IMG/VR virus record: IMGVR_UViG_3300044807_000039
Span: 64,001-128,000 of that record
Strand: one strand, 5' to 3'
DNA from: a virus
DNA length: 64,000 nucleotides
The notes under the pieces were generated by a model. The model saw only the letters and a program-made list of their open reading frames with translations. It did no database searches and was not told where the DNA came from. Below, one piece after another: positions 1 through 64,000 of the stretch. How positions within the stretch are numbered: the stretch's first letter is position 1; every line of letters begins with the position of its first letter. The position numbers and the translations under genes were made by a program.

Positions 1-61
1 CCCGGATACCAAATTTGACCTCGTTTCTATTCAGGGTGTCATGCATTACCAGCACCAATAA
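1..61 (+). CDS. 3' end of an upstream gene (partial)
   Basis: Reading from base 2, 19 codons run without a stop and end at a TAA at 59-61. The visible tail ends in HYQHQ. A Shine-Dalgarno for the next gene follows directly, which is the spacing seen elsewhere in this block. Too little is visible to assign a function. Confidence 0.5.
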   Translation, partial: PDTKFDLVSIQGVMHYQHQ

Positions 62-77
62 TTTGAAGGGTAAATAA

Positions 78-323
78 ATGCCTACGTTGTCGGAAGAAAT
101 CACCCACCTAGTTTCCGCTTGGATCGAAAGTGACCAGCCGTATTACCATCTAGCCCGTGACATTGCGAGCTATGACGTTTCGGCAATGGCTGCCATCCTT
201 ACGGAAGTTCTTAAAAGTGCCATGCCTGCCACTGCGGCGTGGCATACCGCACGCGAATTGTCCGCTGCCGATTACGACAAGGTGAATTGGCAAGAAATTG
301 CCGATACTCTTTTGGCGGAATGA
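78..323 (+). CDS. Small hypothetical protein, 81 aa
   Basis: Predicted acidic, mostly helical soluble protein with no cysteine and no membrane segment. The ATG follows GAAGGG with good spacing. It opens a tightly packed rightward series of small unknown genes, and only a few bases separate it from the next one. I do not recognise a family; such genes in early or accessory phage blocks often act on the host, which here is inference only. Confidence 0.75.
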   Translation: MPTLSEEITHLVSAWIESDQPYYHLARDIASYDVSAMAAILTEVLKSAMPATAAWHTARELSAADYDKVNWQEIADTLLAE

Positions 324-332
324 AAGGGAATG

Positions 333-638
333 ATGAAAATCACAACCAACGGTGTCCCTAGGCTGGTAATCGATGGATATCAGCTAACGGCAACCGAACG
401 CGCGCAACTCGATTACATCGATTGGGATGCATACGATCGTGGGGAAGCTATTAGCGCTGAATTCTTTCGGTATCGTGGCGAGCTATACGATATTCACGAA
501 TTCGAGCGCTCAACTATCGATGGTTGGGATGGTATGCAATCGGATAGCTATTTCAGCGCAACGCTATTCCGATACGTGCGAGACGGTGACGACATTGATA
601 GCGACCGTGTAATTGTTGGTAGCTACTACTCCGGATAG
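333..638 (+). CDS. Small acidic hypothetical protein, 101 aa
   Basis: Rich in Asp, Tyr and Arg (for example DYIDWDAYDRGE), with no membrane segment. Two ATGs lie in tandem at 330 and 333; the second is better spaced from the AAAGGGA Shine-Dalgarno at 323-329, so it is preferred. The stop touches the next reading frame, implying co-translation. The acidic surface could suggest a DNA-mimic or a protein-binding role, but no motif supports that. Confidence 0.7.
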   Translation: MKITTNGVPRLVIDGYQLTATERAQLDYIDWDAYDRGEAISAEFFRYRGELYDIHEFERSTIDGWDGMQSDSYFSATLFRYVRDGDDIDSDRVIVGSYYSG

Positions 639-653
639 ATGGAAGGAATTACT

Positions 654-914
654 TTGTACCCTCTCAATGAGCACATTGAATTCGCACGGCAAGCGGGTTA
701 CCTCGATTTCACGCTAGCCGAACTGGAAGCAATGCCCACCCTTTCAGCTGCCCAAACGGCAGACTTGAAAATCGATTCCGACGGCGGTACCGAAAGGGTA
801 TGGCTCGAAAGGGTCGGTGCGGATAGCGGAATGGAATACGACAATAAGGTCACTGTCGAATTCTATCTACCGTATACCGGTTGGTTTATCGTTGCCGAAT
901 ATGAGGCGGAATGA
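654..914 (+). CDS. Small hypothetical protein, 86 aa
   Basis: Soluble acidic protein beginning YPLNEHIEF after the start codon. An ATG at 639 directly abuts the previous stop but has no Shine-Dalgarno. GGAAGGA at 641-647 sits six bases before a TTG at 654, so the TTG is the more likely start; the 91-residue version from 639 remains possible. Family unknown. Confidence 0.6.
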   Translation: MYPLNEHIEFARQAGYLDFTLAELEAMPTLSAAQTADLKIDSDGGTERVWLERVGADSGMEYDNKVTVEFYLPYTGWFIVAEYEAE

Positions 915-915
915 T

Positions 916-1167
916 ATGTCAAAATTCGACCAAACCGAATTGTCCGTGTGCCTGGTTTGCATTCACATCCTGGCAAACGGTGAATTTAATGATGGTACGG
1001 ACGCCGCTGAAAAGTGCTCGGCTAAAATGGTCGCTATTTGGGGGAGTGATACCCAACATATTTCAGCGGGTGACAAGGATCTAGGCTTTTGCACGTCTAG
1101 TTGTGACACGTGCGGCGACACTTATCACGGTGACCGGTTCCAGGCAATTGCTTTAATTCCCAAATAG
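916..1167 (+). CDS. Small cysteine-rich hypothetical protein, 83 aa
   Basis: Starts at an ATG two bases after the previous gene. Cysteine pairs CLVC near residue 10-13 and CxxxCxxC near residues 54-61 suggest one zinc-binding site. The last part reads CDTCGDTYHGDRF, resembling small metal-binding phage proteins. An earlier start at 817 would overlap the preceding gene by about 100 bases and is rejected. Function unknown. Confidence 0.65.
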   Translation: MSKFDQTELSVCLVCIHILANGEFNDGTDAAEKCSAKMVAIWGSDTQHISAGDKDLGFCTSSCDTCGDTYHGDRFQAIALIPK

Positions 1168-1264
1168 CTAGGTAGTCCCTAGTACGGTCTGTATGGACGT
1201 AGCCGCGAAAGCAACTAGGGACACTGCGCATAAGCGCGAACAATAACGGGAAAAGGAATAGCGA

Positions 1265-1447
1265 ATGTTTATTTATAACGTTAGGTATGTGGCTCTTTCT
1301 ACCGGCCGTCCTTCCGTTCGTCGCGTGTTTGCGGACAACGTTAAAAAGGCTCTTGCTAAATTCCCCGCTACCGAATATAGCGTGCGAGAAGTCAACCGCG
1401 TGGTTGCCGTTCGCCAGACCACAGTCAAACTCGTTATTTCCGAGTAG
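1265..1447 (+). CDS. Small basic hypothetical protein, 60 aa
   Basis: A compact beta-rich basic protein (MFIYNVRYVAL..., ending in KLVISE) preceded by AAAAGGAATAGCG. It follows an intergenic hairpin formed by GTCCCTAGT and ACTAGGGAC between 1170 and 1230. The alternation of strands and basic residues is reminiscent of small nucleic-acid-binding folds, but nothing specific is visible. Confidence 0.6.
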   Translation: MFIYNVRYVALSTGRPSVRRVFADNVKKALAKFPATEYSVREVNRVVAVRQTTVKLVISE

Positions 1448-1490
1448 CTTTTATCCATTCAATTAGAATAAAAATAAGAGGAGATTTAAA

Positions 1491-2090
1491 ATGGCTGAAA
1501 TTGAAATCAACGATCACGCTACCGCTAAGACCATTGCCGCTACCTACGGTGTCAAGTGGCCTGCCGGTCAGGGCCGTCACCCGGTTGTGGCGCTCTACAA
1601 CGCGATCGTTGCCGCTGGTGACACGGTGACCGGTTCCTACGTTCCTAATCCTAAGGCGACGCTTAAGCCTGCCGCACCTGGCGCACGTGACTACGCAATT
1701 TCGCGGACGGTTATGGTCGAACGGAAGACTAGCAAGGGCACTCGCAAGATGCCTTCGAAGGAAACAATCACGGTCAACGTTCGCGAAATTCGCGAGCTGA
1801 TGTCAAACACGGGTGTCCGTGGAAAGGTTGCCAAGTCCACCATTCTGGGAGCGCTTGCCGCATTGCGTGCGGCAAAGGATAGGACCACTGACTGGTCTGA
1901 TGACGATATCGCCAGTGCCGTTATCAAGCCTATTCCGGTCAAGGTCCCTAGCAAGTCCGCTAAGGCCGCTGTGAGCAAGGCTAAGCCTGCCGCTAAGCCT
2001 GCCAAGTCGCAGAGTAAGGGCAAGGACGCTACGGCGGTTGTGGACGCTGCCAGCGTGGCGGATAGCCTGCCGGAAACCGCTACCGCGTAG
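1491..2090 (+). CDS. Basic DNA-binding-like protein with Ala/Lys/Pro tail, 199 aa
   Basis: Residues 1-60 form a small globular region (TAKTIAATYGVKWP...), residues 75-150 a mixed region with VNVREIRELM, and residues 150-199 a tail rich in Ala, Lys, Pro and Ser with repeated AKPA/KSAKAA patterns like histone H1 or mycobacterial HupB tails. The tail suggests nucleic-acid binding; a nucleoid-associated or anti-silencing role is inference. The strong AGAGGAG Shine-Dalgarno suggests high expression. A hairpin (2114-2145) follows. Confidence 0.7.
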   Translation: MAEIEINDHATAKTIAATYGVKWPAGQGRHPVVALYNAIVAAGDTVTGSYVPNPKATLKPAAPGARDYAISRTVMVERKTSKGTRKMPSKETITVNVREIRELMSNTGVRGKVAKSTILGALAALRAAKDRTTDWSDDDIASAVIKPIPVKVPSKSAKAAVSKAKPAAKPAKSQSKGKDATAVVDAASVADSLPETATA

Positions 2091-2113
2091 CTAGGCGCAA
2101 ATGTGGCTAGGTT

Positions 2114-2145
2114 GCGCTAGGAATTGCTAACCACATTCCTAGCGC
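2114..2145 (+). other. Intergenic hairpin, 11-bp perfect stem
   Basis: Arms GCGCTAGGAAT (2114-2124) and ATTCCTAGCGC (2135-2145) are perfect complements around a 10-base loop. No T-run follows, so an intrinsic terminator is unlikely. It belongs to the series of CTAGG-containing hairpins between small genes in this block. Confidence 0.6.
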
Positions 2146-2187
2146 TTCCTATACGCAACAATGCGTGTTAGGGGAAAGGGTTTTGCA

Positions 2188-2361
2188 ATGGATATCTTTA
2201 CTTGTGATCAGAATGATTGCGATAACTTGGACGTCACGCGCACATGTTCCGAGTGCGCAGACGTTCCGGAAATTTCAACCAATCGGCGCGCGGGTATTGC
2301 AATTGCTCGCGCTTTCCGCGCGGGTATCGAGGTTGAAAGCTTTTACGGGGTGAACGCATGA
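2188..2361 (+). CDS. Small cysteine-containing hypothetical protein, 57 aa
   Basis: The ATG at 2188 follows GGGGAAAGGG with normal spacing; an ATG at 2161 is upstream of the Shine-Dalgarno. The N-terminal half holds C-x4-C and C-x2-C pairs (CDQNDC, CSEC), a likely zinc knuckle, followed by a basic helix with RRAGIAIARAFRAG. It overlaps the next gene by four bases (ATGA), so the two are translationally coupled. Function unknown. Confidence 0.6.
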   Translation: MDIFTCDQNDCDNLDVTRTCSECADVPEISTNRRAGIAIARAFRAGIEVESFYGVNA

Positions 2362-2603
2362 TTGATTCATTCAAATATGAGGGCCCGCGTACCGAAATTG
2401 AATGCAACATGTTCGGAGTTGCAAGCGGTTATGAATGGGCGTTTCAGGACTACGCCAGTGCAAGCGAAGGATTGCATAAGCGGGTACCGGCCGGTTGGGC
2501 TTATGCGTGGTTGGAATACAACCGGCGCAATGAATCGAGAATGTCTATTCAAATGGCGTTCCCAATGTGGCGCGCGGACGGCACATTGCCGGGGCTGGAT
2601 TAG
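2358..2603 (+). CDS. Small hypothetical protein, 81 aa
   Basis: Aromatic-rich soluble protein (YEWAFQDYASA, GWAYAWLEYNRR) coupled to the preceding cysteine-containing gene by an ATGA overlap. A two-tier hairpin leader (2605-2670) separates it from the next gene. No family recognised. Confidence 0.65.
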   Translation: MIDSFKYEGPRTEIECNMFGVASGYEWAFQDYASASEGLHKRVPAGWAYAWLEYNRRNESRMSIQMAFPMWRADGTLPGLD

Positions 2604-2604
2604 A

Positions 2605-2670
2605 TTCTAAGCGCTTTAAATGGCCTAGGGGTAGTGAGAGTGTCCCTAGGCGGTTTTGGTCGCTTACAAT
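2605..2670 (+). promoter_or_regulatory. Two-tier hairpin leader, type A copy 1
   Basis: Inner stem GCCTAGGG (2623-2630) with CCCTAGGC (2644-2651); outer pair TAAGCG (2608-2613) with CGCTTA (2661-2666). The flanks TTCTAAGCGCTTTAAATG and CGCTTACAA recur in copy 2. It sits just before the Shine-Dalgarno of the next gene, so a role in start-site control, RNA processing or recombination is possible. Confidence 0.6.
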
Positions 2671-2688
2671 CGACATAGGAGAAATAAA

Positions 2689-2868
2689 ATGACTGATGGA
2701 TTCTCGTTAAACATTGCTACGTCCGGCGTAACGTTTGATGATGCACGCAATTTTACCGTTGCGGAAATGCTGCGCGACATTGCGGAATTGCTGGAAGACG
2801 ACGTGTCAGGCGGCAATATTCGCGACGCTAACGGGAACACGGTCGGTAGCTTTGGATTCTCTAGCTAA
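2689..2868 (+). CDS. Small acidic hypothetical protein, 59 aa
   Basis: The ATG at 2689 follows AGGAG and is chosen over an in-frame upstream start at 2656 that lies inside the hairpin leader. The sequence has a short helix (VAEMLRDIAELLEDD) and a Gly/Asn-rich C-terminus. Flanked on both sides by type A hairpin leaders, so it behaves as an independent cassette. Function unknown. Confidence 0.6.
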   Translation: MTDGFSLNIATSGVTFDDARNFTVAEMLRDIAELLEDDVSGGNIRDANGNTVGSFGFSS

Positions 2869-2870
2869 CG

Positions 2871-2936
2871 TTCTAAGCGCTTTAAATGCGTTGGGGGGGG
2901 TGAGAGTCCCCTAGCGCGTTTTGGACGCTTACAACC
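2871..2936 (+). promoter_or_regulatory. Two-tier hairpin leader, type A copy 2
   Basis: Shares the 18-base flank TTCTAAGCGCTTTAAATG (2871-2888) and the distal CGCTTACAA with copy 1, while the inner stem differs (GCGTTGGGG with CCCCTAGCGC). The outer TAAGCG/CGCTTA pair is kept. The changing stem inside constant flanks suggests that structure is what is conserved. Confidence 0.55.
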
Positions 2937-2961
2937 CAAATTATAGGGAGTGGAATAGCCT

Positions 2962-3177
2962 TTGTATAACATTCGTGTTGAATTCTGGCAGGGCAAGCCT
3001 GGTAAATTCTCCAATGTCACAACCGAATATGTCGACATTGACGGGTTGAATCATCTAGTGATCAAAAGCGGTTCAAACATTGTTGCCGAATATCCGGAAT
3101 CAACCGTTTATGACGTGACTAAAAAGGTTGCGCCAATCAAGCGCACTAAGGTTGTCCAGAATGCTCATACCCGGTGA
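2962..3177 (+). CDS. Small hypothetical protein, 71 aa
   Basis: Begins at a TTG eleven bases after GGGAG; no in-frame ATG would keep the N-terminus. A beta-rich protein (YNIRVEFWQG..., NHLVIKSGSNIVAEY) with a basic C-terminal tail. It overlaps the following gene by 17 bases. Function unknown. Confidence 0.6.
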   Translation: MYNIRVEFWQGKPGKFSNVTTEYVDIDGLNHLVIKSGSNIVAEYPESTVYDVTKKVAPIKRTKVVQNAHTR

Positions 3178-3361
3178 TCTATTCGAGGTACCAACACGAA
3201 ACGGCAAGGCAGTAAGGAAGTGCCTAGCTAAGGCGTGGCAAGACAAACACGGAATATGGCATGTGCCATACGATGGGGGAGAGTATCAAGGTACAGAGCT
3301 ACCTAGCCCCCTTGGCTATGCTCCCTTTTGTTGGACTCGCAACGAACGCTATTACGAATAG
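3161..3361 (+). CDS. Small hypothetical protein, 66 aa
   Basis: The ATG at 3161 lies within the tail of the preceding gene, an arrangement consistent with translational coupling; a start at 3128 would give a longer overlap. The product (LIPGDLFEVPTRNGKAV...) looks like a small SH3-like barrel with conserved aromatic positions. Function unknown. Confidence 0.55.
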   Translation: MLIPGDLFEVPTRNGKAVRKCLAKAWQDKHGIWHVPYDGGEYQGTELPSPLGYAPFCWTRNERYYE

Positions 3362-3369
3362 GGGTAAAA

Positions 3370-3735
3370 ATGACTAGTGAATTAGCTTCCTACGTCCGGG
3401 CTGGTATTGCCGTACTGCCCGAACACATCCGAGAAGAAATTGCGGATGCTATTACGGTGGACGGATTTAGGATCAATATCAATAGTGTGCATAATTGCGT
3501 ACTGGGTATTGGTTACGTTTCGTGGCAAAGGGGAATGCGTAAGCTCGGACAGTTCGCCTATAGTAACGAGGGCGAAGAGTGGTCACGCGTACACGGATTC
3601 AGCGCGGGGAATAATGACTACGATATGTACGGCACCATTGCCGAAAGTGAGCGGCGTGGCGTAGAGCTGGAATACGTTGCACGCGTGCTCGCACGTATGT
3701 GGACCTATTACTTTACTCGGCTAGCCAACGGTTAA
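3370..3735 (+). CDS. Hypothetical protein, 121 aa
   Basis: The ATG at 3370 follows AGGGGTAA; an upstream start at 3328 lies inside the previous gene and is rejected. Soluble mixed alpha/beta protein ending in an aromatic helix (YVARVLARMWTYYFTRL). Followed by a type B hairpin leader. No family recognised. Confidence 0.65.
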   Translation: MTSELASYVRAGIAVLPEHIREEIADAITVDGFRININSVHNCVLGIGYVSWQRGMRKLGQFAYSNEGEEWSRVHGFSAGNNDYDMYGTIAESERRGVELEYVARVLARMWTYYFTRLANG

Positions 3736-3737
3736 AT

Positions 3738-3801
3738 GCTTTATTGCTATTAGGTGTTGAGTCCTAATAGCGATATGGCCTTTAAACAATGGAAAGGGAA
3801 T
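3738..3801 (+). promoter_or_regulatory. Conserved hairpin leader, type B copy 1
   Basis: Stem CTATTAGG (3747-3754) with CCTAATAG (3763-3770). It is followed by TAAACAATGGAAAGGGAAT, which carries the Shine-Dalgarno of the next gene. The whole block recurs at 4079-4141 with compensatory changes in both arms. Confidence 0.65.
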
Positions 3802-3805
3802 ACAT

Positions 3806-4075
3806 ATGATTAACCTTAACGGTAAGACGGTAAGGATCAATACGGGCACCCCGCTTTTCGGCCAGGATAGCGCTGAAAACACCCTGATTATCGAGGCACC
3901 TTGGCAGGATATCGCGGGTAAGGGATGGATGGACTCCGCCGCGCAAGGCAATATGGCCGCATTCAATTACATGACGCGCGTTCGTGCTAATGATCTGCCG
4001 TACGATAATGACGTGGTGTACGGCAAGACTCCAAACGGCCTAGGGCACCTTATCCACGTTTCTGAAATCGTCTAG
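3806..4075 (+). CDS. Small hypothetical protein, 89 aa
   Basis: Starts at an ATG after GGAAAGGGAATACAT. Beta-rich N-terminus (NGKTVRINTGTPLFG) resembling a small barrel. Preceded and followed by near-identical type B leaders, so it and the next gene are likely controlled in the same way. Function unknown. Confidence 0.65.
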   Translation: MINLNGKTVRINTGTPLFGQDSAENTLIIEAPWQDIAGKGWMDSAAQGNMAAFNYMTRVRANDLPYDNDVVYGKTPNGLGHLIHVSEIV

Positions 4076-4078
4076 GTA

Positions 4079-4141
4079 CTTTATTGCTATTGGGGTGGCG
4101 CCCAATAGTTTTATGGACCCTAAACAATGGAAAGGGAATTG
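4079..4141 (+). promoter_or_regulatory. Conserved hairpin leader, type B copy 2
   Basis: Stem CTATTGGG (4087-4094) with CCCAATAG (4101-4108), the covarying counterpart of copy 1, followed by the same TAAACAATGGAAAGGGAAT segment. The arm changes relative to copy 1 keep base pairing. Confidence 0.65.
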
Positions 4142-4144
4142 ACA

Positions 4145-4543
4145 ATGTCTAAGAACCTTAGTGACATTATGGAATTTGATCACGTGATACGGGTACACGT
4201 TGGCGGCACGATTAGTGAGCCTGCGAAGGTGTATGCGCCGGAAATCTATATTACGTCCGACGTGGACGGCCAAATTAGTGCGGCTGATGACGCGTATATG
4301 ATCGAACGCGTTAAGGCGCAAGGTTGGGAATTGCTTACGGGCTATTCAGGCCAATATGGCTATTCCGGTCCGGTTATGCATCCGTCCGAATCAATCGGGG
4401 GAAGACTGGAAATGGATATTCGCAATACCCCCGGTTACTACGTTGCCCTTGTGGTTGACGATATCGACGAACTGAATACCAGTGACGACGATTACGAAAG
4501 CATCCCGGTTGGTTGGGCAGTAGCCTACCGCGAAACGGTCTAG
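4145..4543 (+). CDS. Hypothetical protein, 132 aa
   Basis: The ATG at 4145 has GGAAAGGGA about eight bases upstream; the in-frame ATG at 4127 lies on the Shine-Dalgarno itself. Acidic soluble protein with a beta-rich first half and DDIDELNTSDDDYE near the end. No recognised domain. Confidence 0.65.
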   Translation: MSKNLSDIMEFDHVIRVHVGGTISEPAKVYAPEIYITSDVDGQISAADDAYMIERVKAQGWELLTGYSGQYGYSGPVMHPSESIGGRLEMDIRNTPGYYVALVVDDIDELNTSDDDYESIPVGWAVAYRETV

Positions 4544-4547
4544 GATC

Positions 4548-4616
4548 GATTCTAAGCGGGTTTTAGCCTAGGGTAGGCATAAGTTGCCACCCTAGGCTTT
4601 AAATCTCCCTAGAATC
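4548..4616 (+). promoter_or_regulatory. Two-tier hairpin leader, type A copy 3
   Basis: Outer pair GATTCTA (4548-4554) with TAGAATC (4610-4616); inner stem GCCTAGGGT (4566-4574) with ACCCTAGGC (4589-4597). The distal part, TAGAATCAAAATGAGAGG, recurs before the gene at 4836 as a second leader element. Confidence 0.6.
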
Positions 4617-4634
4617 AAAATGAGAGGCAATGCC

Positions 4635-4796
4635 ATGTATCGTTGGTTGACCTTGTGGGACGCTGAAAAGTCCGAGCCTGTCGACTTTGTTGTCTACGCG
4701 GACAATAAAGATACGGCCGTAGAGCTGGGTAGAAAAATGGTGCGAATCGTTTACGGTGTTGATCCCGTTCTCTTGAACATTAAAAAGCTCGATTAA
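4635..4796 (+). CDS. Small hypothetical protein, 53 aa
   Basis: An uninterrupted frame from an ATG after GAGAGGCAATGCC to a TAA. The product has strand-helix-strand character (YRWLTLWDAEK, TAVELGRKMVRIVYG). It shares the leader TAGAATCAAAATGAGAGG with its downstream neighbour, which supports it being a real gene. Function unknown. Confidence 0.6.
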   Translation: MYRWLTLWDAEKSEPVDFVVYADNKDTAVELGRKMVRIVYGVDPVLLNIKKLD

Positions 4797-4835
4797 ACGG
4801 ACTGCCTATTAGAATCAAAATGAGAGGGTAGGACA

Positions 4836-5261
4836 ATGCTTTTTTTGCGGGTAGAGCACGGTAAGACCATTGATACCGCAACCGGTATCCACGCTGGCCC
4901 ATACCGTTCGTCATATCACGATGCTTTAAACGAGCAACAAAGCGACGAATTGCATGACATGTCCAGTGTGCACAGCAATCCGTTTACCCATCCCGTTATG
5001 CATTATGAATTCGATTTAGAGTACTTTGCCGCTAAACAATGGTGTTGCGGTTTTATCGGAGCCGAGCAAGCCATACAGTGGTTTGAGGGCTATTTCAAAT
5101 TGCTTGACGAAATAGGTTTCATGCTTAGTGCCTACGATTTAAATAGTGTGCAATTCGCTGAAAAGCAAGCTATTTGTTTGGTGAGTGAATTGAAAAGGGC
5201 GACACCAATTTCGGTCTATCCGTTAGCCCTGCTCAATTCAATTAGCGGGGGTATTAAATAA
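4836..5261 (+). CDS. Hypothetical protein, 141 aa
   Basis: Follows the repeated TAGAATCAAAATGAGAGG leader. It has a His/Ser-rich N-terminal half and a helical C-terminal half with CC and several aromatics (QWCCGFIGAEQAIQWFEGYF). No signal peptide or clear membrane helix. Its shape recalls orphan proteins common in actinobacteriophages, but I cannot name the family. Confidence 0.65.
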   Translation: MLFLRVEHGKTIDTATGIHAGPYRSSYHDALNEQQSDELHDMSSVHSNPFTHPVMHYEFDLEYFAAKQWCCGFIGAEQAIQWFEGYFKLLDEIGFMLSAYDLNSVQFAEKQAICLVSELKRATPISVYPLALLNSISGGIK

Positions 5262-5290
5262 AGCTTTCGACCTATTGGAGGAAACGTTAA

Positions 5291-5494
5291 ATGCCAAGAT
5301 ATCAAATAGAGCTAAAGCTGAATAATGGCAAGTGGCTCTATGCAGTATTGAACAGTTCGGACGCGCAACTGTTCAATAAAAAATTCGCGGGCCTAAAGGC
5401 GACTAATGCCCAATTCGTGTTTATTACCGATAAGGGCAAAAGCATAAATTTACGCGGGGGAGAATGTAAAAGCATTGTCCTAAGGGTTGTATAA
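5291..5494 (+). CDS. Small beta-rich protein, 67 aa
   Basis: Good Shine-Dalgarno (TTGGAGGAAAC). All-beta pattern with a conserved ending of the form K-S-I-x-L-R-G...SIVLRV. The next gene has the same length and a similar ending (K-E-L-I-I-P-L-R-G...SIEVF), so the two may be diverged duplicates. Function unknown. Confidence 0.65.
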   Translation: MPRYQIELKLNNGKWLYAVLNSSDAQLFNKKFAGLKATNAQFVFITDKGKSINLRGGECKSIVLRVV

Positions 5495-5514
5495 GGGAAT
5501 AGAGAGAAAGAACA

Positions 5515-5718
5515 ATGGGAACGTTTATTACTAAGGTCCATTACGAGGGTACACGCAATACAAACTTTACTTTCGATAAAGCGGATAGGGAACTGGTAAT
5601 TAACGGTTTTAAGGAAGCCATTGAGAAAGAATGGTTGTCGATTAGCTTCAAGGCATTAGGTGCCAGTAAGGAATTGATTATCCCTTTACGTGGGGTGACC
5701 TCCATAGAGGTATTTTAA
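5515..5718 (+). CDS. Small beta-rich protein, 67 aa
   Basis: Same length and closing motif as the gene just upstream (LRGVTSIEVF versus LRGGECKSIVLRVV), suggesting a tandem duplication. The Shine-Dalgarno is a loose GGGAATAGAGAGAAAG. It is followed by a 13-bp perfect palindrome at 5743-5771. Function unknown. Confidence 0.65.
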   Translation: MGTFITKVHYEGTRNTNFTFDKADRELVINGFKEAIEKEWLSISFKALGASKELIIPLRGVTSIEVF

Positions 5719-5742
5719 GCGAGGGGTAGGGTGCATATAGGG

Positions 5743-5771
5743 TATGCATACGCATTATATGCGTATGCATA
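5743..5771. repeat. Perfect 13-bp inverted repeat
   Basis: Arms TATGCATACGCAT (5743-5755) and ATGCGTATGCATA (5759-5771) flank a three-base centre. The spacing suits a protein operator or a cruciform rather than a terminator, and there is no T-run. Confidence 0.65.
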
Positions 5772-5935
5772 TATCTATATTCTACTGTAGGCGCATACCT
5801 ACTACATATGGTGTAGGGAATGAGGGAATATTGTATAAAGCAGATATTAATAAAAGCGTCGAAAAGCATTAAATAAAGGCGCATTTACCCCTAAAAAGCT
5901 TTAATTAACCCGCAAATGCATTAGAAAGGGCCTAT

Positions 5936-6064
5936 ATGCGTACAATAGCAAAGCCAATGTTTGTAATTATCTTTATTGCAATCATCATTCTTACCTACCT
6001 AGGTATGGATTGGGCCTTTGAATTCATTAAGGGCCTATTTAACTATAAGGCTACAGGGCACTAA
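5936..6064 (+). CDS. Small single-pass membrane protein, 42 aa
   Basis: ATG after GAAAGGGCCTAT. Residues 7-23 form one strongly hydrophobic segment (PMFVIIFIAIIILTYLG), followed by a short amphipathic tail. It is the last rightward gene before the convergent non-coding region. Could be a small membrane-acting phage protein; no family assigned. Confidence 0.55.
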   Translation: MRTIAKPMFVIIFIAIIILTYLGMDWAFEFIKGLFNYKATGH

Positions 6065-6798
6065 TCCTTTAATTGATTACTCTAAGGTGATATTGACCCT
6101 AGTCTGAAACAAACAATAATTACACACTGTTACATTAGCCTATATACGCGTCTATATGGGGGTGCTATAGGGAAAGGGTTGTATTAAGCTATACGCCTAC
6201 TCCCCTACTACCCCCGCCATATACCCCTAGGTGTGTATATAGGACCATACAAGGGCATACAGGGGTACATACGCATGGTGTGTGTACGTAGGGCATGGGT
6301 GTATGGGTGCATAGGCAGGCTCATAGCTAGGGCATGGTGTGCATGGTGGTGTACATAGGCGTACATACATACACATATAGCTATGCATATATAATTAAAT
6401 AGAATAGCAATACATATACCAATACCATTGTGCTAATAGGATAACGAGGGGTGAGTAGGATAGGGTATTAGCATTACTCTATTCTCTATTCATTCATAGT
6501 GATACATTCAATAGCTTAGCTCTATTCATTAGTATTGATCCCCGCATTTATTTTTAATTGAATACATATTCAAAAGAATGGCCCACCAATTGATTATTGA
6601 ATGGGCCATTCATTGAATTAGAATGCGAATTAAAATGCCTCCGAATATGTAAAAAGAATTGATTACCATTCTTTTCTTTACAATTCACAATTCATTTAAT
6701 GTGCGCACTATTTATTTAATTGTTTTTTCTTTCAACCCTACATCGTATACGTTACAAAGTTTGTATCAAAATGTTCCAATTAAAAAGTTACTTAAAGA
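6065..6798. other. Non-coding, repeat-rich convergent region
   Basis: No open frame with a plausible start is visible across 0.73 kb. The left half is rich in CATAC, GTAC and GCATGG words, with GCATGGTGTG at 6273-6282 and 6332-6341 and a partial third copy from 6341. The right half is AT-rich with ATTGAAT/ATTCA words. A 10-bp stem, GAATGGCCCA (6576-6585) with TGGGCCATTC (6602-6611), may help stop the two converging transcription units. Possible replication or regulatory role; not demonstrated. Confidence 0.5.
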
Positions 6799-7017
6799 CT
6801 AGGACCCTTTGCGAATCTTTTTGTATCCGCTTAATTTGATATCCCAAATCTTTTGCTCGTAATGTCTTTTCAATTCAAGCAAACCGGGGACACTAGAAGC
6901 TTGTCCTAGCATTGTTTCTACATATCCTCGCTTGGCTGTATTTTTCACCAATAGGGCCATGCTATCCAGAATCGTATCTATTCCTTTAATGGCTGCCTGA
7001 TAGTCTTCTATTTCCAT
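6799..7017 (-). CDS. Small helical hypothetical protein, 72 aa
   Basis: Starts where the preceding gene stops (TAATG overlap). Amphipathic helices (DYQAAIKGIDTILDSMALLV, LLELKRHYEQKI) and a basic tail. Last gene of the leftward block. Function unknown. Confidence 0.65.
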   Translation of the reverse strand: MEIEDYQAAIKGIDTILDSMALLVKNTAKRGYVETMLGQASSVPGLLELKRHYEQKIWDIKLSGYKKIRKGS

Positions 7018-7184
7018 TACTTCCTAAACCCCGGTTCTTCTATTGCTGCTCTAAGGTCATCTATTAGTCTAAGTTGGGACAATAGAATCAATTCCTCCCG
7101 GCTGGATTTTGTTTTCAAAAACTCCTCGCCGAGTTCTTCTTCTTTGTTATTAAGCCATACGTTTAGGCTCTGCTCAAAATCCAT
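7017..7184 (-). CDS. Small acidic helical protein, 55 aa
   Basis: Start chosen at the ATG at 7184 because GGAG lies at normal spacing and the start overlaps the previous stop (TAATG); an in-frame ATG at 7196 has no Shine-Dalgarno. Rich in Glu and Leu with coiled-coil character (NNKEEELGEEFLKTK). Function unknown. Confidence 0.6.
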   Translation of the reverse strand: MDFEQSLNVWLNNKEEELGEEFLKTKSSREELILLSQLRLIDDLRAAIEEPGFRK

Positions 7185-7276
7185 TATGGTCTCCATAATC
7201 TATAGAGCTTGACCCCACACCAAAGGATCCCAAGCCCAATTACTGCGAGGAATCCAATGGCAAAGGTTATGGTCAT
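7184..7276 (-). CDS. Tiny single-pass membrane protein, 30 aa
   Basis: Two bases downstream of the 180-residue gene and one-base-overlapped with the following gene. Residues 3-19 are hydrophobic (ITFAIGFLAVIGLGILW), followed by a basic tail VKLYRLWRP, giving an N-out/C-in prediction. The tight spacing on both sides and the GGAAG Shine-Dalgarno argue that it is real. Could affect the membrane like a pinholin or antiholin, which is inference. Confidence 0.5.
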   Translation of the reverse strand: MTITFAIGFLAVIGLGILWCGVKLYRLWRP

Positions 7277-7278
7277 TA

Positions 7279-7821
7279 CTAGCTGACTTCCGGCCAGCTG
7301 TTTACGCTACGCTTGTCTCGGTTTTCAGCTTCCCGGCTGATTTTGTTTCCTAGTGCTTGCCAGGTTGGTAAAGGGGTATCAAGCTTAGCAATATAGATAT
7401 CTGCCTTTCCTGCTGGGTCAAAGCTTACCGTTGGCATGTTATTGCTAATGTAAACAAAGTACTTGTCGCGGAATTTAATAGCCGCTTCATGCCAGCCCGG
7501 CGACTTATCCAGCGTGGTATCCGCACGGTGTGCATCCCAACCTGCATTAGCAATCAAACCCCAAGCAGCTTCCAGCATATCGTCAACCAATTCTTTTTCC
7601 TTATTTTCCTTGGCTACAATCGAGTCCTTTTCCTGCTGGATTTCTAGCTGCTTAGTTAGGATGCTAAGCGTACGGCCGTATTCATTAATTTTGCGGCTGA
7701 TATCGCGCGGGTTGTCACCACCAATTGCGTCCGACTTAGCGTTGGTGAATCGTACGGCAAGCGCAGCAATTCGGTATTCTAGACTGCTAATTGCTTTGGT
7801 TAGGTTTTCGGTTTGGGTCAT
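7279..7821 (-). CDS. Hypothetical coiled-coil protein, 180 aa
   Basis: Residues 1-85 form predicted long helices (LEYRIAALAVRF..., LTKQLEIQQEKDSIVAKENKEKE). The C-terminal half is mixed, with WGLIANAGWDAHR and VYISNNMPTVSFD. No membrane segment. Largest of the small-gene cluster at the left end of the leftward block. No family recognised. Confidence 0.7.
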   Translation of the reverse strand: MTQTENLTKAISSLEYRIAALAVRFTNAKSDAIGGDNPRDISRKINEYGRTLSILTKQLEIQQEKDSIVAKENKEKELVDDMLEAAWGLIANAGWDAHRADTTLDKSPGWHEAAIKFRDKYFVYISNNMPTVSFDPAGKADIYIAKLDTPLPTWQALGNKISREAENRDKRSVNSWPEVS

Positions 7822-7855
7822 TGTTTTCCTTTACTATTCAATTACCGCTTGTAAA

Positions 7856-8011
7856 TTAGACCTCTAGATTTTTAATTACCTGATTGAGTTCGTTGACCAA
7901 TAGAGCAAGCTGTATCGCTTCATCTGGATTAAGCTTTCCTTCTGCCAGGGTGGCCTCCCCCGCGTTTAAAATTGCCGCGAGCATATTCTCATAAAACTTT
8001 TTTAGATTCAC
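7856..8011 (-). CDS. Small helical protein, 51 aa
   Basis: GTG start directly after the preceding stop, with GAGGAA just upstream. Entirely helical (KKFYENMLAAILNAG, DEAIQLALLVNELNQVIKNL). Function unknown; placement in an uninterrupted series of overlapping genes supports it being expressed. Confidence 0.55.
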   Translation of the reverse strand: MNLKKFYENMLAAILNAGEATLAEGKLNPDEAIQLALLVNELNQVIKNLEV

Positions 8012-8012
8012 T

Positions 8013-8222
8013 CTATTCCTCAAACAATTCATACTCAGCTATTCCGTAGCCCCGCCACACCAACGAATACTTTTTTATTTGGCTATCATCAATAAATTCA
8101 TATTCGAAGGGCGGCGGATTTGCTACTTCTGTATGCCTACCTAGCAAAGGACCATTACGAAAATACCCAATGACCAGCTCCGAATTTGCTTTCGCAAGCT
8201 CAGCCACGATGCTTGATTTCAT
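8013..8222 (-). CDS. Small hypothetical protein, 69 aa
   Basis: Start placed at the ATG at 8222, which overlaps the tail of the upstream gene by 23 bases. An alternative ATG at 8267 would overlap it by 68. Shine-Dalgarno evidence is weak for both. The C-terminal half is aromatic and acidic (PPPFEYEFIDDSQIKKYSL). Function unknown. Confidence 0.55.
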   Translation of the reverse strand: MKSSIVAELAKANSELVIGYFRNGPLLGRHTEVANPPPFEYEFIDDSQIKKYSLVWRGYGIAEYELFEE

Positions 8223-8442
8223 AGGTGGTAATCTTATTGTCTTCCCACTCAATACTAGTAGTTCCATTCTGACCGTGGATATATTGCACGTCCTCGATGG
8301 AATTGTAGAAGCTAATGCTTGTGTGCTCGGTAAGCCACGTCATTGCCACTAGACCATTATCGAATTCGGTACCCTGTGCGACGCGGCCTTCGCCGCTAAT
8401 GCCGCTGGTATCCTTAGTCCTATTTAGCCAAAAATTACGCAT
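8200..8442 (-). CDS. Hypothetical protein, 80 aa
   Basis: Starts RNFWLNRTKDTSGISG and contains AQGTEFDNGLVAMTWLTEHTS. This looks like a small beta-rich protein of a type often seen in actinobacteriophage accessory regions; I cannot assign a function. ATG preceded by GGAGATTAAACA. Confidence 0.65.
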   Translation of the reverse strand: MRNFWLNRTKDTSGISGEGRVAQGTEFDNGLVAMTWLTEHTSISFYNSIEDVQYIHGQNGTTSIEWEDNKITTYEIKHRG

Positions 8443-8453
8443 TGTTTAATCTC

Positions 8454-8660
8454 CTATAAATTATTTTGTAATGCTTCTAGCTCCGCGTCCGATCGAGCTA
8501 TGCGGTTATTTTCTAATGCGAAAAGAATTACTTTGCGAACGGCAATAGCATCTGCTATCCATTGCAATTCCTTTTTACCTAGAGTTTTATTCTTCCGGGC
8601 AACGTAAGCTTCATCCCTCGCGATAAACCCTTTGAGATCAGCGATAATTTTTTCGCTCAT
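8454..8660 (-). CDS. Small helical protein, 68 aa
   Basis: Strong GGAGGAGTAATA before the ATG. Helical throughout (IADLKGFIARDEAYVARK, IADAIAVRKVILFALENN), with an acidic C-terminus. No known domain. Confidence 0.65.
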   Translation of the reverse strand: MSEKIIADLKGFIARDEAYVARKNKTLGKKELQWIADAIAVRKVILFALENNRIARSDAELEALQNNL

Positions 8661-8793
8661 TATTACTCCTCCGTGCTAGCTGCTTATCGATAGCCTCTTC
8701 TGCTTTAAGCAATCTCCTATAGGAGCTAACAGAAAGAGATTTATTTTTAAGCTGCAAATGAATTAGCATTTTGAGAATTCTAAGAACTATCAA
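8638..8793 (-). CDS. Small basic protein, 51 aa (tentative)
   Basis: A frame from a TTG four bases after GGGGGAG, running 23 bases into the next gene. Basic and helical (RILKMLIHLQLKNK, RRLLKAEEAIDKQLARR). It fills what would otherwise be a gap of about 120 bases in a gapless operon, which is the main support. The overlap makes the call tentative. Confidence 0.4.
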   Translation of the reverse strand: MIVLRILKMLIHLQLKNKSLSVSSYRRLLKAEEAIDKQLARRSNNERKNYR

Positions 8794-8935
8794 CGCGCTC
8801 CCCCTTTATTTTTTGGTTAAGATTCACAAGATCCTTTTGTAGCTGAATCCTACATGCGGCTTCTAGCTTATTGCTCTTTAATTCCTTTACTACAATTTTC
8901 CGCATTGCCAATAAACCTAGGTGTTTAACTACCAT
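8780..8935 (-). CDS. Small basic protein, 51 aa
   Basis: Its ATG overlaps the HNH gene's stop (ATGGTAG). Predicted helices with a basic face (MRKIVVKELKSNKLEAACR). Translational coupling to the HNH gene is likely. Function unknown. Confidence 0.5.
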   Translation of the reverse strand: MVVKHLGLLAMRKIVVKELKSNKLEAACRIQLQKDLVNLNQKIKGERVDSS

Positions 8936-9375
8936 TGGATATCCTTTGATTTGTTTAATGGATAGGTTTTCCTAAGCTCTCTAATTCCCCCGGGAACTAG
9001 AATTGAAACAACCTCACTCACTACCTTCTTAGGCATATCGTAATACTTAGCAATCTTTGTAATGGTAATTCCTTGCTTAATGTATTCGACGTATTGCCAA
9101 CCCGGTTGCTTTGGTCGGAGATTATCTAAAGCAGGATTCATTTTGTCATGGTCAATATGCTGCAATCCACCAAATGGAATCTCGGATTTAAATGCTCGCC
9201 ATATCTCCCTATGCACCAGAATTCCAATTGAATTTCCGTCCCCTTTAGGAATCGTTGTGAATGCATATCCATTTTTATTGGTGGACAGCTGGAGGTGTCT
9301 TTGCTTATGCGGGGACCAGATTCGGCCGTCTTCGCCTAGCATGTAGCCCGTGTTGTACAGGTCGTGTGTCCGCAT
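8929..9375 (-). CDS. HNH homing endonuclease with HTH tail, 148 aa
   Basis: The core (residues about 53-88) carries HREIWRAF, then H-I-D-H-D-K-x-N-P-x-L-D-N-L with H73, N80 and N85 in the positions typical of HNH_3 homing endonucleases. Residues 95-125 form a helix-turn-helix (QGITITKIAKYYDMPKKVVSEVV) like the recognition tails of this class. It probably makes a site-specific cut to spread itself. It is free-standing, not in an intron. A promoter with extended -10 lies at 9425-9453 and the GTAACA array lies just upstream, so the protein or a neighbour could bind there. Confidence 0.85.
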   Translation of the reverse strand: MRTHDLYNTGYMLGEDGRIWSPHKQRHLQLSTNKNGYAFTTIPKGDGNSIGILVHREIWRAFKSEIPFGGLQHIDHDKMNPALDNLRPKQPGWQYVEYIKQGITITKIAKYYDMPKKVVSEVVSILVPGGIRELRKTYPLNKSKDIQW

Positions 9376-9424
9376 GTGTGCCTCCGTCCGTGCGCGTAAG
9401 TGCAGTCGTAACTACTTCTCTTCG

Positions 9425-9453
9425 AGTTTAGCACACCATTAAAATGATGTCAC
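9425..9453 (-). promoter_or_regulatory. Leftward promoter before the HNH gene
   Basis: On the minus strand GTGACA (9448-9453) is followed after 17 bases by TAAACT (9425-9430), with TGC directly before the -10. This matches a vegetative sigma promoter with extended -10. It gives a leader of about 45 bases with a GGAGG site. Confidence 0.6.
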
Positions 9454-9490
9454 CCTTGCTGTGCCGCCCTATTTATTAAGGTCAGACCCC

Positions 9491-9615
9491 GTAACACGCG
9501 AAAGTAACAAATGGTAACACGGTGGGTAACAACCAAAAACCTACACAGAGAGTGAGAGTAACAAAAAGTAACACTACTCTCTGTGTAGGTGACAAGCCGT
9601 AACACGGGGGTGACA
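9491..9615. repeat. Helically phased GTAACA array around a 15-bp inverted repeat
   Basis: GTAACA or GTGACA occurs at 9491, 9504, 9514, 9526, 9558, 9568, 9589, 9599 and 9610. Spacings are close to one, two or three helical turns. Two of the copies lie between the arms ACCTACACAGAGAGT (from 9540) and ACTCTCTGTGTAGGT (ending 9590). Such phasing suits cooperative binding by one protein on one DNA face, as in iterons or operators. No gene is credible here. Confidence 0.7.
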
Positions 9616-10143
9616 CTAGCTTCCGGTGAGTAACCAGATGTTAATTTCATTCAAATCCTGCTGGGTGATACCAATAGAAGGATCAACGTAGTGGAGCTTT
9701 GTACGTCCGTGCCTACGCCCTAGCATGAATGCCTGGCCCTCGCGCTTAAAAAATTTGAAGTCATCGTCCATCCAAACCAAATCCCGATTCTTTGCAAAGT
9801 CACCGACGCCCTTAAATTTCCAGACATTCTTATTGCGCAAATCGAAACGGTCAAACTGGACGACCGGCCAATTCTCAGTAAGTCCGATCTTGGGACCAAC
9901 CCAACTATTAGCCTCATCCATCCAGGTTGTAGCCCACGCCAATTCCATTCCCGCGTTCTTCGCATATTGGGTTAGCATAGCCCCATGGTCTTCATTCAAC
10001 CAAACCCTAAATGGCTTGTCGGTCCAACCTGCTGGGGAATATCGATAGGTACTGTAGCCCTCGGGTCGGCGATGTGACTTGGCTCGCCAAGGATTCAATG
10101 GACCATCGACATCAACCAGCAGGAGCGGTTTCGTATTTGTCAT
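9616..10143 (-). CDS. HAD-superfamily phosphatase-like protein, 175 aa
   Basis: Motif I is LLLVDVDGPLNP near the N-terminus, motif II is the Thr in ELAWATTW, and motif IV is VWMDDD in the second half. This supports a hydrolase of the haloacid dehalogenase fold with an Asp nucleophile, probably acting on a phosphorylated small molecule. Starts at the ATG at 10143, which has AAGGAG at the right spacing; the GTG two codons earlier overlaps the Shine-Dalgarno. A nucleotidase role would fit a phage with ThyX and a reductase, but the substrate is unknown. Confidence 0.75.
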   Translation of the reverse strand: MTNTKPLLLVDVDGPLNPWRAKSHRRPEGYSTYRYSPAGWTDKPFRVWLNEDHGAMLTQYAKNAGMELAWATTWMDEANSWVGPKIGLTENWPVVQFDRFDLRNKNVWKFKGVGDFAKNRDLVWMDDDFKFFKREGQAFMLGRRHGRTKLHYVDPSIGITQQDLNEINIWLLTGS

Positions 10144-10152
10144 TGGCACTCC

Positions 10153-10686
10153 TTAGCATTTAGTATTCCTGATGGCATTCGTTTCGCGCTGATCATAGGA
10201 GAGCCTGTAGAATTCCTTTACAGCCCTGTATCGACCAATGTAATTACAGATAAATTTTGGCTGCGGCAAGTAGCTACTAGGATCCTTGTCGCCCTTACTC
10301 CTATTTGAACTTTGGGAGACTGCAATAAGGTTGGTAGGATCGTTGTAAAATTTTGCCATTTGTGAGCGTGTCCAAAGGTTAGCACCGGAGTCCCAAGCTT
10401 CCTTGAGTGGGACAATGTGATCGATGTCCATCTTGCTTGAATCGGTAATAGCAGCACTATCGTATGCACTAATCCAGACACCACTAATAGGGTGGCAATC
10501 ACTGTCCACTATGACGTCCTTACCGTCCCGCTGCAAGATCTTTTCACGCGTGTCACAGTTGCCCGTTTTCGACCAGTCGCCCCAGGAATCCCGATTGTAG
10601 GCAGCGCTATAATCAACGCTCTGGGTACATCCGGTCAGAGCAAGAACCGACAGCAGAATCGAACTGATAATAATCTTAAGCTTCAT
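10153..10686 (-). CDS. Secreted lipoprotein HNH nuclease, 177 aa
   Basis: Residues 1-20 form a lipoprotein signal: a KLK n-region, a hydrophobic stretch, and lipobox L-T-G-C with Cys20. The mature part has the DUF1524/GmrSD-C type HNH core: D89-H90-I-V-P-L, then D-P-T-N119-L and N128-R-x-K-x-x-K-D. The start at 10686 (not 10719) follows GGAG and gives a canonical signal. The product should be anchored outside the membrane and act on nucleic acid there. It might exclude competing phage DNA or scavenge extracellular DNA; both are inference. It follows a strong terminator. Confidence 0.8.
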   Translation of the reverse strand: MKLKIIISSILLSVLALTGCTQSVDYSAAYNRDSWGDWSKTGNCDTREKILQRDGKDVIVDSDCHPISGVWISAYDSAAITDSSKMDIDHIVPLKEAWDSGANLWTRSQMAKFYNDPTNLIAVSQSSNRSKGDKDPSSYLPQPKFICNYIGRYRAVKEFYRLSYDQRETNAIRNTKC

Positions 10687-10701
10687 GAAGACTCCTTTTA
10701 T

Positions 10702-10745
10702 AAAAAGCAAGTGCGCCACATAGAAATTTAACTATGTGGCGCACT
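10702..10745 (-). terminator. Intrinsic terminator after the translocase gene
   Basis: The 14-bp perfect stem AGTGCGCCACATAG (10710-10723) with CTATGTGGCGCACT (10732-10745) has an 8-base loop. On the minus strand it is followed by CTTGCTTTTT. It ends leftward transcription from the translocase operon. Confidence 0.85.
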
Positions 10746-10754
10746 GCCTATTTA

Positions 10755-12599
10755 TTAATTTCTCTTGCGTAGATTCGGTGGGAACTTGTAGGTTGCATCC
10801 TCCTTCTCAAGCTCGCCTCCATCTACCTTAACCTGTAATTGCTTATATAGCCATGCTCGTGACAAACCTGTTACCAGCAAAACATCTGCTAGCTTGGGTG
10901 CCTCAAACTCGGTACCCTGTGCTCGCAAGTCCTGCAATGCTTCCTCAAGTACAGCCTTAGCTTCCTCAGCTGGCATCTTAACAGGCTTGTCAAACTCTAG
11001 CAAGACGTCGTGCTTGGCTTTGAGTTCTTCAAGCGCTTCTAGATCATCTTCCACTTCTTCACGTTCCTCCTCCGGATATAAGTCGTCTAGCTCTTCTTCA
11101 TCATTCCCGGGATCTTCATCAAGCTCTGCCTGATATAGATCTCCCAGCGCTCCCAGCGTAACAGGGTCGGTCTCATGGGGCAAGCGGTTCTTTCCCGCCT
11201 CCTCAAGCTCCTCATTTTCTATTAGCAGGGTTCGAGCTGGAGTAGTCCAGTACTCGTCATCTGCGTCAGGATGAACAAGGTAATTATAGCCTTGACGCTT
11301 GTTTTTCCAAATAGCTGGGTTTGCACCTGCATCTGTAACCTCATCTGGCAAAGCAAATGTTGCATCCGAGATGTCTGCTACGCCGAAGCATAGCACCGAA
11401 CTAAATTGCGCGCGGGCAGCTGTATCAACCGCAACATGACTAGCACGCTGCAAGCTGGCTGTAATTTGAATACCAACTGAACGGGCGGTCTCCATCATCT
11501 TAATGAAAGCGGGGTTATTGGCAATAAGCCCCGAAGCCTCTTCAACATGCAAATAAATGAAGCTTAGACCGCAACCTGGCTCCCATTTAGCCAATCGCTT
11601 TCTACCTAGATAGTCAGCTCTAGCTTTTACTAGCTTGGGAAACTTTTTAAAAAGCAGGTCCGCAATTTTTTCCTGGGTAATAACCCAGTCAAGGTAAGGC
11701 ATGACAACACCAAGGGTTTGTTCTCCCTTGGTAATATCAATTACCCACATCTCGGTTTCGGAACGTTTGAAGGCTTCTGCAAAAATGACCTTCGCGGCTT
11801 CGGATTTACCCGAACCATTCATTCCCTGGATGAGCATATGCACCGCACCTAAATGCTTTGAATGCAAACTAAACTGCTCTGGAGTTCCGTCTTCGTACCA
11901 CCCAATGGTCATTGGATCATTTGGTGTTAACTTTTCATCCAACCAAACGTATGGTCTGGTTTCCTTAAGCAGATCTCGCTTTACTAATTTGAAATATGCT
12001 TTGGATGAATCGTCGGCATCGGTACGAATGCGCACTCCGTTCGCAGGTGCCCCAAACAGGCTAGCTAATCGGGGCTGTAGCTTTTGCAGATCGTCTACCG
12101 TGTTAGAACCTCGCTTGAGATTAATAACTCCCTCAGCCGTATCCTTGCCACGTTTTGTAAACTTGTAGCGAGTCCCCGGCATGCCTGCATCGGTGAAGAA
12201 CTTATCTATTGGATCTTCCCGGGGTTCCGAACGAATGGCATGTCTAATGTTCCAACTAAGACCTAGAGTTAACCCACCAAGTAACCAAACGAGAAATATG
12301 CTTGGACTGGGTCCAGCAATTACCATTGCCATTATAAATCCACCAGAAGCGATCATACTCAATAGGGAATGGAATCGACCGAATTCTCTTCGATCTTGTG
12401 AAGCCTTCCAGGTGAATAAACTAAGTATGCTTGTTGAAATACCTAACGATGCTGCTATCTCTGCTGTGTAGTTTGCTTTAAGCCCGATAAGCCAAAGAAC
12501 GACACTTAACGCGCCAACCAAGCCCATAGCAAAATAGGGTTGCAAGAGTAGCATACCCTGATTTGAGGTCTTTTCTACTACCTTCTTGGCACGTTTCAT
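10755..12599 (-). CDS. FtsK/TraSA-like membrane DNA translocase, 614 aa
   Basis: Four hydrophobic helices (about residues 20-40, 46-63, 78-96, 98-116) precede a cytoplasmic ATPase. Walker A is G-M-N-G-S-G-K-S at 259-266 and Walker B is FIYLHVEEAS near 347-356. Residues 470-520 are extremely acidic, and the C-terminus (about 555-605) looks like a winged helix (LADVLLVTGLSRAWLYKQL). The architecture matches FtsK/SpoIIIE and Streptomyces plasmid TraSA-type translocases, which move double-stranded DNA. It may act on phage DNA at the membrane. It overlaps its upstream partner by TAATG. Confidence 0.85.
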   Translation of the reverse strand: MKRAKKVVEKTSNQGMLLLQPYFAMGLVGALSVVLWLIGLKANYTAEIAASLGISTSILSLFTWKASQDRREFGRFHSLLSMIASGGFIMAMVIAGPSPSIFLVWLLGGLTLGLSWNIRHAIRSEPREDPIDKFFTDAGMPGTRYKFTKRGKDTAEGVINLKRGSNTVDDLQKLQPRLASLFGAPANGVRIRTDADDSSKAYFKLVKRDLLKETRPYVWLDEKLTPNDPMTIGWYEDGTPEQFSLHSKHLGAVHMLIQGMNGSGKSEAAKVIFAEAFKRSETEMWVIDITKGEQTLGVVMPYLDWVITQEKIADLLFKKFPKLVKARADYLGRKRLAKWEPGCGLSFIYLHVEEASGLIANNPAFIKMMETARSVGIQITASLQRASHVAVDTAARAQFSSVLCFGVADISDATFALPDEVTDAGANPAIWKNKRQGYNYLVHPDADDEYWTTPARTLLIENEELEEAGKNRLPHETDPVTLGALGDLYQAELDEDPGNDEEELDDLYPEEEREEVEDDLEALEELKAKHDVLLEFDKPVKMPAEEAKAVLEEALQDLRAQGTEFEAPKLADVLLVTGLSRAWLYKQLQVKVDGGELEKEDATYKFPPNLRKRN

Positions 12600-12940
12600 T
12601 AGACTATCTTAAACTTATCTACCTTAGTCTTCTTTGGTGCTGCGGCAAGCTCCTCAACGAAGCGCTGCTCAAACTGTATCCAGGTTGCGGTACTCTGACC
12701 GGCCGCTAATTTACAAAGCTCTGCTGCCTTGCGTAAGGTTCCCGCAACAACTCTTGCACGAACGGAATTCCTAATGCCCTTAATGCTACGTAGGTTCGCT
12801 TGTAGCATTTCGGCGGAAAAAGAAATATCAATGTATAACTCGTAGAGGATAGAACGAAGATCTGTTAGGTATGCCCTAAGCTCCTCGTTATCCCCTAGTT
12901 CGCGATTCTTAATTTTCGCCATCTTTGTAGCTGCTATCAC
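12599..12940 (-). CDS. Helical partner of the translocase, 113 aa
   Basis: Start set at a GTG (12940) behind AGGAGG. Long amphipathic helices (LRAYLTDLRSILYELYIDISF, ARVVAGTLRKAAELCKLAAG) and a basic C-terminal tail. It is translationally coupled to the translocase and shares its TTGACA promoter, so it may be a regulatory or loading partner. No family recognised. Confidence 0.65.
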   Translation of the reverse strand: MIAATKMAKIKNRELGDNEELRAYLTDLRSILYELYIDISFSAEMLQANLRSIKGIRNSVRARVVAGTLRKAAELCKLAAGQSTATWIQFEQRFVEELAAAPKKTKVDKFKIV

Positions 12941-12964
12941 TAGTTTTACACCTCCTAATCTTTG

Positions 12965-13000
12965 ATGGTAACAAACCACACGCAGTGTGTCAACGTTACC
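12965..13000 (-). promoter_or_regulatory. Strong leftward promoter with embedded dyad
   Basis: On the minus strand TTGACA (12988-12993) and TACCAT (12965-12970) are 17 bases apart. The palindromic half-sites GGTAAC (12967-12972) and GTTACC (12995-13000) flank the promoter, overlapping the -10 element. This is the layout of a repressor operator. The half-site resembles the GTAACA words at 9491-9615. Confidence 0.65.
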
Positions 13001-13009
13001 TGGTGTAAT

Positions 13010-13297
13010 CTATTCGGTTACAGCATCCATGAATCTATCGTTATTATTTGGGAACTTGGTATTGTAGTCCTGAATAATAATGCCACCGGTTACAAATAGT
13101 CGTTCTTTGAATCCGGTGACACTATCTAGTCCAGATATCTCGGAATCATATTCGAATGGACAACTGAGAACGTCACCATCCAAGAAATGAAAAGTGAGGG
13201 TGCCGTCGATACCATCGTAGACACCCTCCACAACTCTTACACCTTGGGTGTAAAATGTTTCTTTAATTTGATATAAAAAATCTGCTTTAATTAGCAT
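13010..13297 (-). CDS. Hypothetical beta-rich protein, 95 aa
   Basis: ATG at 13297 lies six bases after AGGAGG. Mostly beta (TLTFHFLDGDVLSCPFEYD, ERLFVTGGIIIQDY). Acidic and soluble. No recognised family. Confidence 0.65.
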   Translation of the reverse strand: MLIKADFLYQIKETFYTQGVRVVEGVYDGIDGTLTFHFLDGDVLSCPFEYDSEISGLDSVTGFKERLFVTGGIIIQDYNTKFPNNNDRFMDAVTE

Positions 13298-13321
13298 CAC
13301 TAGCCTCCTAGGCTAATGATA

Positions 13322-13840
13322 TCATCCTTGAGACCATTTTTCCCACTGGAGCTTTTGAAACTTAGCATCCCATAATGCGTGGTGTCCAGGGTATTCAGCC
13401 GGTCGTGGTGGTGGTTGCTGTAATCCACGAATTGTCATGTCCTCATTGGTAAACATGGGTACAGGCTCGGGAAGATTGATCATTGGCCCATAGAGCTGTG
13501 CGAGCGTAACGTGATCGTAGGCACTGCAATGCCCCCAAAGCTCAATGTCTTCACGCGAGGTGTAACGGCCATTGTCGGAAATGAAATCAAGAACGATCTT
13601 CGGGAATGCTTGAATAGTGCAGCCGAATTCTTTAATATCCTTTGGTGGGATCTTATCCAGTACATTATTAATTACCCACAGGTGTGGCTTAACCAAGCCC
13701 TGCTCATATCTCCTGAAATAGGTAGAGTTAATGAGGTAAAGCTCGCGGCCATCTTCCGCTACCATGCCGAGACTAATTGGCTCGATTGTGCGGCCATTCT
13801 CGTCAAACTCCCAGTCGTACCAATATTTTTGTTCCGTCAT
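13322..13840 (-). CDS. DEDDh 3'-5' exoribonuclease (Rv2179c-like), 172 aa
   Basis: The N-terminal Y-D9-W-E11 pair, then W-G-H-C-S-A-Y-D109-H, then H153-H-A-L-W-D158 give the DEDDh exonuclease catalytic set. The layout and size match the mycobacterial Rv2179c-like 3'-5' exoribonuclease family (RNase T superfamily). It would trim RNA 3' ends, perhaps turning over host transcripts or recycling nucleotides. Lies in the same block as ThyX. Confidence 0.8.
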   Translation of the reverse strand: MTEQKYWYDWEFDENGRTIEPISLGMVAEDGRELYLINSTYFRRYEQGLVKPHLWVINNVLDKIPPKDIKEFGCTIQAFPKIVLDFISDNGRYTSREDIELWGHCSAYDHVTLAQLYGPMINLPEPVPMFTNEDMTIRGLQQPPPRPAEYPGHHALWDAKFQKLQWEKWSQG

Positions 13841-13841
13841 G

Positions 13842-14249
13842 CTAATTCCTTAAGTTCCATAGGGTTACGCTATTAATAATAATGTGGATCATATTGTCTG
13901 CAATAATCATAAGCCAGGTAGCCAACCATATTGGCGTGCTGTTGGGGTAGCCAGTCTTTTTGGAATCTTCCCAGCTTGGCCAATATTTCCGGGGAGCTAA
14001 AAAGTTCTTAGCAAATACAATATGCTTGGCTAAACGATATCTGTCTATTACGGCATGGGTTCCGCCAATAATAAGCAATGCTAAAATGTTTTGGGTGAGC
14101 AATAGGAAAGGCAGAGTATAGCTAAGCGCATGTAAAAACGCTGGCCACCAACGTTTCAGCTTTTCACTAGCCATCCAATTAGATTGCAGTAGATAATCAC
14201 CCACAAAATGGAGCAAAACGCCCCAAAATAAAAGCTCAATAAGTTGCAA
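13842..14249 (-). CDS. DUF3307 membrane protein, 135 aa
   Basis: Begins at TTG behind GAGGAA. The N-terminal helix carries H-F-V-G-D-Y-L-L-Q-S-N-W-M-A and K (residues 14-30), the hallmark of DUF3307 proteins, and H-A-V-I-D-R follows near residue 66. Four hydrophobic segments. The family function is not known; the His and Asp residues within membrane helices suggest a metal- or proton-handling or enzymatic site. Stops one base before the exoribonuclease gene. Confidence 0.75.
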   Translation of the reverse strand: MQLIELLFWGVLLHFVGDYLLQSNWMASEKLKRWWPAFLHALSYTLPFLLLTQNILALLIIGGTHAVIDRYRLAKHIVFAKNFLAPRKYWPSWEDSKKTGYPNSTPIWLATWLMIIADNMIHIIINSVTLWNLRN

Positions 14250-14299
14250 TATTCCTCATTAATTTGCATAAAATGCCTGAAAATGAGCTACAAATCGCA

Positions 14300-14497
14300 T
14301 TAATCTGCAATATTTAGCAATGGGCTGTTTTGGTAAAATTTGACTAATTCTTGATCATGCAGCAAAATATGTTGCTGGCAGCCGCTACAAACGTTAATAG
14401 GAAATGTGCCGGGAGATAGCGACATTGCAACTATCTCACCGGAGCACACGTGATTTCTATACAACGAATGAGCGCATCTGCAATTTAGCATGTTCAT
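14300..14497 (-). CDS. Zinc-ribbon-like small protein, 65 aa
   Basis: ATG after GGAGGCGAGCG. Cysteines at C-R-C, C18 and C-S-G-C-Q-Q-H suggest a four-Cys/His metal site in a small treble-clef or ribbon. No further domain. Function unknown. Confidence 0.6.
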   Translation of the reverse strand: MNMLNCRCAHSLYRNHVCSGEIVAMSLSPGTFPINVCSGCQQHILLHDQELVKFYQNSPLLNIAD

Positions 14498-14531
14498 ACG
14501 CTCGCCTCCATTGGCGAATTATAACATCTAG

Positions 14532-14858
14532 CTAATTATCAGCAGACTTTCTGCAAACCCACTTGACAACCGTAATAGTTTCCTCAGTGCGGAAAACTTC
14601 CTGTGGATCATAGGTTTCCCATTCTTCCTGCATTTCGGAAGAAGGCTCACCTACGGTTACAGAAACGTAGCGGTCTTCAGCAGGGATATGGTAGACGATT
14701 TCGTAGTCGTTAAACCACCGACGCTTGCCAATAAATTCTTTGCTTACGATTACCGGCTGGTAGTACTCCTTTTCGGTGAGTCCACTTTCCATCGCGTTAT
14801 CTGGAGAGATATCCCTATTTTCTTTAAAAAGAACAAGCAGCTTTTCGGTCAACGACAT
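14532..14858 (-). CDS. Hypothetical protein, 108 aa
   Basis: Helical N-terminus (LTEKLLVLFKENRD) followed by a beta-rich body (YEIVYHIPAEDRYVSVTVGE) and an ending with VVKWVCRK. Directly follows the next upstream gene without a gap. No known family. Confidence 0.65.
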   Translation of the reverse strand: MSLTEKLLVLFKENRDISPDNAMESGLTEKEYYQPVIVSKEFIGKRRWFNDYEIVYHIPAEDRYVSVTVGEPSSEMQEEWETYDPQEVFRTEETITVVKWVCRKSADN

Positions 14859-15206
14859 TTAAACATCCTTCCAAATTACTTCTGCTTGCTGTACTCGATA
14901 ATCTTTGGTGCCTGGCTTGCTTTGTCTAGTTGCCATTCCACGAGCAGCACCGATGGTCCTATAGAGTCTATCAATGATTCCTCTTTTACCGACAATTCTA
15001 TACACGTACTGTGGAATGTATTCCAATTCATTTTCTGTTACATGTAGCAAACGTGTCGGGCGTTGACTCTTATAAAAGAAGGTTCTAATAACATAGACCG
15101 GATTTGCTGGGGTGCCGTTAATTTCTATAATGGTAGAAAGTTCGCCATTCGATTCATTTGATTCTGGACCGATATAGCGAACTTCTTCGCCTTCAATGAA
15201 TTTCAT
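14859..15206 (-). CDS. Hypothetical protein with SH3-like start, 115 aa
   Basis: KFIEGEEVRYIGPES...YVIRTFF resembles the opening strands of an SH3/KOW barrel. The C-terminal part is basic (GKRGIIDRLYRTIGAARGMATRQS). Possibly nucleic-acid associated; unproven. Tightly packed in the operon. Confidence 0.65.
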   Translation of the reverse strand: MKFIEGEEVRYIGPESNESNGELSTIIEINGTPANPVYVIRTFFYKSQRPTRLLHVTENELEYIPQYVYRIVGKRGIIDRLYRTIGAARGMATRQSKPGTKDYRVQQAEVIWKDV

Positions 15207-15209
15207 TAA

Positions 15210-15425
15210 CTACTCCTCGGTAGTTTGGAAAGGTAGAGGTCCAATGTACTCCCATTTGGAGTGCATGGCAAGAAGCTTTTCAGCGTCCTCTTTGTTGGTC
15301 TGCATAATTAAAGTGGCAAGAGCATCGTAAATACGCAAGCTAACAACCAGCTGCATTTGCTGCATGTCTGCCATCTTTTGCATTAGAGCTGGAACCGTAG
15401 CTTCTGGATCAATCAAATCTGACAT
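15210..15425 (-). CDS. Small helical protein, 71 aa
   Basis: Met/Gln-rich amphipathic helices (LMQKMADMQQMQLVVSLRIYDALATLI). Start overlaps the previous stop (TAATG). No recognised function. Confidence 0.65.
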   Translation of the reverse strand: MSDLIDPEATVPALMQKMADMQQMQLVVSLRIYDALATLIMQTNKEDAEKLLAMHSKWEYIGPLPFQTTEE

Positions 15426-15565
15426 TAATCTAATTCCTCAACGTCCAAAATAATATCGACGTCTTCTAAAACGTCGCGCTCTACGCTAGCTTGATCGTCA
15501 CCTTCGGCGAAAACCGTTTTAATATATGTATCATCTACGTAAATATCAAGCTTCCACTGGGGCAT
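15425..15565 (-). CDS. Small acidic protein, 46 aa
   Basis: An open frame from ATG to TAA that overlaps the start of the next gene by one base and the end of the upstream gene by 20. Highly acidic (DDQASVERDVLEDVDIILDVEELD) after a short beta segment. Coupling on both sides supports it. Function unknown. Confidence 0.55.
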   Translation of the reverse strand: MPQWKLDIYVDDTYIKTVFAEGDDQASVERDVLEDVDIILDVEELD

Positions 15566-15740
15566 CGTGCTTATCCAGTTCTCGCTTCAACTCCGTAAGC
15601 TTCGCATCCCAATTTTTAACATTGGCTTCGTGCATCTCAATGTTAATCTTGGTTTCAAGAATGATTTCATTAGTCCAACTGACATCTCGTTCTAGCTTTG
15701 CAATAGCCTCGGTAAGAACCTGCTTAATGTATTCACTCAT
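15546..15740 (-). CDS. Small coiled-coil protein, 64 aa
   Basis: Almost entirely a heptad-rich helix (TEAIAKLERDVSWTNEII, NWDAKLTELKRELDKH). Overlaps the ThyX stop by four bases. Function unknown. Confidence 0.65.
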   Translation of the reverse strand: MSEYIKQVLTEAIAKLERDVSWTNEIILETKINIEMHEANVKNWDAKLTELKRELDKHDAPVEA

Positions 15741-16447
15741 TTATTTTCTCCAAAAACTGATTCAAATGTTGCTGGGAAAAGCGGAGCCACAAGATCACGC
15801 ATTGCTTGAGCATATACAAAAATTTCGTGCTGCGCGCGGTGGCCCAAGCGCTCGTCCAATAGGTGTAATAGGGCAGCTAGGGACATCGTTGAACGTAGTC
15901 GTACAAACATACCATACGCGGGGAGGAAAAGCCTTGCCTGCTCCGCGCAGATTCCCATTGACATCCATTTTTCGTACTGCTCTACGCCCTTGTCTACATA
16001 CTCTAGAAGCTCCTTGGTGGCAACCTCTCCAATGCGAGGGTCTACGAGATCACCGGAACCCTGTTTCTTATTCGCTGGTGTTCCACGCCATTCGGTAGCT
16101 TCCGGAATATAAAAGGTGGGTTCTTCAGTAATGTATCGACGTGAGGACTCATTCATGCAGGTGCCATCGTCAATATGCGAGGCCGCGACAATGTATTTCC
16201 AATACTGCCTAGCTGTCATCAACGGCATGTACATTTCGAATTGTAGGGTTGCGTGACGGAAAACCGAGAATTCGCGGTTTCGAACAAGATAGTCCATAAG
16301 CTTTTTATCTGGAGCGCTCAAACCCATAGGGCTCAGAGTGGTTTCTTTGTCGAAAGAAACTCGGGCGGCATTAACAACTGTGGCATCATTACCCATGTAG
16401 TCAGTCAGGCGCACGTAGCCCTTATTTAAAAGGTCAATACGATCAGT
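15737..16447 (-). CDS. thyX: Flavin-dependent thymidylate synthase ThyX, 236 aa
   Basis: Makes dTMP from dUMP with FAD and methylene-tetrahydrofolate. VFRHATLQFEMYMP holds the conserved FAD-contacting H, and RQ...NESSRRY is the ThyX signature. The centre of the signature is unusual: 17 residues (YWKYIVAASHIDDGTCM) lie between RQ and NE, where the common bacterial form has about nine including RHR. A TTG at 16447, ten bases after GAGGAG and overlapping the previous stop, is the likely start; a TTG at 16474 is also open. Works with the reductase at 20720-22681. Confidence 0.9.
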   Translation of the reverse strand, partial: TDRIDLLNKGYVRLTDYMGNDATVVNAARVSFDKETTLSPMGLSAPDKKLMDYLVRNREFSVFRHATLQFEMYMPLMTARQYWKYIVAASHIDDGTCMNESSRRYITEEPTFYIPEATEWRGTPANKKQGSGDLVDPRIGEVATKELLEYVDKGVEQYEKWMSMGICAEQARLFLPAYGMFVRLRSTMSLAALLHLLDERLGHRAQHEIFVYAQAMRDLVAPLFPATFESVFGENK

Positions 16448-16589
16448 CAAGATATTCAAGCTCCTCAAGTTCAACCTGCGTAATTCTATTGTCGTCCACT
16501 AGCACGAGATTGTTGGTGGGATGATATTTTAATCTATCGGCTTCTTTGTCCGTAAGGTCAGCCACCAGAACTATTTTATAGGTTGCCAT
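16443..16589 (-). CDS. Small acidic protein, 48 aa
   Basis: Open frame (ATYKIVLVADLTDKEADRL...) whose 3' end encodes the Shine-Dalgarno GAGGAG of thyX and whose TGA lies within the thyX start region. Strand-helix-strand character. This overlap suggests coupled expression with thyX. Function unknown. Confidence 0.55.
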   Translation of the reverse strand: MATYKIVLVADLTDKEADRLKYHPTNNLVLVDDNRITQVELEELEYLD

Positions 16590-16839
16590 CTAGATTCCAC
16601 CAGTAATCTTCCTCTGCCATGTTAGGAGCTATTTCCTTAGGGAACATTCTAAAATATTCACTTTCTTCCTGGGTATCCCAATCCAGGTCAGAAAAGGTTT
16701 GTGCAAGCTTAGCTACAAATGGACGCATTAACTCTATTGTATCCTGTGGATTATCGTCCCCCACGGTAGTTTCGCCTAGCATTTCAAAAGCAGCTTCAAC
16801 CGTGATGTCAAATATATCTACCGCGCTACCCCAACCCAT
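16576..16839 (-). CDS. Acidic hypothetical protein, 87 aa
   Basis: Strongly acidic and aromatic-rich (DWDTQEESEYFRMFPKE, AEEDYWWNLDGN). Overlaps genes on both sides by 14 bases. No domain recognised. Confidence 0.65.
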   Translation of the reverse strand: MGWGSAVDIFDITVEAAFEMLGETTVGDDNPQDTIELMRPFVAKLAQTFSDLDWDTQEESEYFRMFPKEIAPNMAEEDYWWNLDGNL

Positions 16840-17035
16840 CAGTCAATCCCGTCTTAATTGCTCGATCGCTAGTAACCCAACGAGTCTTTTCTCCACTGGA
16901 ATTATTATATTGGTAACTAATCTTGACCCCGGACTTTCCAATTTGAATCACAATGCCTTTGACCGGCACAGAATCATTTGGAATAGTTGCGACTTCATCA
17001 CCAAGGTCAATTGGTCGTCCGAAAGTATCATTCAT
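16826..17035 (-). CDS. Small SH3-like barrel protein, 69 aa
   Basis: Pattern of short strands (IDLGDEVATIPN, VKGIVIQIGKSGVKISYQ, KTRWVTSDRAI) typical of SH3/KOW-type barrels that bind protein or RNA. ATG overlaps the upstream stop. No specific function. Confidence 0.6.
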   Translation of the reverse strand: MNDTFGRPIDLGDEVATIPNDSVPVKGIVIQIGKSGVKISYQYNNSSGEKTRWVTSDRAIKTGLTDGLG

Positions 17036-17382
17036 TGAACAACCCTTACTAATCGCTTACATCCAATGATTTGACCTTCCTTGCGTACTAGCTCGTAAGG
17101 TACATAAAGATCGTCTCGTTCTGGGAACTGCTGAGCAACCAGCACCGACACAACATACATATCATTCTCATTTGGTGGAGGAAGATCGGTAACTTTTGAA
17201 TAACTTAAGGTCCCAGTAAGCAAATTTACGTTTGCTCCGATGTTCACTAAATAGATCGGATACTCATCTGGTGTGAACACCTCCGCACAACGAGCTGGGG
17301 GAGAGGTTGGTGGAATAGAAAGGACGCACTTGCCGTCCCGGATAATATTTACATTATGCGGGGTTAAGTTAATGATGGACAT
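17032..17382 (-). CDS. Hypothetical protein with INLTPHNVNI start, 116 aa
   Basis: The opening IINLTPHNVNI is a recurring start among small phage and mobile-element proteins of unknown function. It is followed by a beta-rich body and VVSVLVAQQFPERDDLYVP. Overlaps the downstream gene by four bases. Confidence 0.65.
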   Translation of the reverse strand: MSIINLTPHNVNIIRDGKCVLSIPPTSPPARCAEVFTPDEYPIYLVNIGANVNLLTGTLSYSKVTDLPPPNENDMYVVSVLVAQQFPERDDLYVPYELVRKEGQIIGCKRLVRVVQ

Positions 17383-17383
17383 T

Positions 17384-17602
17384 CTAATCCTTATTCTCTA
17401 GTTGGGAAAGAATTTCGTTCTCGTAGGCTAGTGCGTGCTCTTCCAGGATAAACCTATAGACGCAGTACCCCATTCCATAGCAGCAGACTAATGCCGGGAT
17501 GATGAAAATGAGAGTCCCTTGACCTCCGTGTATCGAGTCAATCGGGGCCTTGAAGAACAGGGTAGCCAGCATAAACCACATGAAATTTGTAATCCAGTGC
17601 AT
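17384..17602 (-). CDS. Two-pass membrane protein, 72 aa
   Basis: Hydrophobic segments near residues 3-18 and 30-52 (TLIFIIPALVCCYGMGYCVYRFIL), with an acidic C-terminal tail predicted inside. TAATG-type overlap with the upstream gene. Role unknown; candidates include membrane modification during infection. Confidence 0.6.
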   Translation of the reverse strand: MHWITNFMWFMLATLFFKAPIDSIHGGQGTLIFIIPALVCCYGMGYCVYRFILEEHALAYENEILSQLENKD

Positions 17603-17829
17603 TATTCCTCCTTGAAGGTTTGTTTTGCGCGAGCGACGCTCTTCTCAAGATGCTCATATTCTGCCCTACCAATTATCTTCTTGTAAAGGCATAGCGGACA
17701 CTTGATGTAAATGCCCTTTTCATCTACTGAGATCAAGCAGCTAAGGTCTTCGTGGCGGGGGCATGCAAGCTTAGTTAGATAACCTCGATCAGCCCACCGC
17801 TGGTAATCTTCTACAACATATGTGTACAT
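17602..17829 (-). CDS. Zinc-ribbon-like protein, 75 aa, leaderless
   Basis: Cysteines C-P-R-H and C-P-L-C (about residues 23 and 44-47) plus a basic helix suggest a zinc ribbon. There is no Shine-Dalgarno; instead the ATG coincides with the expected transcription start of the promoter at 17836-17865. Function unknown. Confidence 0.6.
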   Translation of the reverse strand: MYTYVVEDYQRWADRGYLTKLACPRHEDLSCLISVDEKGIYIKCPLCLYKKIIGRAEYEHLEKSVARAKQTFKEE

Positions 17830-17835
17830 ACTAGG

Positions 17836-17865
17836 ACACTAGCAGTTGAATAGGGGTAGTGTCAA
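17836..17865 (-). promoter_or_regulatory. Leftward promoter giving a leaderless transcript
   Basis: On the minus strand TTGACA (17860-17865), an 18-base spacer, then TAGTGT (17836-17841). The expected +1 falls six to eight bases further on, at or next to the ATG at 17829. Confidence 0.65.
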
Positions 17866-18039
17866 CTACTTGAAGCGGCTATGAAAGAGAGTCAGCTCCC
17901 ATACTTCCTTATTTGATCTCCCACGCTCATCCTTAACAGTAAGCCACACGTTACGGCCATCATAGCTGGTCACGGTACAACGAAAGGTTTCATTATCTGT
18001 TTTGTAAAGGTAAAGCTTGTTGATCTTAGGTAATTTCAT
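17866..18039 (-). CDS. Small basic beta-rich protein, 57 aa
   Basis: Clear AAGGAG five bases before the ATG. Alternating strands (KLYLYKTDNETFRCTVTSYDGRNVWLTV) with a basic C-terminus. Its 3' end carries the -35 box for the next gene. No family assigned. Confidence 0.65.
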   Translation of the reverse strand: MKLPKINKLYLYKTDNETFRCTVTSYDGRNVWLTVKDERGRSNKEVWELTLFHSRFK

Positions 18040-18056
18040 GGTACTCCTTAATTAGT

Positions 18057-18242
18057 TTAAAACGGGGGTGGGTCACTCATCTTATAGTTCCGGTAGGCGT
18101 ACAATACTTGAAGCAATTCTTCCTCTGTATAAGAACCAAATTTAACACCTTTGGCTTCTGCAAGCTTTCCAAATTCATCTAATAGGGATACAATCTTAAC
18201 GAATTCAATCTTTGGAATTGTAATCTTAAATTGCTTATCCAT
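18057..18242 (-). CDS. Small hypothetical protein, 61 aa
   Basis: Very strong GGAGG before the ATG. A mixed strand and helix protein (FKITIPKIEFVKIVSLLDEFG, EEELLQVLYAYRNYK). No recognised domain. Confidence 0.65.
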   Translation of the reverse strand: MDKQFKITIPKIEFVKIVSLLDEFGKLAEAKGVKFGSYTEEELLQVLYAYRNYKMSDPPPF

Positions 18243-18339
18243 ATGTCCTCCGGAGGGGCAAGTCTCCTTCGTCGACTTGCTGATTGATAATTCTATTAAA
18301 GAAATAGAGAAGGTATCGGAACCGAGCGTAGCGAGGTTA

Positions 18340-18546
18340 TCAATTAGGACTACCTAGTCCACCCGAAACTATATTTCTAACTCTATTTTTAGTTTTAACA
18401 TTAATTTTTCTAGATATACAATCTTTGTGATAAGGCATCTTGGTCTTTAACTGACCCTGCTTGTTCTTTTTCTTCTTTGGATTTATGTAATCCATTACTA
18501 ATTCTTTAGAATCTTTGATTTCTTTTTTACACCAAGTACATGTCAT
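18340..18546 (-). CDS. Basic zinc-finger-like protein, 68 aa
   Basis: Start at the ATG at 18546 behind AAGGAG; a longer frame to 18612 lacks a site. TCTWCKK near the N-terminus and YHKDC later give C-x2-C...H-x2-C, a likely zinc site, flanked by a very basic stretch (NPKKKKNKQGQLKTK). Probably binds nucleic acid. It is the first gene of the leftward block. Confidence 0.65.
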   Translation of the reverse strand: MTCTWCKKEIKDSKELVMDYINPKKKKNKQGQLKTKMPYHKDCISRKINVKTKNRVRNIVSGGLGSPN

Positions 18547-18781
18547 TCTGTACTCCTTATATGTTGATATCTCTTTTGGGCACGCTGTCAGAAGGAAAGA
18601 ACAGTATCTCAAAGAAGATTCTGTCGACTTTCGCTTTTACAGGGGCTTCTGGGATGCCATTCCCGCGCCTTTTTCCTGCTTATCCCTGGATTAGTGGGGC
18701 CTTAGCGTCTTAGATCGCCCTAGGTGCACGTAAGATAGAACTCAAACTACCTCACTACTGCCATATCCATTTTCGGGCATG

Positions 18782-18823
18782 AAAAAGCCCGGTAGATGAC
18801 CCTTGACCTCCATCTACCGGGCT
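18782..18823 (-). terminator. 13-bp hairpin with T-run on the minus strand
   Basis: Arms AGCCCGGTAGATG (18786-18798) and CATCTACCGGGCT (18811-18823) are perfect. On the minus strand the hairpin is followed by TTTTT, giving an intrinsic terminator facing left; the rightward tail (AAACTTTTC) is weaker. No gene reads into it from the right, so it may insulate the promoters or end a small leftward RNA. Confidence 0.6.
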
Positions 18824-18852
18824 AAACTTTTCGATTATCGCGGCGAGATTAC

Positions 18853-18882
18853 TTGTCAAGGGTAACCTGTTAAAACTACTAT
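18853..18882 (+). promoter_or_regulatory. Rightward promoter P1 of the late/metabolic block
   Basis: TTGTCA (18853-18858), an 18-base spacer, TACTAT (18877-18882). It is the first of two tandem promoters before the glycosyltransferase gene. Confidence 0.6.
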
Positions 18883-18901
18883 AGCACACTCCATCAAGCG
18901 A

Positions 18902-18929
18902 TTGCAAGAGGGGTCTTTCATGCTACTAT
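18902..18929 (+). promoter_or_regulatory. Rightward promoter P2, leaderless
   Basis: TTGCAA (18902-18907), a 16-base spacer, TACTAT (18924-18929) with TGC before it. The ATG at 18935 lies where transcription should begin, and no Shine-Dalgarno is present. Confidence 0.6.
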
Positions 18930-18934
18930 AAGAC

Positions 18935-19909
18935 ATGCAAAAATCTATAAGCTTCTACACACCCCGCTCTAATTTCATTAGAGGAATAGGATATTCAGAA
19001 GCAGCGTACTACCTGGTCAACTCGCTAAATAAGCTGGGTTGGGAAGTACCTTTCGACTCTCCCGAGCCTACAGCACAGCTTCACTTCTGTCAACCAACCT
19101 TTTTTGCCGATGCCCTCCGCAAAAACCAAAAGAAAATAGCCTTGCTTCCTTGGGAGTCTACCGAGCCGATGGATGACTGGTTGGAGATTCTAGTAGATGT
19201 GGATGAGCTATGGGCAACCAGCACTTGGTGCGCAGAGGTTTATAAATCATGGGGTCTTGATGTAGCAAAGGTCTATCCGCATGGCATCAGCTCTGCCTGG
19301 ATGCCTAAAAGAAAAAAGCCGGGAAGCGTATTAAAATTTCTCCATGCAGGCGAGCCCGCAGCACGTAAGGGAGGACAATTAACCTACGAAGCTTTTAAAG
19401 CGGCCTTTGGTGAACGGGAGGATGTTTGCCTTTATATTAAAACCAGAGACCACTCCACAATTAGAAATAAAAGGGGCGGATCTATTGTTTCACAGGACTT
19501 GGGCAAGAATGTCAAGCTCATGCCTGTTGATTTGCCTGAGGACCGACTTATCATGCTTTACCAGCAGTGTGACTTCCTCGTCTACCCCAGCTTTGGAGAA
19601 GGCTTTGGTCTATTTGGTTTACAGGGTTTGGCAACGGGTACTCCAACGATCTGTACTGGTGAATGGGCAGAGTACAGGGACTTTTTGGGTGAGCTAAGTC
19701 TCGATTCTAAATACATCGATTCACCATGGCAAGAAATGCACCCGGGACAGGTTTTACAGCCGGACAAGGACCAGCTAATTGATAAACTGAGGTACTGCGC
19801 GGACAATGTAGATGCTCTCCACCAGCGGTTTTACCGTCAAGCTTTCGATGTACATACAAAATTCGATTGGGATATTTTAACCGAAAATGCGTTCAAAGAC
19901 GTCACATAA
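18935..19909 (+). CDS. GT-B family glycosyltransferase, 324 aa
   Basis: Resembles group 1 (GT4-like) transferases. The donor region has GEPAARKGGQ near residue 137, and the C-terminal domain has YPSFGEGFGLFGLQGLATGTP. The second glutamate of the usual E-x7-E motif is replaced by glutamine (E222, Q230). It would move a sugar onto an unknown acceptor such as DNA, a virion protein or host wall polymer. Leaderless start at 18935; first gene after the control region. Confidence 0.8.
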   Translation: MQKSISFYTPRSNFIRGIGYSEAAYYLVNSLNKLGWEVPFDSPEPTAQLHFCQPTFFADALRKNQKKIALLPWESTEPMDDWLEILVDVDELWATSTWCAEVYKSWGLDVAKVYPHGISSAWMPKRKKPGSVLKFLHAGEPAARKGGQLTYEAFKAAFGEREDVCLYIKTRDHSTIRNKRGGSIVSQDLGKNVKLMPVDLPEDRLIMLYQQCDFLVYPSFGEGFGLFGLQGLATGTPTICTGEWAEYRDFLGELSLDSKYIDSPWQEMHPGQVLQPDKDQLIDKLRYCADNVDALHQRFYRQAFDVHTKFDWDILTENAFKDVT

Positions 19910-19950
19910 ATGCAATGAAGCTAAAGATCCTGTGCTATAGTTAGCAAACT

Positions 19951-20508
19951 ATGTCAACCGATCTCACAGGAAGTATTCATGGACAATTACAGGTTCTCAC
20001 GCGGAACGAAGCTAGAAATAAAAAGGTTTTCTGGGGTGTTAAATGTCTTTCTTGCACCCGTGAATACGAGCTTTCGTCTTCGGACATTAAGAAAAATACC
20101 TGGGGCTGCGGTGAATGTGCTAGAAAAAATACACCTAAAGGTAGCGATAGTATTTATTGGCGCGGCGGCAAGCACATCTCCTCTATTTTCCTTTCAAACG
20201 TAAAGTACGGAGCCAAGAAGCGTAATATCGAATGTCATGTCACCCTGGAAGATTTGGATGCTCTGTGGGAAAAGCAGGATGGCAAATGCGCTTATACTGG
20301 ATTAGATCTGAAGCTCTCAGAGGGTTGTACGGCAAGCCTGGATAGAATCGATTCATCCATTGGCTACACCCCAGAAAATGTGCAATTTTTGCACAAAAAC
20401 GTAAACGTAATGAAATGGGCACTTTCGGAGGAAGAGTTCTTCCTATTTATTACACAAATTTATAATTATAAGGTGAGGGATAATGATTACAGTATTTACA
20501 AAGAATAG
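19951..20508 (+). CDS. Free-standing HNH endonuclease with zinc finger, 185 aa
   Basis: Residues 32-56 hold C-L-S-C and C-G-E-C, a zinc finger. Residues 113-152 hold the HNH core: K-C-A-Y-T-G, then S-L-D-R-I-D131-134 and Y-T-P-E-N143-V-Q...H148-K-N-V-N. This resembles homing endonucleases found next to phage metabolic genes. It likely cuts alleles lacking itself near the reductase locus. A TATAGT box ends nine bases before the ATG and there is no Shine-Dalgarno, so the mRNA is probably leaderless. Its 3' end overlaps nrdH by 26 bases. Confidence 0.85.
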   Translation: MSTDLTGSIHGQLQVLTRNEARNKKVFWGVKCLSCTREYELSSSDIKKNTWGCGECARKNTPKGSDSIYWRGGKHISSIFLSNVKYGAKKRNIECHVTLEDLDALWEKQDGKCAYTGLDLKLSEGCTASLDRIDSSIGYTPENVQFLHKNVNVMKWALSEEEFFLFITQIYNYKVRDNDYSIYKE

Positions 20509-20701
20509 TTGCCCGGCATGCACTCAAACAAAGAAATTCTTGGATACCATGGGTGTTGAATATGTGGTACGCAATATTGAAGAAGATGATAGCAATTTTC
20601 AGGAAGTAATCCATCTAGGCTATCAGCAGGTGCCCGTTGTGGTAGACGGCGATCAGAGCTGGTCTGGACACCAGCCATCAAAACTTATGCAACTCAAATA
20701 A
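20483..20701 (+). CDS. nrdH: NrdH-like glutaredoxin, 72 aa
   Basis: C10-P-A-C13 redox site after VFTKNS, cis-proline motif QVPVV, and the W-S-G-H-Q-P segment characteristic of NrdH redoxins. It reduces the C-terminal cysteines of the ribonucleotide reductase encoded 19 bases downstream. The start ATG, behind AGGTGAGGGATA, lies inside the end of the HNH gene. Confidence 0.92.
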   Translation: MITVFTKNSCPACTQTKKFLDTMGVEYVVRNIEEDDSNFQEVIHLGYQQVPVVVDGDQSWSGHQPSKLMQLK

Positions 20702-20719
20702 ATTAAGGGAGAAATACAC

Positions 20720-22681
20720 GTGGTTTTAGTAAATGAAGGAGGTCAGCTCACTGATCCTTACAGAAATTTCATTGCAGTTTCAAGATACGCACGCTGGGAT
20801 GAAGAAAAAGGTCGCAGGGAAAATTGGTCTGAGACTGTAGATAGATATGTAGAATTTATGCTTGAGACCGTAGCCAAGAATAACAATTATAAGGCTACAA
20901 AGGCGTTGCGTGAGGAAATTCGCTCCGCAATTCTTAATCACCAGGTAATGCCATCCATGCGAGCGCTTATGACCGCAGGACCAGCATTGGAGCGTGAGAA
21001 TCTAGCTGGATATAACTGTGCTTTCATTTCCGTAGACTCTCCCCGCGCATTCGATGAAGCACTATACGTTCTTATGAACGGAACTGGATTGGGATTCAGC
21101 GTCACCCAGGAAGACGTAAACAAGCTTCCGATTATTGACGATGATTTCCACCAGACCGACACCACAATCATGGTGGCGGATTCTAAATTGGGTTGGTCGA
21201 AGGCCCTCAAAGAATTGGTTGCCATGCTTTATACTGGTCAGGTTCCATTCATTAATACGGACAAGGTCCGTCCTGCTGGAGCAAGACTAAAGACCTTCGG
21301 CGGTCGTGCAAGTGGGCCAGCTCCATTGCGTGAGGTATTAGAATTCTTCATCCGTACTTTCAAGAAGGCGGCAGGCCGCAGGCTTACCACTCTTGAGTGC
21401 CATGATCTGGTCTGTAAGATCGCAGAAATTGTTGTGGTGGGTGGAGTTAGGCGAGCAGCACTTATTTCGCTTTCTGATCTTAGCGATAACAAGGTAGCAA
21501 GAGCAAAAACCGGGGAGTGGTGGACAGCTAATCCACAAAGAGCACTAGCTAATAACAGTGCAATTTATGCAACCAAGCCAGACGTAGAGACCTTCCTGGC
21601 GGAATGGTCCAATCTTATTGAAAGCAAGTCAGGCGAGCGCGGAATCTTCAACATCGATTCTATTCGTAAGCACATTACAAAGTTTGGTCGTAGAGATCCT
21701 GATAAGGTTCAGGGAGTCAATCCCTGTGGAGAAATTCCGCTTCGTCCGAATGGTCTATGTAATTTGACCGAAGTAATCGTAGAAGCTGCTGACACCAAGG
21801 AGACAATTAAGGAAAAGATTAGAATTGCTACCATTCTTGGTACATTCCAGTCAACCTTGACAAACTTTAAGTATCTTCGCAAGTCTTGGCGTGAAAATGC
21901 CGACGAAGAGAGGCTACTTGGAGTGTCCTTGACCGGCCAGTTTGGTAATACTTTGTTTAATGGTTCAGAGGGACTGGATAAACTTTCTGAAACTCTCGAT
22001 GAGCTTCGTCTTTATGCAGTGGAAGTAAATAAGGAGCTTGCGGCAAAGCTTGGAATTAACCAGTCGGTAGCAGTTACCACCGTTAAGCCAAGTGGGACCG
22101 TAAGCCAGCTAGCAAAGTCTAGTTCGGGCATGCATCCATGGCACAGCGAATATTACCTAAGGACAGTACGGGGATCGAATAATGACCCGCTTACCACCTT
22201 CCTTAAGGACAGTGGTATTCCTAGCGAGCCATGCGTAATGCGTCCGAATGACACTACTGTGCTGTACTTCCCAACCGAGGCACCGAAGGGAGCTGTTACG
22301 CGTAAGGATCTCACTGCTCTTGAGCATCTAGAAATTTGGCGCGTATATAGAAACCACTGGACCGAGCATAATCCTTCGGTAACAATTTCGGTAAAGGATG
22401 AAGAGTGGATTGATGTAGCCGCCTGGCTTTACAAAAACTGGGAGGATGCAGCTGGAATTAGTTTTCTACCCCAGACTGACCACGTATACAAGCAGGCTCC
22501 TTATCAGGATGTCACTCAGGAAGAATATGAGGCATGGATGGAAAGGATGCCAGATGAAATTCATTGGTCATTGCTTTCGCATTACGAGGTAGAGGATACA
22601 ACTACGGGCTCACAGACTCTTGCTTGCTCCGCTGATGGCGGTTGCGAAGTAGTTGACATTGGAGTACAAACCCAAGTATAA
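20720..22681 (+). CDS. nrdJ: Class II (adenosylcobalamin) ribonucleotide reductase, 653 aa
   Basis: Reduces ribonucleotides to deoxyribonucleotides using a B12-derived radical. N334-P-C336-G-E338 is the radical cysteine site. C100 (YNCAFISV) and C347 (GLCNL) match the redox pair of Lactobacillus-type RTPR. V-K-P-S-G-T is present in the C-terminal third, and C636/C642 (CSADGGC) form the re-reduction tail served by NrdH. GTG start after AAGGGAG. No NrdB-like gene is seen, as expected for class II. The monomeric RTPR type is about 740 residues, so this is somewhat short. Confidence 0.92.
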   Translation: MVLVNEGGQLTDPYRNFIAVSRYARWDEEKGRRENWSETVDRYVEFMLETVAKNNNYKATKALREEIRSAILNHQVMPSMRALMTAGPALERENLAGYNCAFISVDSPRAFDEALYVLMNGTGLGFSVTQEDVNKLPIIDDDFHQTDTTIMVADSKLGWSKALKELVAMLYTGQVPFINTDKVRPAGARLKTFGGRASGPAPLREVLEFFIRTFKKAAGRRLTTLECHDLVCKIAEIVVVGGVRRAALISLSDLSDNKVARAKTGEWWTANPQRALANNSAIYATKPDVETFLAEWSNLIESKSGERGIFNIDSIRKHITKFGRRDPDKVQGVNPCGEIPLRPNGLCNLTEVIVEAADTKETIKEKIRIATILGTFQSTLTNFKYLRKSWRENADEERLLGVSLTGQFGNTLFNGSEGLDKLSETLDELRLYAVEVNKELAAKLGINQSVAVTTVKPSGTVSQLAKSSSGMHPWHSEYYLRTVRGSNNDPLTTFLKDSGIPSEPCVMRPNDTTVLYFPTEAPKGAVTRKDLTALEHLEIWRVYRNHWTEHNPSVTISVKDEEWIDVAAWLYKNWEDAAGISFLPQTDHVYKQAPYQDVTQEEYEAWMERMPDEIHWSLLSHYEVEDTTTGSQTLACSADGGCEVVDIGVQTQV

Positions 22682-22775
22682 TTTAAATATCGCAGCGAGG
22701 GCTTGTGATGAATAGAGATTAGGTAGGTCCAGTACGCCATCTAAGGATGTGTGCATTTCCTACTTTAGGATGATT

Positions 22776-22806
22776 AAGCCAGGCGACTTCGGTCCCTGGC
22801 TTTTTC
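22776..22806 (+). terminator. Intrinsic terminator with UUCG loop after nrdJ
   Basis: Stem AAGCCAGG with CCTGGCTT around an inner GAC-UUCG-GUC, followed by TTTTT. The 95 bases before it contain no gene. Confidence 0.85.
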
Positions 22807-22843
22807 CTTTCTAGAGACATTTATCTCTAACGGGCTAATCGAT

Positions 22844-22872
22844 TTGCGTTATAGCCATCATAATTGTATCCT
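22844..22872 (+). promoter_or_regulatory. Promoter before the 22889 gene
   Basis: TTGCGT (22844-22849), a 17-base spacer, TATCCT (22867-22872). The transcript would start near 22879 and keep the AGGAGGG Shine-Dalgarno only in part. Moderate match. Confidence 0.45.
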
Positions 22873-22888
22873 GCTATAGGAGGGAACA

Positions 22889-23212
22889 ATGATTAGTTAC
22901 TATCAATTTGTGCCGGGTCCTGGAAGTCAAGAGGAATTCGACGCAACAGCTTTACACGTAACGGAACATCTATCGTCTGTCGCAGATGAAGATGATAATC
23001 CAAATACTCATGCTGGCTCGGTTAATATTTCCATTGAACCAGCAGTCCGAGAGTCAGATGGTATGACTGGATTCATTATTCAAGGCTATCTCGATGCTGA
23101 TCCCGTTGCTCCGTATCTACGCGAGGACTTCAATCCGGAAGACGATATTGCAAACAACCCTCTTTCGGTGCCTTCCATTCTGGATAATAAAACAGAAGGT
23201 GGAGGTCTATGA
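22889..23212 (+). CDS. Hypothetical protein before the endolysin, 107 aa
   Basis: Strong TATAGGAGGGAACA before the ATG. Acidic soluble protein with ADEDDNPNTHAG and EDFNPEDDIANN. Overlaps the amidase gene by four bases (ATGA). Possibly a lysis-associated or tail protein; no motif. Confidence 0.7.
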   Translation: MISYYQFVPGPGSQEEFDATALHVTEHLSSVADEDDNPNTHAGSVNISIEPAVRESDGMTGFIIQGYLDADPVAPYLREDFNPEDDIANNPLSVPSILDNKTEGGGL

Positions 23213-24033
23213 GCGTCGCACGAGCAACAGAGGTAATGGCAAGACTTCGAAATGAAGGTATTGCCGTCCGCGAGCAGGCGGGTTGGCAGTCCAGAGGAAA
23301 TGGACAGACCTCTGCTTATCAAGGTATTGTCACGCACCACACAGCTACAGCATTCGCCAATGCCAATCTTGGTGTTTTGATTAACGGAAGACCAGATCTA
23401 AGCGGACCACTATGTAATAGTTGTGGTTGGGCAGATGGATCGGTTGGTATCATCGCCGCACACCCTGCAAATCATGCGGGGGCTTCGGGAGGCTACAACA
23501 CAGCACCACTTCCTAAAACATCTCTATTTAACAAGATGGTTTGGGGACATGAGATTATTTATCCAGGTACCTCTCCAATGACAGCAGCACAGTATAGGAC
23601 AGCGACAATCCTTTCTAAGATCTGCGTGGATGTATTCGGATTTAGTGATGTAAACAGAATTAAAGGCCACGCTGAAACCAGTATTACCGGAAAATGGGAT
23701 CCAGGTTATGCAAGTGGTAAGACAATTGATCTAAATAAATTTAGAAATGATGCACGTATTGCATTAAATACGCCAGTAAAGGAGGTAGACATGGAACTAA
23801 CAGATAAAGTTAGAATGCCTAACTGGCTTGGCACCGATACCCCAGACAATACCAGGACTGTGAACGACATTCTCAGCACCTGCAACGTCTGGATTTCACA
23901 GACCAAGACAGCCGTTGGCGAACTTTCTGCAAAATTGGACAAGGTTAGCAAAGTTGAGCCAGTCATCGATTACGATCTGCTTGCAGACAAGGTAGTTAAG
24001 CGCCTTGCGGCAATTCAGTTTAAGGCTAGTTAA
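23209..24033 (+). CDS. Endolysin, N-acetylmuramoyl-L-alanine amidase, 274 aa
   Basis: Residues 20-175 form an Amidase_2/PGRP-type domain: IVTHHTAT (H43/H44), W-G-H-E, G-H154-A-E, and G-K162-W-D164-P-G as zinc ligands and catalytic residues. It cleaves the bond between MurNAc and the stem peptide. Residues 190-274 are a C-terminal region with helical TAVGELSAKLDKVSKV, perhaps for wall binding or oligomerisation. No signal peptide, so release through a holin is expected; the best holin candidate is at 55119. Confidence 0.88.
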   Translation: MSVARATEVMARLRNEGIAVREQAGWQSRGNGQTSAYQGIVTHHTATAFANANLGVLINGRPDLSGPLCNSCGWADGSVGIIAAHPANHAGASGGYNTAPLPKTSLFNKMVWGHEIIYPGTSPMTAAQYRTATILSKICVDVFGFSDVNRIKGHAETSITGKWDPGYASGKTIDLNKFRNDARIALNTPVKEVDMELTDKVRMPNWLGTDTPDNTRTVNDILSTCNVWISQTKTAVGELSAKLDKVSKVEPVIDYDLLADKVVKRLAAIQFKAS

Positions 24034-24047
24034 AAAATAATCAAACA

Positions 24048-24076
24048 ATACCCCCTTTATGGGGGTATTTGTTTTT
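24048..24076 (+). terminator. Intrinsic terminator after the endolysin
   Basis: Stem ATACCCCC with GGGGGTAT around TTTAT, followed by TTGTTTTT. Its T-run partly overlaps the -35 of the next promoter. Confidence 0.88.
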
Positions 24077-24096
24077 AAAGGTGGGTAATGTACAAT
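24069..24096 (+). promoter_or_regulatory. Promoter for the PAS gene, leaderless
   Basis: TTGTTT (24069-24074), a 16-base spacer, TACAAT (24091-24096). Expected +1 near 24103, three bases before the ATG at 24106. Confidence 0.55.
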
Positions 24097-24105
24097 ACAG
24101 ATATA

Positions 24106-24516
24106 ATGGGATTATTCAATCGAGTAGAGGAGCTATCAAAAAATCTTGAAAGCCTTATTGAAAAGGCTGAGCTTTGGCAACTGCTTTTTGATGAATCCCC
24201 AGACGCAATAGCTCTTTTTAATGAGGGAATGCGATTCTTTTTGGTAAATAAGGCTTTTTGTGAGTTAACCAATTTCACTGAAGAAGAGATTACTGGTCAA
24301 AAATTAAGTATTGTTTTGCCATCCGAATTTCGCAGGGCGCACAAGCAATATGAAAGAGACTTCATGAAAAGCCCTGAAAAGAAGGTAAATAGACACGGAC
24401 TTGCACCAAAGATACTTACTCGTGAAGGTGAAGCGTTAGCGGTCGACATAGATTTGTCCTTTTTTAACTACGATGGTCGAACCTACTACACTGCTTTCAT
24501 TAGAAAGTTAGCTTGA
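24106..24516 (+). CDS. Lone PAS-domain protein, 136 aa
   Basis: A short N-terminal coiled coil (RVEELSKNLESLIEKAELW) leads into one PAS fold: LFDESPDAIALFN, FFLVNKAFCELTNFTEEEITGQ, and the closing VDIDLSFFNYDGRTYYTAFIRKL. There is no kinase, cyclase or DNA-binding domain. PAS modules sense ligands or mediate dimerisation, so this could interfere with host sensor proteins. ATG at 24106 is chosen because the promoter's -10 lies over the start at 24088. Single-gene unit between a terminator and the tail genes. Confidence 0.8.
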   Translation: MGLFNRVEELSKNLESLIEKAELWQLLFDESPDAIALFNEGMRFFLVNKAFCELTNFTEEEITGQKLSIVLPSEFRRAHKQYERDFMKSPEKKVNRHGLAPKILTREGEALAVDIDLSFFNYDGRTYYTAFIRKLA

Positions 24517-24535
24517 TTGATGTTACAATAACGGT

Positions 24536-25042
24536 ATGCCCTTTCAAACTTTAGTATTACCAGCAGGTGTCGAGCAGTCAACTATCATTACTATTCCCCG
24601 AAATGGAGACTGGTCTGGTTTGACTCGTATTCGAGCCACCACCTATGGCGTCAACGCCGTGATTCATTCTCTGGAGTTCATTGACTGTTCACAGAATGAT
24701 AATAGGACAAGATATCGCCGGGTTGGTTACAAGAGGGCTAATAACTGGTATAACTTTGCATTAGTTAAGGATCAGGAGTTTTATTGGTGGGCGCGAGGCA
24801 AGGAATCCTTGGTTAAGATGACCTATACCGCCACTAATCCCATTTGGTTTATTTACGAGACTGCTAAATATGGTTGGATTGACCCAGCAGACCCATTGCC
24901 AGCTTTTTCATGGAACAAGTATGCAGATGCAAAGCCTTGGGTTACTAATCTAGCTGCGAATAATCCAACTGAATATAGAATTATTGACCCATTTCCTGCG
25001 CGAGATAACCTTGGGGTAACCTACTGGAGGCCAAGAGTTTAA
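24536..25042 (+). CDS. Tail-associated beta-sandwich protein, 168 aa
   Basis: Contains a module with LVLPAG..., AVIHSLEF..., KMTYTATNP..IYE that recurs in the next gene and near the end of the 1268-residue tail protein at 43398. The body is beta-rich with many Trp and Tyr residues, suggesting carbohydrate or receptor binding. Leaderless start with TACAAT at 24524-24529. Stop overlaps the next ATG. Confidence 0.7.
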   Translation: MPFQTLVLPAGVEQSTIITIPRNGDWSGLTRIRATTYGVNAVIHSLEFIDCSQNDNRTRYRRVGYKRANNWYNFALVKDQEFYWWARGKESLVKMTYTATNPIWFIYETAKYGWIDPADPLPAFSWNKYADAKPWVTNLAANNPTEYRIIDPFPARDNLGVTYWRPRV

Positions 25043-25545
25043 TGGCGACAAGAACAATGCAGCTGCCAGCCGGGACAACCCATACCGAGCTTATAGCTCT
25101 ACCTCTTACTGGTAGTTGGCTCGGTATGGTTCGTGTTGGTATCGCAACCCAAAAAGCAAATGCAACGATTCACGAATGGGTATTTATATGGCCAAATATG
25201 CCTAATAATAAAACAGGCTATAGGCGTACGGCTATGTCGAGTGCTAATAATTATTATAACTCTACGCTCACTCCGGATGTAGCTCAGTACCGTTGGTTAT
25301 GCCAAAATGAGTCGTTAGTGAAGATAACCTATACCTCAGCTAATCCAATCAGTCTTATCTATGAGACCAACAGGGTAATTTTACCATCACCATATCCCAA
25401 GTTGTCCAATACGCCATGGAATATTTCTAGTGCTACGCCATGGACTGGAGCCGGTAATAATCTTACTGGTCCAAATCCTACGGAAAGGGTGGCTGGACCA
25501 ACCGCACAACTTACAGGATTTGTGTATTGGAAGCCAACAACATGA
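25042..25545 (+). CDS. Tail-associated beta-sandwich protein, 167 aa (paralogue)
   Basis: Paralogue of the preceding gene: same length, LPAGTTHTELIALPLTGSW, ATIHEWVF, RRTAMSSANNYYN, KITYTSANPISLIYE, and a closing VYWKP like its partner's TYWRP. The two are joined by a one-base overlap (TAATG). Together they may form a hetero-oligomeric adhesin or a capsid or tail decoration. Confidence 0.7.
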   Translation: MATRTMQLPAGTTHTELIALPLTGSWLGMVRVGIATQKANATIHEWVFIWPNMPNNKTGYRRTAMSSANNYYNSTLTPDVAQYRWLCQNESLVKITYTSANPISLIYETNRVILPSPYPKLSNTPWNISSATPWTGAGNNLTGPNPTERVAGPTAQLTGFVYWKPTT

Positions 25546-27122
25546 GTAAATATGATCAGCTAGCTTTTGCTAGTAAGCCAAACCTTTATCTGGCTGCCCC
25601 AAGTCTACTAGATCAATCTAATTCTGGAGCTTTTACGTTCCTGGTAAACAATCTAGCGTTGGGTGGCCAGCCAATCATATATGGCCATGAAAGCTCATTT
25701 AAGCTGGAGACAGGAGCAACCTGTAGTGTCGGTGGCAACCCGGTCTTTAGGTTCGGTGTTACCACTGAACTTGTAATGCTTGCTTCGTTGCCAAGTCAAG
25801 AGACTGAGGTAATTGTGGCAAGTAATGGTAGTGGTCTGTTCATTACTCCGACTTCTGTTGTCTTGCGTTTAAATTACATCAAGGACGAATCCGCAAAATC
25901 GTTAACGGCTGAAATTCTTGTACCGGATTGGAGTCAAAAACTCTATATCACAATTTCGATCGGGGACAATCAGGCGTCATTGACGGTGAACAATAAATCA
26001 ACAACCGTTATTTTGGATGGACTATTGGACAGTGCTATTACCAGCACTAATATAGGTGGCACCTTCGCCACAGGTTACTTCATCCTATTGGATGGATTTG
26101 GCGTATATAGTCGAAAGCTTCTAAACAAAAACGATGCATTAAATGATCCAACTCGCGGACATAACATATATGCGTCTGCTGTTTACGGTGCCAATTCAAC
26201 AGACTTTTCTACTTATAGCAGTATCGAGGCAATTAATGTAAATATAGGCGATTTCCAATACGTCAATTACGTAGGTCTAGATCATGAAAGTCTTTTGTAT
26301 AGATACCAGGTGTCAGCTAACGATGGAAACGTTTCATATATTGCCGTGCAGACAAACAATGATTCATTAGTTGTGGAATGGGATCTTAATGGTGGAGAGG
26401 TCGGAACATTCTTGCGTTACTTGGTGGTTCCAATTACTTCGCCAGGTAGCGTCATTACGTTTAAAATTCCAGCGCAAGGCTCTGGAGAATTTAATATGCG
26501 TATTGAAAATATACTGTCTGGAAACGTAATGTCCGAAACTCCTGCATTTCTGCGGACTACGGGTAAGCCAATTTTTCCAGCGGAGCCATCTGACTCTATT
26601 GTTAACTGTCCTCCAGGTGTAATTATGGACTTCGCAAGCTTTGAAGGTACCTGGCTTGAGCAGGGTATCGAGAGCTGGACCTTGCCTAAGTCGGTTGAAT
26701 TGATTTTTAAGCCGGATGAAGCTGGAGTAATATTTTCTAGTTCTAATGGAGTGATCAGTACCAGTGCTCAGAGCGGTTATAGTATGTGGCTTAATGGGGT
26801 GGCGGTAGCAAATCTAACCAACATCCTTATGAATCAATGGAATCATCTTGTCCTTATTAACACTACTCCAACGGCTACAACCTTTACTTTGAATACGAAT
26901 GGGACTTCAGTTCCAACAAAGATGCGCTATCTTTTACTTTCTTCATACCGTCAAGAATTAGTTCAAGCCGATATTGAGCAAATGTATAAGGTGTCAATTG
27001 GAGTGGATACTATTACCGTAAATGAAGTACCAGTCGTTGTAGCCGAAGGAATGTTTGAAAACAGTCAACCCTTTCAGGTATTTGGTAATGTTTGGTCAAT
27101 TGTTGGTGCTGGCGGAAACTAA
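25542..27122 (+). CDS. Minor tail/adhesion protein, LamG-like, 526 aa
   Basis: Start is an ATGA overlap with the previous gene. Two jelly-roll regions are suggested: residues about 30-210 (SWKLYITISIGDN-type strands with FAT-GYFILLDGFGVYSRKL) and 340-510 (IIMDFASFEGTWLEQ..., NQWNHLVLINTTPT...). The second resembles concanavalin-like LamG folds that bind sugars. It sits just before the portal gene rather than with the tail genes. Probably part of the host-recognition apparatus. Confidence 0.6.
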   Translation: MSKYDQLAFASKPNLYLAAPSLLDQSNSGAFTFLVNNLALGGQPIIYGHESSFKLETGATCSVGGNPVFRFGVTTELVMLASLPSQETEVIVASNGSGLFITPTSVVLRLNYIKDESAKSLTAEILVPDWSQKLYITISIGDNQASLTVNNKSTTVILDGLLDSAITSTNIGGTFATGYFILLDGFGVYSRKLLNKNDALNDPTRGHNIYASAVYGANSTDFSTYSSIEAINVNIGDFQYVNYVGLDHESLLYRYQVSANDGNVSYIAVQTNNDSLVVEWDLNGGEVGTFLRYLVVPITSPGSVITFKIPAQGSGEFNMRIENILSGNVMSETPAFLRTTGKPIFPAEPSDSIVNCPPGVIMDFASFEGTWLEQGIESWTLPKSVELIFKPDEAGVIFSSSNGVISTSAQSGYSMWLNGVAVANLTNILMNQWNHLVLINTTPTATTFTLNTNGTSVPTKMRYLLLSSYRQELVQADIEQMYKVSIGVDTITVNEVPVVVAEGMFENSQPFQVFGNVWSIVGAGGN

Positions 27123-27182
27123 AATGTGCAGTCTTGGTTTACAATTTAGCGTATATGAATAAAAAGTGGTATACTTTTTGAT

Positions 27183-27509
27183 ATGGGCAATAAAAGTAAA
27201 CTTACTGAGGTACGAGAGACCAATCTGGGTGTTTATGTTTGGCAGCTTCAAGATGGAAGTTTTCTCAGTGACGACGATTTGAACATTTTATCGATCACCG
27301 CAATGCGTGGTGACCTGCGTGCGATGGCTAATATCACCGCTACAGCTAAATATTTAGGATTTGGTGATGGCCATCCCGTTTTTGCCGAGGGCCGCAGGAA
27401 AATTGATCAGGAGGAATGGGAGTACCAGCAGGAACGTTCCCGAAACGGCTACATTCCAGACCCATACGATATTGGAATCTTTAAGGAAGGATTGAAAAAG
27501 AAAAAATGA
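27183..27509 (+). CDS. Hypothetical protein before the portal, 108 aa
   Basis: Leaderless: TATACT at 27170-27175, seven bases before the ATG. Product has a beta start (NLGVYVWQLQDGSFLSDDD), a helical middle and a basic tail ending KKKK. Overlaps the portal gene by four bases. Probably virion-assembly-related from its position. Confidence 0.7.
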   Translation: MGNKSKLTEVRETNLGVYVWQLQDGSFLSDDDLNILSITAMRGDLRAMANITATAKYLGFGDGHPVFAEGRRKIDQEEWEYQQERSRNGYIPDPYDIGIFKEGLKKKK

Positions 27510-29077
27510 TTACAGCAGTAACCAAAGACGAAGTAGACTATGCAGTTACGTCTACCCTGGAAAAGCGCCACGAACGCGCCGATGACCCATTTGATCTTAA
27601 GCTAAAGGACGTTCGTAAGCTTAAGGGGCTTTCTCGTAAGTTCATTGCGAAGGCTGATAGACGAACCAAGAAAGGCTACTACGGCGAGAATGGGGCTGCT
27701 TCTAAGCAAATAACCGATGAAGTTTTTTATGGTTATGGATATCTAGACCTTATTACCCCTCCATACAACCTTAACTACCTAGCAAAGCTATACGAAATCT
27801 CTCCCGCACATCATGCAGCATGTGATGCCAAGGTTGAGAGTGTTTTTGGTTTGGGCTGGGAATGGATTGAATCACCTAAGCTAAAGCGTGCTCGTGAAGC
27901 TACCCGAACCACTTCTGGCTTAGATAAATTAGAAAAAAACCTTAGCTCAGTTCGTGCAGACATGACCGAATGGCTAGATAACATCAATAACCTAGATGTA
28001 TTTGATGAGATCATGAAAAAGGCCGGAAGTGATTATGAAACTACTGGCAATGGATATATTGAGGTGGGTAGAACCCAATCTGGAAAAATTGGATACATTG
28101 GTCATATTCCTTCGCAGCATGTTCGTATTAGACGAGAGCGCGACGGCTTCGTACAGATTATTGGGAATAGAGTTGCTTTCTTTAATAACTTTGGACAAAA
28201 GGCCGTTAATGATGTTACCGATGATCAAAGCCCTAACGAAATAATCCACCTTAAGAAATACAGTCCCACAAGCTTGTATTATGGCGTGCCAGATATTGTC
28301 GCGGCCAAGGGACCACTTGCCGGTAACGAATTTGCCAATAGATATAACCTAGACTACTTTGAAAACAAGGCAGTTCCAAGGCATGTTATTGTGGTTAAGG
28401 GCGGTTCGTTGTCGCAGGACTCAGTTAATAAGCTTGTAGAATTTTTTGAGACTGGTCTACGTGGACAACACCATCGTTCCATTTATATCCCATTGGGAAA
28501 GTCGGGAATAGAGGGACCTGACCCAGACATTGAATTCAAGTCGATTGAGGCAGATCAACAGGACTTTAGTTTTGGTGATTACCGTGAAGCTAATAATGAA
28601 GAGATCTTTATGGCTCACCGTATTCCCGCCTCTCGTGCTGGTGTATTTAGTGCGAACATTTCCCTAGCGGCATCGCGCGACGCAGATAAGGTGTTTAAGG
28701 AATCCTATTCACGTCCGGAGCAAGCGATCTTTGAAAAGAAGATGGGGCGCATATTCAAGGAAATCACCGATGTTGTTGTCTTTAAGCTTAATGAGCTTAG
28801 CCTAGTTGATGAGGACACTCGTAGCCAGATTGACGAACGTTACCTACGTGCTGGTGCATATGTACCTGATGAGGTACGTAGGGTCAAGGGGATGCCTCCT
28901 CGACCAGATGGAAAGGGAATGGAGCCAAGCATGCTTAATCCAGCCCAAAAGGCTGAGGCGACAGCACAGGCCACCGCCTCCAGGACCAGAGACTCAGCAA
29001 GACAGGCGTCTAGCAGTGGAAAAGCCGGGGACACCGGAACAAGGAACGCAAAGGGAGCAGGTAGGAAGACACCATGA
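27506..29077 (+). CDS. Portal protein, 523 aa
   Basis: The size, the position before protease/scaffold and capsid, and the motifs YYGVPDIVAAKGPLAG, NLDYFENKAVPRHVIVVKGG and FMAHRIPASRAGVF match phage portal proteins of the PBSX/SPP1-like group. Forms the dodecameric ring through which DNA enters and leaves the head. The C-terminus (residues 460-523) is low complexity, rich in Ala, Arg, Gly and Lys. No terminase gene precedes it, which is unusual. Confidence 0.85.
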   Translation: MITAVTKDEVDYAVTSTLEKRHERADDPFDLKLKDVRKLKGLSRKFIAKADRRTKKGYYGENGAASKQITDEVFYGYGYLDLITPPYNLNYLAKLYEISPAHHAACDAKVESVFGLGWEWIESPKLKRAREATRTTSGLDKLEKNLSSVRADMTEWLDNINNLDVFDEIMKKAGSDYETTGNGYIEVGRTQSGKIGYIGHIPSQHVRIRRERDGFVQIIGNRVAFFNNFGQKAVNDVTDDQSPNEIIHLKKYSPTSLYYGVPDIVAAKGPLAGNEFANRYNLDYFENKAVPRHVIVVKGGSLSQDSVNKLVEFFETGLRGQHHRSIYIPLGKSGIEGPDPDIEFKSIEADQQDFSFGDYREANNEEIFMAHRIPASRAGVFSANISLAASRDADKVFKESYSRPEQAIFEKKMGRIFKEITDVVVFKLNELSLVDEDTRSQIDERYLRAGAYVPDEVRRVKGMPPRPDGKGMEPSMLNPAQKAEATAQATASRTRDSARQASSSGKAGDTGTRNAKGAGRKTP

Positions 29078-29466
29078 TGGATAGACTAGCCAGAAGATTA
29101 TTAGCTCCAGTCAATACTTCAGTAATTAGCATCATGGGAGTTTTTAATGTTCTTTTAGGGTTCTGGCTTGTTCTCCCTTTCGATTCTTTAAATAAATATC
29201 ACCAAGGTTACTTGGAACTATTTATTGGTGTTATTTTGTTAATCATTGGCTCAACAATTCTTTTTGGAACAATCAAGGAGCACCTACCAGTGCTCAGTAG
29301 AGGAGCCTTGGTCGGATTCATGTTTTGGATTACAGTAACCGGCCTGGCTATTTATGTCAATTGGAAAGGATCAGACTGGATCTTTACTTTGATGATCGCC
29401 GTTTATCATGGGTTTGTCGGCGTCAATTTATGGGTGAATTTGAATAATTTGCCAAATAAAAAGTAA
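29074..29466 (+). CDS. Four-pass membrane protein next to the portal, 130 aa
   Basis: Hydrophobic segments at about residues 16-36, 46-66, 75-95 and 102-122 with a short basic C-terminus. ATGA overlap with the portal gene means it is translated with it. Membrane proteins are uncommon inside a head-assembly operon; a superinfection-exclusion, holin-like or membrane-assembly role is possible. Confidence 0.65.
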   Translation: MMDRLARRLLAPVNTSVISIMGVFNVLLGFWLVLPFDSLNKYHQGYLELFIGVILLIIGSTILFGTIKEHLPVLSRGALVGFMFWITVTGLAIYVNWKGSDWIFTLMIAVYHGFVGVNLWVNLNNLPNKK

Positions 29467-29477
29467 TAGTTTAGAAT
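29449..29477 (+). promoter_or_regulatory. Promoter for the protease/scaffold gene
   Basis: TTGCCA (29449-29454), a 17-base spacer, TAGAAT (29472-29477). The ATG at 29487 is about two bases from the expected +1, so the mRNA is probably leaderless. Confidence 0.65.
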
Positions 29478-29486
29478 GTAAATGTT

Positions 29487-30740
29487 ATGGAAAAGGCATA
29501 TTTCTCTACTACCGAGGACAAGGTTCAACTCCACATTCCTTTCTCAAAGGCTGGAGTTAATGTCGAAAAGCGCACCGTATCTGGTTACGCTACCATCGAT
29601 AATGCCGATCAGACTGATGACGTTGTAACTAACGAATCCAGTATTGAAGCATGGAAATCTTGGCGCGGTAATGTTCGTGAACAGCATGGCGACCTAGCCG
29701 CCGGACGAGTATTGGACTATCACCCGGAAGAATTTGTCGATGAGCATGGCAAGGTTTATACCGGAATGTATGCAAATGTTTATGTTTCTAAAGGTGCTCC
29801 AACTACCTGGGAGAAGGTTCTAGATGGAACACTTTCTGGTTTCTCAATTGGCGGGGAGATTCAAGAATGCCACACTGAGTATATTCCTGATGAAGAACGT
29901 ACTATTAGATATATTACAAAATACCGTATGGTTGAACTGAGTCTTGTTGATTCGCCAATGAACCAACACTGTAATATTCTTTCCGTACAAAAAGCAGACG
30001 ACGGTACCGCAGTTTATTCGGGTATGGCGATGGACACCGCTATTGATAGCGTATTCTGGTGTTCCGAAGATCGCATTGCAGTTGCAGCACACGCTGATAT
30101 GCGAAAGTGCTCCGCATGCGATAGTGAGATGGAAAACATCGGTTGGTTTGAGCCTGTTGAGGGGCAAGCAACAAAAGATGCAATTCATAAGGTTTTGCAA
30201 GCTAATAATAAGCTTGAAAAGAAGTTTGACGCAGCGAAGGGAGGTTCCGAAATGTCAGATGAAACAAAAGAAGAAGTTAAGACAGTAGATGAGGATGTTA
30301 TTACCACCGACGATACTGAAAATAAAGCCGACACAACCGAAGAAGAAGCAGAGGTTGTAAAAAAGGCAGATGAGCCCGACCTAGCTACTATTACCAAGGC
30401 TCTTGGTGAAATTCAGGCCACTCTTTCCGAAAGTGGGGAGAAGAATCGTGCTGAGACCGTGGAGCAAATCCAGAAGGCAGTTGCATCCGTGAAGGAAGAC
30501 GTTGATGCAAAGCTAGAGGAGCTACTACAAAAGCACGTATCACTAGAGCAGGAAGTCAAGGGATTCAAGGATAACCTTGGTACCGTTGAAAAGAGTCTTA
30601 AGAGTGTACTTGGCGCGGTAGAAAAGTCTAGCGCAGGCAAGAAGTCAGCAGATGTCGAAGACGACACAAGTCTAGAAAAGGCTGACAAGCAAGAAGGTTT
30701 TTGGTCGTCCCGTTTTCTTCCAACTACGTATGACCAGTAA
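29487..30740 (+). CDS. Prohead protease fused to scaffold, 417 aa
   Basis: Residues 15-165 resemble XkdF/HK97-type prohead proteases: VSGYATIDNADQTDDVV, then EQHGD, DGTLSGFSIGGEI and VELSLVDSPMN. Residues about 195-225 hold a C-x2-C (CSAC) insert. From about residue 240 the chain becomes acidic and then long coiled coil (KHVSLEQEVKGFKDNLG), a typical scaffold. AAGGGAGG at 30237-30244 and an in-frame ATG at 30252 (Met256) would make the scaffold alone, as lambda C does with Nu3. Sits between portal and capsid genes. Confidence 0.82.
   Translation: MEKAYFSTTEDKVQLHIPFSKAGVNVEKRTVSGYATIDNADQTDDVVTNESSIEAWKSWRGNVREQHGDLAAGRVLDYHPEEFVDEHGKVYTGMYANVYVSKGAPTTWEKVLDGTLSGFSIGGEIQECHTEYIPDEERTIRYITKYRMVELSLVDSPMNQHCNILSVQKADDGTAVYSGMAMDTAIDSVFWCSEDRIAVAAHADMRKCSACDSEMENIGWFEPVEGQATKDAIHKVLQANNKLEKKFDAAKGGSEMSDETKEEVKTVDEDVITTDDTENKADTTEEEAEVVKKADEPDLATITKALGEIQATLSESGEKNRAETVEQIQKAVASVKEDVDAKLEELLQKHVSLEQEVKGFKDNLGTVEKSLKSVLGAVEKSSAGKKSADVEDDTSLEKADKQEGFWSSRFLPTTYDQ
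30252..30740 (+). CDS. Internal-start scaffold product (nested), 162 aa
   Basis: Nested in-frame product of the protease/scaffold gene. The AGGGAGG Shine-Dalgarno lies seven bases before ATG at 30252, stronger than most in this operon. The product would be acidic (DETKEEVKTVDEDVI...) with a C-terminal coiled coil. Scaffold proteins are needed in excess over protease, which this would provide. Confidence 0.6.
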   Translation: MSDETKEEVKTVDEDVITTDDTENKADTTEEEAEVVKKADEPDLATITKALGEIQATLSESGEKNRAETVEQIQKAVASVKEDVDAKLEELLQKHVSLEQEVKGFKDNLGTVEKSLKSVLGAVEKSSAGKKSADVEDDTSLEKADKQEGFWSSRFLPTTYDQ

Positions 30741-30781
30741 TATAAAATAAAAATATGATAAAGAAAGGAGTGAAGTGACGC

Positions 30782-31771
30782 ATGAGTGAAATTATTGAAA
30801 AGGTAATTAGGACAACTAACACTGCACCGGATAAGCCGGGTATTCTACAGAACGAGCAGGCTGACAAGTTCATCGACTATATGTTTGATGCAACTGTTCT
30901 GCTTAATGGAGATTGCCGTACACACCGTATGCAGGCTCCTATTGCCGACATTGACAAGATTGCAGTTGGACAGAGACTAGTTCGTGTAGCAACTGAGGCC
31001 GTTGACACTGGTGAGAACGCTGGTGCAACCTTCTCCAAGATCTCGCTTACTACTGTAAAGCTACGTCTAGACTGGGAAATTTCTACAGAAACTCTGGAGG
31101 ATAACCTTGAAGGCCGTGACATCGAGGATCACATTGCACGCCTTATGGCGACCGCATTTGGTAATGACCTTGAAGACATCGCCATCAATGGTGACACCGC
31201 AAGTTCTGACGGAACCCTAAAGGCATTCGATGGTTGGTACAAGCGTGCACTTGCAGAGGCTCACGTTGTAGACCTTGGTGGAGCAACCCTTAAGTGGGAA
31301 GCTTTCAACAAGCTACTTAAGGCTATGCCACGTAAGTTTATGCAGAAGCGTGCAGAACTAGCGTTCTACACAGGTACTAACGTACTACAGGACTACCTAT
31401 CTGACTTTATGCAGGCTGGTGGAGATCCTTGGGCGGGTCCACGCGCTGATCAGGCACGTGACGGAGCAGTCCGTACCGAAGGCGCAGCAGGATTCACCGC
31501 TGGTAGGCCATTCGGTGTAGAGCTACGAGAGATCCCGTTGTTTAACGAGACCTCAACTGGTACCTACTCAGGTGCATCGGGCGAGCACGGACACATCGAG
31601 CTTACCTTCCCTAAGAACCGTGTTCTTGGTGTAAGGCGTGAGATTCAGGTCCACCGCGAGTTCAAGCCAAAGAAGGACGCAATTGAATACACCGTATTCA
31701 CACGCGCTGGAGTAAACATCGAGAACGCAGATGCTTACGTGGTTGGCAAGAACCTTAAGGTAGCTAGCTAA
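30782..31771 (+). CDS. Major capsid protein, HK97 fold, 329 aa
   Basis: Located after protease/scaffold and before a strong terminator. Features typical of HK97-fold capsid proteins include an N-terminal arm, LRLDWEISTETLEDN, IARLMATAFGNDLEDIAINGD, and a C-terminal FPKNRVLGVRREIQVHREFKP strand and helix. Good Shine-Dalgarno (AAAGGAGTG). Forms the icosahedral shell. Confidence 0.85.
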   Translation: MSEIIEKVIRTTNTAPDKPGILQNEQADKFIDYMFDATVLLNGDCRTHRMQAPIADIDKIAVGQRLVRVATEAVDTGENAGATFSKISLTTVKLRLDWEISTETLEDNLEGRDIEDHIARLMATAFGNDLEDIAINGDTASSDGTLKAFDGWYKRALAEAHVVDLGGATLKWEAFNKLLKAMPRKFMQKRAELAFYTGTNVLQDYLSDFMQAGGDPWAGPRADQARDGAVRTEGAAGFTAGRPFGVELREIPLFNETSTGTYSGASGEHGHIELTFPKNRVLGVRREIQVHREFKPKKDAIEYTVFTRAGVNIENADAYVVGKNLKVAS

Positions 31772-31783
31772 TAGACAAATTGC

Positions 31784-31809
31784 AAAAGCGGGACTTCGGT
31801 CCCGCTTTT
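31784..31809 (+). terminator. Intrinsic terminator after capsid gene
   Basis: AAAAGCGGGAC with GTCCCGCTTTT around a TTCG loop; the stem includes its own T-run, so it can act in both directions. Confidence 0.88.
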
Positions 31810-31851
31810 GTTCTATCTATGCCCATGTTATAATTGCGAAAGGAGGTTAAA

Positions 31852-32226
31852 ATGAGCAATCTGAACCAGCTAAATAAAAGAGAGCTTGAGAAGCTAGCCG
31901 CGAAGGCAGACGTCGTTCTCGACGGCGATGAGACTAATAAGCAAATTGTTGCTAAGCTAAAAGAAAACAATGTGAGCTACGAATTCTATAAGAAAGCCAT
32001 TCTTGATGCAGAAGACGCGGAGGATGATGGAGAGCCACTATTTGCAGACTCGCCGATTTTGCTTAAGATGGAGCGTCATAATCCAAGCTTTCAAGCATTC
32101 GGTTTTAAATTTACCCGCGAACATCCATATGCACTGATGAGTCCAGAACAGGCACAGCAGATTATTGATACTCATGAGGGTTTTCGTCTTGCATCACCAG
32201 CCGAAGCCAAGTCGTTTTATAGTTAA
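31852..32226 (+). CDS. SAP/HeH-like head protein, 124 aa
   Basis: ATG at 31852 follows AAAGGAGG; a TATAAT box with TGT before it lies at 31829-31834. Residues 1-40 (LNKRELEKLAAKADVVLDGDETNKQIVAKLKE) match the helix-extended-helix (SAP/LEM-like) fold common in phage head genes. The C-terminus (RLASPAEAKSFYS) resembles end tags of head completion proteins. Probably a head-associated minor protein. Confidence 0.65.
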   Translation: MSNLNQLNKRELEKLAAKADVVLDGDETNKQIVAKLKENNVSYEFYKKAILDAEDAEDDGEPLFADSPILLKMERHNPSFQAFGFKFTREHPYALMSPEQAQQIIDTHEGFRLASPAEAKSFYS

Positions 32227-32253
32227 TAAGAAATGTGCTAAAATGAAAGCACT

Positions 32254-33165
32254 ATGAAAGAAATACTAGCAAATACTATTAGTGACGTCTACTACGACGT
32301 ATTTAAGAATGGCGTATTGACTGACGCTACTGGGAACGTGCTGGTTAGTGTTTACAGAGATGGCGTGAAGCTAATTGATTCAGCTGTAGCCACCAAGATC
32401 ACAGGCAAGGTAGGGAAGTACTCCTATACCTTGCCTGTCTCTGTTACCATTAATTTAATTGTGACCGGGGTAGTGCTAGAAGAATCCGAACTAGAAATAG
32501 ATTGGACTTTTACCATTAATTCAAGCACTCTCACCGTTAAGGATTTCTACCGGGTTGTCACTCCATACAGCCCTTGGTCTTATTTTAACGATGCAGGCAC
32601 CAACTACGCAGATTATCTAGAATGCGAGCGTGTAAGCCGTTTCATCATCAATTCCTATTGTGGACAGTCCTTTGGTAAGCGCACTACAACCTATGCCATC
32701 GAGGGACATGGAACCGACAGTCTTAGCTTGCCGGAAAGATTAATGAGATTGACCAGTGTAACCTACCTTAGGAAGTATCCGACTAGACCTGGTTCTAGAA
32801 TTGGATATGCTTCTCCCAGCTGGGAGATTGCTTCTAATGGATGGACTCTTCGAACACAGCCAAATAAAGTAGACCTAGATCCAGTATGGCCAATAAATAA
32901 TGTGTTTACTCGGAACCTGCTCTATAACGTAGCGGGGCTCTGGGGCTACAATGCCGTTCCTGGCCCTATAGAAGAGGCTAGCAAAATACTTACTGCTAAT
33001 CTGCTATGTGCAGATCATAAGTACCGCGATAAATACTTACAGTCGATTAAGATGGGCGAATGGCGTATTCAGTTCCACGACCAGGCATTCGTTGGTACTG
33101 GTGATGCTACTGTAGATAGGCTATTGGTAGACTATAGAAATTACGTGGGGATCGGTTTGATATGA
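32254..33165 (+). CDS. Head-to-tail connector, 303 aa
   Basis: Leaderless: TAAAAT at 32239-32244, nine bases before ATG. The N-terminal 90 residues form an Ig-like domain (DVYYDVFKNGVLTDATGNVLV...). The rest has the features of phage adaptor proteins, including ADYLECERVSRFIINSYCGQSFGKRTTTY and an RLMRLTSVTYLRKYP segment. It is expected to dock on the portal ring. Position after capsid and before stopper and terminator genes agrees. Confidence 0.7.
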   Translation: MKEILANTISDVYYDVFKNGVLTDATGNVLVSVYRDGVKLIDSAVATKITGKVGKYSYTLPVSVTINLIVTGVVLEESELEIDWTFTINSSTLTVKDFYRVVTPYSPWSYFNDAGTNYADYLECERVSRFIINSYCGQSFGKRTTTYAIEGHGTDSLSLPERLMRLTSVTYLRKYPTRPGSRIGYASPSWEIASNGWTLRTQPNKVDLDPVWPINNVFTRNLLYNVAGLWGYNAVPGPIEEASKILTANLLCADHKYRDKYLQSIKMGEWRIQFHDQAFVGTGDATVDRLLVDYRNYVGIGLI

Positions 33166-33602
33166 TAGGTGGATGTTTCTTGTCTGCTGGTTATGCATTT
33201 TATGCTGATGTATATACCAAGCGTAGAACAGTAGACGATGCAACCGGCGAGATCGGTTATAAATGGCAACTATGGAAGACTGTAGATTGCCTAGTCAGTC
33301 CTTTTACTTCTACTAGTTTTAAAGCACAAGGAACCACCGAGACGTTTGGTGATGTATATGAAAAGAAGTCCTACCTGAAGATGCTAACCAAAGAAAACAT
33401 TGGCCGAAACGTACAAGTCACTAATATTCGTCAAAAGTCTACCGATGAATTAGTCTATTATGAAGTCGAGCTTCGTGCTGGACCAGCAACCTGGTATAAC
33501 TCCAGTGGTTCTTCACCGGTATTGGATCCATTCGGTAGGATAATAGAATGGGATACACTTATTCACCGTGCAGATGAGCAGGGCGAAAAAGCCAATGTTT
33601 AA
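33162..33602 (+). CDS. Head-tail stopper-like protein, 146 aa
   Basis: Second in the connector series, with an ATGA overlap. Beta-rich (AFYADVYTKRRTVDDATGEIGYKWQLWKTVDCL) with YEVELRAGPATWYN near the end, similar in order and size to gp16-type stoppers. Assignment rests mainly on synteny. Confidence 0.6.
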   Translation: MIGGCFLSAGYAFYADVYTKRRTVDDATGEIGYKWQLWKTVDCLVSPFTSTSFKAQGTTETFGDVYEKKSYLKMLTKENIGRNVQVTNIRQKSTDELVYYEVELRAGPATWYNSSGSSPVLDPFGRIIEWDTLIHRADEQGEKANV

Positions 33603-34419
33603 TATCACAATGGAAGTAGATAAGTTTGGTAAGGCAGCCAATGTCATTGATGCTGTTTCAGTAGTTGTTAAAAGCAATGTGCACGTTAATGAATTAATCA
33701 AAGCATCAAATACTTTGATTACCGGTGAATTTGTTTTGCATATGTCCAGGGAAACATTAGGGAAGCCACTTAAATTCGGCCATATGTATGAATGGGGAAT
33801 GCTAGGAGATCCTAATGGCCGTTTGTGGAAACATGAATTGCGCGGACGTGGAGCTATGCGCCAACTTACATTTACTTTTAAGGCATCGCAAAAGGCCGTT
33901 CCGGTCGCTCCTGCACTCTCTGCTATTGGTGTTAAAAAGAACCATATCTTTCATATGAAGGCATCTGTCATGGAGCTTGGCCTTCCAGTTCGCATCAGTG
34001 AAAAGCTTGCTAAGGCTTTGGTATTTGAAGCCAAAGAAGTAAAACGTGGAGCGAAAACCAGTGGCACTGGATATGAAACAGGTGGAATTGTATTTCATCG
34101 CGGAGTTATCGAGATTCCTAGAGCTGGTTCAGCAGAAGCTTGGGGATCATTTACCACGGAATTTAATACTTGGTTCGCTTCTGGACTACCAGAAGAAATT
34201 ATTGCTACCGGTCTAACAATTCCGGCCGGTAGAACGATCAAGAGTGCCGTGTTGGCTAAACTTCGTAGTATTGGTAGTGCGAAAGTAAAAAAGAAGACAA
34301 TTGTATTGGAGCCAGCTGGCATAGATAAAAGCTTTGCTGCCACTCTAGAGAAAAGCTTGCAAACAAACTATATTGCCGGAACGGCAACAAGAAGGGCCAT
34401 AACGGATGACAGTGTATGA
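33595..34419 (+). CDS. Tail completion/minor virion protein, 274 aa
   Basis: ATG at 33595 overlaps the previous TAA (ATGTTTAA); another ATG at 33574 is also possible. The middle contains KFGHMYEWGMLGDPNGRLWKHELRG, as in HK97 gp10-type neck proteins. C-terminal half is basic. From its place between stopper and tail terminator, it probably joins head and tail. Confidence 0.6.
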   Translation: MFNITMEVDKFGKAANVIDAVSVVVKSNVHVNELIKASNTLITGEFVLHMSRETLGKPLKFGHMYEWGMLGDPNGRLWKHELRGRGAMRQLTFTFKASQKAVPVAPALSAIGVKKNHIFHMKASVMELGLPVRISEKLAKALVFEAKEVKRGAKTSGTGYETGGIVFHRGVIEIPRAGSAEAWGSFTTEFNTWFASGLPEEIIATGLTIPAGRTIKSAVLAKLRSIGSAKVKKKTIVLEPAGIDKSFAATLEKSLQTNYIAGTATRRAITDDSV

Positions 34420-35038
34420 TGAGGCACCATACTATAGAATTAATAGGTGGATAGAAAATAGACTCAGGGGAATAAAGGAGCTTAATGGTACAGTATTAAG
34501 CTCTCAAGTTATAATTCCTCCTAAGGCTTCCTACGTTACTGACGTTGACACTAACGATAGGTTTAGCGATGTTAGTTCCAATCAGGCTATCCCCTTTTTG
34601 TCTCCAGGTGGAGTGCTACCAGAGACCTTAACTGTTTATAACAGCACTACAAAGGCGTACTCACAATTGCCGGTAGGAACCTATACCGTGGGTCTACATA
34701 AGAATCATGATGAACCATGGAAGCTTTGTGGCCAAATTGCATATACCTTTATGTTTGGTGAGCAGAAAAAGCTTACTGAGATTGTCAACTTTGTTGAAAC
34801 CTTGACCAAGCGCGAGGACAAATCAGCCTACGATTGTAACTGGTTCTATCGTAACGATGCCACTTATCCATTTGATATGAAAAGCATTAATTTTTTGACG
34901 GCAGCCGGTCCAACTCCATCAAAGGATGAGGGTGGACCAGCTCTATTTGTCGTTGCAATTGGTTATGACGCCACCTATGAAGGTCCAAACAGGGTTGGCG
35001 ACTATGGCGACGAAACTGATAGCTTTATGTGGAATTAA
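34406..35038 (+). CDS. Tail terminator-like protein, 210 aa
   Basis: N-terminal helix YYRINRWIENRLRGIKELNG, then mixed strands with TEIVNFVETLTKREDKSAYDCNWFYRND and an ending FVVAIGYDATYEGP. This resembles phage tail terminator and minor tail proteins. Overlaps the preceding gene. It would cap the tail tube before joining to the head. Confidence 0.6.
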   Translation: MTVYDEAPYYRINRWIENRLRGIKELNGTVLSSQVIIPPKASYVTDVDTNDRFSDVSSNQAIPFLSPGGVLPETLTVYNSTTKAYSQLPVGTYTVGLHKNHDEPWKLCGQIAYTFMFGEQKKLTEIVNFVETLTKREDKSAYDCNWFYRNDATYPFDMKSINFLTAAGPTPSKDEGGPALFVVAIGYDATYEGPNRVGDYGDETDSFMWN

Positions 35039-35040
35039 AT

Positions 35041-35070
35041 TTGCGTGATAACGTCTAGATGTGTGATAAT
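35041..35070 (+). promoter_or_regulatory. Promoter for the major tail gene
   Basis: TTGCGT (35041-35046), an 18-base spacer, GATAAT (35065-35070), with TGT before the -10. A leader of about 50 bases carries AGGAGGTG. Confidence 0.6.
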
Positions 35071-35125
35071 AAATTCGGAAGAAGACTCGATCGACTATAA
35101 ATAAAACAGGAGGTGAAAATAAGAT

Positions 35126-35875
35126 ATGGCAAAGGCAACTAACAGAAACGTTATCGTTGGTGCGGCTGCAACCTTTCTTTCTGTAAGTGATTCACTTCAG
35201 AGCGATTGGGATAGTGTAGTCCTTCCGGCGCGTGTACCGGGTACTCCGTACACAAGAACCCTTGAAGCTAATGATGCAGCAAGCGCACCTACTCGTAAGT
35301 GGCGCGGAACTGGTTATACTTCTGGAGGTATTGAGGTTTCCTACAACCCAGACTATGGAGAGGTTGACGTAGATCAACTACTTGATGCTGCAAAGATGTT
35401 CAAGCAGAAGATGAGCGCTACCGTAAAGACTACATTTGCTGAGGCAACTCTAGAAAACTTGCTTGTTGTTTGGGCACAGGGTGGATCTTCACTACGTAAC
35501 GCCGCAGGAAGTGCAACCGCTGTTGACATCGCTGGTAACGTTGTAGACGCAACCAAAGACTTTGAAGGTGTAACCGTTCCAGCCGATGAAGACGTTCTAG
35601 GTCTAGAAGCAGGTTCACTTGGTGTTGAGCCGGTAGAGCGTCAAGTAGTATTCGTTGGACCTTCTCCGCGTGTTGCACCTGGTGGTGTAAACGCTAATAA
35701 GAAGCGTGAGCGAATTTACCACGTTCGTCGTGCACTCAGCGTTGATGCTTCAACCCACTCACTAAAGAAGAATGAGGCGACCTTGTTCCCAGTGAACTTC
35801 CGCCTACTACCTTCCGAGGTATCTGGTGCTGAATATGGTACCATTCGTGATCGTTTGATCCCGGTTTCAGCGTAA
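35126..35875 (+). CDS. Major tail tube protein, 249 aa
   Basis: Very strong AGGAGGTG and its own promoter indicate high expression. Features: a beta-rich N-terminus, TRKWRGTGYTSGGIEVSYNPDYGEVDVDQLLDAAK, and PVNFRLLPSEVSGAEYGTIRDRLI at the end. Location after the terminator and before the chaperone genes, plus a strong terminator directly after, identify the tail tube subunit. Confidence 0.85.
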   Translation: MAKATNRNVIVGAAATFLSVSDSLQSDWDSVVLPARVPGTPYTRTLEANDAASAPTRKWRGTGYTSGGIEVSYNPDYGEVDVDQLLDAAKMFKQKMSATVKTTFAEATLENLLVVWAQGGSSLRNAAGSATAVDIAGNVVDATKDFEGVTVPADEDVLGLEAGSLGVEPVERQVVFVGPSPRVAPGGVNANKKRERIYHVRRALSVDASTHSLKKNEATLFPVNFRLLPSEVSGAEYGTIRDRLIPVSA

Positions 35876-35895
35876 TAATTTTATAGTTTTAAGAA

Positions 35896-35922
35896 AATAC
35901 CTCCCTTCGGGGAGGTATTTTT
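35896..35922 (+). terminator. Intrinsic terminator after the tail tube gene
   Basis: AATACCTCCC with GGGAGGTATT around a TTCG loop, followed by TTTTTG. Limits strong tail-tube transcription from entering the chaperone genes. Confidence 0.9.
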
Positions 35923-35928
35923 GTGCGT

Positions 35929-35958
35929 TTGCCCTGAGTCATCACAATGTGTTAAAAT
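35929..35958 (+). promoter_or_regulatory. Promoter for tail assembly genes
   Basis: TTGCCC (35929-35934), an 18-base spacer, TAAAAT (35953-35958). It starts the transcript for the chaperone and tape-measure genes. Confidence 0.6.
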
Positions 35959-35988
35959 AAAGCTAACAAAGAAAGGGATTAAAAATAC

Positions 35989-36345
35989 ATGAGCAAGCGT
36001 ATTTATACTGTTGAGGAAGTGGAGCTACAGGATTGGGAAACCCCCGTCCGTATTCATCCTCTAACAATTAAGAAGTTCCGCAGACTTGCAGAAATCCTAG
36101 AAAAGCTAAATCCTACCGATGCAGTCAAGGCTAAGAAAGGCTACAAGGAAGAAGCTTTCCTAGATGTCATTCTTGAAGCAACTGCCTTTGCAATGGAAAC
36201 TTTTGAGCCAGAACTTGGCGAAGTTGATAAGCTCGCAGATCATATCGACATGCCAACTATGGAACGCATTCTAGATATTGCCGCTGGAGTGAAATTAAAT
36301 GACCCAAATCTAGCGGCGGCGACGGAGATGGGTGGGAAGAGTTAA
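35989..36345 (+). CDS. Tail assembly chaperone G, 118 aa
   Basis: Acidic-basic mixed helical protein (LTIKKFRRLAEILEKLNP...EEAFLDVILEATAFAMETFEP) at the standard place between tail tube and tape measure. It binds the tape measure during tail assembly. A -1 frameshift near its 3' end would extend it into the following frame. Confidence 0.8.
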   Translation: MSKRIYTVEEVELQDWETPVRIHPLTIKKFRRLAEILEKLNPTDAVKAKKGYKEEAFLDVILEATAFAMETFEPELGEVDKLADHIDMPTMERILDIAAGVKLNDPNLAAATEMGGKS

Positions 36346-36659
36346 TAGAACTAGAAGCTGAAGTTCTATATCTCTATCCAGGAGCCTATAAAAACTTTGA
36401 TGAGCTTGAAGAATATCTTACTAGAGATGAATTAATTAAGATGTACGAAAAAGCTTATGAAGTTCGTAAAGAAGAAAAACGTTTCGCTGCCGCCTTAAAA
36501 GGTATTGATATTGACGAAGGCGCAACAACTGAATTTGATGACATTAAACGTAGGGCAGAAGCTAAGGCAATGGGCCTAAGTGAAGAACAATTCGAGCTTC
36601 ATGGAATAATTAATATTATCGATGAAGACGAAGAAGAATACGAGGATGAAACAGAATAA
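36303..36659 (+). CDS. Tail assembly chaperone T part, made by -1 frameshift
   Basis: The -1 frame is open from 36303 to a TAA at 36657-36659 and overlaps the end of G by 43 bases. It encodes DGDGWEELIELEAEVLYLYPG, then helical KMYEKAYEVRKEEKRFAAAL and a very acidic end (DEDEEEYEDE). No start codon with a Shine-Dalgarno exists near its beginning. The G-rich run GGGTGGGAAG at 36330-36339 is the likeliest slip region, though it is not a classic heptamer. The gene pair is the G-GT arrangement of tailed phages. Confidence 0.75.
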   Translation, partial: PKSSGGDGDGWEELIELEAEVLYLYPGAYKNFDELEEYLTRDELIKMYEKAYEVRKEEKRFAAALKGIDIDEGATTEFDDIKRRAEAKAMGLSEEQFELHGIINIIDEDEEEYEDETE

Positions 36660-39600
36660 GTAGCGAAAATATTGGCGTTAATTTTAGCGTCACAGCAGAA
36701 ACTACAGCGGCAACCACCGCTGTTAATTCGCTACGTACTTCTGTTGCTGGACTAGAAAAGCAGATAGGAATGCTGAATAACAGCAAACTGTCTGCTATTT
36801 CTGGTGAAATTGGTAAGATTGCCAATCCGAAGTTTGATTGGAATCCTGGGCTTAGGCAGATGGATGATCTTACTAAGAGTATTCAAAAAGGTAAGCTTAG
36901 TATTGGTGAATATTTCAAGCAATGGCGTACCGGTGTTGACGATATCGCCAGTCATCAAGAAAGACTTTCTAGATCAGTAGCTACGCCAATTGGCACCAAG
37001 GGCGCCATGGCGATGACAATTCCATCGGCTGCTAGTATAGCTCCGACTGTAACGGCAATGGAGAAGATGAATAGGCAGTTTGCCGTTCAATCTGAATTGC
37101 TTTCCGGAATGGGAACCAAAATCCAGGATTGGGGTAAGAATACCCAATGGGCTGGACGCCAGATGATGGTCGGTTTTACCGTTCCATTTGCTATGGCAGC
37201 AGCAGCAGCCGGTAAGTACGCTATGGATATCGACAAGGCACTGACTCGTATTGAAAAGGTATATGACGGGTCTACAAAGGGACTCCGTGAGCAAGCCGTA
37301 TCTGTAGCTACCGACATTACTAAGTCTTTAGGTGTAACCGTTCAGTCCAGCCTTGAGATCATGGGTGAACTTGCAGCGGCGGGCAAGCAAGGTGCGCAGA
37401 TGTTTGAACTTACCGCACAGGCACAAAGACTTTCTGTTCTAGGTGACGTAGACAAGGAAGAGTCAATTAAAGCCGTAATCTCCTTGTCTACTATTTATGG
37501 ATTGACCACCAAGGAATTAGCCGCCTCTATTGATTACCTTAATGCCGTAGACGCCAAGACTCCTACCAGCATGAAGGATCTAGCCGACGCTATTCCAATT
37601 GCTGGTGCAACTGTTAAACAATTGGGTGGAGATCTTAAGGACACTACTGTATTACTTTCTGCGTTCAAGGAGCGTGGCATTAGCACTGTTGAGGGTGCTA
37701 ACGCTATCAAGTCTGCTATGAACCGAGTATTGGTACCGACTGCGGCTGCTAAGAGTCTCTTTAAGGAATTCGTACATCAGGATCTAGAAACTGTCGTAGC
37801 TAGCAAAAAGGGTGACCCGCTAGACACTATGCAGGCTATTTCTGATGCAGTTATGGGTGGAAACGTAGCCCTTGAAGACCAGCAAAAGATCATCAGCAAG
37901 CTTTTTGGAACATATCAGTCTACCAGAATTACTGGTCTCCTACAGGGTCTCCAGCAATCTAATGGTGCCGTAGCTGAAACAAAGAAACTGTCCGAACAAT
38001 CGGATGGTGAACTTCGTGACATTGCGGAAAAGCATCGTCTAGCGATTGTCAACTCTGCCTCAAGACAGTTTACCATTGCAGTAGAAAGCTTTAAGACCGA
38101 ACTAAAATCATTCGGTGACTTTGCACTTCAGATCGCAACCGTAGCCATTCAGGCATTTGGTAAGATCTTCAATCTCTTTAATAGTATGCCGGGGCCGCTT
38201 AAGGCTATCGTTATAGGTGTAGCATTACTAGCCGCTGTAGCTGGCCCTATTGTCATGCTTGCCGGTCTATTCGGTAACCTGTTTGGTAGCGTAATTAAGT
38301 TTGCTGGATTCCTTACTGGTCTACGCAAGGGTTACAACTCAATGACTATTGACCAGAAGGCTGCACAGCTGGCAGCCAATGGAATGACCAATAGTATGAT
38401 GAAAGAGTCTGAAGCGGCTCAAATTCTCATCGTGCAGATGGGTAAGCTTCTTGGGGCAATTCAAGCCGTAGATGTTGCGCAGGCAAAGGCTGTTGCTACT
38501 CCAGGAGTACTTGGTGGCGGTATGGCTGTATTGCCTAATCAAACTCGTGCAGTGCAGAATCCCGTGACTGGATCTTGGCGTACAAACACTGGAAAAGATG
38601 TTTCTGCTGATGAGGCGGTATTACTCAACAAGCAGCAGAAGGATCTTACCGCCGAGAAGGAAAAGACTGCAAAGGCAGAAACTCAAGTAGCAGAGGAAGT
38701 CAAAAAGACTAGTTTGGCACAGCGTGCCTTTAGCACCGAATCCCTAGTCGGTGTCGGTGCGGTTGCTGGCATAGCGAGCATGGCTGCTGAATCTGGTTCT
38801 AACATGGAAAGATGGCTTACCTGGATTTCACTAGGATCAGTAGCCTTGAGCGCCATCATTCCGATTGTCACTAAGATTGGCACTGTGGTTGCTGGAATGG
38901 ATATGTTTAAGGCTTTAACCGGAGGTGGAGGTTTAACCAGTAAGCTAGGTGATCTGGGAGCCAAAATTGGTTCAAGCATTAAGAGCGGATTCAGTGCAGC
39001 CATATCTTTTATGAAAACGCCAATGGGTATTGGAATTGGGGTAGCAACACTTGCTGTTCTTGGTATTACAAAGCTTGTCTCGGCTGAAGCAGATCGCTTG
39101 CAAGAAAAGCACCAGCAGATCCTTCGTTCAACCGATGACTGGACCAAAGCACTTGGACGAACTAAGGTCGAATGGGGTCAAATCAAGAATGAAGCCGGAC
39201 AAGTAGAAGACACTGTGGCTTCAATGGCTGAAAAAATGAAGACCGATAATGCTCCAATGGTAGACCGATTCAAGAATGTCAGTGATCCGAAGGAACTTCA
39301 ATGGATGGCAAATACCCAAGTTGGTAACCTACAAGGTCAAGGACTAAATCAAAAAGAAACCATGGATGCCATGGAGGCTCTACTTCGCGCCGCTGGTAAA
39401 ACTCGTGAGGAAATTTTAAAGATTCTTTCTAATATTCGAGTAAGTTTTGACTTTACTAATGGCGAGCAGGACTTTGAGGGATTTATAGCGGCCATTAAGA
39501 AGAAGGCAGCTGCCCTACAGACTAATCTATTTAGCGATAAGGCTACCCAGTTCGATAGCGCTGGCACTGCTTCTATTTCTGGTGACGCTTTGCAGAATCT

Positions 39601-42600
39601 CAATAGGGAAACTGAAGAGCTTGCTCAGCAATTCAAGGATCGCATTGCAAATATGTCCGATGTTGACCGAGCTGTATTTGCTAAGAAGTTTGCTGATCAA
39701 ATGGCTCAGGGCTATTCTGCTGGGTTCCAAACTCTTAATAGTGAGTATGGCGGAAAGCTTGGTAAGGATTGGGCGGATGCAAGGCAGAAGTTTATGGAGT
39801 TCAACAAGGACGATGGAACTTGGCAGCTCAACGATGCTGGAAAAACTCAGCTGGATACTTCTGCTGGGCAGAAGCTAACCTACCTAGCTAAAGAAGAATC
39901 TGATCTAGCCAAGGCTATTGCAAAGGCCAATGGCGCTAGCGATGATCAGCTAAAGCATATTTCCGTAATGGGAGACATTATGCCTTCGCTAAGCCAGGGT
40001 GTAGGAGATGCCACCAAGACCCAGAATGCATTCAATAAGGCTGTAGAAGCTTATGAAAAGGGCTCAGGCCGCAAGATGACCGATGTTGAGAAACTGAAGA
40101 TGGCAGCCGTATACGCATCTGTATCTGGCTTGACCGCTGCGGTACTCGTAACCAACGGTTATTCTAATGCAAACATGGCATCGGCACAGGCAGCAGAGGC
40201 CAATGCTCGTGGAATTCAAACACTTATTGGCGGCTTAAAGGAAGCTGCAACTGCGGGTAAGGATATGTGGGATAACATTGCAGATCCAGGCGGTGGCGGA
40301 TTCGATGCGCTCGGTGGAGATGCAGCCGCTCAAGCACAGAAGCTTACTGACGTTCAAAAGGGTATTTTCAGTGGTACCATGAATAACGTATATGATGCAT
40401 ACGCATCAAGTGCTGAGGAGACATGGAAAAATAGACTGGACAATATCACTAAGGCATTTGAATCTAAAAAGGAAGCACTGCAAAAGCAGATGACTGACTT
40501 TGATAAGGCTTATGATCAAAAACAGCAGGCATTTGGTGATCGCTGGGATGCCACCATGGAATCCACAAAGCAGTCATTTGCAGATCGCCAAAAAGCAATT
40601 GAAGATCAGGCAACTGCACAAATTGATTCCATTGATAATCAAATTCAAGCAATTCAAGATCAGAAAGCTGCCGAGGCAGAACTAGAAAACGCTCGCCAAA
40701 AGCAATTTGAGGCTGAGAAGCAGCGCATCGAACGCATGACTACACTTGCCAATAACCGCATTGCCTACAGCAGAGCAATCGGCGGGGGTAATCTAGACGA
40801 AGCGGCACGTGTACAGAACAACAGCGAGTCAGTATCGCTAGGTTGGTCTATTGATGATGCTAATTCACGCGCATCGGATAAGGCCGCTGCTAAAGACAAG
40901 CTAAGCGACCAGCAGATAAAGGAGCTTAATAGCACCAAGGATCTTATCCAGAAGCAGAAGCAGGCTAAGCTTGATGCACTCAAGGAGGAAGAGGACGCTG
41001 TAACCAAGTCGCTTGAAAAGCAACGCGAGGCTGAAAAGCGCTCTATGGAGACCGCCCGTGATATCGAAAAGGAACGTCTTCAGAATAGATTGGATGGTCT
41101 AGCTAAAGAGCAGTCTGCCGCTGAAGATAAGGAGCGCAAGGTCCAGGAAATGAATAAGCGCACCCTGGATATCCAGCTTGCCACTCTAAAAGCATTCATT
41201 CCACAGAATGAGGCTCAGCTAAACGATCACATCAATAGGGTCGGTGGAGCATATGGCCAATTCGGTCTAGGCTTGCAAGGTGCTGGTAGTATGTGGGGAC
41301 AGATCGTTGGTAACGCATTGCAAAACAACGTAGATATTGCTAGGAATCAGATGTCTAGTGATGCAAACTGGGGTGCCTTTGGTGCACAGGTAGCCGGTGC
41401 TATCGCACAGGGTGCTTTTGGTTTGAACCTTAATGACTTTATGAACTTGCTTCGTACGGGTAATCCGCCTGCTGGTTGGGCTCCTCCAGGAGTTCAAACA
41501 ATTCAGCAGCGCTCTTCGGATGCTATTCACTACCGACACACAGGTGGTTTGGTTGACGACACCCTAGGTTCTCGTGCTGGTATTGGCGGCGATGGTCTAC
41601 ATCCTTCTGAGATGCCAATTGTGGCACAGCGCGGAGAGTTTGTTATCAACAAGGATGCAGTGCAGCGTCTAGGAACACAGAACCTAACTCGCATTAACGC
41701 GGGTGATCCAAAGGCAATTAGTTCTGGTGTAAGCGTCGCAGGTTACGGTGGTGGTTTTGCTGGAATTATGGGTAGAGCAATGACCCAGATAGCAGTTAAT
41801 AACCTTGCGGCTCACTATGCTGCGGAAAATTCAAAGGTTGCAGCTGCCCTTGGATTTGATACTGGTTCTGGCACCGGTGCCGCTGTAGACTTTGCTAAGG
41901 CTCAGGATGGGAAGCCATATATCTGGGGTGGAGTAGGACCAGCAGGATATGACTGTTCAGGTTATATGTCTGCAATTGCTAACGTACTTACTGGAAAGAG
42001 CCCTCACAACCGTCTATTTAGCACTGGAATGGTTCAGAATGGAAAGGCATTTGGTCCATTCGTTCCTGGTCTAGGTGGTAAGTTCCAAATTGGTGTATCT
42101 AATGGTCACACTGCTGGTACGCTTATGGGAACAAATGTTGAGTCAACCGGAAACCATGTTCGTTATGGAAAAGATGCTCACGGTGCTACCGATAAGCAAT
42201 TTAATCTTCGTTTTCACGTACCGGATGATAAGGTTGTAGAAGGTGCAGCAGCATGGAGCGGCGGCCCTGTAGATGAATCTAATCTATCTAGGCTTATTGT
42301 TCAAATCGGTAAGAATAGAGGATTCAGCCGTAAGGGTGCCGAGGTTGCTCTTATTACTGCTATCGTTGAGTCTGGAATTAGGAACCTTAATTATGGTGAT
42401 CGTGATTCACTGGGTATTTTCCAGCAGCGTCCAAGTCAAGGCTGGGGTACTCCTGCACAGATTATGGACCCTAACTATAGTACAAATAAATTCTATAGTG
42501 CTTTGGCCGGAGTAAAAGGCTGGGAGGGCATGCTTGAAGGAACAGCTGCTCAGCGAGTTCAGCGTTCTGCATATCCAGATAGATATCAGACTAAGTTGGG

Positions 42601-42970
42601 ACAGGCAATCAGTCTTGTTAATCAGTCTGGTTTTTATGATGCTGGAGGCGACATTCTTCCCGGAAATACTTTGGTAAAGAACGCTACTAACCAGGTAGAA
42701 ACCGTTGTTACTTTTGATACTCGAAATGCTCTTATTGGAGCACTAGAAAAGGCCAACGTGACCTATTCTGGATTTGCAGATATTTTGAAAACAGCCATTG
42801 TGCCTGGTAGCGTAGCTCCCGGCTTTGACACTGGCCCGTCAAACACATATACTTACGAAGTGAACATTAATGGTTCTAGTTTGAGTGCAAACGAATTGAA
42901 GCGCGTAGTTAGCGATGCCATTGATGAAAAACACATGAAGACTCAAAAGAAACTGGGAAAGATTAAATGA
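36656..42970 (+). CDS. Tape-measure protein with cell-wall hydrolase domains, about 2100 aa
   Basis: Sets tail length and crosses the wall. The first ATG is at 36770, but the frame stays open to 36650 and encodes a typical tape-measure start (ENIGVNFSVTAETTAATTAVNSL without its ATG); an ATA at 36656 or ATT at 36671 may start it. From the 36770 start, several hydrophobic segments lie at about 120-145, 475-510 and 665-770, with coiled coils at 1210-1480. Residues 1707-1820 are NlpC/P60-like (Y-D-C-S-G-Y, N-G-H), and 1834-1947 resemble GH23 transglycosylases (IVESGIRN, GIFQQRPSQGW). These would open peptidoglycan during injection. Confidence 0.85.
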   Translation: MSSENIGVNFSVTAETTAATTAVNSLRTSVAGLEKQIGMLNNSKLSAISGEIGKIANPKFDWNPGLRQMDDLTKSIQKGKLSIGEYFKQWRTGVDDIASHQERLSRSVATPIGTKGAMAMTIPSAASIAPTVTAMEKMNRQFAVQSELLSGMGTKIQDWGKNTQWAGRQMMVGFTVPFAMAAAAAGKYAMDIDKALTRIEKVYDGSTKGLREQAVSVATDITKSLGVTVQSSLEIMGELAAAGKQGAQMFELTAQAQRLSVLGDVDKEESIKAVISLSTIYGLTTKELAASIDYLNAVDAKTPTSMKDLADAIPIAGATVKQLGGDLKDTTVLLSAFKERGISTVEGANAIKSAMNRVLVPTAAAKSLFKEFVHQDLETVVASKKGDPLDTMQAISDAVMGGNVALEDQQKIISKLFGTYQSTRITGLLQGLQQSNGAVAETKKLSEQSDGELRDIAEKHRLAIVNSASRQFTIAVESFKTELKSFGDFALQIATVAIQAFGKIFNLFNSMPGPLKAIVIGVALLAAVAGPIVMLAGLFGNLFGSVIKFAGFLTGLRKGYNSMTIDQKAAQLAANGMTNSMMKESEAAQILIVQMGKLLGAIQAVDVAQAKAVATPGVLGGGMAVLPNQTRAVQNPVTGSWRTNTGKDVSADEAVLLNKQQKDLTAEKEKTAKAETQVAEEVKKTSLAQRAFSTESLVGVGAVAGIASMAAESGSNMERWLTWISLGSVALSAIIPIVTKIGTVVAGMDMFKALTGGGGLTSKLGDLGAKIGSSIKSGFSAAISFMKTPMGIGIGVATLAVLGITKLVSAEADRLQEKHQQILRSTDDWTKALGRTKVEWGQIKNEAGQVEDTVASMAEKMKTDNAPMVDRFKNVSDPKELQWMANTQVGNLQGQGLNQKETMDAMEALLRAAGKTREEILKILSNIRVSFDFTNGEQDFEGFIAAIKKKAAALQTNLFSDKATQFDSAGTASISGDALQNLNRETEELAQQFKDRIANMSDVDRAVFAKKFADQMAQGYSAGFQTLNSEYGGKLGKDWADARQKFMEFNKDDGTWQLNDAGKTQLDTSAGQKLTYLAKEESDLAKAIAKANGASDDQLKHISVMGDIMPSLSQGVGDATKTQNAFNKAVEAYEKGSGRKMTDVEKLKMAAVYASVSGLTAAVLVTNGYSNANMASAQAAEANARGIQTLIGGLKEAATAGKDMWDNIADPGGGGFDALGGDAAAQAQKLTDVQKGIFSGTMNNVYDAYASSAEETWKNRLDNITKAFESKKEALQKQMTDFDKAYDQKQQAFGDRWDATMESTKQSFADRQKAIEDQATAQIDSIDNQIQAIQDQKAAEAELENARQKQFEAEKQRIERMTTLANNRIAYSRAIGGGNLDEAARVQNNSESVSLGWSIDDANSRASDKAAAKDKLSDQQIKELNSTKDLIQKQKQAKLDALKEEEDAVTKSLEKQREAEKRSMETARDIEKERLQNRLDGLAKEQSAAEDKERKVQEMNKRTLDIQLATLKAFIPQNEAQLNDHINRVGGAYGQFGLGLQGAGSMWGQIVGNALQNNVDIARNQMSSDANWGAFGAQVAGAIAQGAFGLNLNDFMNLLRTGNPPAGWAPPGVQTIQQRSSDAIHYRHTGGLVDDTLGSRAGIGGDGLHPSEMPIVAQRGEFVINKDAVQRLGTQNLTRINAGDPKAISSGVSVAGYGGGFAGIMGRAMTQIAVNNLAAHYAAENSKVAAALGFDTGSGTGAAVDFAKAQDGKPYIWGGVGPAGYDCSGYMSAIANVLTGKSPHNRLFSTGMVQNGKAFGPFVPGLGGKFQIGVSNGHTAGTLMGTNVESTGNHVRYGKDAHGATDKQFNLRFHVPDDKVVEGAAAWSGGPVDESNLSRLIVQIGKNRGFSRKGAEVALITAIVESGIRNLNYGDRDSLGIFQQRPSQGWGTPAQIMDPNYSTNKFYSALAGVKGWEGMLEGTAAQRVQRSAYPDRYQTKLGQAISLVNQSGFYDAGGDILPGNTLVKNATNQVETVVTFDTRNALIGALEKANVTYSGFADILKTAIVPGSVAPGFDTGPSNTYTYEVNINGSSLSANELKRVVSDAIDEKHMKTQKKLGKIK

Positions 42971-42982
42971 TTGGAGTAGGTA

Positions 42983-43396
42983 ATGCCACCGCGTCCTAGA
43001 ATACTGCCTATCGATGCCGGTTTGGCAATCGCTGGCCATAGACTATCCGATCATAATAGAGGGCCTATAAGCATTAGTCCTGAAAGATTTGAGAATCGAA
43101 AGCGCATGGCTAACGGAACCTTGCGCAATTTCGTTGTTTCACAAAAGAGAAAAATAAAGACTAGCTGGGAAAATTTACCAGCACAGGACGCGATTACGGT
43201 TGATGGATTTTGGGGGGCAAATAGTATTTCTGGATTCTACGATGATACTTTTGGTGCCTTCACCTTACGACTTACTTATGGAGATAAAACCTTTGAGGAT
43301 ATTTTGGTAATGTTTGCAGACTTTTCAATACAGCTGCGAAAGCGCGGCGGATATACAGATTTATATAGCGTTGATGTAACATTCGAGGAGGTTTAA
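42983..43396 (+). CDS. Minor/distal tail protein, 137 aa
   Basis: Follows the tape measure after 12 bases. The C-terminal half (AFTLRLTYGDKTFEDILVMFADFSIQLRKRGGYTDLYSVDVTFEEV) resembles tail tube- and Dit-type beta sandwiches that carry the tube to the tip. Function from synteny and fold pattern. Confidence 0.65.
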   Translation: MPPRPRILPIDAGLAIAGHRLSDHNRGPISISPERFENRKRMANGTLRNFVVSQKRKIKTSWENLPAQDAITVDGFWGANSISGFYDDTFGAFTLRLTYGDKTFEDILVMFADFSIQLRKRGGYTDLYSVDVTFEEV

Positions 43397-43397
43397 G

Positions 43398-46300
43398 TTG
43401 ATTACAATGCCAGGTGCTTTCCAGACTGCTCTACGGCGCGGATACGCGATTGAGGGTAGCTCTATTGTTGTGGCTGAATGGAATTACAACTACCTTTTCG
43501 ATACAACCGTTACAAATCCTCCAGATGATATCGGATGGATTCTCAATAAAGAATACTTCACCACTAAGTCTATTGTTTCTAGTCTTCGTCCTAAGAGCGG
43601 TATTTTTTATGGTATGACCGATGACGCACGCACAAATGGTTCTAATTTGGGTCTTGATGCTAATCGTTACTATTCTATGGATGAAGTTAATCACTATAAG
43701 TATTGGATGTGTCCAACTCCTTCTGCTGGGGATCCCCCGGACGCTGGTGCTGGAGACATTGCAAACTGGGTTTTCGCTGTAGATCGTGGAACGCTCATTG
43801 TAGATTATGGTCAGTTTCTAAACATGAATAAGGTTAGTGTCACCTTCAATCTTGGCCCAATGCCAATTGATTGGAGTATATTTGTATTTGAAGAAACCGC
43901 TAATGCTTGGATGGAAATTGTAAATCCAGCCATTAATGACATTACTGGCGTGGCTGAGATCTGGTGGGATGGTACAAATTGGGTAGAACAACAGAAACTC
44001 AATGAATTGGTTTTTAGGCGTATCTCAAAAATTAAGATTGAGGTTCGTACAATCGATAAGGCTAAGACTCGCTTCCAGGTTGTTGAGATCGCAGGCAAGC
44101 GAGAGATTGATATTACTAATCGCGTTGAGAGCTATAACATCAATTCCTCAATGGACAACCAGGACTTCATTTTCCCGGTTGGTAAAATGTCTGCTAACGA
44201 TGGTGCTATCACTCTTAATAACAACGACCTCAAAATGAATCCAGAAGATCCTACATCGGACTTTTACGGCCTGCTTATCGGTTGGTGCCAATATCGTACC
44301 TACGTAAAATACGATTTAACTCCTTGGGATGGCGCATCAGATTATACTGTTCGCACCGCAACTATGTGGTCAAATGATACTCAACAAATTAACGAATATC
44401 AATATTCAGTTGAGTTGTTTGATATCTTTAAGATCTTACAGATGATTGATTGTCCTGCCTTTTTGGTAGAAGATCAATCCTTAGCTAGAGTAATTGCAAC
44501 CATTCTTGATATGGTGGGATGTGATACCTATAGTTTTGAATTTGCTGACTGGGATATCACTCATACTGTTAAGTATTTCTGGACTGACGGCAAGGAGAAG
44601 GTATTTGACGTGCTTGCCAAATTGGTAGAGTCACATCAAGCCGCTCTTTTTGTTGATGAAGATGGACTTATTCGTCTTCTCACTCGCAATGACATTACAC
44701 CCGTAGCAGGTGAGGAGCCAGTATGGACTTTCCGGGGTGATAATGATGGTCTGGACATTCCAGATATTTCCAAGCTAAGTAAGAAGTACAGTCTACAAAT
44801 CAATAAGCTTAATATTAAATATACTAAACGCCAAGCAAAGGTTGATGATCTAGACATCACCCAGCAGCCGCTTACAAGTACTGTTTGGGAGTCATCTGAC
44901 CCTATTGTTGTTCGTGCTGCCCCATTGATGCGTAATCTAGGACCTGTCATGACTCCTGGAGCACCCGACCCCGCTGACGTCTGGATTCCATCCAACCAAG
45001 CAGAAACCTGGCCTTATAAAGGAAAGGTTAATATCAATGGTGAGCTTATTGAATATAACGGAAAAGGTTATGCGTATTATAATCACAGCACTGGTACCCC
45101 AGTGTACGCCGAAGTACCAGTGTTTACTGATGAAGATCGAAAGGCATTTGATCAGGCTACCTATAATAGCTACACCCAAAGCGGTGTAATCGGTGGCGTA
45201 AGTACTAATCCAACCAAGCAGAATGGGTATACTGGTAGATTAATTATTTCTAAGCGTGATGCGGATGGGACTGGAGAAGCACAATCCCATTTTATTACAC
45301 AGAGCGGCGGCTGGCAGACAAACGACTTCTGGTTGCAAAAAGCCGGAATGCCCTGGACTTATCCAAACCATTGGGTTACTCCTGGAGGAAATGTCAACAT
45401 TCCAGAGCACCAAAGGGATTGGGTTAATAAGCTTGATTGGACCGAAACTCAGGCAAGAACAACTATCGCAAATAGTATTGCTACTATTAATAATACTGGT
45501 CCTAGTGGAGTTGCCGATAGGGATTCCCATGCAACGATCATGATTAAAGATCAGCCGGATACCGAGTACCGTGAGATTGGCGCTAGATTACGCTTGCGCG
45601 GCGGAACCATGGGAAGGGCTATTATTCCTTTCTACATGACCAACGTTGATGGATATAAGAATGAGGTAGCTCCTTTGGCTTGGGCATTTAATATGACCAG
45701 ATGCTACGTTCTCAATATAAATGCGACTGAATACTCCGATAACGTTAATAGAGGACGTCAGGAAATTTCGATTGATTATAAGAACCGAGATTCCATTGTT
45801 CAGGTACCAACAGCGGGACAGGGAGGGAATGGTGGAAATATCAAGATTGACTTTGATAAATGGTATGATATTGAAATCATCTTTAGGGACGGTTCTGGAG
45901 AGATTCTAGAAGGTGGTGGTACCTTTGGTCCACGTTCAGCTATTGAAGTATTTGTTGATGGTGCTTATATGGATACTTGGTATCCAGAAGGTGACGCAAA
46001 CATTCGCCCGACCTCTCTGATTGGTTTTGGAGCAAGAGACAAGTCTATTGTCGATTTTGAATATATGTATGGAACTACTACTACCCCAAAGGGTCGCATT
46101 AGATATACTGACGACGACGAATATGATGCCTTCACTTTGACTCTGCCTCCAGGCACGAATGTTACTCAAACTATTCCATGGCCCGTGGGCCACGACTGGA
46201 TGGGTGATGGTGCATTCGGTTTTTCAACTTGGGGTACAGCCGCCACCATTCATCAGCTAGAAATGCAGGTATTCACCCAGACGCGCAGTTTGAATGTTGC

Positions 46301-47204
46301 TGGAGCAGCCGGTCTAGTGGTCAAGCCAGATCAAAGACTGCAATATATGGTATTAGATACATTACCGGACGTTGGTCTAGTTAAGTTTAGATATACAGCG
46401 GTCAATCCACTATCAGTAATATATGAATACTCAAGAAGTTCTGCCTTCCCGTACGGTATTGATAACGAGCCGACACCTCCACCAATGACCTATTATGATA
46501 TTTTGAAGGGCGGATATGTATCTACTAAGGTAGATGAGGTATTCTTTACTCCACAGAAATATTCCGGAAGCGATTATCTTTCAAGTAGTGTGACTACTCC
46601 AGTTTTCATGGGGTATTTCTTTGATGACTTTGGCTCAATTGTTCATGAGGTGCGAGATATAAGCGTAGATTATGATGCAGCTCCAGCAAAGGGCGTATCC
46701 ATCTATTCGTCTAATCCGAGAGTTAAAATCATTGGACATAAGTATAATCCAATGCGCGGAGATTTTACATTGGTTAACACCTCGCACCGCGATGAAATTG
46801 TCAGCGGAACGGAACAGATTGATGAATCTAACAGCATCGATCAAGCTCTTATGCTTTATGGATATGTCTTGGAGGATAAGGGAGAAGAAATTGAGACTGT
46901 GACAAATCCGCTTAGTGTTCTTCGCCATGGATTCGTTGCACAAGATCTAGATGCAACTTGGATCTTTACCAAGGAAGAGGCAAAGTCTCTTGGAGAATGG
47001 GTTACCTCTCATTGGGGAGAAGCAATGGATACCCTTACCATGGAGACGTTTTGTAGCACCTTTATTCAAATAGGTGATAAGGTCAGCATCTACTATCCCA
47101 ATGCTCATATTAATGCGGAATGGACCTTTGTGGTTACTGATAAGCAATTAGATATGGGTAGTCAAGGACTGTCGACCACTATAACTGTACGTAGAGTTAG
47201 GTAG
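43398..47204 (+). CDS. Large baseplate/tail-tip protein, 1268 aa
   Basis: Starts at a TTG six bases after GAGGAGG; an ATG at 43407 is less well spaced. The first third matches phage tail-tip proteins (LRRGYAIEGSS, VEIAGKREIDITNRVES, SIVHEV later). Residues about 715-895 form a concanavalin/LamG-like sandwich. Residues about 903-1015 carry the same beta module as the genes at 24536 and 25042 (TLTLPPGT, ATIHQLEM, KFRYTAVNPLSVIYE). Residues 1160-1268 close with a tail-hub-type beta domain. Likely central hub with receptor-binding insertions. Confidence 0.7.
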   Translation: MITMPGAFQTALRRGYAIEGSSIVVAEWNYNYLFDTTVTNPPDDIGWILNKEYFTTKSIVSSLRPKSGIFYGMTDDARTNGSNLGLDANRYYSMDEVNHYKYWMCPTPSAGDPPDAGAGDIANWVFAVDRGTLIVDYGQFLNMNKVSVTFNLGPMPIDWSIFVFEETANAWMEIVNPAINDITGVAEIWWDGTNWVEQQKLNELVFRRISKIKIEVRTIDKAKTRFQVVEIAGKREIDITNRVESYNINSSMDNQDFIFPVGKMSANDGAITLNNNDLKMNPEDPTSDFYGLLIGWCQYRTYVKYDLTPWDGASDYTVRTATMWSNDTQQINEYQYSVELFDIFKILQMIDCPAFLVEDQSLARVIATILDMVGCDTYSFEFADWDITHTVKYFWTDGKEKVFDVLAKLVESHQAALFVDEDGLIRLLTRNDITPVAGEEPVWTFRGDNDGLDIPDISKLSKKYSLQINKLNIKYTKRQAKVDDLDITQQPLTSTVWESSDPIVVRAAPLMRNLGPVMTPGAPDPADVWIPSNQAETWPYKGKVNINGELIEYNGKGYAYYNHSTGTPVYAEVPVFTDEDRKAFDQATYNSYTQSGVIGGVSTNPTKQNGYTGRLIISKRDADGTGEAQSHFITQSGGWQTNDFWLQKAGMPWTYPNHWVTPGGNVNIPEHQRDWVNKLDWTETQARTTIANSIATINNTGPSGVADRDSHATIMIKDQPDTEYREIGARLRLRGGTMGRAIIPFYMTNVDGYKNEVAPLAWAFNMTRCYVLNINATEYSDNVNRGRQEISIDYKNRDSIVQVPTAGQGGNGGNIKIDFDKWYDIEIIFRDGSGEILEGGGTFGPRSAIEVFVDGAYMDTWYPEGDANIRPTSLIGFGARDKSIVDFEYMYGTTTTPKGRIRYTDDDEYDAFTLTLPPGTNVTQTIPWPVGHDWMGDGAFGFSTWGTAATIHQLEMQVFTQTRSLNVAGAAGLVVKPDQRLQYMVLDTLPDVGLVKFRYTAVNPLSVIYEYSRSSAFPYGIDNEPTPPPMTYYDILKGGYVSTKVDEVFFTPQKYSGSDYLSSSVTTPVFMGYFFDDFGSIVHEVRDISVDYDAAPAKGVSIYSSNPRVKIIGHKYNPMRGDFTLVNTSHRDEIVSGTEQIDESNSIDQALMLYGYVLEDKGEEIETVTNPLSVLRHGFVAQDLDATWIFTKEEAKSLGEWVTSHWGEAMDTLTMETFCSTFIQIGDKVSIYYPNAHINAEWTFVVTDKQLDMGSQGLSTTITVRRVR

Positions 47205-47205
47205 C

Positions 47206-47234
47206 TAGACATGCGGTAGTCGTTTTGCTATAAT
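47206..47234 (+). promoter_or_regulatory. Strong promoter, leaderless
   Basis: TAGACA (47206-47211), a 17-base spacer, TATAAT (47229-47234) with TTGC before it. The ATG at 47242 is one base from the expected +1. Confidence 0.75.
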
Positions 47235-47241
47235 CAAACTA

Positions 47242-47628
47242 ATGAGTCAGATACGTGAAAGTCAAATTATTCCCTCACGTGAGTTGGAGCAGAATCCATA
47301 TGTTTCTCCACCACGTGATCTAGCACTAAACACTGTGCAGAGTAATGGCCAAACGCCATCCAAAGCAAATACCAGTGTGCCGATTGATACTACTCCGCGT
47401 GGAGAAGATATCAGTCAGGTCGTTAATCCCGGTGGAATCGACTATGGTATTGGACATAATGATGCGGTTCAACCTCCTTCTACTCCACATATTATTAGTG
47501 TAAAGCAACAAATTGTTAATATGCATGATGATGGAACGGTAACCATTGATCTCATTTTGGTTCTTGAGGATATCGTGGGCTGTACCGAATATGACATAAG
47601 GGTGGGCAAGGATGCAGGGAACCTATAA
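47242..47628 (+). CDS. Tail protein with a partial FN3 end, 128 aa
   Basis: Leaderless ATG at 47242. Residues 1-75 are Pro/Ser/Asn-rich and probably disordered. Residues 80-120 (TPHIISVKQQIVNMHDDGTVTIDL...CTEYDIRVGK) look like the first half of a fibronectin type III domain, cut short after its C strand. The missing half appears at the start of the gene at 48493. Overlaps the next gene by 17 bases. Confidence 0.65.
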   Translation: MSQIRESQIIPSRELEQNPYVSPPRDLALNTVQSNGQTPSKANTSVPIDTTPRGEDISQVVNPGGIDYGIGHNDAVQPPSTPHIISVKQQIVNMHDDGTVTIDLILVLEDIVGCTEYDIRVGKDAGNL

Positions 47629-48493
47629 AATTAGCAGCAAGCACGGTGTGTTTGTGGCTAAAAACATAATTACGGATGCTGGTAGAGCCAGCATCCTTAA
47701 TGCTATTTCTGGTAAATCTACTGGATTCGCTTCATCCCTGGTTGCGGGAATAGGTACTACAGCTGCCACAACAGCTGATGTTGAGCTTCAATACGCAGTT
47801 GGTGGAAATGATATAAACGCCATTATAACCGATCTTGTAAACGAAAAGATTTATTACAAAGCCACCCTTCCAGCTAATGATAACTATAGTATTTATGAAT
47901 TGGGCTGCTTCTCAACCAATTTTACTGCCGCACAAAATTCAAATGGCGCGGGAAATATTGCATTGGTAGCTTTCGGTAGTAGTACCGGATGGCTCGATAT
48001 TGTTGGCACATCGGCAATCAGCTCGGTAAATAACAGGGTTGGAGTCGACTCTATTCAGTATACAAGCTTCAGCTCGGCAAAAGGCTATATGCTCTTTAAT
48101 TATGATTTGTCTTCATTGGCTTTAAATGCTACCTTTGATTTGGCATACTACACTAACGCGGTAACTGATCTCATTGTGCGATTCAAGTTTGATGACGATA
48201 ATTACTTCGAAGCTAACACTTGGTCCGTATCTAATGGATATAATATCTCTAAGATACCCGTAAGTGCATTTACTGCAACTGGTGTACCTAGCTGGAATGA
48301 TTTGCGTATTCTAGAAATAGAGGCAACTGGTACAGCTGCGACTCTGTCATTGGATTCTTTGCGCTACACGATTCCAGTTGTTTCTGAGGCAATTGACTCT
48401 AGCTTACTATCTAGAGTTGTTTTGACAACCCCACAACAAAAATTAGCTGGGGTCTCAATGGACGTTGAATACATGTTGGAGCTAAATATATAA
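47612..48493 (+). CDS. Tail/receptor-associated protein, 293 aa (probable insertion)
   Basis: Starts inside the end of the previous gene and ends one base into the next ATG (TAATG). N-terminal part resembles phage tail-fibre collar regions (ITDAGRASILNAISG...). Residues about 130-265 form a carbohydrate-binding-module-like sandwich (SSAKGYMLFNYDLSSLALN, NDLRILEIEATG, ATLSLDSLRYTI). It separates two halves of an FN3 domain, so it seems to have been inserted into an older gene. Confidence 0.65.
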   Translation: MQGTYKISSKHGVFVAKNIITDAGRASILNAISGKSTGFASSLVAGIGTTAATTADVELQYAVGGNDINAIITDLVNEKIYYKATLPANDNYSIYELGCFSTNFTAAQNSNGAGNIALVAFGSSTGWLDIVGTSAISSVNNRVGVDSIQYTSFSSAKGYMLFNYDLSSLALNATFDLAYYTNAVTDLIVRFKFDDDNYFEANTWSVSNGYNISKIPVSAFTATGVPSWNDLRILEIEATGTAATLSLDSLRYTIPVVSEAIDSSLLSRVVLTTPQQKLAGVSMDVEYMLELNI

Positions 48494-51400
48494 TGGAGAT
48501 TTTGGTAAAAGATCTACTTCCGGGAACGAAGTATATCCTTCAGGCAAGAGCTAAGGCACCAAGCGGAATAACCTCTCCTTGGTCTAATACGTTTAGAGTT
48601 CTTACCGAAAGCGATACAGTTGCGCCGATGCCGGTTACTGATTTAACTTGGGTTGTCAGCACCAGTAGCTTTACTGGAACTTGGACAAAGCCAACATTAG
48701 ATTCAAATGGTAAGTCTCTTAAGGACTTCAACGGCTATGAGCTTACTCTTACATCAGGTGCAGTTTCAAAGAAATTCATTTGTATGCAGGAGCGCTTTAC
48801 GCTGACCTTTGAGGAAAACGTAGCAACCTTTGGTACTCCAGGTCCAATAATTAATATCGTAGTTAAGTCTAGAGATATCGTTGGGAATCTTTCAACTCCG
48901 GTTACGGCAACCGCCACTAATCCAATTCCAGCCAACCTTACAAACTTAACAGCGACAGGAATTCCATTGGCAATATCTTTGTCTTGGGATGCTACCGTAG
49001 AAGACGACTTTAAGTGCTACGAAGTGCATACTTCCACTTCCCCCATATTCACTCCGGTTGCAGGAAACCTAGTGACTAGAACCACTTCAAATTCATTTGT
49101 ATTTCCAGCTACCGATATCATCGCACACTACTTCAAGGTTAGACAAGTTGATGTATTTAATCAACCATGTCCTAGTTACCTTCTTGCAAGTGCGACAGCT
49201 CTTAACACAACCGAATTGAATACAACTCCTCCGAACGCGCCCACTGCTGTTACAGTGGCAACCGTCCCGGATGCCAATGGCTCTTCCTCTACTATTAATG
49301 TTTCTTGGACTGCTTCCGCATCAACGAATCTGGCTGGCTATGTAGTTAGATTTAGTCCCGACGAAGTAAGCTGGCAATATATTAACGTTCCGAGCAATAA
49401 AACGAATGTTAAAATTACTGGCCTTCCTCCTGCAACTAACTATTACGTTGCTGTAGCTTCAATTAGTTTTATGAGTAGCTATAGTTTATTCGTAAATGCT
49501 AGCGTGGGTGGATATCCAATTGCTACAGCTGTTGACACTGTAGCTCCATCTACTCCTGCTATTCCCACTGTTTCGTTTAATACACAGATGGTTCAGGTCT
49601 CTCATAGCTTGGCTAAGTCCGGCGGCGGAAATCTAGAGGCTGATGTTAGGTATTTGGAGGTCCATAGCTCAATAACCACTGGATTTACTGCATCATCCTC
49701 GACTTTGATAGGTACATTGGATTGCCCTGCTCAGGGTGTTACTGTGGTTGGAAACTTCCCCGCACCCGTAACAGATAGCATCAGTAATATGTATTGGCGT
49801 GTAATTGCTGTAGACTATGCTGGAAATAAGTCTGCACAATCATTTCAAGCAACTGGATTGCCTGGACTTATTTCAGGCACCAATATTGCTAATGCTACGA
49901 TTACTGATGCTAAAATTGGTAGCCTGTCGGCAACAAAATTAGTTGCTGGTACTGCCTTCATTAACGATCTTAGCGTTAGATCTGCTTTAACCTTGGACGC
50001 TGCGACTGGTTATATCAAGTCTACAAACTTTGATATTCCAACTCAAACTGGTTGGCGTTTGGACCAGAATGGTTTGGTGATTTATAGCGGTTCAATTATG
50101 GCCAAATCGCTTATGCTACAGAATGGTCCAAACATTGCACCAGCTGTATTTGCTGACTTCGAATTTAATACCGATTACTACCACGATGTTGCAAACGCAC
50201 CAAATTCATTGCAGCTTACTGCCACAAGCGGTTTGCTAATGGCCACCCAGTTCACTGGACAAAAGGTGGGCAAGCAGGCAATGCGTGTTTACAACACTTC
50301 AATTACCGGCGCCACCATCCATCAATTGCATTTTGCGACGGGAGGCCAAACAGCTACCGGAGTAAATGTTGATGTTAATCCTGGTGATTATATCTATTCA
50401 CTATGGGCTAAAAAGAATGGAGCAGTTGATCAGAATATCAAGCTTGCCCTTTACACTGATACAGGAGTTGCGATAGCATCTTCCAATATTCTTATTACTA
50501 GTACTACTATGACCCAATATAGTGCGGTACTCACTGTACCTTCTGGTGTGGTAAAGGCAAAAATGTATATGGAGCTGACTGCGGTGACAACTGGCTATGA
50601 TATAGTAATAGATGCACTACAGCTAGAACCAAAACTTACTGCACAGACTCTTCCATCTGCGTGGAAGCCTCCTTCTACCACAGTAATCGATGGTGGATCG
50701 ATCATTACCGGCTCTATTAGATCAAGCGCGGCTAGTGCTACAGTTCCGGGGCAACCAGCTTGGTCAATTAATACTGCTGGCAATATGCAGATCGGTGATG
50801 CGCTTATTCGTGGAAAGCTTATTGTGGGTGCGGTCAATGAGACTGTAAATATTGTTGCGCCTACATACAGTTCATTTGAGGATGCAGCAGCGACTTATTA
50901 CAATGTGAGTACAAACGTACCAGCAGCAGCTAAATTTAATGTGCCGATTGGTGCTACTCAGTTTAAGATCATTCAACAGACCACTGGAAGCCCTCCACAG
51001 GGTGCAAATGCTTTGCGTATGTTCGGAACTGGATTCACAGCGGCTTCTACACCTGCAATAATCTTTTCTGCGGGAGCCACTCCAAATATTACTGTAGTTC
51101 CTGGTCAGACTTATATCCTATCTGCGTGGGTGAAGACTAACGACATCACCAAAAACCAGACCTTTACTATGGGATTTTGGACGGCTTCGCAGGGATATGT
51201 ACACGCAATTCCCTTGGGTTATGTTCCTACTGCAACTTGGACGAGAGTATACGGAACAGTGGTTTCAACCCAGGACAAGGTAGCATTGTTTACCTCAATA
51301 GTATTAGGTCCTTCCGAAACCGTCATGGACGTATCTATTGATGGTGTTCAGTTTGAGGCTCCACCAGTAGGTGTAACCACTCCATCAGCCTGGCAGCTTG

Positions 51401-52383
51401 GTCTGTCCGGCGGTAGTGCAGTGCAATCAACCAACTACGTAGCGGGTTCAAAGGGTTGGGTAATTAACTCAGATGGTACCGTAGAATTTAATGCGGCTAC
51501 AATTCGAGGTAACTTGGTTGTTACCGGTACAGCTGGTAACATTAGAACCAACCTAAATGGATTTTATCCAACCTTGTTTTTTAATAGTACGGACGGAAGT
51601 TATTCTTATATCAATGCCGCTGCTGGTTCTCCATCGACCAAAGCTCAAATTGGAATAAATAGTGCTTCTTATGTCAATGGCGCCTCCCATACCATTAGAC
51701 CAAGAATGTGGATGCCAGATCAAATTGGTATTGAACTAGTAGATGAAACAGCTGGAATCTTAATTGGCGGCGGAGTTTCCTTAACTGATGTACAAGCAAT
51801 CCTAAGAAATAGAAATTCTTCTGGAGTCGAAGACGCATCATATGTGGCATATTCTGGACAAACCTTTATTGAGGCATCCAGTAATTACATTGACGCAAAA
51901 ACAGGGATAACTAATATTGAGGCTTGGGATGCAGGTCAGACTACTAGTCGTGGGTATTTCCGTGTAAAGCAGGACGGCTTATCTTTCCACGGGGCAGCCA
52001 CACCGTCTACACTCAATTGGAATGAATACTGGTTCGCAACTGGCTACTTTAGATCTGGATCATATCCAGATTGGATCAATATTCCGTTTGGTAATGGATG
52101 GAATAGTACTTCAATTCCTACTCTACAGTGTAGGCTAGACGCAAATGGTCGTGTTTGGTTCCGAGGACAAGCAAAGGGTGGTACGATTGGTGCAGGTCCA
52201 TTTGTTATCGGTACAGTTCCGGTTAACTTCCGACCAGCACAAACAGCAAACTTTTGTTGCGCTTCGGATTCATCACCAGACAATAGGTTCCAGGTGAATG
52301 TTACTGGAGATATTTACGCCTGGAATATTCAATTTGGAAACAGTCCCATTTATTTTGATAACGCCAGCTACAGCATGAATTAA
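48493..52383 (+). CDS. FN3-rich tail fibre with tandem CBM modules, 1296 aa
   Basis: Begins with half an FN3 domain (LLPGTKYILQARAKAPSG, SPWSNTFRVLTES), then about four FN3 or Ig-like domains to residue 455. A beta-helix-like joint follows (GTNIANATITDAKIGSLSATKLVAG). Two tandem carbohydrate-binding-module-like domains at about 545-735 and 790-980 both end in LQLEP- or VQFEAP-type strands followed by PSAW. The C-terminal region is a beta knob. This is the main receptor-binding fibre candidate. Confidence 0.75.
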   Translation: MEILVKDLLPGTKYILQARAKAPSGITSPWSNTFRVLTESDTVAPMPVTDLTWVVSTSSFTGTWTKPTLDSNGKSLKDFNGYELTLTSGAVSKKFICMQERFTLTFEENVATFGTPGPIINIVVKSRDIVGNLSTPVTATATNPIPANLTNLTATGIPLAISLSWDATVEDDFKCYEVHTSTSPIFTPVAGNLVTRTTSNSFVFPATDIIAHYFKVRQVDVFNQPCPSYLLASATALNTTELNTTPPNAPTAVTVATVPDANGSSSTINVSWTASASTNLAGYVVRFSPDEVSWQYINVPSNKTNVKITGLPPATNYYVAVASISFMSSYSLFVNASVGGYPIATAVDTVAPSTPAIPTVSFNTQMVQVSHSLAKSGGGNLEADVRYLEVHSSITTGFTASSSTLIGTLDCPAQGVTVVGNFPAPVTDSISNMYWRVIAVDYAGNKSAQSFQATGLPGLISGTNIANATITDAKIGSLSATKLVAGTAFINDLSVRSALTLDAATGYIKSTNFDIPTQTGWRLDQNGLVIYSGSIMAKSLMLQNGPNIAPAVFADFEFNTDYYHDVANAPNSLQLTATSGLLMATQFTGQKVGKQAMRVYNTSITGATIHQLHFATGGQTATGVNVDVNPGDYIYSLWAKKNGAVDQNIKLALYTDTGVAIASSNILITSTTMTQYSAVLTVPSGVVKAKMYMELTAVTTGYDIVIDALQLEPKLTAQTLPSAWKPPSTTVIDGGSIITGSIRSSAASATVPGQPAWSINTAGNMQIGDALIRGKLIVGAVNETVNIVAPTYSSFEDAAATYYNVSTNVPAAAKFNVPIGATQFKIIQQTTGSPPQGANALRMFGTGFTAASTPAIIFSAGATPNITVVPGQTYILSAWVKTNDITKNQTFTMGFWTASQGYVHAIPLGYVPTATWTRVYGTVVSTQDKVALFTSIVLGPSETVMDVSIDGVQFEAPPVGVTTPSAWQLGLSGGSAVQSTNYVAGSKGWVINSDGTVEFNAATIRGNLVVTGTAGNIRTNLNGFYPTLFFNSTDGSYSYINAAAGSPSTKAQIGINSASYVNGASHTIRPRMWMPDQIGIELVDETAGILIGGGVSLTDVQAILRNRNSSGVEDASYVAYSGQTFIEASSNYIDAKTGITNIEAWDAGQTTSRGYFRVKQDGLSFHGAATPSTLNWNEYWFATGYFRSGSYPDWINIPFGNGWNSTSIPTLQCRLDANGRVWFRGQAKGGTIGAGPFVIGTVPVNFRPAQTANFCCASDSSPDNRFQVNVTGDIYAWNIQFGNSPIYFDNASYSMN

Positions 52384-52398
52384 TAAAGGAGAATGAAA

Positions 52399-52602
52399 AT
52401 GGAAGAAAACGAGTGGAAAGACATCGTGGATGATCTGACCGAGCAGAATACTAGACTTAGTATCGAGCGAGCAGTTGCCCGCGCAGACGTTAAAAAGCAT
52501 CTACGCGCACTAGGTGAATCTAATTCACAAATCAAGGACCTGACCGAGGAACTGGAAAGAATAAACTCGGCAGATGTACAGGTTATTACCACCAAGGAAT
52601 AA
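52399..52602 (+). CDS. Small coiled-coil protein, 67 aa
   Basis: ATG at 52399 (not 52393) has AAAGGAG at proper distance. Highly charged coiled coil (DLTEQNTRLSIERAVARADVKKHLRALG). Could be a fibre-assembly chaperone because it directly follows the fibre gene. Confidence 0.65.
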   Translation: MEENEWKDIVDDLTEQNTRLSIERAVARADVKKHLRALGESNSQIKDLTEELERINSADVQVITTKE

Positions 52603-52603
52603 A

Positions 52604-53053
52604 ATGAGCTGGCTAAAACGTTATACTCCTCCTAAGCCTACAGCAGAGTTTGTGCCGTGGAAACAACAATTGAAATACCCCATGTGGACCTTTGCTAGGC
52701 TAGCAGGAAGTCATAAATATTTCTTGCTTCTTGAGAAGACAAAAATGGAGTTCATCAGCGAACGAGCCTTCTGGTCATGGGGGAAATCCTATGTGCTAGT
52801 ATCAGAAGAATCAATCTCTAATTATAAACCATGGAAAAAGATTGGCTTTTCGGTAGGTACTATGCTAGAGTCGCAGGCAGATGGTACCCAATGGTATATT
52901 ACAGGGAGTGATCCTTTGGCAGCAGAGCGTAGACTAATTGCAAATCCTGATCTGTTCGACGTGCTAGGATTTGATCGCGATGAGCTATACGTGGTATCAT
53001 TACCAGAGGTAGATTTTCATAAAAAGGGAGAAGACTTAATTGGAGTCGAGTAA
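52604..53053 (+). CDS. Tail-region hypothetical protein, 149 aa
   Basis: ATG at 52604 overlaps the Shine-Dalgarno of the previous stop region (AAGGAATAAA). Aromatic- and basic-rich (SWLKRYTPPKPTAEFVPWKQQ, FWSWGKSYVLV). No membrane segment. Function unknown; position suggests fibre assembly or virion. Confidence 0.6.
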   Translation: MSWLKRYTPPKPTAEFVPWKQQLKYPMWTFARLAGSHKYFLLLEKTKMEFISERAFWSWGKSYVLVSEESISNYKPWKKIGFSVGTMLESQADGTQWYITGSDPLAAERRLIANPDLFDVLGFDRDELYVVSLPEVDFHKKGEDLIGVE

Positions 53054-53055
53054 TA

Positions 53056-53499
53056 ATGAGTAGTGTATACAAGCGTCTAAGCTGGGGTCCAGGTGAATCC
53101 ATCACCACTGCAAAGCTTAATGATATGATTGGCAATGCCGACTGGCTCTTTCAGAACAGTATCTCAGGATACTACGATGCGCTTGGAATCACCCGTGATT
53201 CAGGTCTATCGATGCGCGTTGGCTATATTAAGTCAATTAAAACCGAGGACACGGGTGTATTCATTGGCTCCTATTACTCTCGACCTTTTATTCCGGGTGC
53301 CAGGCCAGTTGTAGTGACTGGAACAGCCAGTGATAGCTTCATTGGATTGTTTCACGGAGTTAAAGGTTTTGATGGGCGCTCCGTGCCTGATCACCGTGGG
53401 TTTAATTTGAATATAGCTCAGAACCGCGACCCGGGCGGCCCTTCAAAATTTACTGGAACCCAATACATTTCTTACATGGCGATTGCCCCAACCGGCTAA
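53056..53499 (+). CDS. Minor tail/fibre-tip protein, 147 aa
   Basis: N-terminal WGPGESITTAKLNDMIGNADWLFQN is a recurring start in short tail-tip and fibre proteins of actinobacteriophages. The rest is beta-rich with a Gly-rich end. Follows the upstream gene after two bases. Confidence 0.65.
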   Translation: MSSVYKRLSWGPGESITTAKLNDMIGNADWLFQNSISGYYDALGITRDSGLSMRVGYIKSIKTEDTGVFIGSYYSRPFIPGARPVVVTGTASDSFIGLFHGVKGFDGRSVPDHRGFNLNIAQNRDPGGPSKFTGTQYISYMAIAPTG

Positions 53500-53502
53500 A
53501 AC

Positions 53503-53532
53503 TTGCACTGATCAACATTGGTGTGCTAGAGT
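53503..53532 (+). promoter_or_regulatory. Promoter for the metallophosphoesterase operon
   Basis: TTGCAC (53503-53508), an 18-base spacer, TAGAGT (53527-53532), with TGC before the -10. The leader keeps AGAGGACACA before ATG. Confidence 0.6.
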
Positions 53533-53555
53533 CGCTAACGACAGAAGAGGACACA

Positions 53556-54305
53556 ATGACAGAACATTTAAAATGGCTGGTTGCTTCCGATTTACATTTC
53601 CCTAAGCATGATCCGCGAACGGTGGAATTGCTTTTGAAGGTGATAAAGAAATGGCAACCAGATGCAATTGATTTAGCCGGGGATATCGATGATGCCGAGT
53701 GCAGTAGCCGATGGGTAGAAGGTACACCCGCTGAAACCTATAGTGTACAGTCTGGAGCTAAGCCAGTCAAGGATTTTCTTAAAACCTTAAGGGACTTATG
53801 TCCCAATTCGGACATGCATTATCATTGTGGTAATCATGACTATTATAGACATAAGAAATACATGGAAAAGAATGCTCCCGGTATGGCTGAATTTATTACT
53901 CCAGATACTCTTTACGGAGTCAAGGATAGTGGATTCGCTTGGCACGAATATGAAAAGCCACCAGTAGAACGTTTGGGTGGTATTTACGTTCATCATGGAG
54001 AGGCAATTAGCAAGCACTCCGCACAGTCAGTTATGAACGACGTACAAAATTACATGGTCCCGCTCATTCGAGGTCACTCACACCGAGCAGGGGCTTATTT
54101 TGTAACCTATCCATTAGCTGGAATTGATATTGAATCTTATGAAATCGGACATATGACGATGCCTGAATTGCATACTTATCAAACTACACACAACTGGCAG
54201 CAAGCATTTTTGACTGCACACGTTGTTGATGGTGTTGCTCATTGTTCGCTTAATATTATTAAGGATCATACTGTTTTTGTTGATGGAGAATTTTTCCAAG
54301 CATGA
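53556..54305 (+). CDS. Metallophosphoesterase, 249 aa
   Basis: All motifs of calcineurin-like phosphoesterases are present: D12-L-H14, G-D43-I-D-D, G-N93-H94-D, H146/H147, and G-H174-S-H176. It would hydrolyse phosphoesters with two metal ions. Phage members act on nucleotides, RNA ends or cyclic nucleotides; the substrate here is unknown. An upstream start at 53523 lies on the promoter -10 and is rejected. Stop overlaps the Hint-protein start (ATGA). Confidence 0.85.
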   Translation: MTEHLKWLVASDLHFPKHDPRTVELLLKVIKKWQPDAIDLAGDIDDAECSSRWVEGTPAETYSVQSGAKPVKDFLKTLRDLCPNSDMHYHCGNHDYYRHKKYMEKNAPGMAEFITPDTLYGVKDSGFAWHEYEKPPVERLGGIYVHHGEAISKHSAQSVMNDVQNYMVPLIRGHSHRAGAYFVTYPLAGIDIESYEIGHMTMPELHTYQTTHNWQQAFLTAHVVDGVAHCSLNIIKDHTVFVDGEFFQA

Positions 54306-55102
54306 TTCCCGATCGTGTACATATTTGGACAGCACGCGGCTTTAGGAATATTGGAGACGTAGCCGTAGGAGACAGAGTCATCAGCTATAATCCAAGCCGG
54401 GGATGCACGGAATACGATAGTATCGGTTCCGTGCAAACCGAATGGAAACAAAAAGGCTTAATCGGTATTAATCGAGTAGGTACTAACCTTCTATTAACTC
54501 CTGATCATCCAATGCTAATAACTAATGTGCGTACGAAACAATTGGATAGAATTAAAGCAGATGATCTTTTTATGTCTACCTTTGGCAGAGGAAATAAGTT
54601 GCTAATGAATAGACCATTTGAACCTTACTGTAGACAACAGCCTATTGAAGATGTAGAATGGTTAGCTAGACTAGCGGCATCTTCTTCTCGACACAAAGCA
54701 CCACCATTGTATTACGATGCAATTGAAGACGGATTAAGAGATATTACTGCTCAGGAAGCCCAAGCGTGGTTAACCACATTTTTTCATTGGAATATTCTTA
54801 AAGCAAGACCTAATTACATGAAAACAACGTTGTTGCGAAGTAGCTTCGTAAGAGCTATGCTATATCATGTGGCACCAAGAGCTGGGGTTGGAACCTATTT
54901 AGGACCATACCGAAATAAACCAAATCATAAAAGATTTGTGCAAGCTTTCAGTATAACTAAAACTGGGGACAGCCAAATTCAAAGGGAGCATTGGTGTGCA
55001 GACAGGCAGGATGGAATACTATACAATCTTACGACTAAGAATGGAAATTTCTTGGCTAAGTTTGGCAGCAGCACATTCCCGATGGCCTGTGAGTTCTCGT
55101 AA
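54302..55102 (+). CDS. Free-standing Hint (intein-like) domain protein, 266 aa
   Basis: N-terminal block DRVHIWTARGFRNIGDVAVGDRVISYNP matches the first Hint strands, and LLLTPDH69PMLI matches block B with its T-x-x-H. C-terminal NLTTKNGNFLAKFG resembles block F. The catalytic residue 1 (Cys/Ser) is replaced by the initiator Met, and the C-terminal His-Asn is absent. Residues 100-235 form a basic-rich insert that could be a worn homing domain. Overlaps the phosphoesterase stop by four bases, so expression is coupled. Either a decayed intein or a Hint protein with a new role. Confidence 0.65.
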   Translation: MIPDRVHIWTARGFRNIGDVAVGDRVISYNPSRGCTEYDSIGSVQTEWKQKGLIGINRVGTNLLLTPDHPMLITNVRTKQLDRIKADDLFMSTFGRGNKLLMNRPFEPYCRQQPIEDVEWLARLAASSSRHKAPPLYYDAIEDGLRDITAQEAQAWLTTFFHWNILKARPNYMKTTLLRSSFVRAMLYHVAPRAGVGTYLGPYRNKPNHKRFVQAFSITKTGDSQIQREHWCADRQDGILYNLTTKNGNFLAKFGSSTFPMACEFS

Positions 55103-55118
55103 GGAGAGAAAATAAATA

Positions 55119-55508
55119 ATGATTTCCCAAGTAGTAGCACAGTGGCTCGCCGTAGGCGCGGGCGTCGTGGCAGTACCGGTAACCTCACTTTTTAAGAACA
55201 AGGGCTGGGATAAGAAGGCCAAGTTTGCGCTTGCGTCGTTCGTTTCCATTCTTGCTAGCCTTGGAATTGTAATTCCGGCGGCAGTTACAGATGCAGGAGT
55301 AAACAGTGGAGCGGTCATTGCTACCTCTATTGCTGCATCGCAAATTCTCTATAAGTTAGTTGCAGAGGGTACTAAGTTCGAGGATAAGCTTGCCAGCTCA
55401 CTTGTTAAGCCGAAGACAAGTGTAACGCGCGAAGCAGAGGAAGTTTATATTCCTTCTACTCGTGTCGATGAGCAGGTAATCGACACTAATAAGCATGACT
55501 CTCTATGA
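55119..55508 (+). CDS. Two-pass membrane protein, holin candidate, 129 aa
   Basis: Hydrophobic segments at about residues 5-22 and 38-58, with a third weaker one at 65-80. The C-terminus is hydrophilic (SSLVKPKTSVTREAEEV...). Size and layout fit phage holins. The amidase lies 31 kb away, so this is a candidate, not a demonstrated holin. GGAGAG precedes the ATG. Confidence 0.5.
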   Translation: MISQVVAQWLAVGAGVVAVPVTSLFKNKGWDKKAKFALASFVSILASLGIVIPAAVTDAGVNSGAVIATSIAASQILYKLVAEGTKFEDKLASSLVKPKTSVTREAEEVYIPSTRVDEQVIDTNKHDSL

Positions 55509-55720
55509 TGGGTGTGCTTCATTGTTCCAAATGCAGCGGTAGGGTACTTCTCGATCGAGCATACAGTAGCTATGGTCACGTAGAATTATTTTGCCTTAGG
55601 TGCGGTAAACGCTGGGAGGCCCACAGAGATTCCCCTATCGCTAAGATCTTTAAGAAGATTGAGCGAAAAAGGGAGTTAGGTCACTTTGGCACAAATATTA
55701 CCGAACATATTCTTTCTTAA
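55505..55720 (+). CDS. Zinc ribbon protein, 71 aa
   Basis: C-S-K-C near residues 7-10 and C-L-R-C near 30-33 form a zinc ribbon, followed by a basic helix (IAKIFKKIERKRELG). Likely binds nucleic acid. ATGA overlap with the holin candidate gene. Confidence 0.65.
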   Translation: MMGVLHCSKCSGRVLLDRAYSSYGHVELFCLRCGKRWEAHRDSPIAKIFKKIERKRELGHFGTNITEHILS

Positions 55721-56171
55721 CGGAAAGCTGCATAAGAAAATCAAGATAGTAAAGAGTGAAGATTTGGTCGTCGCCTTCTGCTTTCCAGATGAAAAACGCA
55801 TACATTATTTGTATAGTCTAATTCGTCGGGATATGCAGAAGGCGTTCACCATGGGCGACGTAGCTACTATTGTTAGACGTCCCACTAAAGAAATACATCG
55901 TTTTCTCAAAAATAAGCTCATAGATCGACCATCCGGATTCGAATACACTATTTCCAATAAAAGACCAAAAAATATGCATTGGTCTCAAAACGAGGTGCTC
56001 GAATTGCGTGATAGACTATACGAGCTGGCTCCCAAAGGTGAAGACGGATTCCCTTCGGGGAGATACCAGCTTGCCAGCAGAGCCGAAGTACTAGAGGCAA
56101 TTAATGGAGATGCCTCATATTACGTGAGAAACGCAGAAGGTGAGTATATAAAAGTTTGGCGGCCGTTGTGA
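55686..56171 (+). CDS. Helix-turn-helix protein, 161 aa
   Basis: TTG start after GGGAG. Residues 55-90 (FTMGDVATIVRRPTKEIHRFLKNKLI) form a MerR/excisionase-like helix-turn-helix. Opening region resembles phage replication or regulatory proteins. It begins the replication gene cluster and may regulate it. Overlaps the zinc ribbon gene by 35 bases. Confidence 0.7.
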   Translation: MAQILPNIFFLNGKLHKKIKIVKSEDLVVAFCFPDEKRIHYLYSLIRRDMQKAFTMGDVATIVRRPTKEIHRFLKNKLIDRPSGFEYTISNKRPKNMHWSQNEVLELRDRLYELAPKGEDGFPSGRYQLASRAEVLEAINGDASYYVRNAEGEYIKVWRPL

Positions 56172-56485
56172 GAAAGTACGAGTACGTAGAAATTGAGAGC
56201 GAAACCCAAATCCATCCTGGAATTGCCATCGCTCAGGCAGTCCAACTATTAGACCTTGCTGCCTCTATGGCAACTGACACCAAGGATATAGACCGGATGG
56301 TTAAGGTATCCACTAAGTGGCTAAATATGGGAGAACGCCTCGTTAAAATAATGGAGGACGAAGACGACGACGCTCCAGAGGAAGATGTAAAGCAGGCGAT
56401 TGAGTATGGATTCAAGGCTGGTTTAACCAAGCAGATCCTTGAAAAGGGGGAGGTGGAAGAAGATGTCAGAAGTGACGAGGATTAA
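56168..56485 (+). CDS. Hypothetical acidic protein, 105 aa
   Basis: GTG at 56168 gives a GTGA overlap with the previous stop; a TTG at 56156 is also open. Helical (AIAQAVQLLDLAASMATD, VSTKWLNMGERLVKIM) with an acidic end (EDEDDDAPEED). Function unknown. Confidence 0.6.
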   Translation: MRKYEYVEIESETQIHPGIAIAQAVQLLDLAASMATDTKDIDRMVKVSTKWLNMGERLVKIMEDEDDDAPEEDVKQAIEYGFKAGLTKQILEKGEVEEDVRSDED

Positions 56486-56663
56486 TGTTCGTTTAGGAAC
56501 AACCGTAAATCTGGGAGACTTCGAAAATATTCGTTTGGATATTGAAGTTCAGGATTATGTGCGTGAAGGTATTGACAAAAACGCAGGAGAAGCAATCAAT
56601 AGAGTACATGAACTGGTAGAAAAGAAACTTGCAGAAAAACTAAACCCCTTTAGGACTGCATAA
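56463..56663 (+). CDS. Small hypothetical protein, 66 aa
   Basis: ATG at 56463, after GGGGGAGGTGGAAG, lies in the last bases of the previous gene. Beta N-terminus (TRINVRLGTTVNLGDFENIRLDIEV) and a helical tail (INRVHELVEKKLAEKL). TAATG overlap with the following gene. Function unknown. Confidence 0.65.
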   Translation: MSEVTRINVRLGTTVNLGDFENIRLDIEVQDYVREGIDKNAGEAINRVHELVEKKLAEKLNPFRTA

Positions 56664-57022
56664 TGGCAACTCCGAAAATCGAGGACATTCATTCCCTAAT
56701 CACCTATTATCAAAAGCTGCATTTCCAGAAGTTCGGATTCAAGCTTGTTCCAAATAGAAACAAGCTGGTACACTTGATCCGCAACGTCCTTATGGATGTT
56801 ACAATTGACGAATTTAAAAGTCTCATGGTGTATTACCTTAAGACCGATCATGATCCGTCCTTGACCAATCTGTGCTACGAATATGCTGACCTTCTTACAA
56901 CCAAGAAGCGAAATGAAAAGGATTTGGACGAACGTCAGCAGCTTATGCGTGAGACCGAACGTCGTACACGGGAGTTTAGAGATTTTTATAAGAAGAAGCC
57001 AGAAGGCGGTTCAGTGGAATGA
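56663..57022 (+). CDS. Possible helicase-loader-like protein, 119 aa
   Basis: Directly before and overlapping the DnaB-like gene by four bases. Helical and basic (YYQKLHFQKFGFKLVPNRNKLVHLIRNVLMD), ending in a charged coil. Position and charge are like phage helicase loaders, but no motif proves it. Confidence 0.55.
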   Translation: MATPKIEDIHSLITYYQKLHFQKFGFKLVPNRNKLVHLIRNVLMDVTIDEFKSLMVYYLKTDHDPSLTNLCYEYADLLTTKKRNEKDLDERQQLMRETERRTREFRDFYKKKPEGGSVE

Positions 57023-58278
57023 TTAACGAAGCAAGGTTGCTTTCAGCAGTTATTAATAACAAGGATATTGCTCCGGTCCTGAATAGTCAGAATGTCGATA
57101 TGCTCTTCACGAGTCATGAAGATATTTGGAAGTTTACCAAGGAATATTTCATTCAGAACCGAGCAATCGTTCCATCTTCAATCCTCAACGAGCATTTCCC
57201 TGATTTTAGGGTAATGCCCGAAGCCGAGACTGCTGGTACCGTAAAGCATTATCTAGAGCAGCTTAGGGATGAATACACTGCTGTTCTGCTTGATAGAATC
57301 GCAGTTGGTGTTTCAAAGGATCTAGGGGTTAGGTCCAACAAGGCTATTCTTGGTAAGCTAGCCAGCATGGTATCTGATTTGACTAAGGTCACCAGTGGAA
57401 TTAGGGACCTTGACATTACCGATCCCGTAAAAGCAAACGAGCACTACGCGGAGATGAAGCGTTTGATGGAACTTAACGGCGGGGTGATGGGAATTCGTTC
57501 TGGTTTTGATGCTATTGATGCGTGCTATCCTACTGGATTCGCACCAGGTCAGTATATCATTGTTATTTCCAGGACCAACCAAGGTAAGAGCTGGATTGCA
57601 TTGGATCTTGCCATTAACGCATGGGCATTGGGACACAGCGTTCTGTATGCATCCTTGGAAATGTCTCCGCAGTCGGTACGTGACCGTGCATATACCTTGA
57701 TGTCTGAAGGTAAGTTTAAGATGTCCGATCTTTCTCGCGCACAAATTGACCTTCTGCAAATGGAGGAATGGACTGCCGAGAAGATGAATAAAAGTGGTAG
57801 TTTTATTGTCACATCTAGTGATGGCATGGGCGACTTCTCTCCTGCGCAACTTCAGGGTAAGATTGAGCAGTATGGCGCGGACATTGTCTTCGTCGATTAT
57901 TTGCAGCTCATGATTGACAACCGTGGATCAACTGGCGAGACCGAAAGGATTCGTAATGTATCCAAGGAACTGAAGTCGCTAAGTATGTCCGCAGAGGTTC
58001 CGATCATTGCAGTTGCAGCGGCATCGTCAAACGACACCAAGGAATATAGCAAGCCTCCAGAGATTTACGAATTCGCAGGGTCAAGGCAGGCAGCTTACGA
58101 TGCAGATCTAGTACTCTCTCTCTTCTCACATAAGCAGCACGACGGTTCATTGCGCACTGAAATTGTTGCTAAGAAGAACCGCAATGGTCCGCTATTTGAT
58201 TTTGTGGTAAAATTGGATATCGAGAGCGGAACCATTACCGAGGAATTTAATGCGGGTCTTCTCGAAAACGACGAGTAA
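57019..58278 (+). CDS. DnaB-like replicative helicase, 419 aa
   Basis: N-terminal helical domain, then a RecA-like core: Walker A is S-R-T-N-Q-G-K-S-W (about 188-196), LYASLEMSPQSVRDR is the next motif, Walker B is IVFVDYLQLM and RNVSKELKSLSMSAEVPIIAV follows. Matches replicative 5'-3' helicases of the DnaB/T7 gp4-C type. The Walker A differs from the usual GxxGxGKS at its first Gly. Unwinds the fork with the primase at 58522 and polymerase at 60486. Confidence 0.88.
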   Translation: MINEARLLSAVINNKDIAPVLNSQNVDMLFTSHEDIWKFTKEYFIQNRAIVPSSILNEHFPDFRVMPEAETAGTVKHYLEQLRDEYTAVLLDRIAVGVSKDLGVRSNKAILGKLASMVSDLTKVTSGIRDLDITDPVKANEHYAEMKRLMELNGGVMGIRSGFDAIDACYPTGFAPGQYIIVISRTNQGKSWIALDLAINAWALGHSVLYASLEMSPQSVRDRAYTLMSEGKFKMSDLSRAQIDLLQMEEWTAEKMNKSGSFIVTSSDGMGDFSPAQLQGKIEQYGADIVFVDYLQLMIDNRGSTGETERIRNVSKELKSLSMSAEVPIIAVAAASSNDTKEYSKPPEIYEFAGSRQAAYDADLVLSLFSHKQHDGSLRTEIVAKKNRNGPLFDFVVKLDIESGTITEEFNAGLLENDE

Positions 58279-58286
58279 GGCGTACC

Positions 58287-58574
58287 ATGCATGGCAAACA
58301 AATAAAGAAGTATTCACAAGCTGGCGAGATCTTGGATGACGCAGACTTCGTTAAGGTTCGTGAGAATTTAGAAAAGCTGATGGTTCAGACCATGCGGGAC
58401 GAAGGCTATTTACCAATTCACGACCTTCGCTCGCAATGGTCTACCACCTGGCTAGGTAAAAAATACAGTTTTGTTCTCACGATGTGTGCGATGTATGCAG
58501 GAAAGAAAAAGGCTCAAGAATATGATTTCATCTACGACTGGCGATTGGTTAAAATCGGGAGATCAGTACTCTGA
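58287..58574 (+). CDS. Hypothetical replication-region protein, 95 aa
   Basis: Helical charged protein (ADFVKVRENLEKLMVQTMRDEGYLPI, KKKAQEYDFIYDW) between helicase and primase. Its last 53 bases overlap the primase gene. Possible helicase-primase accessory, by position only. Confidence 0.65.
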   Translation: MHGKQIKKYSQAGEILDDADFVKVRENLEKLMVQTMRDEGYLPIHDLRSQWSTTWLGKKYSFVLTMCAMYAGKKKAQEYDFIYDWRLVKIGRSVL

Positions 58575-59598
58575 TCAACAAATCAATTCCGTTCTTTCTG
58601 AGATTGGTGTTGAAATCGTTGGAGAGACCGATGCAGTTTTTTTGGCACTCTGTCCATTTCATCGTAATACCGATACACCAAGCTTCGCAGTGAATAAGGA
58701 GAATGGCTCCTATATCTGCTTCTCTCCCTCTTGCGATGTTAAGGGTAGCCTGGTAGGCTTAGTTCAAAGCTTGGCTGATCTTACAATTTTTCCGGCAAAA
58801 CGTCTTATTGCTCGATTTTATGGCGGGGGTAAAACTACTGCCGAACGAGTAGAGGATATCTTTGCCAAAAAGAACGAACTACCCAGCTTTCCACAGGACA
58901 TTATTAATAGAATGACTGACGAGTTTTGGGGATCACCAGCAGCCGATTATATGCACGGCAGAGGTTTTACCGATGAAACCCTGGCTCATTTTAGTATAGG
59001 TTATTCTAAGGGTAAAGGTTTGGTCGTCGTTCCAGTTCATAATTGGGAGGGTGACCCGGTTGGTGTTATTGGTAGAACAATTACCGGCAAGCGTTTTGAG
59101 AATAGCGAGAAGCTACCCACCAAGAAGACAATGTTTAACCTGCATCGTGCTAAACGTGTAGGCGAAAAGATAATTGTAGTTGAGTCGGCGTTTGATGCAA
59201 TGCGAATTCATCAAGCAGGCTTTCCAAATGTTGTCGCTACATGTGGTGGATTTTTTACCGAGCATCACCAACAACTACTCAATCGACATTTCAATGAAAT
59301 CATTATTATGACCGATAATGATGATCCCGATGAGCACCGCACCCCTTTATGTAGGAAGTGTCCAAATACGTGTCAGGGTCACAACCCGGGGCGAGTGCTA
59401 GGAGATAAGATCCAGGAAAGCCTTCGCAACAAAAGAATTAGATGGGCCAGCTACGATTATGGTATTATCTATCCTCATGGCGCAAAGGACGCCGGGGATC
59501 TAACTGAAGAAGAAATAGCGCAATGCATTAATAACTCTATTGGCGCAGCGGAAATGGTAATTTGGCGCAGGAATATTGAAGAATTGTCTATAGTTTAA
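58522..59598 (+). CDS. DnaG-type primase, 358 aa
   Basis: ATG at 58522 (the frame reaches 58471). CHC2-type zinc site C44-x2-H47...C66-x4-C71. TOPRIM follows, with E221 (IIVVESAFDAMR) and T-D265-N-D-D. A second cysteine set C-R-K-C...C-Q-G-H lies after it. It makes RNA primers for the phage polymerase. The gene lacks a DnaB-interaction domain of the usual size, so contact with the helicase may be brief. Confidence 0.85.
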   Translation: MISSTTGDWLKSGDQYSDQQINSVLSEIGVEIVGETDAVFLALCPFHRNTDTPSFAVNKENGSYICFSPSCDVKGSLVGLVQSLADLTIFPAKRLIARFYGGGKTTAERVEDIFAKKNELPSFPQDIINRMTDEFWGSPAADYMHGRGFTDETLAHFSIGYSKGKGLVVVPVHNWEGDPVGVIGRTITGKRFENSEKLPTKKTMFNLHRAKRVGEKIIVVESAFDAMRIHQAGFPNVVATCGGFFTEHHQQLLNRHFNEIIIMTDNDDPDEHRTPLCRKCPNTCQGHNPGRVLGDKIQESLRNKRIRWASYDYGIIYPHGAKDAGDLTEEEIAQCINNSIGAAEMVIWRRNIEELSIV

Positions 59599-59615
59599 GC
59601 ATAACCGCAGGTCAG

Positions 59616-59626
59616 TGTGCTATAAT
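59616..59626 (+). promoter_or_regulatory. Extended -10 promoter for the SSB-like gene
   Basis: TATAAT (59621-59626) preceded by GTGC. No clear -35 box, as expected for some extended -10 promoters. The transcript has a leader of about 50 bases with AGGAGAATAAAA. Part of the leader folds as CCTTAAG/CTTAAG-like arms. Confidence 0.55.
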
Positions 59627-59682
59627 AGAGATGGCAGCCTTAAGAAAAGGCGGAAGCCAAAAACAATAGGAGAATAAAAATA

Positions 59683-60399
59683 ATGGCTACAGATCTAAAG
59701 AGTATCCTTCAGCGCAAGAAGGAGTACGCAGAGCGTACAGAACGTCCGAGCTTCGATTGGTTCGGTATTCCTGTGAATAGTACCGTCAAGGTTGTATTCT
59801 TACAGGAGCTTGATAAAGAATTGGCAGATGACAAGGGTGCCGCGCGCTACCTTGTTGAGCACACTTCTCCAGAAAACTTTAAGCGCAAGGCCGAGTGCAC
59901 CTTTGATGAAGAGACCGGCGAACGTTGCTTTGCTTGTGAAATGGCGCAGGAATTTCCTAAGGTTGCAGAAGGCTCCTGGTGGGCCAAGACTAACTTCTAT
60001 GTTCAGGTTTATGTAGAGGGTAAGGACGACAAGCCAGGCAAGGGAAAGGTAAAGGTTCTTTCTCGCCCGGTTTCTCCAAAGGGTGGCGACTTCTTTGATT
60101 TGCTGCTTACCTGGGCAACCGAGGAGAACGATGGCCGCGTTACTGGCCAGACCTTCCAGATTAGCAAAGGCGCGGAGAAAACTTCTCCATGGACTCTTAT
60201 GCCAACAAACAAGGTTCTAGAAGTTCCGGATACTGCGGAACTTATCGATCTAGAAAAGGCTGTTGGCCTACGTGTCGAATACGACAAGCAGAAGGGCTTT
60301 TATATGCCTGGTGGAAACACTGGTTCTAAGCCTGCTACTGCTGAAGCGGGAATCGAACAGCCTGCTGTAAAGAAGGCTGAAGACACTTCGGTCTGGTAA
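59683..60399 (+). CDS. Single-stranded DNA-binding protein-like, 238 aa
   Basis: Contains an OB-fold-like core and a zinc site A-E-C-T-F-D-E-E-T-G-E-R-C-F-A-C (about residues 72-87) that resembles phage T4 gp32-type SSBs. The C-terminus is acidic and flexible (KPATAEAGIEQPAVKKAEDTSVW), the typical protein-interaction tail. Own promoter and a strong terminator suggest high expression, as needed for an SSB. Confidence 0.75.
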   Translation: MATDLKSILQRKKEYAERTERPSFDWFGIPVNSTVKVVFLQELDKELADDKGAARYLVEHTSPENFKRKAECTFDEETGERCFACEMAQEFPKVAEGSWWAKTNFYVQVYVEGKDDKPGKGKVKVLSRPVSPKGGDFFDLLLTWATEENDGRVTGQTFQISKGAEKTSPWTLMPTNKVLEVPDTAELIDLEKAVGLRVEYDKQKGFYMPGGNTGSKPATAEAGIEQPAVKKAEDTSVW

Positions 60400-60408
60400 G
60401 ATGTTAGA

Positions 60409-60442
60409 CGGCCCTAGCTTCGGCTAGGGCCGCTCTCTTTTT
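60409..60442 (+). terminator. Intrinsic terminator after SSB-like gene
   Basis: CGGCCCTAGC with GCTAGGGCCG around a TTCG loop, followed by CTCTCTTTTT. Confidence 0.9.
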
Positions 60443-60485
60443 AACAATCAATTAAAGCTTCTCGAAGCTATATAGAAAGGTAATT

Positions 60486-63400
60486 ATGTCCTACGTAAAT
60501 CTGCATGCCCATACCCATTATTCTCCTATGGATGGATATGCAACCATTCAAGAATACATGGCTCGCCTGAAGGAAATTGGTTCTGATTCAATGGCAATCA
60601 CGGATCACGGAACATTGGCGGGACACCGAGAATTTCAGCGGGAAACGAAAGCAGCAGGCATTAAGCCTATTCTTGGAGTAGAAGCCTATCTCTCTCCAAC
60701 AGATCGTTTTGATCGTCGAACAAAAGCTAATCGTGAAGAAGCCGATAGCGTTTACAACCACCTTATTTTGCTTGCAAAGACCGATACTGGCCTGAAGAAT
60801 ATCCAGGCTGGCAATAGGGTTGCATGGGGAGAAGGTTTTTACAACAAGCCGCGTTGGGATTTTGAGCTGCTTGCTGAACACTCAAAGGATCTCATTGTAT
60901 TGTCGGGCTGCCTTAATGGAGTAATCTCCAAGGCAATTGATCGTGGAGATTTTCAGGCTGCGAACACCTGGGCAGAACGTTTCCAGGAAGTATTTGGTGA
61001 GGACTTTTACATTGAATTGCAGACTCACAACCCTGAATTAATTAACCGAGGATTGCTAGCGGTTGCTGACACCTATGGAATTAAGCCAGTAATTACCGAT
61101 GACTGCCATCACGCTTCTCCAGGTGACAAGATCATGCAAGAGATCTTTCTTATTCTCTCTACGCACCCAAAGCAGGATCGTACCGCAGATATCAATAAAG
61201 CACAGAAGCTTGAACTTCTTGACCGATTTGATTACCTTTATCCAGACCGCAAGATGTCCTTCAAGGATTTTGACCTTTACTTGGAGAGCTACCAGGAAAA
61301 GCAATTGAAGATGGCAGCAAAGGGATTTGATCGACAGGATATTTATGAGAACACCCTGGAAGTAGCTTCCAAGGTAGAGAGCTACACCTACCTAGAAAAC
61401 ATTGCGACACTTCCTAATATTGTTGCAGACCCGGATGAGGTCATTAGGATTAATGTCCAAAAGGGTCTAAAAGAAAAGGGTCTTGCTGATGATCCTATTG
61501 CACAGGCTCGTGTTGAGCGTGAACTAAGTGTTATCGCCGCGAAGAAAATTCCTAACTACTTCCTGGTGGTTCAAGATATGCTGGAGTTTGCTCGTAAGGA
61601 AAAGATCCGTATTGGCAAGGGTCGTGGTTCTGCGGCCGGTAGCTTGGTTTGTTATGCTCTCGGTATTACCGGGGTGAATCCTCTGGATTACAACCTGCTA
61701 TTTGAACGCTTCCTAGATCCCGACCGTGCAGACTACCCAGATGTTGATATTGATATTCAGGACACTCGTCGTGATGAGGTGCGTAAGTACCTAGTTCAGA
61801 AGTATGGACACGTTGCGAACATTACCAACATTAACACCTATAAGGGTAAGAAGGCACTGAAGGACGCAGCTCGCGTAATTGGGGTTCCGTACAACCTTGT
61901 TAATAAGACCATGAAGGTGCTTGAAGGTATTGATGAGATCACCGGTCACGATGTCATTGCGGAATTCAAGAAAGCAAAGCAGGCTAGGGAATTCAACCAG
62001 CTATATCCAGACGTGGCGGTAATTGCTGAAAAGCTTTACGGTCGAATTAACGGGTATGGAATGCATGCCGCTGGTGTTATCATCGCTAACGTTCCTATCT
62101 CGGATTATGCTCCGATTGAAACAAGAAAATCGGCGGGCACGGATGAGCGCGTAGAGGTAGTAGCGCTTGATAAGAATGAGTGTGAAAGCCTTGGATTGAT
62201 TAAAATGGACCTTCTTGGTTTGAAGACTCTATCTGTAATTGACGATGCCGTGCGATTGGTTAAGGATAACAGCGGAATAATTATTGATATTGATGCCGTT
62301 TCAATGGATGAGGATAGAGTATTTAAAGTTCTTGCAGCTGGTAAGACTCTAGGTACGTTTCAATGTGAAGCTGCTCCATATACAAAGCTACTTGTTAAGA
62401 TGGGCTGCGAGAACTTCAACGATCTGGTAGTATCAAATGCATTGGTTCGTCCGGGTGCTTGGAATGCTATTGGTGAAGACTACATTCTATTTAAGAATGG
62501 CCATAAAAAGGCTAAGGCTATTCATCCTGACGTGGAAAGCTACATGGCAGAAACCTTCTATCTTCCTGTCTACCAGGAGCAGATGATGAAGCTATCGGTC
62601 GACCTTGCAGACTTTACTGTTGGTGAATCAAATGAGCTTCGCCGGGGAATTGGTAAAAAGAAGCGTAGCATTATTGACGCCTTCAAGCCTAAGTTTATCA
62701 ATGGAGCTAAGCACAAGATCAGTGAAACCTTGGCGGAAAAGCTATGGACTTCTTTCGAAGAAGCTGGTTCATACGCGTTCAACCTATCACACGCGGTATG
62801 CTATTCTATGTTGAGCTACCAGACAGCCTGGTTGAAGGTTCACTATCCAATTGAATTTATGTGCGCGCTCTTGCAGAATGAATCAAACGGTGACGCAATT
62901 ACTGATTACCTTTTGGAGTGCAAGAATATGGGAATCAGCATTAAGCTTCCACATATCAATAGGTCGGATATGACCATCAGTATTGATGAAGAAGCATTGC
63001 GTATGGGCCTTGTTGGAGTTAAGTATATCTCGGATAAGGTAGCCAGTAGAATTATTGCTGAGCGTCCATACGATAGCTATGGAGAATTTAAGGAGTACGT
63101 TCTTCGTAAGGGTAGTGGTCTGAACACCCGCGTTCTGATGGCTCTAAATAGCTTTGGTGGTGCTGCCTTCGAAGACAATCCCGTGCCGGATGATTACAGG
63201 GAAAAGTTGTATGAATTCCTTGGAATCCCTGCATTTGATACCAAGATGATCTCCCCGCGAATGAAGGAGGGGTTACGTCCACTCGATGAATACACCGATG
63301 ACGAAACCTTTATTTGCACTGCTATGGTTAAGGGTGTTAAGCGCGGAACAGGTTGGGCTAGGATTGATATGATCGATGGTACCGCTTCTGCGGGAGCGTT

Positions 63401-63782
63401 CACCGAACAGAATACAGATATCGCCAAAGGTACCCAGTATCTATTCCTTATTGGCAACAACAAGATTCTAAAGGCCGTTCCATTGATTGGTGAACTAGAT
63501 CCTACCGATGAGGTCATTCTGGATTATGTTCGACGTCCAGCTCTTGATGAGGTCCCTAAGGGCCAGTACAAGATTATTGCGGCACAAGCTCGAAAGACCA
63601 AGGCTGGTGCGGATATGGCCTACATTACCGTTTCGGATGCGGACAAAAATCTAAAAACACTTTTAGTTTTCGAAAGCATGTTTGCGAAGGCACGATTGTT
63701 CTGTCGTTTAGGATCCGTGCGCGTTATTGATATTGGAAAGACCAAGGACGGAAAAGCCGAATTCATGAAGGATGTGTATTGA
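60486..63782 (+). CDS. dnaE: DNA polymerase III alpha-like (DnaE type), 1098 aa
   Basis: N-terminal PHP domain with LHAHTHYSPMDG and ITDHGTLAGH. Palm catalytic motif P418-D419-V-D421-I-D423, KGRGSAAGSLVCYALG before it. Helix-hairpin and C-terminal OB-fold regions follow. At 1098 residues it is slightly shorter than bacterial DnaE1 (about 1160-1180). It is the phage replicative polymerase. No beta-clamp or proofreading subunit is visible in the window, so it may use the host clamp. Good GAAAGGTAATT Shine-Dalgarno. Confidence 0.92.
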   Translation: MSYVNLHAHTHYSPMDGYATIQEYMARLKEIGSDSMAITDHGTLAGHREFQRETKAAGIKPILGVEAYLSPTDRFDRRTKANREEADSVYNHLILLAKTDTGLKNIQAGNRVAWGEGFYNKPRWDFELLAEHSKDLIVLSGCLNGVISKAIDRGDFQAANTWAERFQEVFGEDFYIELQTHNPELINRGLLAVADTYGIKPVITDDCHHASPGDKIMQEIFLILSTHPKQDRTADINKAQKLELLDRFDYLYPDRKMSFKDFDLYLESYQEKQLKMAAKGFDRQDIYENTLEVASKVESYTYLENIATLPNIVADPDEVIRINVQKGLKEKGLADDPIAQARVERELSVIAAKKIPNYFLVVQDMLEFARKEKIRIGKGRGSAAGSLVCYALGITGVNPLDYNLLFERFLDPDRADYPDVDIDIQDTRRDEVRKYLVQKYGHVANITNINTYKGKKALKDAARVIGVPYNLVNKTMKVLEGIDEITGHDVIAEFKKAKQAREFNQLYPDVAVIAEKLYGRINGYGMHAAGVIIANVPISDYAPIETRKSAGTDERVEVVALDKNECESLGLIKMDLLGLKTLSVIDDAVRLVKDNSGIIIDIDAVSMDEDRVFKVLAAGKTLGTFQCEAAPYTKLLVKMGCENFNDLVVSNALVRPGAWNAIGEDYILFKNGHKKAKAIHPDVESYMAETFYLPVYQEQMMKLSVDLADFTVGESNELRRGIGKKKRSIIDAFKPKFINGAKHKISETLAEKLWTSFEEAGSYAFNLSHAVCYSMLSYQTAWLKVHYPIEFMCALLQNESNGDAITDYLLECKNMGISIKLPHINRSDMTISIDEEALRMGLVGVKYISDKVASRIIAERPYDSYGEFKEYVLRKGSGLNTRVLMALNSFGGAAFEDNPVPDDYREKLYEFLGIPAFDTKMISPRMKEGLRPLDEYTDDETFICTAMVKGVKRGTGWARIDMIDGTASAGAFTEQNTDIAKGTQYLFLIGNNKILKAVPLIGELDPTDEVILDYVRRPALDEVPKGQYKIIAAQARKTKAGADMAYITVSDADKNLKTLLVFESMFAKARLFCRLGSVRVIDIGKTKDGKAEFMKDVY

Positions 63783-63783
63783 T

Positions 63784-63987
63784 ATGTCAAGGTTTCAGGG
63801 TATGAACCAAGAACACCTTTTGCCATTGCTGCTAGGGGCACTAGTTGATACAATGGGTGGAATAGTAGAGCTAGATACGATCGCCCTGGAGAAGTTCTCC
63901 AGCGAGGAGTTTTACGCAGTTAAGTTAGACTTCCAGGATGGCCTGGTTGTTTTGGAGGTATTGAATGAAGATCCAGCTAAGGCATGA
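63784..63987 (+). CDS. Small hypothetical protein, 67 aa
   Basis: ATG at 63784, one base after the polymerase stop (an upstream ATG-like start at 63772 overlaps it). Acidic and hydrophobic mix (EHLLPLLLGALVDTMGGIVELDTIAL, VVLEVLN). Function unknown. Confidence 0.6.
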   Translation: MSRFQGMNQEHLLPLLLGALVDTMGGIVELDTIALEKFSSEEFYAVKLDFQDGLVVLEVLNEDPAKA

Positions 63988-64000
63988 GCTAGCGAAGGTT
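63965..64000 (+). CDS. Possible next gene start (partial)
   Basis: ATG at 63965 opens a frame (KIQLRHELAKV after Met) running to the window edge and overlapping the previous gene's end by 23 bases. Such overlaps are common here, but only 12 codons are visible. Confidence 0.3.
   Translation, partial: MKIQLRHELAKV

Follow-up and report, generated by a model that had tools for sequence, protein, structure and literature searches.

An FN3 domain probably shared between two tail proteins whose genes flank a third in actinophages

Gene splitting in phages is known mainly from the scars that homing endonucleases leave in genes for enzymes. In phage lambda, hub and FN3 regions lie in one chain. Genes in pieces have been described in T4-like phages, among them the Aeh1 nrdA gene split by mobE, gene 43 of phage 25 and the T4 topoisomerase gene 60 with mobA, and the split enzymes reassemble (PMC2988022). 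Complementation between FN3 fragments was engineered by Dutta et al. 2005 (as cited in PMC11666773) and in the split monobody DAM21. Pieces of an engineered FN3 domain cut in the CD loop refold when mixed and bind their target, with lowered stability (PMC11666773). For mycobacteriophage baseplates, passages of two papers describe a BppU with a CBM and a central fibre protein (PMC13252515, PMC13033339). In the open-licence literature searched, an FN3 domain split by nature is nowhere reported from phage tails.

The stretch of DNA analysed here (the window, 64,000 nucleotides) comprises bases 64001-128000 of a 132-kb record of an uncultured virus. Its tail region carries, in order, a tape-measure gene, a 137-aa gene, the gene of a minor tail protein of 1268 aa (phrog_10359) and the three genes that we call A, B and C. 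The original prediction held that a third gene lies between two fragments of an FN3-bearing fibre gene and overlaps both. Such a gene was found, sharing 17 nt with A and 1 nt with C, and the open reading frames were as claimed; the start given for the feature, 47480, proved to be that of the A half only, and the genes span 47242-52383. The features, all on the plus strand, are as follows.

43398-47204, + strand: minor tail protein, 1268 aa (phrog_10359), upstream of A; putative baseplate hub from gene order
47206-47234, + strand: strong promoter-like site TAGACA-17-TATAAT, 11/12 matches; it stops 7 nt short of the ATG of A
47242-47628, + strand: gene A, 128 aa (phrog_11696 family), with a disordered stretch of about 75 residues ahead of the predicted FN3 strands A, B and C
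47482-47613, + strand: part of gene A that codes for strands A-B-C, the putative N-terminal half of the split FN3; family profile 71.7 bits, and joined profile
47612-47628, + strand: A/B overlap of 17 nt, ending GGGAACCTATAA; site of an HNH gene in one relative (L002)
47612-48493, + strand: gene B, 293 aa, 882 bp including the stop codon; phrog_9983 tail protein
48491-48495, + strand: B/C stop/start overlap TAATG, 1 nt shared; ATGA, TAATG or TAAATG junctions in relatives
48493-48624, + strand: start of gene C, coding for strands E-F-G, the C-terminal half of the split FN3; tyrosine corner LLPGTKY and PWS motif
48493-52383, + strand: gene C, 1296-aa fibre protein with more FN3 repeats and PF09327 Phage_Tail_Tip

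The C-terminal sequence of A is ...TPHIISVKQQIVNMHDDGTVTIDLILVLEDIVGCTEYDIRVGKDAGNL and the N-terminal sequence of C is MEILVKDLLPGTKYILQARAKAPSGITSPWSNTFRVLTES. Gene C aligned from its first residue with the phrog_11445 minor tail protein (1.6e-184, protein 1-781 to profile 1-770). Elsewhere in the tail region, positions 35126-35875 of the window encode an Ig-domain protein (phrog_2175). No tRNA or tmRNA genes were found in positions 1-64000 of the window, which is this half of the genome; dozens of such genes are described for relatives of clusters BE1/BE2 (PMC5764925, PMC13191466).

The arrangement resembles the T4-like genes in pieces in that two coding pieces of what would be one protein enclose another gene and would have to reassemble, that overlapping stop and start codons suggest translational coupling, and that an endonuclease gene (HNH) occupies the same seam in one relative. 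It differs in that the T4-like intruder is a homing endonuclease, whereas the middle gene here encodes a structural tail protein; in that the T4-like splits are sporadic, with unsplit relatives known, whereas this one is universal in its group; and in that the T4-like target is an enzyme, whereas the cut here passes through a single small domain. As in the engineered FN3, whose pieces assemble into a working domain, the cut falls between strands C and D/E, but the split described here is natural, with a strand D that is reduced or missing and with both pieces being parts of larger virion proteins. FN3 repeats and Phage_Tail_Tip are features that gene C has in common with the lambda gpJ-type central tail fibre (phrog_31, PF09327, PF24489); unlike in gpJ, the hub-like gene is separate from A, B and C, and these from one another. 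The mycobacteriophage baseplates, as described in the passages of PMC13252515 and PMC13033339 that were searched, likewise bring together a hub, a central fibre and accessory proteins that bear a CBM in the tails of actinophages, and those passages mention no split FN3; homology of B to BppU is not claimed.

The split was found in every relative detected. We analysed 84 loci, which were redundant between searches and represent 41 distinct A/C pairs, followed by six further loci (Circinus L084, L085-L087, L090 and L091), of which Circinus and L091 were new and some others repeat earlier contigs. The A and C halves lay in separate open reading frames with B between them in 84/84 loci, 41/41 distinct pairs and 6/6 further loci; together these came from Streptomyces Stanwilliamsviridae, Rhodococcus phages and soil contigs. 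When 31 loci were fetched by C alone, blind to A and B, both A and B were present in all 31. The hub gene matched 132 phage records (127 Streptomyces, 5 Rhodococcus), gene C matched 132 and gene B 128; more loci came from scans of IMG/VR. The Rhodococcus phages Francesca and Dorin, missed by the B search, do carry B, and the other two records missed are, from the host tally, probably Patelgo and Circinus, both of which carry B. The seam itself was constant, more so than chance would allow: C started 9 or 10 residues ahead of the tyrosine-corner P in 41/41 pairs, and A ended 3-8 residues past the strand-C arginine, NiceHouse and its sister reading 0 there only since a later arginine was counted.

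The C half can be solidly assigned as FN3-like from its sequence. The N-terminus of C matched Pfam fn3 at positions 52-80 of 84, the last third of the domain, with 14.5 bits in the window and 19-22 bits in relatives. It carries the tyrosine corner and the E-F-G strand order, with DLxPGxxY followed by SxWS at a fixed position in 41/41 pairs and a few degenerate corners. The original prediction took the end of A and the start of C for complementary FN3 halves, a reading that was supported, and proposed aligning the joined proteins with fibre proteins of related phages. A profile of the joined ends from 7 phages aligned with the prolactin receptor FN3 (E 7e-7) across the seam with normal spacing, strand C running straight into strand E with no residues missing, and a profile of 16 members had Tie2 as its best match (E 7e-8). 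Gene A ends just past FN3 strand C and gene C begins at strand E. The joined family profile reached solved FN3 domains from strand C onward, not from strand A.

By itself the A half gave no significant match in Pfam, PDB sequences or PDB folds, and its identity as FN3 strands therefore rests on complementarity and register with the C half, from which, together with conservation, we infer it. AlphaFold predicted for the A chain alone about 75 disordered residues followed by strands at 84-94 and 100-108, with pLDDT 79-90 over residues 81-120; strands A and B form in this model, and strand C is ordered but unpaired. A fold search with the model against the PDB returned nothing significant.

These findings make it probable that A and C share one FN3 domain, reconstituted between two chains, with B at the joint. 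Strands A, B and C would be contributed by the last 48 residues of A, and strands E, F and G by the first 41 of C. Both sheets would then receive strands from each half (A-B with E; C with F-G), leaving neither half with a closed core of its own, and the halves are expected to dock and reconstitute the domain. Docking would join A to the long FN3 fibre C, and the disordered N-terminal arm of A would be left free to bind the hub or B. By analogy with the FN3 engineered in two pieces at the CD loop, reconstitution of one FN3 by A and C is the most likely outcome. Whether the domain is in addition an obligate two-protein FN3, kept through the history of the group as a non-covalent clasp between adaptor and fibre that fixes a CBM-bearing adhesin at the joint, we regard as evenly balanced. 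If this is true, fragment complementation would be a lasting building principle in tails, with the split fixed in many uncultured phages and in the records of about 130 isolated ones, and the engineered split FN3 would have its natural equivalent in this locus. It would also let the joining of hub and fibre in large actinophages be tested. Annotation gene by gene would miss shared domains, and A homologues are annotated as hypothetical in most records.

Gene B matched the phrog_9983 tail protein over its full length (6.2e-41, profile 1-273 of 273), and 25/25 members tested matched that profile too. In the AlphaFold model of B (pLDDT 89, pTM 0.84), residues 1-115 and 256-293 form an outer tail-protein domain in which a CBM-like sandwich (approximately 116-255) is nested. 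Foldseek placed the sandwich with CBM16, CBM11 and CBM30 (probability 1.00, target TM approximately 0.5-0.6), and the predicted structure has the CBM beta-sandwich fold. Since the predicted fold carries this sandwich, a role for B in receptor binding, as a sugar-binding adhesin, is plausible. B would be made between A and C from the same message via the overlapping stop and start codons, and it would probably sit at the A/C joint and bind sugar there. Other uncultured tailed phages have structural relatives of B over its whole length. A nested insertion is also present within B itself, where the CBM-like sandwich interrupts the outer domain and the last 38 residues make up the second half of that domain.

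The two halves might instead descend from one ancestral FN3 and now be unpaired, the strands of A lying on B or the hub and the truncated FN3 of C being capped in some other way. A does adjoin B and the hub gene, the single-chain model leaves strand C of A unpaired, and B carries an extra N-terminal hairpin in the group of the window and in Loccivirinae. The A half is nevertheless retained in Boydwoodruffvirinae and Rhodococcus phages, whose B is without that hairpin, and the spacing of the joined halves is that of an intact FN3, which separate partners need not preserve. We therefore consider the loss of pairing unlikely.

A second alternative is that the end of A is an independent small beta motif that only looks complementary, and that C merely starts with a shortened FN3. 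This would fit the lack of a database match for the A half alone, and also the scores against PF00041, in which the C half reached 14-22 bits and the joined A and C sequences likewise stayed below the cut-off of 25, with little gain over the C half alone. When alignments of the halves were compared by hhalign with an intact FN3 domain of the same fibres, however, the score was 47.2 for the joined halves, against 41.8 for the C half and 14.9 for the A half. The A half was best placed on the B-C strand region, which complements the C half, and its register did not change when it was joined. This agreement of strand register, the constant seam, the joint conservation of both halves and the joined matches to cytokine-receptor FN3 domains, which begin within the A part, make an independent motif very improbable.

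In the favoured reading A and C are two separately made tail proteins. That A is joined to C, or A, B and C to one another, in one chain by frameshifting, bypassing or intron splicing is the least credible reading: the genes overlap or abut and A and C are in the same frame in the window, but the A-to-C frame relation takes all three values among relatives and the frame of the B-C junction varies too, which argues against programmed fusion and led us to reject a frameshift or bypass, we know of no bypass as large as 860 bases, and an intron was rejected as no Rfam family matched above chance.

The three genes are probably expressed as one transcript. An exact TATAAT lay 6-8 nt ahead of the ATG of A in 17/23 loci, and in 21/23 when one mismatch was allowed; such sites were not enriched elsewhere in the window. 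A TATAAT at this distance suggests that the A-B-C message begins with the ATG of A or close to it, and a leaderless transcript is likely on this pattern. Translation of A, B and C may be coupled through the overlapping stop and start codons.

The split is ancient and fixed, and is not a recent break. Its identical arrangement in every detectable relative indicates that it predates the divergence of the phage lineages of Streptomyces and of Rhodococcus. Strong purifying selection acts on both halves: dN/dS was approximately 0.02-0.2 after the offset pair L014/L015 was discarded, with synonymous sites approaching saturation between the most distant pairs. For several pairs, conservation was far higher in both halves than in the 100 residues of C that follow. 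Conservation and purifying selection together rule out a recent insertion or gene decay.

The claim that B was inserted into a fibre gene stood in part: a third tail gene does lie between the halves, both of which remained open, but no particular insertion event can be assigned to this virus, the arrangement being universal. Scans for unsplit relatives used C, B and joined queries against viral and genome contigs. No continuous A-C gene and no relative without B was found in 50,697 phage records, IMG/VR and species genomes, the latter two scans being pattern-limited, and an unsplit gene was seen in 0/84 loci and 0/6 further loci. A tblastn search of phages with the joined query gave no record outside the group. 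Locus L089, considered as an unsplit relative, carries an unrelated FN3. Relatives that lack B and still have two genes with the same ends, which the original prediction named as evidence against insertion, were sought as well, and none was found. With neither an unsplit nor a B-less relative at hand, the entry of B into a once-continuous fibre gene stands as a conjecture. The middle gene is a tail protein rather than a mobile element. A foreign origin of B was rejected on base composition, GC and GC3 being equal to those of its neighbours, and only short chance repeats flank it.

One relative offers a model for such an event. In IMGVR 3300028380_000035 (recovered as L002, L017 and L049) an HNH endonuclease gene (PF14279, PF01844) lies exactly at the A/B seam, at 4344-4931 of L002, with both neighbouring genes intact and with 12-bp near-copies, GGCAACCTTTAA and GGGAACCTATAA, at its flanks. 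The corresponding site in L048 is empty, without the HNH gene. The A/B seam can thus take in a gene without breaking either neighbour, and this case is a plausible route for the arrival of B, not proof of it.

Two further variations were seen around the split. In L012 and L013 the 100 residues that follow residue 44 of C differ far more than the halves (pN approximately 0.5, possibly in part an unaligned gap), and this divergence right behind the split FN3 suggests recombination or fast change. In L063/L065 (ORF 4330-4998) the frame of the A homologue extends approximately 90-100 codons further upstream, and a start codon exists at the usual place.
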